Positions 1 through 33,430 of a DNA stretch of 33,430 bases are shown piece by piece. Source of the DNA: Opitutales bacterium (GTDB lineage: Bacteria; Verrucomicrobiota; Verrucomicrobiia; Opitutales; UBA953); the NCBI GenBank assembly GCA_007280935.1, contig QYQK01000089.1, positions 1-33,430 on the forward strand, given 5' to 3'. Position 1 is the first letter of the stretch. Every line of letters starts with the position of its first letter. A program made the position numbers and the translations under genes. The notes below the pieces were generated by a model, which saw nothing but the letters and a program-made list of their open reading frames with translations, was not told the DNA's origin and searched no databases.

Positions 1-779
1 AATTCGGTGTCGCGGACATCGCGATAGCGTTCGAGGAATTCCGTCTCGCATTCGATAGCTTGGCTGAATTTATCCGCGGCAGCAGAAAACTTCCCCACGG
101 CCTCCAAATCCTCGCCTTCTTTCTCCAGCATACGGCCTTTCAGCCAGAGTGGTTCGGCCTCCAGACTACGTAAGCGTGTATCCAGGCGAGCGATTTTACC
201 GGCATCGACCAAGCCGGAGAAAAACCATTTCTTACTAATCTCTTTTTCACCTTCCAGGGCGGACCGTAAAAGCTTCATCGCTTCTTCCGGCTCAGTCTTG
301 GCAATAGCCAAAGACTTGGCCTCCGCCTGGTCAGACAATGTTCTTAAATTCTCGGCGCGGAGGAGGTGCAGGTTGCGCCGCAAGACTTCGAGTCGGTAAT
401 TATCGGCGCCCAGGGCCCCGCGCGCCGCTACATAATCTTCTTGGGCCTGTAGGGATTTCTCAAGTAGTTTGATGTCCGCTTCCTCCAAGCTATTTTTACT
501 TAGGCGCGCTTTGGCGAAAGCGGCTTCATAATCCAAAGACTGAGCCCGCAGCTGGCTAACCTCTTCGGTTGTCAAAATCCCTTCCGTTTGGCGGGTAAAC
601 CGGCGATCGCTATACATCAGCCATCCAATCAAGGCACCCAAACCGGCGATGAAGAGCACGAGTGAGATGATGCGGGTCCACTTCCAGAAAGCGACCTTAG
701 TCGCCGATGCTGGCTGCAGGGTGTGGAGGATTTTGCCTCGGATAAAGTCGGTCTGAGGATTGGGAGGACGGGAAGTCAT
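1..779 (-). CDS. Membrane-anchored, Glu/Lys/Ala-rich probable coiled-coil protein (partial; runs off the left edge)
   Basis: Not in the ORF track because it is open at the window edge. Reverse-strand translation from ATG at 779: MTSRPPNPQTDFIRGKILHTLQPASATKVAFWKWTRIISLVLFIAGLGALIGWLMYSDRRFTRQTEGILTTEEVSQLRAQ..., with one TM helix then a long charged helical region. Spot-checked open to position 1. Confidence 0.75.
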   Translation of the reverse strand, partial: MTSRPPNPQTDFIRGKILHTLQPASATKVAFWKWTRIISLVLFIAGLGALIGWLMYSDRRFTRQTEGILTTEEVSQLRAQSLDYEAAFAKARLSKNSLEEADIKLLEKSLQAQEDYVAARGALGADNYRLEVLRRNLHLLRAENLRTLSDQAEAKSLAIAKTEPEEAMKLLRSALEGEKEISKKWFFSGLVDAGKIARLDTRLRSLEAEPLWLKGRMLEKEGEDLEAVGKFSAAADKFSQAIECETEFLERYRDVRDTE

Positions 780-868
780 GGGTGCTTGCCAGCTTTATCG
801 CTGGCAGTTTGTTTGCTTTAATAGTTTCATAGGCTGGTACATCAAAGACCACCCATCAACCTCGGAAA

Positions 869-1723
869 ATGGCACAATTTAAGCGAATAGCCGTCGTCGG
901 CGCCGGTCTCATCGGCGGCTCCATCCTGCTGGCGGCCTCCCGTCGGAAGCTGGCGGGGTCTTTGGCCTGTTGGTCAAGATCGGTCACCTCTCGGGAGGAG
1001 TTAAAGAAGTTTGGGGTGGCAGAAGTTTTTGACTCGGCGGCGGATTGCGTCCGCGGCGCTGACTTGGTCGTGGTCACCACCCCGGTCGATAAGGCGGAAG
1101 AAACCTTCCGGGCTATCGCCGCCGGTCTGGGTCCAGATGCTTTGGTGACGGATGCGGGGAGCATTAAATTGGCCATCCAGTTGGCCGCCCGCCACTTACC
1201 CCCAGCGAATATCTTTGTGGGTGCTCACCCGATGGCGGGGTCAGAGAAAGCCGGAGCGGCCCATGCGGCGGCCACTCTCTTTGAGGGGAAGGCCTGCTTT
1301 ATCACCCCGACCGGCCAAGAGCCGCGCGTGGCCGTGGAGCGAATCCATGCGTTTTGGCGCGATCTCGGCTCCAACACCACTGAAATGGATGCGGCAAAAC
1401 ACGATGAGATTGTCGCAGCCATTAGCCATATTCCGCATGCTTCAGCGGCCGCCCTCATGCTCGCGGTCGCCAGTTTGCCCGCTTTTGACCCAATTGCGGC
1501 CGGGCAAGGGTTACGGGATGCGACCCGGATTGCGGCCGGCGAAGAAAACCTTTGGGTGGGAATTCTCTTAGCTAATGCCCGCCATGTGGCGGCGGGGCTA
1601 CGCATCACTGAAGAGCGAACCGCTGAATTACGCCGGGCGATCGAAGGCGGCGACGCGGGGGTCCTTCATAAACTCTTAGCTGAGGCCCGCATCGCCCGTC
1701 AGGCGCTTGATCGCTCGCGATGA
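869..1723 (+). CDS. tyrA: Prephenate dehydrogenase
   Basis: N-terminal Rossmann motif VVGAGLIGGSILLAA, followed by VTDAGSIK and GAHPMAGSEKAGAAHA, typical of TyrA; overlaps aroA-cmk by ATGA. Confidence 0.93.
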   Translation: MAQFKRIAVVGAGLIGGSILLAASRRKLAGSLACWSRSVTSREELKKFGVAEVFDSAADCVRGADLVVVTTPVDKAEETFRAIAAGLGPDALVTDAGSIKLAIQLAARHLPPANIFVGAHPMAGSEKAGAAHAAATLFEGKACFITPTGQEPRVAVERIHAFWRDLGSNTTEMDAAKHDEIVAAISHIPHASAAALMLAVASLPAFDPIAAGQGLRDATRIAAGEENLWVGILLANARHVAAGLRITEERTAELRRAIEGGDAGVLHKLLAEARIARQALDRSR

Positions 1724-3756
1724 ATGATCCTTTAATCATCCAGCCTTTTCAAACCCCTGCGCGCGGCGTCGCCCAAGTCCCAGGGTCGAAAAGTATCACT
1801 AACCGTGCCCTCATCTTGGCTGCCCTGGCCGAAGGTGAAACCGTCCTGACTGGGGGGCTCTTCAGCCGAGATACCAAAATCTTGATCGCAGCGCTCCGCG
1901 AACTTGGTTTCGAAGTCATCGTCGACGAGGCTGCGCTCAATATCCGCGTGCACGGCCTTGGGGGTCGTATTCCAAAATTATCCGCTACCTTACAGGTCGG
2001 TAATGCCGGAACGGCCGCTCGTTTTTTGACCGCCTTCCTCGCCCTGGCTCCTGGCGGGAAATACTTCCTCGATGGCGACGAGGCCATGCGCTCACGCCCC
2101 ATGGCTGGGTTGCTCACCGCTTTAAGCCAAGCGGGTTGCCGCGCGCTGAAAGCTGACGGAACGCCGGCCACGGGCTTCCCTTTCACGCTTCATACCAGCG
2201 GGAAGTTAGGTGCGCTCGAGGTCGATGCGGCCGCCTCTTCTCAATTGCTCTCCGCCCTCTTGATGGTCTTGCCGCTTTGTCCGGGAGCATCCGTCAAGAT
2301 GATCGGTGAAACCGTTTCGGAACCCTTCGTCGAAATGACCGCACGGATGTGCGCGCAATTTGGCCGGGCCATCCGGCGGGAAGCCACCGGGCGATGGGTA
2401 TGCGATCACAGCGGCCCATACCTGGCCCCACAGCCGAGCTATGCCATCGAACCTGATGCCACGGCGGCAAGTTACTTCATCGCCCTCCCGGCAGTGACGG
2501 GACCTCGCGCCAGCGTGCGCATCCATGGCTATGCGGAAGGCGGGCTTCAGGGAGATACGGCCTTCGCCAAGGTCGCGGCGGCCTGCGGGGCCGTCTTACG
2601 GCCCGCTCACGGGACTTTGGTGACCCAGAGCTGGGCGGGCATCCAAGGTGGAGATTTTGATTTCAATGCGTTCTCGGATACTTTTCTGACGCTAGCGGTG
2701 CTGGCGACCCTGGCGACCCAACCGATAAAAATCCGCGGTATTGCCCATACCCGCAAACAAGAAACCGACCGCGTTCTGGCCATGGCTACCGAATTGGAAC
2801 GCCTTGGAATTCGCGTTGTGCCATCAGCGGCTGAACTTAAAGCGGATCCAGAGCTGGCAGCGCTGACGATTTATCCTGACCGCGCCGCAATGCGCCGGAC
2901 CGCCGCCGCCGGCCCAATTTTAATTCATACCTACGAAGATCATCGCATGGCCATGAGCTTCGGGATTTTGGGCTCCTACGATCTCTTTGGAGATGGCCGC
3001 CCTTGGATCGCGATTGCCGACCCCTCCTGCACAGGAAAGACCTTTCCAAATTTCTTCACCGCTCTCGAGGCCTTGCGCACGAATTTTGTGCGCGTCTCCG
3101 TCGATGGAGGAGCTGCCTCGGGTAAATCGAGCACCAGTCGCGTGCTGGCGCATGCCGTGGGCCTGTTGCACGTTGATACGGGCGCACATTACCGAAGCCT
3201 CACCCGGGCACTGGTCGATGCCGGCGCAGACTTAGCGGACGTGGCCTCCATAAGTAGCGCCTTACGTAACCTCAAGATTGGCTCCCAAATCATCCCACAC
3301 CAAGGCGCTCAATCCTCGCGCCTAACGCTCGGTGGTGAACTACCTGAAGACACTACTTTACGAACTCCTGAAATCAATGCCGCGGTTTCTAAAGTCGCGG
3401 CGCTGCCGGTCGTCCGCCAATTCCTTTTGGAATACCAACGCAGCCAAGTAAAACTGGCGCAGGACCACGGCTTTGCCGGAATCGTGATGGAGGGCCGTGA
3501 TATCGGTTCCATCGTCTTACCTGATGCGGAAGTTCGGATCTTCCTGGAAGCCGATGCCGAAGCGCGCAGCTTACGGCGTGCCGCCGAAGGCCAAGCCGAC
3601 GCCGTGGCGCACCGCGATCACCTCGATTCTACCCGGAAGACCGCCCCGTTGGTTTGTCCGAATGGAGCGACCCGAATTGATAACACCTCCCTCTCCCTCC
3701 CGGAGGTCGTCGCGCAAATCATCTCTCAGGTGCGGGTGGCGGCGTTACCGCGATGA
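1720..3756 (+). CDS. aroA-cmk: Bifunctional 3-phosphoshikimate 1-carboxyvinyltransferase / cytidylate kinase (AroA-Cmk fusion)
   Basis: EPSP synthase motifs PGSKSITNRAL, GNAGTAARF, RSRPM, KQETDR, EDHRMAMSF, DPSCTGKTFPNFF; then, without a stop, a cytidylate kinase P-loop VSVDGGAASGKSS, DTGAHYR, MEGRDIGSIVLPDA. Confidence 0.93.
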   Translation: MNDPLIIQPFQTPARGVAQVPGSKSITNRALILAALAEGETVLTGGLFSRDTKILIAALRELGFEVIVDEAALNIRVHGLGGRIPKLSATLQVGNAGTAARFLTAFLALAPGGKYFLDGDEAMRSRPMAGLLTALSQAGCRALKADGTPATGFPFTLHTSGKLGALEVDAAASSQLLSALLMVLPLCPGASVKMIGETVSEPFVEMTARMCAQFGRAIRREATGRWVCDHSGPYLAPQPSYAIEPDATAASYFIALPAVTGPRASVRIHGYAEGGLQGDTAFAKVAAACGAVLRPAHGTLVTQSWAGIQGGDFDFNAFSDTFLTLAVLATLATQPIKIRGIAHTRKQETDRVLAMATELERLGIRVVPSAAELKADPELAALTIYPDRAAMRRTAAAGPILIHTYEDHRMAMSFGILGSYDLFGDGRPWIAIADPSCTGKTFPNFFTALEALRTNFVRVSVDGGAASGKSSTSRVLAHAVGLLHVDTGAHYRSLTRALVDAGADLADVASISSALRNLKIGSQIIPHQGAQSSRLTLGGELPEDTTLRTPEINAAVSKVAALPVVRQFLLEYQRSQVKLAQDHGFAGIVMEGRDIGSIVLPDAEVRIFLEADAEARSLRRAAEGQADAVAHRDHLDSTRKTAPLVCPNGATRIDNTSLSLPEVVAQIISQVRVAALPR

Positions 3757-4397
3757 TTCTCGAATCGAAAAATATTCTCTACAAAGGCGTCTACCATGGG
3801 GCGCGGGCTTTAATTGAAGTATTTTCCACTTTAGAAGTAGAAGGCTGGGAGAATATTCCCCAGGGGTCTTGTCTGTTTGCCTCCAACCACCAAAGCATGA
3901 TTGATCCGCCGTTACTCGGTTCGTGCCTGCCGCGCGAAATCTCTTTTGTGGCCCGCCGCACACTTTTTGATAACCCCCTTTTTGGTTTCGTGATTCGTGC
4001 CTGCCATTCGATCCCGATTGATCGCGGTGCCGCTGACCTTGGCGCGATCCGAGCAGCCTTGACGGCCTTGGCCGATGAACGCGGCCTGCTCATCTTCCCG
4101 GAAGGTACCCGCAGCATCGATGGCGTCATTACCGCCGCCAAAGCCGGAGCCGGCCTTTTGGCGTGCAAGTCCGGAGCTCCGGTTGTTCCGATTCATATCC
4201 GCGGGGCGCGCGACGTCCTGGCGAAAGGTTCACGCTTTCCGGTGGGCTCGGCTCGCATCAGGGTACGTTTTGGCCCCGCTTTGAAAGCCGCGACATATGA
4301 TCCGGGCAAAGATCACCCCGAACGCTTCTTGGAAGCGTCTCGGAGAATTTTAGAAGCGATTAAGTCACTCCCTGACCACCGCGATCCCGGTCTTTAG
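3753..4397 (+). CDS. plsC: 1-acyl-sn-glycerol-3-phosphate acyltransferase
   Basis: NHQSMIDPPLLG (HX4D) and FPEGTRS motifs; ATGA overlap with upstream gene. Confidence 0.9.
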   Translation: MILESKNILYKGVYHGARALIEVFSTLEVEGWENIPQGSCLFASNHQSMIDPPLLGSCLPREISFVARRTLFDNPLFGFVIRACHSIPIDRGAADLGAIRAALTALADERGLLIFPEGTRSIDGVITAAKAGAGLLACKSGAPVVPIHIRGARDVLAKGSRFPVGSARIRVRFGPALKAATYDPGKDHPERFLEASRRILEAIKSLPDHRDPGL

Positions 4398-5521
4398 GAA
4401 ATCCGTTGCGGCATGACCACGCAAAGGAAGTCATCCTTCAGTCCGCGAATCACCCCAGGGGACATCTCGTCCTTGAATTCAAAATCAATTTCGTCCTCTG
4501 TTAACGCCTTGAGAGGATCGATAATATATTGAGGGTTGAAGGCGATGTTCACTTCTGGGCCATCGTATTTTATGGCGATGGGCTCGTGGGCTTCGCCGCT
4601 TTCTGACTTTGCGGAAATTTCCAGGTTCTGCGTTTTCTTCGAAACCGTCATGCGGATCGTGTTGTTGCGATCATCCGTCATTAAGGAGGCACGGTTCACA
4701 CTCTCGAGAATTTTTTCGCGCTCGAGCCGGACTTTCGAACCGGCTTCCTTCGGGATGACTTGCCGGTAGTTCGGGTAATTTCCTTCGACAACTTTGGAGA
4801 CTAATTGAATGCGATCGACGAGGCCTTCTTCGTTCTTCGGGATATCAATGGTGAAGCCTACCTGGCGCTCGTTATTCGAGATATGGGCCATGCCACCCGC
4901 TTTCAATAACCGCATTAATTCAATGATGGTACGGGCGGGTAAAATTAACGCTAAGGGCTTATCCGCACCGTCTAATTTGCGGACACATTTCGCTAAGCGG
5001 CGTCCGTCGGTGGCGACGACGGTTAATTTTCCTTCGGCAAATTCGAAGAAGACCCCATTTAAAATATAGCGATTTTCGTCGGATGATTGCGCGTAGCTTA
5101 CTTTTCTCAGCATGTCGCCGAGATCGTCTTGGTTGATAGAAATCGTCGGTTGACCCGTGAAGTTTGAAATTGGAGGAAACTGGTCTGCGGGTAATCCTGC
5201 GATTTGGAAAACGGAACTCCCGGAAGTTATTTTGACCCGTTCTTTACCGGTCAGCTCGACGATGGTATCGGCACTGGAAAGAGCACGTACGATGGGGACG
5301 AGTTTTTTAACCGGTAGGGTGATTCGTCCTGGGGTGGAGACGGAAGCTTTGATACGGCAGCAAATACCGAGATCAAGATTGGTGGTTGTCAGGGTGATGG
5401 TATCACCTTCCGCTTCGATGAGGACATTTTGAAGGATCGGCATCGTCGCGCGATTACCCACCACATTGGTGACGCTGGAGAGTCCGTTAAAAAAATGGTT
5501 TCGATTGACCTTGAACTTCAT
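4394..5521 (-). CDS. dnaN: DNA polymerase III subunit beta (sliding clamp)
   Basis: MKFKVNRNHFFNGLSSVTNVVGNRATMPILQNVLIEA..., NPQYIIDPLKAL, C-terminal VMPQRIS. Start set at MKFKV (5521) rather than the ORF-track start at 5542. Confidence 0.95.
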   Translation of the reverse strand: MKFKVNRNHFFNGLSSVTNVVGNRATMPILQNVLIEAEGDTITLTTTNLDLGICCRIKASVSTPGRITLPVKKLVPIVRALSSADTIVELTGKERVKITSGSSVFQIAGLPADQFPPISNFTGQPTISINQDDLGDMLRKVSYAQSSDENRYILNGVFFEFAEGKLTVVATDGRRLAKCVRKLDGADKPLALILPARTIIELMRLLKAGGMAHISNNERQVGFTIDIPKNEEGLVDRIQLVSKVVEGNYPNYRQVIPKEAGSKVRLEREKILESVNRASLMTDDRNNTIRMTVSKKTQNLEISAKSESGEAHEPIAIKYDGPEVNIAFNPQYIIDPLKALTEDEIDFEFKDEMSPGVIRGLKDDFLCVVMPQRIS

Positions 5522-5603
5522 GGTGTGGAAGAATTGAGGCACAGAGGGGGGTGAGGCAACTACGCAATGAGCTCATTCCTAAGCCCCTTCCTGGAGGGCT
5601 GTA

Positions 5604-5630
5604 TCTAATTATCTATTCATATATAAATAC
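5604..5630. promoter_or_regulatory. AT-rich tract, candidate DNA unwinding region
   Basis: tctaattatctattcatatataaatac directly flanking the DnaA-trio run in the dnaN-pssA gap. Confidence 0.5.
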
Positions 5631-5645
5631 CAGTAGTAACAGTAG
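5631..5645 (+). promoter_or_regulatory. Run of five DnaA-trio motifs
   Basis: CAG TAG TAA CAG TAG, each matching 5'-[TC]A[AG]-3', i.e. the 3'-[GA]A[TC]-5' DnaA-trio consensus. Confidence 0.6.
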
Positions 5646-5657
5646 GCTTCGGAATTC

Positions 5658-5666
5658 TGTGGATAG
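5658..5666 (-). promoter_or_regulatory. DnaA-box-like site
   Basis: TGTGGATAG, reverse complement CTATCCACA, one mismatch to TTATNCACA; 12 nt from the DnaA-trio run. Confidence 0.6.
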
Positions 5667-5740
5667 TTTCACAACCCGTTGGTTTATGCCTGATATGGGA
5701 AAAACGCTGGCCTGTGCCGATGATGCGAACAACCCTTGGC

Positions 5741-5749
5741 TTGTTCACA
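5741..5749 (+). promoter_or_regulatory. DnaA-box-like site
   Basis: TTGTTCACA, one mismatch to TTATNCACA. Confidence 0.4.
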
Positions 5750-5778
5750 CATAACCCTGAGCACGAACTTCTCACGCC

Positions 5779-5787
5779 CTATTCACA
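5779..5787 (+). promoter_or_regulatory. DnaA-box-like site overlapping the pssA stop codon
   Basis: CTATTCACA, one mismatch to TTATNCACA. Confidence 0.4.
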
Positions 5788-6676
5788 ACCTGGACACATC
5801 TTCATCGTCATCTTCCGGGGCGGGGTCAATTTCACTCTTTTTAAGCAAGAAAAAATGACGAATAATCCCCCAGAGGATGTAGCCCAGGAACAGGGCGGGA
5901 AAAGAGAACTCGGGATACCGGAACAAGACCGCCGCACAGATGATAATAAGAATAAAACCTCTCGTTCGCGCCCGGGAATTCCAATCCAGTTTCTTAAAGC
6001 TCGGGAAGCGGACATTGCTGATCATCAGGTAAGAAATCACCAACATGAGTGGCAAGAGGGTCCAAGACCACGCGAGGAGCGTGGGGTCTAAAGAGTCTTT
6101 AATTTCCCCGTTCCGCAACACGCGTGAGAGGACTAAGACCAGAGAGGCCATCACGCCAGCGGCCGCCGGCGAAGGCAGCCCCACAAAATCACCCCCAGCG
6201 GCGCGTTTCTCATTTCCTGGCACCAGCGGGTTGGTCAGCACGTTAAAGCGGGCCAGCCGCACCCCCACGCAGAGTAGATAGACAAAGGCCAGCAGCCAGG
6301 TGGCCAATTGGACGTTATCATTTTCCCCTGGTTTGATGATCAGGAAGCAGGCCATGAGCGCAGGGGCGACCCCGAACGAAACCGTATCGGCGATGGAATC
6401 AAATTCGGCCCCGAAGAGCGATTCACGGTTCGTCGCACGGGCGATTAAGCCGTCGAACAGATCGCAAACGCAGGCGAAGAGGATGAACCAGACGGCCCAG
6501 ATATAATGGTCGGCGCGTTCGGCCGCTGGAAGCGCGGTGAAGCGAGCTTCGATGCAATTCTTGATGGCCAAGAAGCCGCAGAGCATATTGCCCGCCGTAA
6601 AAAGGTTCGGCAGGAGGTAGATATGGGCGGCTTCTTCGGGCGAAGAATATGCAGGTTTTAAAGGTTTTTGGGACAC
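5783..6676 (-). CDS. pssA: CDP-diacylglycerol--serine O-phosphatidyltransferase
   Basis: CDP-alcohol phosphatidyltransferase signature DLFDGLIARATNRESLFGAEFDSIAD, multiple TM segments, NLFTAGNMLCGFLAI. Confidence 0.88.
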   Translation of the reverse strand: MSQKPLKPAYSSPEEAAHIYLLPNLFTAGNMLCGFLAIKNCIEARFTALPAAERADHYIWAVWFILFACVCDLFDGLIARATNRESLFGAEFDSIADTVSFGVAPALMACFLIIKPGENDNVQLATWLLAFVYLLCVGVRLARFNVLTNPLVPGNEKRAAGGDFVGLPSPAAAGVMASLVLVLSRVLRNGEIKDSLDPTLLAWSWTLLPLMLVISYLMISNVRFPSFKKLDWNSRARTRGFILIIICAAVLFRYPEFSFPALFLGYILWGIIRHFFLLKKSEIDPAPEDDDEDVSRL

Positions 6677-6678
6677 GC

Positions 6679-7071
6679 TTAGGATTTGGGTTCGTCGAGG
6701 TATTTCCAGAAGCCGCCTTCTTGTTCGAGGCGGGCTTCGTCTTCAGGGAAGGGAAGGTGAGAGCGAAAAGCGAAGTCTTTAAAGGTATGCCGATGTAAGA
6801 CATAATTAGCCATGAGCGAGCCTTCGGCGGCCTCAAAATAAATTCTAAATTCGCCGACGCGTAAGCGGTGATAGGTATGCCCGCCGCGTCGGACGGTCCC
6901 CAAGTCTGAGCGACCTTGAAGCATGTCCTCCGGGGTGAGCGAAGAAAATGCCTCCACGACTTCCATCTGCTCCAACGTCGGCAGCTTACCTAAGACGTGC
7001 ATAGCTTGATCGCTAAAATTAACTTGGTACATCGCTGGGTGAAGGAAACGGATGGCGGCGAACTTCGGCAA
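6679..7071 (-). CDS. RelE/ParE-fold-like protein without an adjacent antitoxin
   Basis: Core YHRLRVGEFRIYFEAAEGSLMANYVLHRHTFKDF resembles the RelE-type [YR]RLRVGdyRviY...V.HR pattern; internal start MYQVNF (7032) also possible. Confidence 0.65.
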   Translation of the reverse strand: MPKFAAIRFLHPAMYQVNFSDQAMHVLGKLPTLEQMEVVEAFSSLTPEDMLQGRSDLGTVRRGGHTYHRLRVGEFRIYFEAAEGSLMANYVLHRHTFKDFAFRSHLPFPEDEARLEQEGGFWKYLDEPKS

Positions 7072-7075
7072 CCTT

Positions 7076-7540
7076 TCAGTTGTTACGCTTCCAGCTGGTT
7101 AGCAGGTATTTCGCACGTATTTCGACCAAATCGAGCACTTTCTCGAAGTCTTCAGCCTCACCGTAATAAGGATCGGGAAGGGCTTCGGATCCTAGGAAAA
7201 GAACGAGTTTATGTTGATGCTCGGCGGGGCATTGGGGTCGGAGCGCGCGTAAGTTTATTTCATCGGCCGCCAGGATGATGTCGTAGTGTGCAAAATCAGA
7301 GAGTTCAACCTGACGGGCTCGAAGCGGGGAAAGATCGTAACCGCGCGCCTGCGCATGCCGCACCGAACGCGGATCGGGCGGACAGCCGAGGTGATAATTT
7401 TCCGTCCCGGCGGAATCAATTTCGATCTCGGCTCCGTTTAGTTTGGCGTGCTGGCGGAGGACCCCTTCGGCGGTCGGCGAACGACAAATATTACCCATAC
7501 ACACCAAGAGTATACGGCGTGGCCAATTGGGGGGAGCCAT
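7076..7540 (-). CDS. Low-molecular-weight protein tyrosine phosphatase
   Basis: P-loop LLVCMGNICRSPTAEGVLR and C-terminal LPDPYYGEAEDF. Confidence 0.9.
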   Translation of the reverse strand: MAPPNWPRRILLVCMGNICRSPTAEGVLRQHAKLNGAEIEIDSAGTENYHLGCPPDPRSVRHAQARGYDLSPLRARQVELSDFAHYDIILAADEINLRALRPQCPAEHQHKLVLFLGSEALPDPYYGEAEDFEKVLDLVEIRAKYLLTSWKRNN

Positions 7541-7561
7541 GGCTTAAGCCTCGGTTGGTGC

Positions 7562-8017
7562 TCAGACCTTGCCGCCAAAACTTTGGTGATCGTCGAGGTC
7601 GAGCACGTCGAACCAGGTGACGATGTCTTCGCGCTTAGCCCCCGCTGGGGTGGCGGACTGGTATTCGGTCAGTTTAGCCCGCCCAGCCGGTGCGCTTGGG
7701 GCTCTTTGTTCGTGAAAAGCGCTGAAGGCCGCGATTTCTTGGCCCAAGCGGGGCTTCTTGGCGTTAGCCATCAGCCAAGCCAAGATTTCTCCGTCTCCTA
7801 AGCCATTCTCAATCTGCGACTTAAGTGCATCTGCCTCAATGCCTAAAAAGTCGAGGACGTTACGATCTAGGGAGCAGGCGTAGTTGTAATCGCCATTTTT
7901 ACCAATCTGGGTGGCACGGGCTTTATCGATCATCCGGGGGAGGATGACAAGGCCACCGAGGCGGACGCGGGGGCTGCGGGGTGGATGTTGCGTTAGGTCG
8001 TAGAGATTGTGATGCAT
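7562..8017 (-). CDS. DUF5069-like protein
   Basis: MHHNLYDLTQHPPRSPRVRLGGLVILPRMIDKARA...GDYNYACSLDRNVLDFLGI...WFDVLDLDDHQSFGGKV resembles this family. Start set at MHHN (8017); the ORF track extends to 8092. Confidence 0.7.
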   Translation of the reverse strand: MHHNLYDLTQHPPRSPRVRLGGLVILPRMIDKARATQIGKNGDYNYACSLDRNVLDFLGIEADALKSQIENGLGDGEILAWLMANAKKPRLGQEIAAFSAFHEQRAPSAPAGRAKLTEYQSATPAGAKREDIVTWFDVLDLDDHQSFGGKV

Positions 8018-8093
8018 AAAATAAGGGAGAAGGCCAACATACCCCCCCCGTTTAAACGTGCAAGAACTGAGGTAAGAATGGAGGTTTGCCAAA

Positions 8094-8948
8094 ATGTCAC
8101 ACCCCCATCAATTTCCAAGCATGGCCCAGTTTGTCGCAGATATTGCCGCCCTGCCCTTGACCCGGGATTGCTGGGTTGGGGCAGCGATGGTATTTTTGAC
8201 GGCGGCGGTCTTAGATTGGTATGCGCCCAGAGATAATTCAGGCAAGCTTCAGACGGCCGCCCTTTGGCTCCTGCGGGCGGGCTGGGTTTTGATTACGGCT
8301 ATGCTGGCCTACCAATGTTTAAGGACGCGCGCCCTGCCGATTACCACGCCTGCCGAGGTACTCCTATCGATTGCCTGGGGGCTTGCGGGACTTGCCGGCT
8401 TTCTGGACCTAACTTTTAACCATCGTTTGCCAAGCTGGGCGATTGGTAGTGCGACCGCCGTTTGTTTGCTCATCGCCGCCGGGCTTGGGGTCGTCCCCCA
8501 CCCTTCGACGAATGCGAACAAGCCGATGTTGGTGATGCATGTCGGTGCGGCCGTCCTCGCTTATTGTGTGCTGGCCGCCCAGGCACTTAATTCGGCCGCT
8601 TATCTTTTACAGGACCGAGCACTCGCGAAACGTCGATTTGGGGGCATCTACGCACTGCTTCCCTCGCTCGTCCCATTAGATAGAGTCGGCAGCCAATTGC
8701 TGGGAGCAGCCGTCTGGCTGTTGGGCTTGTCGCTCGTGATTGGAGCTACCGATTGGGCGCAGCGTGATCTGCTCGTCGCTCTTCCAAAGTTGGCCGCCTC
8801 GTTGCTCACGTGGCTGGCCGGACTTTATGTGATTGTTCAGCGTCGTCGGCATCGCCTTGCGGGTGCGGCCTTTGCGCGTGCTTCGCTCTGGGCCTTTGTT
8901 CCGGCACTCGTCGCGCTTTACTTATCTTTTCCTCACCCTCATGAGTGA
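8094..8948 (+). CDS. CcsA/HemX-like integral membrane protein
   Basis: Multiple TM helices and conserved-looking VMHVGAAVLAYCVLAAQALNSAAYLLQDRALAKRRFGG; immediately upstream of and overlapping hemA. Confidence 0.75.
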   Translation: MSHPHQFPSMAQFVADIAALPLTRDCWVGAAMVFLTAAVLDWYAPRDNSGKLQTAALWLLRAGWVLITAMLAYQCLRTRALPITTPAEVLLSIAWGLAGLAGFLDLTFNHRLPSWAIGSATAVCLLIAAGLGVVPHPSTNANKPMLVMHVGAAVLAYCVLAAQALNSAAYLLQDRALAKRRFGGIYALLPSLVPLDRVGSQLLGAAVWLLGLSLVIGATDWAQRDLLVALPKLAASLLTWLAGLYVIVQRRRHRLAGAAFARASLWAFVPALVALYLSFPHPHE

Positions 8949-9981
8949 AAGACCTAAGAATCTGGTCGCACTCAGTGCGACGCATCGCACCGCGGGCCTT
9001 GATGAGCGCGCGGCTTTCACGGTGCCACCAGGAGGGGCCGACATTTTTTATGCGGCCGCTCGCGAGGCCGGCCTCGCGGAAGCGGTATTGCTTGCCACCT
9101 GTAATCGACTGGAAGCCTACGCAGTTGGCGATGAAGCGGCGGCGTTGCATTTGCGCACGGCGTTAATGAAAGCGACGGGAGCCCCGGCCGAGGCTCTCGA
9201 TCAACACCTTCGGGCGGTGCCCGGGTTAATGGCCGTCGAACATCTTTTTGGGGTTGTTTCCGGTCTTGATTCTCAAATGGTCGGAGAAGTTGAAATCGCC
9301 GGCCAAACGAAGGACGCCTATGCGGATGCCTTGGCGCGCGGCATGACGGGACCGATTCTTAACCGCGTCTTTCAACGTGCCTTCCAGGCTGGCGCTTGGG
9401 CCCGCACCCACACCGGCATCGCCCAAGGCCAAGTCAGTCTCGGAAATGTTGCGGTTGATTTGGCCATGAGAGCATTTGGATCGCTGGCTGAAGCGCGCGT
9501 CTTGATTCTGGGAACCGGTGAGGTTGGCCGTCAAGTTGTCCAGGCTCTGGTTTCTCGGGGTGCCTCGCAGGTGGTGGTAGCTTCGCGGACGTTTGAAAAC
9601 GCCCGGCGGCTGGCCGAAGAATTTGCGGGGTCGGCGATGACACTGGCCGACGCCTTGCGACAAGCGCATGCGCACGATGTTATCGTCGGAGGTGCGACCG
9701 TCGAGCGGGCCCTCCTTGATTTCAATACCATGCGGGAGTTAACGGTGCGGCGCCAAGGGCGCCCACTCCTGCTGGTTGATCTCGGCGTGCCACGTAATTT
9801 CGATGCTGCGGGCCGGTCCTTGGCGGGAGTCTATCTATGTGACCTCGACGATTTGGCGGGCGTAGCGAACGCCAACCTCAAGGCGCGCCTGGCCGAAGTC
9901 TCGCGAGCCCGCACGGCCTTGGCGGAGAAAGCGGCGCGCGCGTGGGGCGCGGCTAACCACGCCTTCAGCCCCGAGGCCTGA
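8941..9981 (+). CDS. hemA: Glutamyl-tRNA reductase
   Basis: MSERPKNLVALSATHRTAGLDERAAF..., catalytic ATCNRLEAY, GLDSQMVGEVEIAGQTKDAY, GTGEVGRQV. Start set at 8941 (8-nt overlap with the previous gene). Confidence 0.93.
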   Translation: MSERPKNLVALSATHRTAGLDERAAFTVPPGGADIFYAAAREAGLAEAVLLATCNRLEAYAVGDEAAALHLRTALMKATGAPAEALDQHLRAVPGLMAVEHLFGVVSGLDSQMVGEVEIAGQTKDAYADALARGMTGPILNRVFQRAFQAGAWARTHTGIAQGQVSLGNVAVDLAMRAFGSLAEARVLILGTGEVGRQVVQALVSRGASQVVVASRTFENARRLAEEFAGSAMTLADALRQAHAHDVIVGGATVERALLDFNTMRELTVRRQGRPLLLVDLGVPRNFDAAGRSLAGVYLCDLDDLAGVANANLKARLAEVSRARTALAEKAARAWGAANHAFSPEA

Positions 9982-9985
9982 TTTT

Positions 9986-11362
9986 ATGAAATCCACCGTC
10001 CTGATCGTCGACGACGAGAAGCATTCACGCGAAGGTTTGCGGGCTGCCTTAGAAGATAAATATGAAACCTTCGTGGCGAAAGATGCCGCGGAGGCGATGC
10101 GGCTGATGCAGGCCGTGCCGCCGGATGCGGTCTTAACGGATTTACGGATGGCGGGCGAAGACGGTATGGCCGTCATCGATCGGGCCCTGAAACTCGCCCA
10201 TCAACCCGTGTGTATCATGATGACGGCCTATGGCGACGTGGACACCGCGGTGCAGGCGATGAGCCGTGGCGCCTATTGGTTTATGCAGAAGCCCGTGGAC
10301 TTGCGTCAGGTAGAAATCTTATTGGAGCGTGGATTGAAGGCCCGCTCGACGGAAAAAGAAGTCGTTACGCTGAAGACGCGTTTGGACCGAAAATTTTCGC
10401 TGGGCGAAGTCGTCGGCTCGTCCGCTTCCCTGCAGCGCGCGATCGAACAAGTCCGCGCGGTCGCGCCGTCGAATGCGACGGTGCTACTTCTCGGCGATAC
10501 CGGCACGGGCAAGGAGCTCTTTGCGCAGATGATCCACCAGGCCAGCCATCGCTCCAAAGGGCCCTTCATGGCGGTGCATTGCGCGGCGATTCCAGCAAAC
10601 CTACTCGAGAGCGAACTTTTCGGACACGAAAAAGGAGCGTTCACGGGGGCGACGGAACGTCGCGTCGGACGCTTTGAGTCAGCGGATGGCGGCACTTTGT
10701 TCTTGGATGAAATCGGCGAGATTGATGCCACCACCCAAGTGAAAATGCTCCGCTTTCTAGAGACAAGGGCGGTGGAGCGATTGGGCTCGCACCGGCCGAT
10801 TGCCTTGGATCTCCGGCTGGTGTGCGCGACGAATCGAGACCTTAGCCAGATGGTGCGCGAGGGCAAATTCCGCGAAGACCTTTATTATCGCCTCTCGGTC
10901 GTTCCGCTGCGCCTACCCTCGCTCCGCGAACGCAAAGACGACATTCCTTTATTGTTGGCACACTACCTCGCCCGTTTTGCCAAAGAGAACACCAGCGCCT
11001 TGGCCAAACTTTCATCCGAAGCCGAAGCCATCCTTGTTCAGTATGCCTGGCCAGGAAATATTCGCGAGTTGCGGAACGCTTGCGAGAACCTTGCGGTCTT
11101 GCGGGCTGGAAAGGTCGTGGCCGCCCCCGATTTGGACGCTCGTTTCTCTCAGGTTGAAGCCCCGCCGCGCTTTAATTCCGCAGGAGGATTGGCCCCCGTC
11201 CTTGATCGCGAGCAAAACGAGAAACAGCTTTTACGACAGGCCTTGGCGTCCGCGGGTCGCAATCGCACGCGTGCCGCCGAACTGATGGGAATTTCTCGCC
11301 GGACGCTGCATCGTAAATTACTCCAATGGCCGGAGTTGGACCCCGGCCCCGAAAATCAGTAA
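9986..11362 (+). CDS. Sigma-54-dependent NtrC-family response regulator
   Basis: Receiver domain (LIVDDE, VLTDLRM, MTAYG, KPVD), AAA+ Walker A GDTGTGKE, GAFTGA loop, LFLDEIGEI, C-terminal HTH RTRAAELMGISRRTLHRKL. Confidence 0.95.
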   Translation: MKSTVLIVDDEKHSREGLRAALEDKYETFVAKDAAEAMRLMQAVPPDAVLTDLRMAGEDGMAVIDRALKLAHQPVCIMMTAYGDVDTAVQAMSRGAYWFMQKPVDLRQVEILLERGLKARSTEKEVVTLKTRLDRKFSLGEVVGSSASLQRAIEQVRAVAPSNATVLLLGDTGTGKELFAQMIHQASHRSKGPFMAVHCAAIPANLLESELFGHEKGAFTGATERRVGRFESADGGTLFLDEIGEIDATTQVKMLRFLETRAVERLGSHRPIALDLRLVCATNRDLSQMVREGKFREDLYYRLSVVPLRLPSLRERKDDIPLLLAHYLARFAKENTSALAKLSSEAEAILVQYAWPGNIRELRNACENLAVLRAGKVVAAPDLDARFSQVEAPPRFNSAGGLAPVLDREQNEKQLLRQALASAGRNRTRAAELMGISRRTLHRKLLQWPELDPGPENQ

Positions 11363-11364
11363 GA

Positions 11365-12231
11365 ATGTTATTCTTTATCCGCGCAATTTTACTTTTCGCC
11401 GTCGCCCCGTCGGCTTACGCCGCTGTTTTCGTCGGCTCCGACGTTGTGTCCCGGGCATTGACCGAAGGCGTAGCCGAATCATCCGCAAATAACGCAACGG
11501 CGGATTTTTCGGGTAGCTTGCCTGGCGCCAAAGCTTTGGCTGAAGGAAAAGCGTACGCAGCGATTTTATTTCGGCGTCCGGGTGAAGCCACCCCTAAAGC
11601 GGCTGGCAATTTGAAACTCTGGGAGTTTCCTATCGCGAATGCCGCGGTGATTGTGGGGGTGCATCGGTCTAATCCCATTGATCACATCGACTTCGCGGCC
11701 TTGAACGGCGTTTTCTCCAATGAACCACGTCAAAGCATGATTAATTGGAACGACATTCCTGGGGTTACCCGTTCGGAGTTGATCACACCGGGGGTCTGTT
11801 CGCCGGATCGTTCTTTCGTTCGAGAGCTCTTTCAGGGCGTGGTCCTTAATGGCACAAGTTTTCGCTCGGAAGTCCGCCAGAATATTTCGGTGGAATTAGC
11901 GGCGGACCTGGTCGCTTCGCGCTCCAGCGCCTTGCAGCTCATGCCGCAATTGCCCTTGGGTTCGGTGGGTCGCGTGTTGCAGGTTGCGGACGGCCGCCCT
12001 GGAAGTTCGACGACGGCGTACTCGCCCGACGAGATGAATATTTATAACGGCGACTACCCTCTCCGCTTGCCCTTAATTCTCTTTGTCCGGCAGGATAAGT
12101 TAGAGGAGCTAAAGCCGGTGGTAAGGTGGCTCTTGTCCGATGTGGCGGCAAGCCGGCTTGAAAAAGATGGCCTGCACCCTACCCCCAAGCCTATCCGGGA
12201 CCGTTTTGCCCAAAGGCTTGACACCCGCTAG
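11365..12231 (+). CDS. Phosphate-binding (PstS-like) periplasmic protein
   Basis: Signal peptide MLFFIRAILLFAVAPSAYA; AALNGVFSNEPRQSMINWNDI resembles the PBP-like PstS segment; C-terminal YNGDYPLRLPLILFV. Start set at 11365. Confidence 0.65.
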   Translation: MLFFIRAILLFAVAPSAYAAVFVGSDVVSRALTEGVAESSANNATADFSGSLPGAKALAEGKAYAAILFRRPGEATPKAAGNLKLWEFPIANAAVIVGVHRSNPIDHIDFAALNGVFSNEPRQSMINWNDIPGVTRSELITPGVCSPDRSFVRELFQGVVLNGTSFRSEVRQNISVELAADLVASRSSALQLMPQLPLGSVGRVLQVADGRPGSSTTAYSPDEMNIYNGDYPLRLPLILFVRQDKLEELKPVVRWLLSDVAASRLEKDGLHPTPKPIRDRFAQRLDTR

Positions 12232-12257
12232 GGCGTTTGGTCTGCTTTCCTCCGAGT

Positions 12258-12332
12258 GCGCGTGTAGCTCAATGGTAGAGTACCACCTTGCCAAGGTGGC
12301 TGTTGCTGGTTCAAGTCCAGTCGCGCGCTCCA
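12258..12332 (+). tRNA. tRNA-Gly (GCC)
   Basis: gcgcgtgtagctcaatggtagagtaccaccttgccaaggtggctgttgctggttcaagtccagtcgcgcgctcca: 7-bp acceptor stem (one G-U), ccacc/ggtgg anticodon stem with TTGCCAA loop, TTCAAGT T-loop, encoded CCA. Confidence 0.95.
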
Positions 12333-12347
12333 TTTTAATGAGGGAGA

Positions 12348-12376
12348 AAAAACCCGCCGATTTCCGGCGGGTTTTT
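12348..12376. terminator. Rho-independent, potentially bidirectional terminator
   Basis: aaaaacccgccg-atttc-cggcgggttttt stem-loop with A/T tracts on both sides, between tRNA-Gly (+) and phoR (-). Confidence 0.85.
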
Positions 12377-12389
12377 CATGGGGCGACGC

Positions 12390-13634
12390 TTAGGCGGCTC
12401 CGGGGAAGGTAACCGTCACCTTTAGTCCTTTAGGCTGAGCCAGCTCGGCGGTGGCGGAGCCGCCGTGAAGTTCTGCCACCTGCCTTACGATACTTAGACC
12501 TAGCCCGCTGCCTCCCGCTTGGCGGGATTTATCGGTACGGTAAAACCGGTCAAAGAGCCGGGGCAAATCGGCGCTGGGTACCCCTCCCCCATTATCTTCA
12601 ACACAGAGCTCTACTCCGTTTGGGAGATTAGCGGTCGAAATGTGAATGAGTGTCACCCCCGCCGCATGGGCCAAGGCATTATCTAATAAATTCTGGACTA
12701 AACGGTAGGCTTGGACTGGGTCGGCCGGCGAGGCTTCGGATGCATTTAAGGAAAGTTCGAGCGTTACCCCCGCCGCACGGCAGCGGGCGTCATAGGCATC
12801 GACTACTTCGCGAACGGCCTGGTGGAGAGCGCCCACTTCACGCTGGACTCCTTGGGCGGTTTCAAGGCTCGCAAGCGCGAGCAAGCCTTCGACGAGCCCT
12901 TGGAGGCGCCCGACGGAGCTGACGATTTTTTGGACAAATCTTCCACGGTCCGCAATCGACATCGTGTCATGGTCATCGGCTAGAGTTTCGGCATAACCGC
13001 GTAAGATTGTCACCGGAGTCCGTAGGTCATGGGAGACATTGGTGATGAAGTCCCGCTCCATGGCTTGAAGCCGTTTGAGCGCGGTGACATCCGCTAAAAC
13101 AAAGATGGCCGCATCTTCGCCGAAGCCTTCTGGATCGGTGCGTGCACCGGCGGCTTGGATCCAGACGTCCGCCAAAGGTGCGCGATTAAGTAAGATTGTC
13201 GAGCGTGCCCCATCTTCTTGCCGGACGCGATGCACCAGTTCAATGAAGTCGGCGCTTTTTACCAACGGCACAATGGAACCCCATCCGGATTTTTCTGGTA
13301 GACCGAAGAGCGTGATTGCCGCTGGGTTGGCGAGGCGCAAGCGATCTTGCGCATCCACGACGAGGACCGCATCCGTGAGTGGGGCCAGCAAGGCTTCGAT
13401 GCGTCGGGCGGCGGCCGCGCGGATTTCACCTTCCGTCAGCGCCCGACTTTCGATGGAGAGAAATAATTCATTCAGCTTGAGCGCTGAAGCCAGCCGCCCC
13501 GTCGGCCGCCCGGTTGCATCGCCGCGGAGCAAAGCGCGACGGGCCCAACGAATCGAATGATTGATTTCCGCAATACACCAAGCGGTGATGACCGTTAGTG
13601 CGACGAGAAGAATCCACGGAAGCCAAGTCATCAT
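12390..13634 (-). CDS. phoR: PhoR-like sensor histidine kinase
   Basis: N-terminal TM, PAS-like domain, H-box FITNVSHDLRTPVTIL, N-box LVQNLLDNALAHA, G-boxes VEDNGGGV and GGSGLGLSIV; next to a PhoB-like regulator. Confidence 0.8.
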   Translation of the reverse strand: MMTWLPWILLVALTVITAWCIAEINHSIRWARRALLRGDATGRPTGRLASALKLNELFLSIESRALTEGEIRAAAARRIEALLAPLTDAVLVVDAQDRLRLANPAAITLFGLPEKSGWGSIVPLVKSADFIELVHRVRQEDGARSTILLNRAPLADVWIQAAGARTDPEGFGEDAAIFVLADVTALKRLQAMERDFITNVSHDLRTPVTILRGYAETLADDHDTMSIADRGRFVQKIVSSVGRLQGLVEGLLALASLETAQGVQREVGALHQAVREVVDAYDARCRAAGVTLELSLNASEASPADPVQAYRLVQNLLDNALAHAAGVTLIHISTANLPNGVELCVEDNGGGVPSADLPRLFDRFYRTDKSRQAGGSGLGLSIVRQVAELHGGSATAELAQPKGLKVTVTFPGAA

Positions 13635-13682
13635 CGCCCACTAAGATGGCAAAGTTAGCGGAACGCGCGAGAGCAAAGCCGA

Positions 13683-14378
13683 TTATCCCGCGACGCGATA
13701 CCCTACCCCGCGGACGGTTTCGATGACATCTCCGGCGGGCCCCAATTTTTCGCGCAAGCGACGGACATGCGTATCCACCGTCCGGGTTTCGAGGTCAGGG
13801 GAATAATTCCATACATCCGCCAGGAGCTCCTCGCGCGATTGCACCCGCCCTTTTCGTTCGAGCATAAGGCGGAGCAATTTGAATTCCGTCGCGGTGAGTT
13901 CCACCGCTTTGCCTTGGGCGGAGACTTCATGCCGTTCGATATCCAGAAGTAACGCACCGGCCGCAAGACGTGTCGAAGGTTTGGCCGCCGCCGATTTTGC
14001 CCGACGCAAAAGCGCTTGGGCGCGCAGCATCAATTCCCGGACATCAAACGGCTTGCTGACATAATCGTCGGCCCCGGATTCGAGCCCTTTTACCTTATCC
14101 GCGGTTTCGGTTTTAGCCGTGAGGAAGATAACGGGGGTGTCTTGCAGGAGCGCATCCGCCCGCACCATGCGCAGCAGCTGGACGCCCGTGAGCTCAGGCA
14201 TCATGACATCTAGGATGATCAGGTCGGGGCGAAAGTCTCGCGCGAGGCCGAGAGCCCGCAGCGGGTCGTTGAGTGTGCGTACGGCATACCCAGCCTGGCG
14301 GAATTTATAATCTAGAAGTTCCGTGACGTCGGACTCGTCGTCGACAATGAGGATTCGTTTGAGATGTTCAGCGTCCAT
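13683..14378 (-). CDS. phoB: PhoB-like OmpR-family response regulator
   Basis: Receiver RILIVDDESDVTELL, LIILDVMMPELTG, FLTAKTE, KPFD; winged-helix ELTATEFKLLRLM...VDTHVRRLREKLG...IETVRGVGYRV. Start set at MDAEHLK (14378). Confidence 0.85.
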   Translation of the reverse strand: MDAEHLKRILIVDDESDVTELLDYKFRQAGYAVRTLNDPLRALGLARDFRPDLIILDVMMPELTGVQLLRMVRADALLQDTPVIFLTAKTETADKVKGLESGADDYVSKPFDVRELMLRAQALLRRAKSAAAKPSTRLAAGALLLDIERHEVSAQGKAVELTATEFKLLRLMLERKGRVQSREELLADVWNYSPDLETRTVDTHVRRLREKLGPAGDVIETVRGVGYRVAG

Positions 14379-14536
14379 GGTTGGTTTCATTGCAATTAAT
14401 ACCTTAATCATCCTAAGTGCCAGAGTTAGGTGACAATTAAGACAGTTGCGTTAACTTGCACTAATTGTTTTATAAACACTTGTAATTCAATAGTTTACAA
14501 AAATAAGAAACACGACTGTAACCCGCTCTTGCTGCA

Positions 14537-14545
14537 ATATTCACA
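14537..14545 (+). promoter_or_regulatory. DnaA-box-like site next to parS
   Basis: ATATTCACA, one mismatch to TTATNCACA, 5 nt from the parS at 14551. Confidence 0.3.
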
Positions 14546-14550
14546 TTGCC

Positions 14551-14566
14551 TGTTCCACGTGGAACT
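14551..14566. promoter_or_regulatory. parS centromere-like site
   Basis: TGTTCCACGTGGAACT, 15/16 of the palindrome TGTTCCACGTGGAACA; in the phoB-mnmG intergenic region. Confidence 0.85.
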
Positions 14567-14578
14567 TTGCCCCCTGCC

Positions 14579-16465
<1,887 letters not shown>

Positions 16466-16489
16466 AAGTTTCCCTCCGGGAGGAGAGAA

Positions 16490-17848
16490 TCACTTACCTA
16501 TGCAGAAGGAAGCAAAGAGCTTGTCCAGCATACGCTCATTATCAATTCGACCCACGACCTCCCCCAGGGCTTCCAGGGCCTCCCGCCCCCGGGCGGCGGC
16601 AAGCTCCGTCTGGATGGGGGCTTTGAGGTGGCCGTGGGCCAAAATGAGGGCTTCGGCCGCCCGGTGGAGGGCATCGGCATGGCGGACACTGACGACCAAA
16701 TCTTCGGCGCCCGGGGCGACCTCGCGTTCAATTAAGAGGGCACCGAGGCGGGCCCGAAGAGTCTCGTCATCCTCGCCGGGCAAAAGGCAGGTTCGCAGCT
16801 TGGTAAACTCTGGCAAAAAATCCTGCTGTTCGGCCGCTTCAGGTAAATCAGATTTATTGGCGATCACGAGCGTGCGCTTGATGTCCAAGAGCGTTATTAA
16901 TTCCGGCGGCAGGGCTGGGGGCTTAACGGAAGCGTCGACGACGAGAAGCAGAAAATGCGCCGCGCGCGCTTGCTCAAGGGAACGAAGCATTCCGGCATTT
17001 TCGAGCGCCGTGCCACCACCGCGTAAGCCAGCGGTATCGACGGCCGTCACGTGCAGCGGCAAGCCAGCGATGGGCGCTTCCAAGTAATCGCGCGTGGTGC
17101 CCGGTTCGGCGCTGACGAGTGCGCGATCCGCGCCGGCCAAGAAGTTAAGCAAACTGGATTTGCCCGCATTTGGAGCACCGACCACGGCGACCCTTAATCC
17201 GTCGCGGAGCGCGCTATCGTGTCGGGCCGTCCGAGCGTATCCATTAAGTTCTGACGCAATCTGGACCAATCTGGATGCGGGTCCCGTGGGGTCTTCAACG
17301 GGCAGGTCCTCTTCCGGAAAATCAATGTGCGCTTCCAGTTCAGCCAAGACTTGCAAGAGTCGATCGGTCCAGTGGGCAATCTTTTGGCCAACTTCGCCGG
17401 CCAGCATTCGTCGGGCGGAAACGAGCGCACGCTCTGAACTGGCATGAATGAGATCGGCCACGGCTTCTGCTTGGGTGAGGTCCATCCGGCCGGCGAGAAA
17501 GGCGCGACGCGTGAACTCGCCAGGCTCGGCCATGCGGCCGCCGCGAGCGAGGCAATCTTCGGTCAGCCGGCGGACGAGCAGGGGATTGCCGTGACAAGTG
17601 ATTTCCAACGAGTCATTGCCCGTGAAAGATTTTCCCGCGACCCAAAGGACGGCGACGACTTGATCGATCGGCTTCCCGGCAACGTCGCGCCAGATAGCGG
17701 GGGTGGCCCGACGTTCGGCGAGAGGTAATTTACGATGCAGTGCCTCGGTTGCGATTTTGGCCGCCAGAGGGCCGTCGATCCGCAGAACGGCAAGGGCCGA
17801 GCGCCCAGCAGGGGTGGCGGCAGCGACAATCGTTTCGGCGGAGGACAT
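16490..17848 (-). CDS. mnmE: tRNA modification GTPase MnmE
   Basis: DTIVAAAT-like N-terminus (ETIVAAATPAGRSALAVLRIDGP), G1 GAPNAGKSSLLN, TTRDY, DTAGLR, NKSD, C-terminal FASFCIGK. Confidence 0.95.
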   Translation of the reverse strand: MSSAETIVAAATPAGRSALAVLRIDGPLAAKIATEALHRKLPLAERRATPAIWRDVAGKPIDQVVAVLWVAGKSFTGNDSLEITCHGNPLLVRRLTEDCLARGGRMAEPGEFTRRAFLAGRMDLTQAEAVADLIHASSERALVSARRMLAGEVGQKIAHWTDRLLQVLAELEAHIDFPEEDLPVEDPTGPASRLVQIASELNGYARTARHDSALRDGLRVAVVGAPNAGKSSLLNFLAGADRALVSAEPGTTRDYLEAPIAGLPLHVTAVDTAGLRGGGTALENAGMLRSLEQARAAHFLLLVVDASVKPPALPPELITLLDIKRTLVIANKSDLPEAAEQQDFLPEFTKLRTCLLPGEDDETLRARLGALLIEREVAPGAEDLVVSVRHADALHRAAEALILAHGHLKAPIQTELAAARGREALEALGEVVGRIDNERMLDKLFASFCIGK

Positions 17849-17966
17849 GGGCTGTATTAGTGAGACTCATCCCAAGGGGCGACTGCGGGGGAGGCAAGCG
17901 GTGTCATAGGATTGCAAAAAGGCTGGAAGGGCGGGGAGGTCGTGCCAAAGTCCGCCCATCACCATC

Positions 17967-19223
17967 GTGGAAAACCACCCCTTCCTTTCGCCGACAACGG
18001 CCCAACAAATCGCAGCGGCGCATGGCACCCCCTGTTACGTCTACGATCAAGCGACCCTTGAGACCCAGGCGAAGGCGATGTTGGCCTTTCCGAATGCGTT
18101 CGGCCTCACCGTCCGATTCGCGATGAAGGCCTGCCCCAACGCGTCGGTACTTAAGATCTTCGCCCGGCAGGGCCTCCACTTTGATGCGAGTTCTGGTTTT
18201 GAGGTTCGTCGAGCACTCTTGGCAGGTATCCCCGCCGAAAGGATTTCACTTTCATCCCAAGAGCTCCCTGGCGATTTTGCCGAATTACTCAAAAAAGGTG
18301 TGCACGCTAACGCCTGTTCTTTGTCCCAGCTGGAGCGGATCGGCCAAGCTCTCCCCGGCCATGAGGTAGGGTTGCGTTTTAATCCCGGTCGAGGTTCGGG
18401 TGGTACCGGTAAGACTAACGTCGGTGGACCGGATTCCTCCTTCGGCATTTGGCATGAATGGGCGGAGCAAGCTCAGGCCATCGCAGCGAAGTATCAGCTT
18501 AAAATCGTCCGGATCCATACGCACATCGGGTCGGGTAGCGACCCGGCCATCTGGCAAGAGGTCTCGGCCGCCAGCCTCGCTCTCGTGCGTCGGTTTCCTT
18601 CGGCGATGACACTGAATCTCGGCGGCGGCTATAAAGTGGCACGGGTGGCGAGTGAGAAGGGGACTGACCCGCAGTTAATCGGTGCGCCCGTGCGAGCGGC
18701 CTTTGAAAAATTTGCACATGAAGATGGCCGCAAGCTCCAACTGGAAATCGAACCTGGGACGTTCCTTGTCGCTAATGCCGGGGCCGTGCTTTGTCACGTG
18801 CAAGATATTGTTTCTACCGGCACCCGCGATTTTCTAAAACTTGATTCAGGAATGACGGAAATTCTCCGCCCCTCGCTTTATGGGGCGCAGCATCCGGCCT
18901 ATCTCTATCAGGCTAAGCCTACCGACAAGAAACGGGATTATGTCATCGTCGGGCATTGCTGTGAGTCCGGCGATTTAATCAGTTGCGCACCTGGTGAACC
19001 GGAGACCCTCGCCACTCGTCATTTACCCGAAGCCACCGCGGGCGACCTTTGCGTCTTAGGCGGCGCCGGGGCGTATTGTGCCGGAATGAGTACGAAGAAT
19101 TACAATTCATTTCCCGAAGCCCCGGAGGTCTTGTTAAAAAACGACGGTCGGAGTAGTTTGATTCGCCGCCGTCAGGCGCTCGAGCAAATCATCCAAAACG
19201 AAACCCTCGCGGAGGGGCTTTGA
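17967..19223 (+). CDS. lysA: Diaminopimelate decarboxylase-family PLP enzyme
   Basis: GTG start; [27 protein letters not shown] (PLP Lys), [31 protein letters not shown]. Confidence 0.8.
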
Positions 19224-19226
19224 TTC

Positions 19227-20684
19227 GTGGCCCTGGTTTCTCCGCCCCTCGGCGCCTTGGTGCCCGACTCGCCGCATGCGACGGTCGTCTGTCTGCCGAC
19301 CTTGGCTGATGTGGAAAGTTATGAGCGGAAGGAAGCGCGCGTGTGGGAAAAAATTCGTGCCGGATATCCGCGATTTGTTCGGAATGAACTAGTAAGACGT
19401 GCGGCGGTCGCCGCCGCAAACGAGTTGGGACGGCCCGGAGTACTTTTTCCCCTGGTTTCGCGCCGCGCCGCCGAACAACTCGCCCGGAGGGCTGGGGCGT
19501 CCATCACGTCGCTCGACGACGTGGGAGATTTCGTCTTGTTGACGACGCCTGCTGGCGATGCCGCGGATAGACTTCATAAATTCGTCCAACACACGGGCAC
19601 CTTGATTTCTTCCCGCCAAGCGGAAGCCTATTTAAAAGGGAACGCCACTGGAGAAACGGCGCGATCGCTGGCCCAGATTCGTCAGACACTCGGACCCTAT
19701 CTGGCAGGAGTTTCCGCCGAAGACATCCACATCACCACCTCAGGCATGAATGCAGTGGAGGCCGCCATTACCGCGGTGAATTTAGTGCAGCGCCCCCGCG
19801 GCCGGAAAGTTTGGATTCAACTCGGATGGCTGTACGTAGACTCGACGCGGCTGTTGGAGAAAGCGAAGGACGCCCCCCACCATTTCATTGCGGACGTCCG
19901 AGATCTGACGGCTGTTGAAAAAATCTTAGCCACCGGAACGGTAGCAGGCGTTTTCACCGAGGTGCCGAATAACCCCCAACTAGAAACGGCCGACATCAGT
20001 GCGCTCCGTTCCTTATGCGATCACTATGATGCCAAGCTTCTACTCGACCCAAGTTCGGTTGGCTTGGCGACGGTCGATGTCTTACCGCATGCGGATATCC
20101 TTTGTTCGAGTCTCACAAAGTATGCGGCTTCGGAAGGTGACGTGATGGCCGGAGTCTTGGCGGTCAATCCTTCCCGCCCCGATGCCGCGGAGTTAGCGCG
20201 AGAGGCCAAAGCGAATCTCGATGAGTTGCACGGACTCGACCAAATTGCTTTAGCCGATCAAATCGGCCGGATGGGCGAAGTCACGGCCCGGCTTTCTGCC
20301 ACCGCCGAGGAGATTACTCGCCGGCTTGCGGCTCATCCAGCCGTCGCGCGCGTGCGCACGGCCAAAGACGGAGCCACGGCCGCCGCGTTCAAAAAAATCC
20401 AGCGCTCGGGCGCCGGCGCCGGCGCCCTAATCACGATCGAACTCCGTCAAGCAATGCGTACCGTGTACGATCGCTTGCCCGTGGTAAAAGGGCCGAGCTT
20501 CGGCCTGGGCTTCACCATTGTTGCCCCTTTCCTTTGGTTGGCGCATTTCGAAGAGGTCACCACGCCTGCGGGCAGGGAGACGATCCGAGCGGCGGGCCTC
20601 GATCCGGATTTATTAAGACTGTCGATAGGGCTGGAGCCAGTGGAAGAGATTTGGGCAGCCCTCGCCTTCGCCCTCGACCCATAA
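19227..20684 (+). CDS. Cystathionine gamma-synthase-family PLP enzyme (divergent)
   Basis: GTG start 3 nt after lysA; ITTSGMNAVEAAI, FTEVPNNPQLETADI, DPSSVGLATVDVLPHADILCSSLTKYAASEGDVMAG (PLP Lys in SLTKY). Confidence 0.75.
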   Translation: MALVSPPLGALVPDSPHATVVCLPTLADVESYERKEARVWEKIRAGYPRFVRNELVRRAAVAAANELGRPGVLFPLVSRRAAEQLARRAGASITSLDDVGDFVLLTTPAGDAADRLHKFVQHTGTLISSRQAEAYLKGNATGETARSLAQIRQTLGPYLAGVSAEDIHITTSGMNAVEAAITAVNLVQRPRGRKVWIQLGWLYVDSTRLLEKAKDAPHHFIADVRDLTAVEKILATGTVAGVFTEVPNNPQLETADISALRSLCDHYDAKLLLDPSSVGLATVDVLPHADILCSSLTKYAASEGDVMAGVLAVNPSRPDAAELAREAKANLDELHGLDQIALADQIGRMGEVTARLSATAEEITRRLAAHPAVARVRTAKDGATAAAFKKIQRSGAGAGALITIELRQAMRTVYDRLPVVKGPSFGLGFTIVAPFLWLAHFEEVTTPAGRETIRAAGLDPDLLRLSIGLEPVEEIWAALAFALDP

Positions 20685-20685
20685 A

Positions 20686-20709
20686 AAACCCGCCGGTTAA
20701 GGCGGGTTT
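20686..20709. terminator. Rho-independent terminator between convergent genes
   Basis: aaacccgcc-ggttaa-ggcgggttt stem-loop immediately after the stop at 20684. Confidence 0.75.
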
Positions 20710-20731
20710 GGACCCATCTAAGCTTTGCGGC

Positions 20732-21196
20732 TTACTTTTCTTCCTCGGGTCTTTCTTCCTCTTCTTCGAGGCCGTCCTCTTCGGCCTTGATCGGAGCCTG
20801 CTTACCGCTCGAGCCTTTCTTGGCATTCCGGGAGTTCAACATCCGCTCCCGAAAAGCGACCCGCTCTTTCTCCAAGAGGGGCACAGCACCGGCATCGACT
20901 TTAGAAAGGCCCTCTTCGAAGGCCTTCTTGTAGGCCTCTTCCGAAGTCGCCGAGCGTTTGCGGGCCGATTTGTATTCCGCATAGGCCTTATGAGACAAAG
21001 CCCGATCGGCATGGGATTGTTGTTGGATGGCAAGGACCTCGGGCAGCTCGTTGGCCGCCTTACGGGCCGCCGTGAGTCGGGCGTGGTCAGGGTCAGCGGT
21101 AGCATGGCCCTCCTCTTTGCTGGCCGCAGCCAGCGTTTGGGTGTGAAGGCCGCAGGCAAGAATGGCCACGGCAATGGTACGTTGGAGTGATATCAT
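20732..21196 (-). CDS. Small secreted, highly charged protein of unknown function
   Basis: Signal peptide-like MISLQRTIAVAILACGLHTQTLAA; Lys/Arg/Ala/Glu-rich body; acidic tail EEDGLEEEEERPEEEK. Confidence 0.6.
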   Translation of the reverse strand: MISLQRTIAVAILACGLHTQTLAAASKEEGHATADPDHARLTAARKAANELPEVLAIQQQSHADRALSHKAYAEYKSARKRSATSEEAYKKAFEEGLSKVDAGAVPLLEKERVAFRERMLNSRNAKKGSSGKQAPIKAEEDGLEEEEERPEEEK

Positions 21197-21273
21197 GTTA
21201 GTTAGTGGGAACGGACTTGAAGGAAGGCTGTCCTAGTTGGACAATACAAGACCGCCTCGCTGAGGTTCACCCC

Positions 21274-22428
21274 ATGAGTTATTTACCCCGTCTGTTACTG
21301 GGCGTCATCCTGATATCGATGGCGTTGCCGCTGGCCCATGCGCAGAAAAAGAAAGGCGGCTTGATGGTCGACGCCACCGAGTTGCCGCAGCTGGCCGCGA
21401 TGCCCGACGCCTTTCCGCAAATATTAGGAACGCAAATCATCACCCCCGCCTATAAATTCACGAAAGAGGACGGGGTGCTGGAGGCGGCCCGCGAAATCAG
21501 CAAGATGGGTTCGCGGATCATAAAGGTGGACGTGGCGCCTGGGCCGCAATTCGCCGAACTGATCACCCTGCCATTTACGCATTACCTGATCTGGTATCGT
21601 TCCAATAATGATTGGGTCTCGGGACTCACACCGGAGATGAAGCGACGCGAATATAATGCGATGTACGCCTTCACCAAGGATCTGCTGACGCGCCGAGATG
21701 CCGCGGGAAAAACTTTCTTCATCGGACATTGGGAAGGGGATTGGTATCTCTTGCCCAGCATGAACCCCGCCGGAGATGCGCCGGTCGAGGCGACTAACGC
21801 GATGATCGAATGGTTGAACGTGCGTCAAGAGGCGGTCGACGCCGCGCGTCGGGAAGTTCCCTACGCCCGTTGTCGCGTCTATACTTATACGGAAGTCAAC
21901 CGCGTGCGCGATGCGATGAAGGATGGCAAAAAGCGCGTCGTCAACGTCGTCCTCCCCAAGGTCAACGTCGACTTCGTTTCTTACTCCGCGTACGATGTCC
22001 AGTTAAAGACGGGCGAAGAAGTGCGCGCGACGCTCGATTACATCAACCAGCAGTTAGTGCCCAAAGCGAACCTCCCCCCCAAGCGCGTGTTCATCGGCGA
22101 ATGCGGGCTATCTTGGACGGCGTGCGGCGGCGACGGAAAAGTCCATGAACAAAAGAACCGCGAGATCTTTATAAAGTTCCTCAGCTGGCGTCCGGCGATG
22201 GTGCTTTATTGGCAATTTTATAATAACGAAATGAAGGACAACCAGCAGGTCGGTTTCTGGTTAGTGGATAACAAGAATAAGAAGACGCCGCTCTTTGAAA
22301 CTTTCCGCGGGCTTTACGAGCAGCAGGAGAAGTTGGCCAAGCAGATCAAGTTGAACGCCCGCCGGTTGCCGACCCTGGAAGAAACTGCGACCTTCACCGA
22401 AAATTGGCTCACGCAGGTCGGGCACTGA
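21274..22428 (+). CDS. Secreted TIM-barrel/glycoside-hydrolase-like protein
   Basis: Signal peptide MSYLPRLLLGVILISMALPLAHA; FFIGHWEGDWYL, VDFVSYSAYD, VFIGECGLSW, VLYWQFYNNE suggestive of successive beta/alpha-barrel strands. Start set at 21274. Confidence 0.6.
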   Translation: MSYLPRLLLGVILISMALPLAHAQKKKGGLMVDATELPQLAAMPDAFPQILGTQIITPAYKFTKEDGVLEAAREISKMGSRIIKVDVAPGPQFAELITLPFTHYLIWYRSNNDWVSGLTPEMKRREYNAMYAFTKDLLTRRDAAGKTFFIGHWEGDWYLLPSMNPAGDAPVEATNAMIEWLNVRQEAVDAARREVPYARCRVYTYTEVNRVRDAMKDGKKRVVNVVLPKVNVDFVSYSAYDVQLKTGEEVRATLDYINQQLVPKANLPPKRVFIGECGLSWTACGGDGKVHEQKNREIFIKFLSWRPAMVLYWQFYNNEMKDNQQVGFWLVDNKNKKTPLFETFRGLYEQQEKLAKQIKLNARRLPTLEETATFTENWLTQVGH

Positions 22429-22476
22429 GATTCATTCGGGGCTTGAGCTTAATTTCAAATCGGCGAAATTAATCGG

Positions 22477-23175
22477 ATGCGAAAACAACTGTGGATCGAA
22501 GGCCTCGCCACGTTTTTTCTCTGTTGTGCCACACTGTTGGCGACGACCCCGATTACGGTTGCGGCCATCTTGTGCGCCTTAATTTATATGGGCAGCGCTA
22601 TTTCCGGAGCGCATTATAACCCAGCGGTTACGTTGGGCTTCTTGTTGCGCGGCCGGATCGGTCGGCGTTCGGCCTTAGCGTATGTTGGGGTGCAGTTCGC
22701 GGCCGCCCTTGGCGCCGCGCTGGTCGTGGGCTTGCTCACGGGTCATGATATGGAGAAAACTAAAGATGCGGTCGCCGCCCTCAGCGATTCGGTTTTCGCC
22801 GGGGCCCTCGCTACTTCTATCGTGGAATTCTTAGGAACCTTCTTGCTGGCCTTCGTCATTCTCATGGTGGCATCGTCACGCTTAACGGCTGGAAATAGCT
22901 ATTTTGGCATCGCCATCGCGATGACGATGCTGGGCGTCTACGGAACATTCGGAGAGTTCAATCCCTTCCTCAATCCGGCGGTGGCCATGGCTTCGTCGCT
23001 CCACGGTTTAGCCAGTTCGCTCTTCTCGGATGCAGATGGCTTCGCCGCTTTTGCCAAGGAAGTCATTTTAGCGGCGAAAGACGCCCCCCGGGTGGCGCTG
23101 GATATTTTCTGCCAACTATTGGGCGGAGCGGCGGCGGCTGGTGCGTTTCGGATGCTTTTCCCGGGAGATCGTTAA
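22477..23175 (+). CDS. MIP-family channel (aquaporin/glycerol facilitator)
   Basis: Two NPA boxes: SGAHYNPAVTLGFLLRG and FNPFLNPAVAMASSL; six hydrophobic segments. Confidence 0.88.
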   Translation: MRKQLWIEGLATFFLCCATLLATTPITVAAILCALIYMGSAISGAHYNPAVTLGFLLRGRIGRRSALAYVGVQFAAALGAALVVGLLTGHDMEKTKDAVAALSDSVFAGALATSIVEFLGTFLLAFVILMVASSRLTAGNSYFGIAIAMTMLGVYGTFGEFNPFLNPAVAMASSLHGLASSLFSDADGFAAFAKEVILAAKDAPRVALDIFCQLLGGAAAAGAFRMLFPGDR

Positions 23176-23228
23176 AGAGCGTCCAAGCCGGGGCTTGAAG
23201 CGGAGGCCTTTTCCCCCATGGTCAGGCC

Positions 23229-23621
23229 ATGCAATCTCTCCTGATTTGCCATAAGCACTACGGATCGCTTCTCTTGGCCTTGGTCTTGGTCGTAATCGTT
23301 AATGCCATCCTGAACGGCCCGAAGCCGGTTCTGCAGCGCGTGGTTACCGTATTGGTCGATATCAACCTCGTCATCGGCTTGGTGGCGGCATTTCAGCCCG
23401 AAGCGCGTAACGTTTCCTGGTTTCACCCAATCTTCGCCCTCGGGGCCGTCGGCCTCCTCCATGCCGGAGCCAAGAGCGAGGATAAGGCTAAGGTCATCCG
23501 CTGCTTCTCCTTCGCCCTCGTCCTCCTCGTTCTCGCCTGGTCGGTCAACGCCTCCTGGGGACCCGCTTTTTTCAAGAGCACGTGGCTGATGAAGTCGGCA
23601 CCTGCGGTTCTCGTCAAATAA
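23229..23621 (+). CDS. Small integral membrane protein of unknown function
   Basis: About four TM segments: HKHYGSLLLALVLVVIVNAIL, VLVDINLVIGLVAAF, FHPIFALGAVGLLHAG, CFSFALVLLVLAWSV. Confidence 0.7.
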   Translation: MQSLLICHKHYGSLLLALVLVVIVNAILNGPKPVLQRVVTVLVDINLVIGLVAAFQPEARNVSWFHPIFALGAVGLLHAGAKSEDKAKVIRCFSFALVLLVLAWSVNASWGPAFFKSTWLMKSAPAVLVK

Positions 23622-23725
23622 GCCTTCGGGATACGTTTAGGTTACGATGGGCCGGACAATGTTCGGGCTGTTTGACTTCCCATTGACCCATGGCTTGTTG
23701 AGGAGACACTCAGGGAACTTGTCCG

Positions 23726-24916
23726 ATGTATCGCCTAGCCCTCAACATGCTCTTTGGAGACCGCGCCAAGCTCGCGATGCTTCTTTGTGGGTTGGCGTTC
23801 TCGGCTTTGCTCATGGCGCAACAGAGTTCGGTCTTCTTCGGTATCATGAGTTGGACTTATACGCCGATGGTAAATATCCGCGCCCAAGTCTGGGTCAGCG
23901 ATCCGATGGTGGAGCAAGTCAACGATGCTAAGCCCCTGCGTGATACCGACCTGAGTCGAGTCCGCTCGGTCGACGGGGTCGCCTGGGTAGCACCCTTGCA
24001 TACTTCTTTCGTCCAGGCGCGGATGCAGGATGGAAATTTCAAACTCATCACGCTGGTGGGGATTGACGCGGACACCTTCGCGGGTGCGCCAGCCTTACTC
24101 ACGCAGGGACGCATCGAGGACTTACGCCTTCCGGATACGGTCATCGTCGACGAGTGGGGCGCCTCGCTCATGGGGCGCATGGGCGTCGGCCCTGACGGCA
24201 AGCCGCGCTCCACGCCGCTCAAGGTTGGCGACACCTTCGAAATCAATGATATCCAGGCCCGCATCGTCGGCATCTGTAAAGTGAAGCGCGCCTTCACCGG
24301 TGGTCCGTTTGTCTACACGACCTACGATCGCGCCAAGGGCTACACCCTCGGCGCCCGCCGCACGCTGAGCTTCATGCTCGTCGAGCCACAGAAGGGCGTG
24401 ACCCCGACCGAACTCTGCGGACGCATCGAACGCGACACGGGCCTCAAGGCCTGGACATCTGACACGGTGATTTGGAACTGGGGTGAACGCAGCTTGGCGC
24501 GTAATACCTTCTGGTGGTTTTGGACCAACACCGGCATCCCGTTCTCCTTCGGCACGGCGGTCTTGCTCGGACTGTTCGTCGGCATCGCAATTTCTGGCCA
24601 AACGTTTTATTCTTTCGTGCTCGAGAACCTGAAATATTTTGCGGCCATCAAGGCGATGGGCGCAGGTATGGGTGTCATCGCCCGCATGCTCTTCGTGCAG
24701 GCCTTCACCGCTGGCCTCATCGGCTTCGGTCTCGGTGCCGGCATGGCGCAGGGTATCGGGCGAGCGATGATTGAGAAGGGTATGCCGCCCTTCGTGATGT
24801 ACCCGCAAATCCTCTGGGCGACGTTCGTCCTCGTGCTGGGCATCAGCTTCGTCTCCGCCATCATCGGCATCATCAAAGTATCGCGCGTCGACGCCGCCTC
24901 AGTCTTCCGCGGATGA
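23726..24916 (+). CDS. ABC transporter permease (FtsX/MacB/DevC-type)
   Basis: N-terminal TM, large periplasmic domain, three C-terminal TM helices (FSFGTAVLLGLFVGIAISGQTFYSFVLENLKYFAAIKAMGA...); ATGA overlap with ATPase gene. Confidence 0.85.
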   Translation: MYRLALNMLFGDRAKLAMLLCGLAFSALLMAQQSSVFFGIMSWTYTPMVNIRAQVWVSDPMVEQVNDAKPLRDTDLSRVRSVDGVAWVAPLHTSFVQARMQDGNFKLITLVGIDADTFAGAPALLTQGRIEDLRLPDTVIVDEWGASLMGRMGVGPDGKPRSTPLKVGDTFEINDIQARIVGICKVKRAFTGGPFVYTTYDRAKGYTLGARRTLSFMLVEPQKGVTPTELCGRIERDTGLKAWTSDTVIWNWGERSLARNTFWWFWTNTGIPFSFGTAVLLGLFVGIAISGQTFYSFVLENLKYFAAIKAMGAGMGVIARMLFVQAFTAGLIGFGLGAGMAQGIGRAMIEKGMPPFVMYPQILWATFVLVLGISFVSAIIGIIKVSRVDAASVFRG

Positions 24917-25641
24917 GCCCCCCAACCCCCCCCATCGCCGTCCGCGCCTCCGGCGTCGATATGTTCTTCGGCACGCCGGACAACCAAGTTGTCGCCCTCA
25001 AGCAAGCTGACTTCGAAGCCCGCCGCGGCGAACTCATCATGCTCGTCGGCCCTTCGGGCTGCGGGAAGACGACGCTCCTCTCCGTCATCGCTGGTACGCT
25101 TACGCCGCAGGCGGGCTCGGTCGAGGTCTTCGGCCAGCGCCTCGACGGCCTCGGCCAAGAGGAACTCACATCGTTCCGCCGCAAAAATCTCGGCTTCGTC
25201 TTTCAGTCATTCAACCTCATTCCTACACTCTCCGTCATCGAGAATGTGATGGTGCCTCTGCTGATTCAGGGGCGTCCCTATGACGAAGCTCATGCCCGCG
25301 CCGGTGCGATCATCGAGAAGGTTGGCCTCAAGGGCCGCGAAGAGGGTCGGCCCAATGCGCTCTCCGGCGGCCAGCAGCAGCGCGTTGCCATCGCGCGTGC
25401 ACTTGTCCACGAACCCCCGCTTTTGATCTGCGACGAACCGACTTCGGCCCTCGATAAGGACACAGGCGCCCAGATTATGCAGATGGTCCGCGATCTTTCT
25501 CGCTCGCCGGAGCGTTGCGTCGTCGTCGTGACCCACGATCATCGCATCTTCCGCTTTGCCGATCGCATCGCGGAAATGGAAGACGGTCGCATCAGCCGCG
25601 TGGTCGACGACCCTAAGCTCCTCGAAACCGCCCATCTCTGA
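24913..25641 (+). CDS. ABC transporter ATP-binding protein (LolD/DevA-type)
   Basis: Walker A GPSGCGKTT, signature LSGGQQQRVAIARAL, Walker B LLICDEPTSALD, H-loop VVVTHD. Confidence 0.93.
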   Translation: MSPPTPPIAVRASGVDMFFGTPDNQVVALKQADFEARRGELIMLVGPSGCGKTTLLSVIAGTLTPQAGSVEVFGQRLDGLGQEELTSFRRKNLGFVFQSFNLIPTLSVIENVMVPLLIQGRPYDEAHARAGAIIEKVGLKGREEGRPNALSGGQQQRVAIARALVHEPPLLICDEPTSALDKDTGAQIMQMVRDLSRSPERCVVVVTHDHRIFRFADRIAEMEDGRISRVVDDPKLLETAHL

Positions 25642-25649
25642 TTCCCCTT

Positions 25650-26573
25650 ATGTTCAAGAAACGCATCCTGCTCTTCGCCCTCGCCCTCGCCGGTGCCGTC
25701 GCCGCTTGGCAGCTTACCCGCGGCACGGCCAACGAAATGCCGATCAAGCCTCCCCCTTATGAGCCCGCCACGCGCGACAAGGACGGCCTCATCGCCGCCG
25801 CCGGTCTCATCGAGGCCGCTGCCGAGAATACGCTTCTTGGCTCACCCACGTCGGGCACGGTTGCAAAAGTCCATGTTAAGGTCTGGGACAAAGTGAAGGC
25901 CGGCGATCCGATCCTGACCCTCGATGAACGTGATCTCCGCGCTCAGCACGCCGTCCAGAAGGCCGCCGTCTCCGCGGCCGAGGCGACCACCGAGCGCGCC
26001 GAAGACGCCGCCCGTCGCTGGACTGGCATCAAGGACAGCGGTGCCGTCTCCGCGTCCGAACTTCTTTCCTACCAGATGACCGCCAAGGAGGCGAAAGCCA
26101 AACTCGCCCTCACTAAAGCGCAGCTCGACCAGACGGCAATACTCCTTGATCGACTGGTACTTCGTTCGCCTATCGACGCGACCGTACTCCAGGTCGGCGT
26201 CCGCGTCGGCGAATTCGTAGCCGCCGGCGCTAAGGCTCCGGTCGTACTCGGCGACATTTCCACCTTGCAGATCCGTTGCGACATCGACGAACAGTTGGCC
26301 ACGCGCATGCGCGACGGCTTGCCCGCCAAAGGCTACCTGAAGGGCGAGAGCTCTCTCGCTGGTGGTAAAGACCGCTCCATCACGCTGAAGTTTGTACGTA
26401 TCGAGCCCTTTGTCATCCCGAAGGCCTCGCTAACCGGTGCGAGCGTAGAACGCGTCGACACTCGTGTGTTGCAAGTGATTTACCAGTTCGATCGACCCGC
26501 CGGACGTGCACTTTTTGTTGGCCAGCAGATGGACGTCTATATCGACGCCTCCCAAAATGCTTCGGTTAAATAA
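25650..26573 (+). CDS. HlyD-family periplasmic adaptor (DevB-like)
   Basis: N-terminal TM, lipoyl-like LGSPTSGTVAKVHVKVWDKVKAGDPILTLDERDL, coiled-coil hairpin, RLVLRSPIDATVLQVGVRVGEFV. Confidence 0.88.
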   Translation: MFKKRILLFALALAGAVAAWQLTRGTANEMPIKPPPYEPATRDKDGLIAAAGLIEAAAENTLLGSPTSGTVAKVHVKVWDKVKAGDPILTLDERDLRAQHAVQKAAVSAAEATTERAEDAARRWTGIKDSGAVSASELLSYQMTAKEAKAKLALTKAQLDQTAILLDRLVLRSPIDATVLQVGVRVGEFVAAGAKAPVVLGDISTLQIRCDIDEQLATRMRDGLPAKGYLKGESSLAGGKDRSITLKFVRIEPFVIPKASLTGASVERVDTRVLQVIYQFDRPAGRALFVGQQMDVYIDASQNASVK

Positions 26574-27939
26574 GACATGCTTCCTCGCAGCGCTAGTCCT
26601 CACAGGCTGTGCGCACGATCCGATGGCGAAGCCAAAGGAGCCCGCCACGCCCGTGGCGTTCTCGCAGAGCGGCGTCGCTGCCGATGCGAAGTGGGCAGAA
26701 TCATTCAGAGATCCCGCCTTACTCGAACTGATTGCGCAGGCCCGCCAGAATAGCCCTGACCTGGTGATTGCTCGCGCGCGTCAGCGTGAAGCGGTGGCCT
26801 TGCTCCTCGCTGCCAATGCCGGTGATCAGCCGGCGGTCTCCGTCGGCGCCGGTTTGGAGTCCTCCCGCATTTCACTCGAGACCGGACGCACGCCGGTCGG
26901 TTTTGGGATTCCTCGTCGCACCGACGTCGGAGCGGTCGGCGTGAAGGCTTCCTGGGAACTCGACGTCTGGGGCCGCGAGGCGGCCAAGACCAAGGGAGCC
27001 GATGCCGATTCGCGTGCCGCCAAATTCACGGCTGAACAGGCGGAGCTCGCTCTGTCCGCCGAAGTCGCCCGTCTGTGGTTCGCCGTTCGCGGTACTCGCG
27101 AACAGCTCGCCTTCCTTGAGATCGAATTTGCGACACGCTTTCGCGAGATGGAGATTGTCGAGAAGACGGTGGGTGCTGGACTGCTTGATTCTGATCCGCT
27201 TTCCTCGGCGCGTCTCGCCGCCGCTCAGGCTAAGGTCGATGAAGGTCTCGGCCGGCGCCGGCGTGCGGCCGCGGAAAATGCGCTCCGGGCGCTCATCGGT
27301 TCCGCCCCTGGCGCCAAGTTGCCTGAAGCAAAAGGTGCCGTTGCGATGCCTACCTTTGGTGCCGGCGTGCCTTCCGAGCTTCTCCTTCGCCGTCCCGACC
27401 TTGCCGCCGCTGCTGCGCATCTCGATGCCGCGATTGCGCGCGAAGGCGCGGCGATTGCCGATTTCTATCCTTCCGTCACGCTCAACGGCCAAGCTGGTTG
27501 GCAGGCAGATCCGGCTTCGCGCGTCGGCCGCGGCTCATCAAGTTTCTGGACGTTGACGCCGTCGCTCGACCTCCCCGTCTTCGACGCTGGTCGGCGCGAA
27601 GCTAACCTCGAGGTCGCCCGGGCGCGCATCGACGGTTCTGGAGCGGAGTGGATGAAGGCCGTGTTGGGCGCTTTTCGCGAAGTCGAGGATGCGCTCGCCG
27701 ATCTGCGCGAGCTCGCTATGCAGGAGGAGCTCACCGGCCGGGTACTGTCCGCGGTGCGCGTCCGCCTCGCTAACGCGGAAGCTCGCCGCCAGGCCGGCCT
27801 CGCGAACGAGAATGAGATCACTGCGGCGCATCGCGATGAGGCGCTGGCCGCCCGGACGCTTTCGTTGGTGGTGTGGGAACGTCGTCAGGTCGCGGTACGG
27901 CTCGCGGCGGCCACGGGCGGCGGTTGGTCCGCTAAGTGA
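26557..27939 (+). CDS. Outer-membrane efflux lipoprotein (TolC/NodT-like)
   Basis: Lipobox LVLTGC; ELIAQARQNSPDLVIARARQREA, LLLRRPDLAAAAAHLDAAIAREGAAIADFYPSVTL. Start set at MLRLNKT (26557). Confidence 0.87.
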   Translation: MLRLNKTCFLAALVLTGCAHDPMAKPKEPATPVAFSQSGVAADAKWAESFRDPALLELIAQARQNSPDLVIARARQREAVALLLAANAGDQPAVSVGAGLESSRISLETGRTPVGFGIPRRTDVGAVGVKASWELDVWGREAAKTKGADADSRAAKFTAEQAELALSAEVARLWFAVRGTREQLAFLEIEFATRFREMEIVEKTVGAGLLDSDPLSSARLAAAQAKVDEGLGRRRRAAAENALRALIGSAPGAKLPEAKGAVAMPTFGAGVPSELLLRRPDLAAAAAHLDAAIAREGAAIADFYPSVTLNGQAGWQADPASRVGRGSSSFWTLTPSLDLPVFDAGRREANLEVARARIDGSGAEWMKAVLGAFREVEDALADLRELAMQEELTGRVLSAVRVRLANAEARRQAGLANENEITAAHRDEALAARTLSLVVWERRQVAVRLAAATGGGWSAK

Positions 27940-27953
27940 CTTCACTCAATAAG

Positions 27954-27977
27954 AAGGGCGTCCTTACGGACGCCCTT
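27954..27977. terminator. Rho-independent terminator-like hairpin between convergent genes
   Basis: aagggcgtcc-ttac-ggacgccctt, perfect 10-bp stem. Confidence 0.8.
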
Positions 27978-27996
27978 ACTGTTTCATTCAAGGCGC

Positions 27997-29493
27997 TCAG
28001 GCCTTGATTTGGGGACGCTTAGGATCGGGCCAATCGATATGGAAGAACTCTCCGCGAGGCTTGTCGGTGCGCTCATAGGTATGGGCACCGAAGAAGTCTC
28101 GTTGGCCTTGCAGTAAGTTCTGCGGTAAGTTTGCGGTGCGGTATGAGTCGAAGTAGGAGAGGGCTGACCCTAAGGTCGGAACAGGGATGCCGTGCTTGAC
28201 GGCGAGGGCGATGACCTTGCGCCAGTTCTTCTGGGCCTTCTTGACGGTTTTCTTGAAGTGAGGATCGAGCAGAAGGTTTGCCAGCCGAGGCTTCTTGCCG
28301 AAGGCCTCGGTGATTTTTTGTAAGAATCGGGCGCGGATGATGCAACCCCCGCGCCAGATCTGAGAGATTTCGCCAAAGTTAAGTTTCCACTTATATTCAT
28401 TCTGCGCTTCGCGCATGAGTTGGAAGCCTTGGGCGTAAGAGCAAATCTTGGAGCAGAAGAGGGCTTCGCGAATCTGTTCGACCACCTTCGCTTTGTCCGG
28501 ATTGGTCATCGCGCGCTTGGGACCACGGAGCGCTTTGGCAGCAGCGACGCGTTCATCTTTAACTGCCGAGAGACAGCGAGCAAAGACGGCTTCGGCGATA
28601 GTTGGAGCGGCGACACCCATATCGAGGGCGTTGGCGCTGGTCCATTTACCGGTGCCTTTTTGGCCGGCCGTATCAAGAATGACGTCGACCAGCGGCACGC
28701 CGGTCTCGGGGTCTTTCTGCTTGAGTACCTTGGCGGTGATTTCGATGAGAAAGGAATTAAGGTCGCCCTTGTTCCATTCTTCGAAGACCGTGCCGATTTC
28801 ATCGGGGGTCATGCCGAGGAGGCCGCGCATCAAGTCGTAGGCTTCGCAGATCATCTGCATGTCGCCGTATTCGATGCCATTATGGACCATCTTGACGTAG
28901 TGGCCGGCGCCATCGGTGCCGATGAGAGCGACGCAAGGAACGCCGCCCTTGATGGGCTTGCCTGGCTTGGCGCCGGTCAGTTCCACGCCAGTCACGGCGT
29001 CGACCTTAGAGGCAACCGCTTCCCAGATAGGTTTGATTTCAGCCCAAGCTGAGGCATCGCCGCCGGGCATGAGGGATGGGCCGAACCGGGCACCTTCTTC
29101 GCCGCCGGATACGCCCGAGCCAATGAAGCGGAGACCCTTGGCCTTTAATTCCTTCTCGCGTCGGATGGTGTCCGTCCAGAGGGCGTTGCCGCCGTCAATG
29201 ATGATGTCGCCCGGCTCGAAGACTGCCGCGAGCTCACTGATGACCGCATCGGTGGGGGCCCCAGCTTTGACGAGGATGACGGCCTTTCGAGGCTTTTTAA
29301 GAGAAGCGGCAAAATCCCGAATGGTCGGGCAGCCCGTCAGCTTGCCGGGCGTGCTGGGGTTTTCCTTCACAAACTCGTCGGTCTTGGCGGTCGTGCGGTT
29401 ATACACCGAAATCGCGAAGCCGTGGTCGGCGATGTTGAGGGCGAGGTTCTGACCCATGACGGCCAGACCAATGAGACCAATGTCGGATTGCAT
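27997..29493 (-). CDS. gnd: 6-phosphogluconate dehydrogenase, decarboxylating
   Basis: [82 protein letters not shown]. Start set at MQSDIG (29493). Confidence 0.96.
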
Positions 29494-29677
29494 AGTAGGG
29501 GGTAATGGCAACCTGCGAGGGCAGGTATGGCAAACATGAAAAGCCCGTTAGTTGAGGTAAATGGGATGATTTCTCCCTAAAACAGGGGCTCGCGGACGCT
29601 GGAAAGCTGGCCTTCAAAGGTGTGGCTTAGCCTTTCCCCTCGCCTCACCGGGCCACCTTATCATCTTAAGCTCTGTC

Positions 29678-30226
29678 ATGTCCCAGCTCGTCGGCAAACG
29701 CATCACCCTCGGTATCACCGGCTCCATCGCCGCCTACAAGGCCGCAGACCTGACCTCCCAACTGGTCAAATACGGCGCCGAGGTCCAGGTAGTCATGACC
29801 AAGGGCGCGACCCAGTTCATCTCCCCGATGACGCTGCAGGTGCTCTCTCGTCGACCCGTGGCGTTCGATCTCTGGGCCGAGGGCGCTAATTCCGTCCCGG
29901 GTCACATCGAGATCGCCGACTCATCCGATCTCCTGCTCGTTGCGCCGCTCACCGCTCATGTGATGGCGGAGTTTGCTCATGGCTTGGCCCCCGATCTCTT
30001 AACCAGTGTTTACCTCGCGACGCGTGGGCCGGTGCTGCTCTGCCCAGCGATGAACGGCAAGATGTATGAACATGCCGCTACCCAAGCAAATCTGAAGACC
30101 CTTCGGGCCCGCGGCCATGCGATTGTAGAACCCGCGGAAGGGATGCTCGCCTGTGGTTACGAAGGTCTCGGGAAATTGGCGCCCGTGGATGAGATTGTCA
30201 GCCGCGTGCTGTCGATCTTAGGCTGA
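29678..30226 (+). CDS. coaC: Phosphopantothenoylcysteine decarboxylase (stand-alone CoaC flavoprotein)
   Basis: GKRITLGITGSIAAYKAADLTSQL, VAPLTAHVMAEFAHGLAPDLL, LLCPAMNGKMYEHAATQANL; ends without a CoaB domain. Confidence 0.85.
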   Translation: MSQLVGKRITLGITGSIAAYKAADLTSQLVKYGAEVQVVMTKGATQFISPMTLQVLSRRPVAFDLWAEGANSVPGHIEIADSSDLLLVAPLTAHVMAEFAHGLAPDLLTSVYLATRGPVLLCPAMNGKMYEHAATQANLKTLRARGHAIVEPAEGMLACGYEGLGKLAPVDEIVSRVLSILG

Positions 30227-30229
30227 GGC

Positions 30230-31237
30230 ATGGACACGCTAGCCCTCCGGGAGCGGCTCCAAGCCGAAGCGACCGCGTTGGGCTTCGATGCCTTCGGCGT
30301 TGCCCCGGTCGATGCCGATGTGCGCGCGGATTACTTTAAGAAGTGGATTGCCGACGGGATGCACGGTGAAATGAAATGGATGGCCCGTAATCCGGAAAGA
30401 CGGACGGATGCCACGAAAGTCCTGCCGGAGGCAAGGAGCTTGATTGTCGTAGGGCTTAATTATTGGCAGCCCCATCCGGCCGCTGGCTATCGCATCGCCA
30501 AATACGCTTTAGGGGCGGATTACCATGATGTCATTTTGCCTCGGCTGCAAAAACTCTGCCTCATCATGGAAGCCATGGGAGGGGCCCAAAAGCCCTATGT
30601 CGATACTGGCCCCGTCCTCGAAAAGCCGATGGCCGCTGCGGCAGGGTTAGGCTGGCAAGGTAAGAGCACGATTCTGATTCACCGCGGCGCGGGCACCTGG
30701 CTGTTTCTCGGAGTCATTCTCACGACCTTGGAGTTGCCGCCGGCCGAACGGCAAGAACCTGACCGCTGCGGAACGTGCGTGCGCTGCATCGAAGCCTGTC
30801 CCACGCAGGCGATCATCGCCCCTTATAAATTAGACGCGCGACGCTGTCTGGCCTATCTGACAATCGAACATCCCGGTCCGATTCCTTTGGAATATCGCGA
30901 AGCCTTGGGCGACCGGGTATTCGGTTGCGACGATTGCTTGGACGTTTGCCCCTGGAATCGTTGGGCAGAACAAACCCGCGAGGCAGCGTTTGTGCCTCGG
31001 GATCACCCGCCGCTTCGTGAGACCCTTGCTTGGAACCCCGCTCAATTTGAGGAGCACTTTAAAAACACCCCGGTCGCCCGTCTGGGGCTTCACCGTTGGT
31101 GGCGCAACGCCCTGACGGTGCTGGGCAATGTCGGAACCGAGGGAGATTTGCCCGCCATTGAAACACTCCTTGCACACGAAGATGCGATGGTGGCCGAGCA
31201 TGCGGCCTGGGCAGTCGAGCGGATTCACCATCGGTAA
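30230..31237 (+). CDS. queG: Epoxyqueuosine reductase
   Basis: Two [4Fe-4S] motifs CGTCVRCIEACP and CDDCLDVCPWN; C-terminal HEAT-like segment. Confidence 0.93.
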   Translation: MDTLALRERLQAEATALGFDAFGVAPVDADVRADYFKKWIADGMHGEMKWMARNPERRTDATKVLPEARSLIVVGLNYWQPHPAAGYRIAKYALGADYHDVILPRLQKLCLIMEAMGGAQKPYVDTGPVLEKPMAAAAGLGWQGKSTILIHRGAGTWLFLGVILTTLELPPAERQEPDRCGTCVRCIEACPTQAIIAPYKLDARRCLAYLTIEHPGPIPLEYREALGDRVFGCDDCLDVCPWNRWAEQTREAAFVPRDHPPLRETLAWNPAQFEEHFKNTPVARLGLHRWWRNALTVLGNVGTEGDLPAIETLLAHEDAMVAEHAAWAVERIHHR

Positions 31238-31282
31238 ACCTACTTGTTGCCTCGGGCTCCTGGCTTGCCCTAATTTAGTCCC

Positions 31283-31810
31283 GTGTCCCTCGCTCAAGCT
31301 TACTACGCACTGGCGGCCGTCCTATTGCTCGCCGCTTATTTAGTCTTCACGGCCTCGCCCTTACTGCAGACCTTTCGCCGGTCGCGCTTCGCCACGGTGA
31401 CATTGACCTTGGCGGCGACGGCCTGGTTCGGTTGGTGGCTGATGAATATGCCGGAGCCGGATCTGGCCGGCTTGCCGCGCTTACCCGTGGTCGTGGTCTT
31501 ATTAGGTGCAAGCCTCGCGATGCTTCGCTTCATGCCGGATCTGTTATCCATCCGTTCGCTTGGGGTGCTGATGCTTTTCTTCGCGCGCTTTACTTTGGAT
31601 GCGGGGTATCGGCAACTACCGCGAAGCTTGTTGGATGCCACGCTCAGCTATGGACTGTTCGTCTTCTTCGGGCTTTGGTGGGCTTATTCCCCGCCCGCAT
31701 TTTTAAACCAGTGCGACTGGGTCTTGCACACCCCCGCACGCCATAAGGGCCTCGGACTCATCTTGGGTCTGCTAGCCGTCGCCTGCCTGCTGGCGACAGT
31801 AGTATCGTGA
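31283..31810 (+). CDS. Integral membrane protein of unknown function
   Basis: GTG start; several TM segments; 4-nt overlap with gmk. Confidence 0.7.
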   Translation: MSLAQAYYALAAVLLLAAYLVFTASPLLQTFRRSRFATVTLTLAATAWFGWWLMNMPEPDLAGLPRLPVVVVLLGASLAMLRFMPDLLSIRSLGVLMLFFARFTLDAGYRQLPRSLLDATLSYGLFVFFGLWWAYSPPAFLNQCDWVLHTPARHKGLGLILGLLAVACLLATVVS

Positions 31811-32394
31811 GCCGAGCGCTGCTCATCGTGGTTTCAGGGCCGGCCGGAAGTGGCAAGACGACGCTCTGCGCCCGCCTGACCGAAGCTAATCCGCGCGCTA
31901 TTCGTCGGGTAATCACTTGCACGACGCGCGCACCGCGCGCCGGAGAGGCCGAGGGGGTTGATTATTATTTCCTGACGAGGCCGGAGTTCGAAGCGCAAGT
32001 CGCTGCCGGGGTGTTTTTAGAGCACGCCCTCGTCCATGGTAATCTTTACGGCCCGCGGCTGGCCGACGTGGCCAAACACCTGGACGCGGGTTTTGACGCG
32101 CTTCTCAACGTCGATGTTCAAGGTGCAGCCACGATTCGCGCCATGGGAACGGCCGACGCTCGGCTGGCCGCGGCGCTCGTGACTGCGTTCATTAGGGTGA
32201 GCGATCCGGTCGAGTTGCGCCGCCGGCTTACCGGCCGCGGAACGGATCCACTCGATGAAATTGATCGCCGCGTCGCTACGGCCTCCGAAGAACTGAAGCA
32301 CGCCGGCGAATATCAACATGTCATCGAGAGTGGTAGTCGGGAAGCTGACTTCACTGCCCTGCAGGCCATCTACCGGTTAGAAAAATCCCGATGA
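31807..32394 (+). CDS. gmk: Guanylate kinase
   Basis: GTG start; [52 protein letters not shown]. Confidence 0.92.
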
Positions 32395-33430
32395 TACTCG
32401 AAAAGAATGACATCGCGGCGGTCTTAGACGAAATCGCGACTTTGATGGAGCTCATGGGGGAGAACCCTTTTAAAATCCGTGCCTACTCGACGGGCGCGCG
32501 TATCCTCGAGACGATGACCGAAGATCTGGATGAGCTCATCAAGACCGGCGGCTTGGCCGAGATCCCTGGCATGGGCGAAGCGTTAGTCGATAAGATTACA
32601 ACCTTACGCCGTGACGGTATTTTACCTTTTCACCAAAAACTCCGAGCCGGAATTCCAGCCGGACTTCTGGAGATTATGCAAATTCAAGGCCTGGGGCCAA
32701 AAAAAGTCCGCACGCTCTGGACGCTCTTAGGCGTGGAAGATTTGAACAAATTAAAAGAAGTTTGCGAAGCAGGGAAAGTCGCCGAACTCAAAGGCTTCGG
32801 GGAAAAAACGCAGACCAAGATTCTCGAAGGCATCAAAAACCGAGTCGCTTATAGCTTGCGTCATCGATGGTACGAAGCCGCCGAAGTCGCCAACCCGATT
32901 TTAGCCGGCCTACGCGCTTTGCCGCAGGTCAAGCATGCCGAGTCAGCGGGCTCATTGCGCCGGGCCCGCGAGACCGTGGGCGACCTCGACTTCATCGTCG
33001 CGGCGGCAGATCCGAAGCCGATTATGGATTGGTTCGTCGCTTATCCGGGCGTCAAAGAAGTGACCGCTCACGGTGAGACAAAATCGAGCGTGCGCTTCGA
33101 GTCCGGCCTGCAGGCTGATTTGCGCGTGGTGCCCGAAGAGCAATTCTTCTTCGCCTTACACCATTTTACCGGTTCCAAGGATCATAATGTCGCGATGCGG
33201 CATCGTGCCCTTTCGCGCGGCTTGAGTATGAGCGAATGGGGCTTCAAGGCGACGGCCGAGGGCGTCCACGCGCCTGGCGCCCAAAGCGAAGCAGAAGTTT
33301 TTCAAGCCCTCGGATTACCTTGGATTCCGCCCGAACTCCGCGAAGGCGCGGGCGAGATCGATGCCGCGGAGGCGAACTTACTTCCGCGCTTGGTCGAAAT
33401 GAAAGACCTCCGCGGAGCCTTTCATAATCA
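32391..33430 (+). CDS. polX: PolX-family DNA polymerase/exonuclease (partial; runs off the right edge)
   Basis: Manual translation from ATG 32391: [39 protein letters not shown]..., helix-hairpin-helix segments [12 protein letters not shown] and [13 protein letters not shown], nucleotidyltransferase [17 protein letters not shown]. Overlaps gmk by ATGA. Confidence 0.9.

Follow-up and report, generated by a model that had tools for sequence, protein, structure and literature searches.

A predicted chromosome origin with a DnaA-trio unwinding module between dnaN and pssA, away from dnaA, in an Opitutales bacterium

The window analyzed here is a stretch of 33,430 nucleotides, contig C23 of an Opitutales MAG whose assembly comprises 1.89 Mb in 144 contigs. 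The nearest named relatives are metagenome-assembled Opitutae (Verrucomicrobiota), lakes being the source of many of them, and the host is an uncultured freshwater lineage of Verrucomicrobiota. Two genes on the reverse strand, dnaN and pssA, border a short intergenic gap (Table 1). The dnaN product begins with MKFKV when read from the ATG ending at 5521, and this N-terminus is conserved among relatives. This ATG is probably the true start of dnaN, in which case the gap corresponds to the nucleotides 5522–5782. The genes mnmG and mnmE, which are often near bacterial origins, are located further right. As the preliminary description had noted, dnaA is absent from the window; it sits on contig C50, not adjacent to the gap, and the dnaA-linked gene order of the B. 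subtilis type is not seen. No Rfam match to a structured RNA was found in the gap, and the strand folds no better than shuffled sequences. The element GGCAAC near dnaN has a counterpart, GGCAAT, at the same place in many other Opitutales families.

Table 1. Predicted features in and around the dnaN-pssA gap (positions in the window)
Feature	Position	Strand	Remarks
dnaN, DNA polymerase III beta clamp	4394–5542	-	likely start ATG 5519–5521
GGCAAC element, between trios and dnaN	5555–5560	+	conserved in genus
AT-rich tract, candidate DNA unwinding element	5603–5629		least stable 27-mer in window
Five DnaA-trios, CAG-TAG-TAA-CAG-TAG	5631–5645	+	based on sequence, rarity and conservation
12-nt spacer GCTTCGGAATTC, with CGGAA at 5650–5654	5646–5657	+	GGAA invariant, C in 28/29 genomes
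DnaA box 1, TGTGGATAG (reverse strand CTATCCACA), putative anchor of the unwinding module	5658–5666	-	one mismatch to TTATNCACA
DnaA box 2, reverse strand TTGTTCGCA	5724–5732	-	two mismatches; based on sequence and alignment; missing from the preliminary description
DnaA box 3, TTGTTCACA	5741–5749	+	identical in 26/29 genomes
DnaA box 4, CTATTCACA	5779–5787	+	overlaps pssA stop codon; based on alignment of 29 genomes
pssA, CDP-diacylglycerol--serine O-phosphatidyltransferase	5783–6676	-	other border of the gap
mnmG (gidA) 14579–16465 and mnmE 16490–17848	14579–17848	-	9–12 kb right of the gap

An AT-rich tract had been described at 5604–5630, followed by the trios, a 12-nt spacer and TGTGGATAG, and all of these are present at those positions or at the positions in Table 1. 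The claimed order and polarity of the four elements hold as well, and the spacer length also fits the published basal unwinding system (BUS). According to Pelliciari et al. (2021, PMC8287927), a BUS is recognised by three or more trios no further than 16 bp from a DnaA box, and spacer lengths peak at 10–13 bp. The gap has five NAN trios in the right polarity, a 12-nt spacer, which falls within this peak, and a one-mismatch box, and it would therefore belong to the predicted BUS set as defined there. The AT-rich element expected beside the boxes of an oriC is represented by the 27-mer starting at 5603, which has a nearest-neighbour sum of -24.0, the next best 27-mer in the 33-kb window having -26.9.

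The DnaA boxes form a cluster of four box-like sites in 130 bp, three of which have at most one mismatch to TTATNCACA, and boxes 3 and 4 are well conserved. The latter two had been reported as one-mismatch boxes; this is right with respect to TTATNCACA, and each has two mismatches to the strict TTATCCACA. The search for the strict TTATCCACA box was uninformative, and matches to TTWTCCACA across the genome were at no more than chance level. All 31 Opitutales dnaA loci that were checked (L001 and L032–L061) encode the DnaA signature GGRDHGTV, while B. subtilis has GGRDHTTV. This change in the base-reading helix may explain the degenerate boxes.

The five-trio run is the only one in the window. 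The whole assembly contains one other, a CAG/CAA repeat on contig C53. When sequences were simulated with an order-1 Markov model, five-trio runs turned up in 0.1% of the 240-bp gaps and in 1.5% of the full-length windows; with a box within 16 bp, none was seen in 20,000 gaps or 200 windows. The earlier estimate of 1 in 16^5 per position holds if the composition is uniform. A 71-nt profile covering the AT tract, the module and box 1 (R1) matched its own genome only at the gap (E = 7e-21), with nothing else up to E = 10.

The gap was aligned among 29 genomes of the same genus, and 42 genomes constitute an extended set. Conservation of the trio run and boxes in the same gap of relatives, which had been proposed as a check, was observed in both sets. 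The conserved blocks are GGCAAC near dnaN, the TATAAATA tract, the trio run, the spacer GGAA, the core of box 1, and boxes 2, 3 and 4, and the module keeps its position, order and polarity throughout the genus. Among the 29 genomes, the AT tract core TATAAATA is nearly invariant, and the true register contains 3.9 consensus trios of five on average, compared with 0–3.14 in the shifted registers; most relatives have only three or four consensus trios in the run. Box 1 differs from TTATNCACA at one position in four of these genomes (the one with the window and the three closest to it) and at two to four positions in all others. Its conserved core across the alignment is GTGnAyAG, with the N position variable. 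Box 2 resembles TTATTCACG in many relatives. For box 4, 21 of the 29 genomes have either CTATTCACA or the perfect TTATTCACA, the latter being seen in 7. G062, a member of the genus that had not contributed to R1, is also matched at this gap (E = 4e-11). When R1 was run against 103 genomes of the order, all significant matches fell within the genus and none came from the same-family genera g22 and g23, which indicates that the module as such is genus-specific.

No substitution is seen in the spacer GGAA among the 29 aligned genomes, and box 1 is less well conserved. This GGAA may represent a degenerate DnaA box next to the trios, comparable to box 7 of B. subtilis, or may have a role of its own. 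An inverted repeat around box 1, CGGAA...TTCCG, was considered as a regulator site and rejected; it is present in some relatives and not retained in the window's own clade and in the clade of L023–L031.

In B. subtilis, the central A of a trio can be replaced by C, not by G or T, because A and C both offer an amine to Asn187 (PMC10721633). The five central positions in the 42 genomes are occupied by only A or C, both bases with the exocyclic amine, and never by G or T. Based on parsimony on the dnaN tree of the 42 genomes, these positions changed six times from A to C and once from C to A, the event counts depending on one reconstruction. At fourfold sites of dnaN, taken as a control, 39 A>C, 46 A>G and 26 A>T changes were counted. 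Six A>C changes out of six would occur by chance at about 0.35^6 = 0.002, a hand calculation for a rule that was read in the literature after the alignment had been seen. The first trio base is almost only C or T, and 16 of its 17 changes are exchanges between the two. The last base of trio 3 changes freely. The DnaA of this genome, aligned to 8btg with residue numbers placed by hand, keeps N187, I190, R202, E228 and the arginine finger R264, and has L for I193. These are residues that bind trios and serve in oligomerisation.

The position of the origin was examined by skew in relatives. G040 is assembled as one contig of 2.63 Mb; the GC skew sampled along it is negative between 1048 and 2247 kb and positive over the arc that starts at 2358 kb and continues past the contig end to 937 kb. 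Its dnaN, at 2292 kb, lies at the negative-to-positive switch, and the opposite switch is about half a genome away. Its dnaA, at 680 kb and 1.0 Mb from dnaN, is inside a uniform arm. In G055 (two contigs), dnaN (905 kb) lies within the interval of the switch (870–935 kb), and dnaA is 0.25 Mb away at 1154 kb. Within the genus, the 569-kb contig C4 of G059 has negative skew up to dnaN and almost entirely positive skew beyond it. Its cumulative GC minimum, calculated over a contiguous 180 kb, is at 93.8 kb, only 1.4 kb from the start of dnaN (92.4 kb). In G028, a very close relative with a dnaN 99% identical to that of the window, the minimum at 21.3 kb is inside dnaN (21.2–22.4 kb). A skew switch with the polarity of an origin is thus seen in G040, G055, G059 and G028; the skew of the 144-contig genome itself can be read only locally, and its close relative G001 has no more than a local GC switch. 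These patterns indicate that the origin is at dnaN in the order, this genus included. The GC-skew minimum had been named as a check on the locus; run on relatives, this check puts the minimum at dnaN in G040, G055 and G059, and in the first two dnaA is away from it.

The high-GC members of the genus (contigs G033:C1, G010:C6, G018:C7 and G058:C15; GC 0.67–0.70; L082–L101 and L238–L246) have GC skew inverted or displaced around dnaN, with the switch near dnaN or up to about 18 kb beyond. The inversion may reflect a changed mutational bias at high GC. The cumulative AT-skew maximum is about 5 kb from dnaN in G033, G010 and G018, and AT skew keeps the polarity of an origin. In two one-contig relatives (G073:C1 and G134:C1), dnaA is at base 31 and dnaN is about 0.25 and 1.06 Mb away. 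These sequences therefore appear to have been opened at dnaA, though dnaN is the likely origin.

With a probability of about nine in ten, the dnaN-pssA gap is predicted to be an oriC with a BUS of the B. subtilis type, located away from dnaA. The possibility of an origin separated from dnaA, raised in the preliminary description, is supported by the conserved module and by the skew minimum of relatives at dnaN and not at dnaA. What the sequences show is the anatomy of the gap, its conservation, the trio-like substitutions, the conserved contact residues of DnaA and the skew switch of relatives at dnaN. Binding of DnaA, unwinding and initiation at the gap would proceed as follows. DnaA would occupy box 1, and boxes 2–4 further right would gather more DnaA. 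From box 1, a DnaA filament would run leftward on one strand over the five trios; each trio would take up one protomer, whose Asn187 and adjacent residues would recognise the central A or C. Stretching of this strand would open the AT tract for helicase loading. Forks would then go both ways, the left one co-directional with dnaN.

An alternative is that the gap is an origin opened mainly in an E. coli-like manner, in which a strand of the AT tract is recruited to DnaA on boxes 2–4 and the trios and box 1 are secondary. It would suit the observation that box 1 is further from the consensus and less conserved than boxes 3 and 4. Clear constraint is however seen on the register of the trios, the length of the spacer and the pattern of substitutions, and the trio-contacting residues of DnaA are retained, which makes this alternative unlikely. 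Much less probable still is that the gap is only a DnaA-regulated promoter region of dnaN, with replication beginning elsewhere, for example at dnaA. The gap does form the 5' region of dnaN, transcription can be regulated through DnaA boxes, and DnaA-like boxes are also found upstream of dnaA. Against this, G040 and G055 have their skew minimum at dnaN and not at dnaA, G059 also has it at dnaN, R1 detects the module nowhere else in the genome, the dnaA locus included, and a promoter is not expected to obey rules of single-stranded trios; no sigma-70-like promoter facing dnaN was found within the gap either, although this is weak evidence. That the switch near dnaN marks a terminus or an inversion boundary in the genus, as the change from positive to negative GC skew near or shortly after dnaN in G033, G010, G018 and G058 might imply, is the least credible, since the change is from negative to positive at dnaN in the lower-GC G059 and G028 and in the outgroups G040 and G055, and the high-GC genomes keep both the AT-skew polarity of an origin and the same module.

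Compared with the B. subtilis BUS (incC, DnaA-box 6/7 and DnaA-trios), the predicted origin shares the arrangement of AT tract, trios, spacer and box on one strand, the trio consensus, the trio-reading residues of DnaA and more boxes beyond the module. It differs in lying at dnaN without dnaA, in the free last base of trio 3, and in having only one recognisable box beside the trios, which is degenerate in many relatives. The oriC of Synechococcus elongatus is also at dnaN, at the shift point of GC skew, with dnaA encoded elsewhere (PMC7198777), and its DnaA unwinds a BUS in vitro (PMC8287927). The location at dnaN and the separate dnaA are common to both, while the phylum is different and the origin described here is a prediction from sequence. 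Origins linked to dnaN are already known in cyanobacteria (PMC7198777), and BUS modules are predicted in most bacterial origins, namely in 85% of 2070 origins in Pelliciari et al. (2021, PMC8287927), whose main text names no Verrucomicrobia. Among the papers searched, none was found that connects Verrucomicrobia with DnaA-trios or with an origin linked to dnaN. The prediction would mean that an uncultured freshwater lineage starts replication at dnaN instead of dnaA. It also offers many orthologous natural variants of a DnaA-trio module, and since these match a biochemical rule of B. subtilis, the generality of trio reading can be tested with real sequences.

Other Opitutales families resemble the genus in having an AT-rich tract and DnaA boxes at the same place before dnaN, and dnaN is at the skew minimum in G040 and G055. 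The YAG run is absent from them. In place of YAG trios and a 12-nt spacer, many of them have TAT/TAA-type triplets (T at -7, -10 and -13; A at -6, -9 and -12) about 4 nt before TGTGAAYAA. With slightly less than even odds, the genus acquired a canonical long-spacer module of YAG-type trios and the other families keep a short-spacer TAT/TAA type; the natural variation would then amount to a mutational scan independently supporting the amine (A or C) rule outside Bacillus. For specialists, the value would be in a natural mutational series of trios and in a switch, inside a single order, of both trio type and spacer. Possible short-spacer modules are seen at the loci L033–L048, L062–L081 and L255–L260. 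In many of the short-spacer families, a pair of DnaA boxes (mostly TTATTCACA) separated by roughly 300 bp is also present upstream of dnaA.
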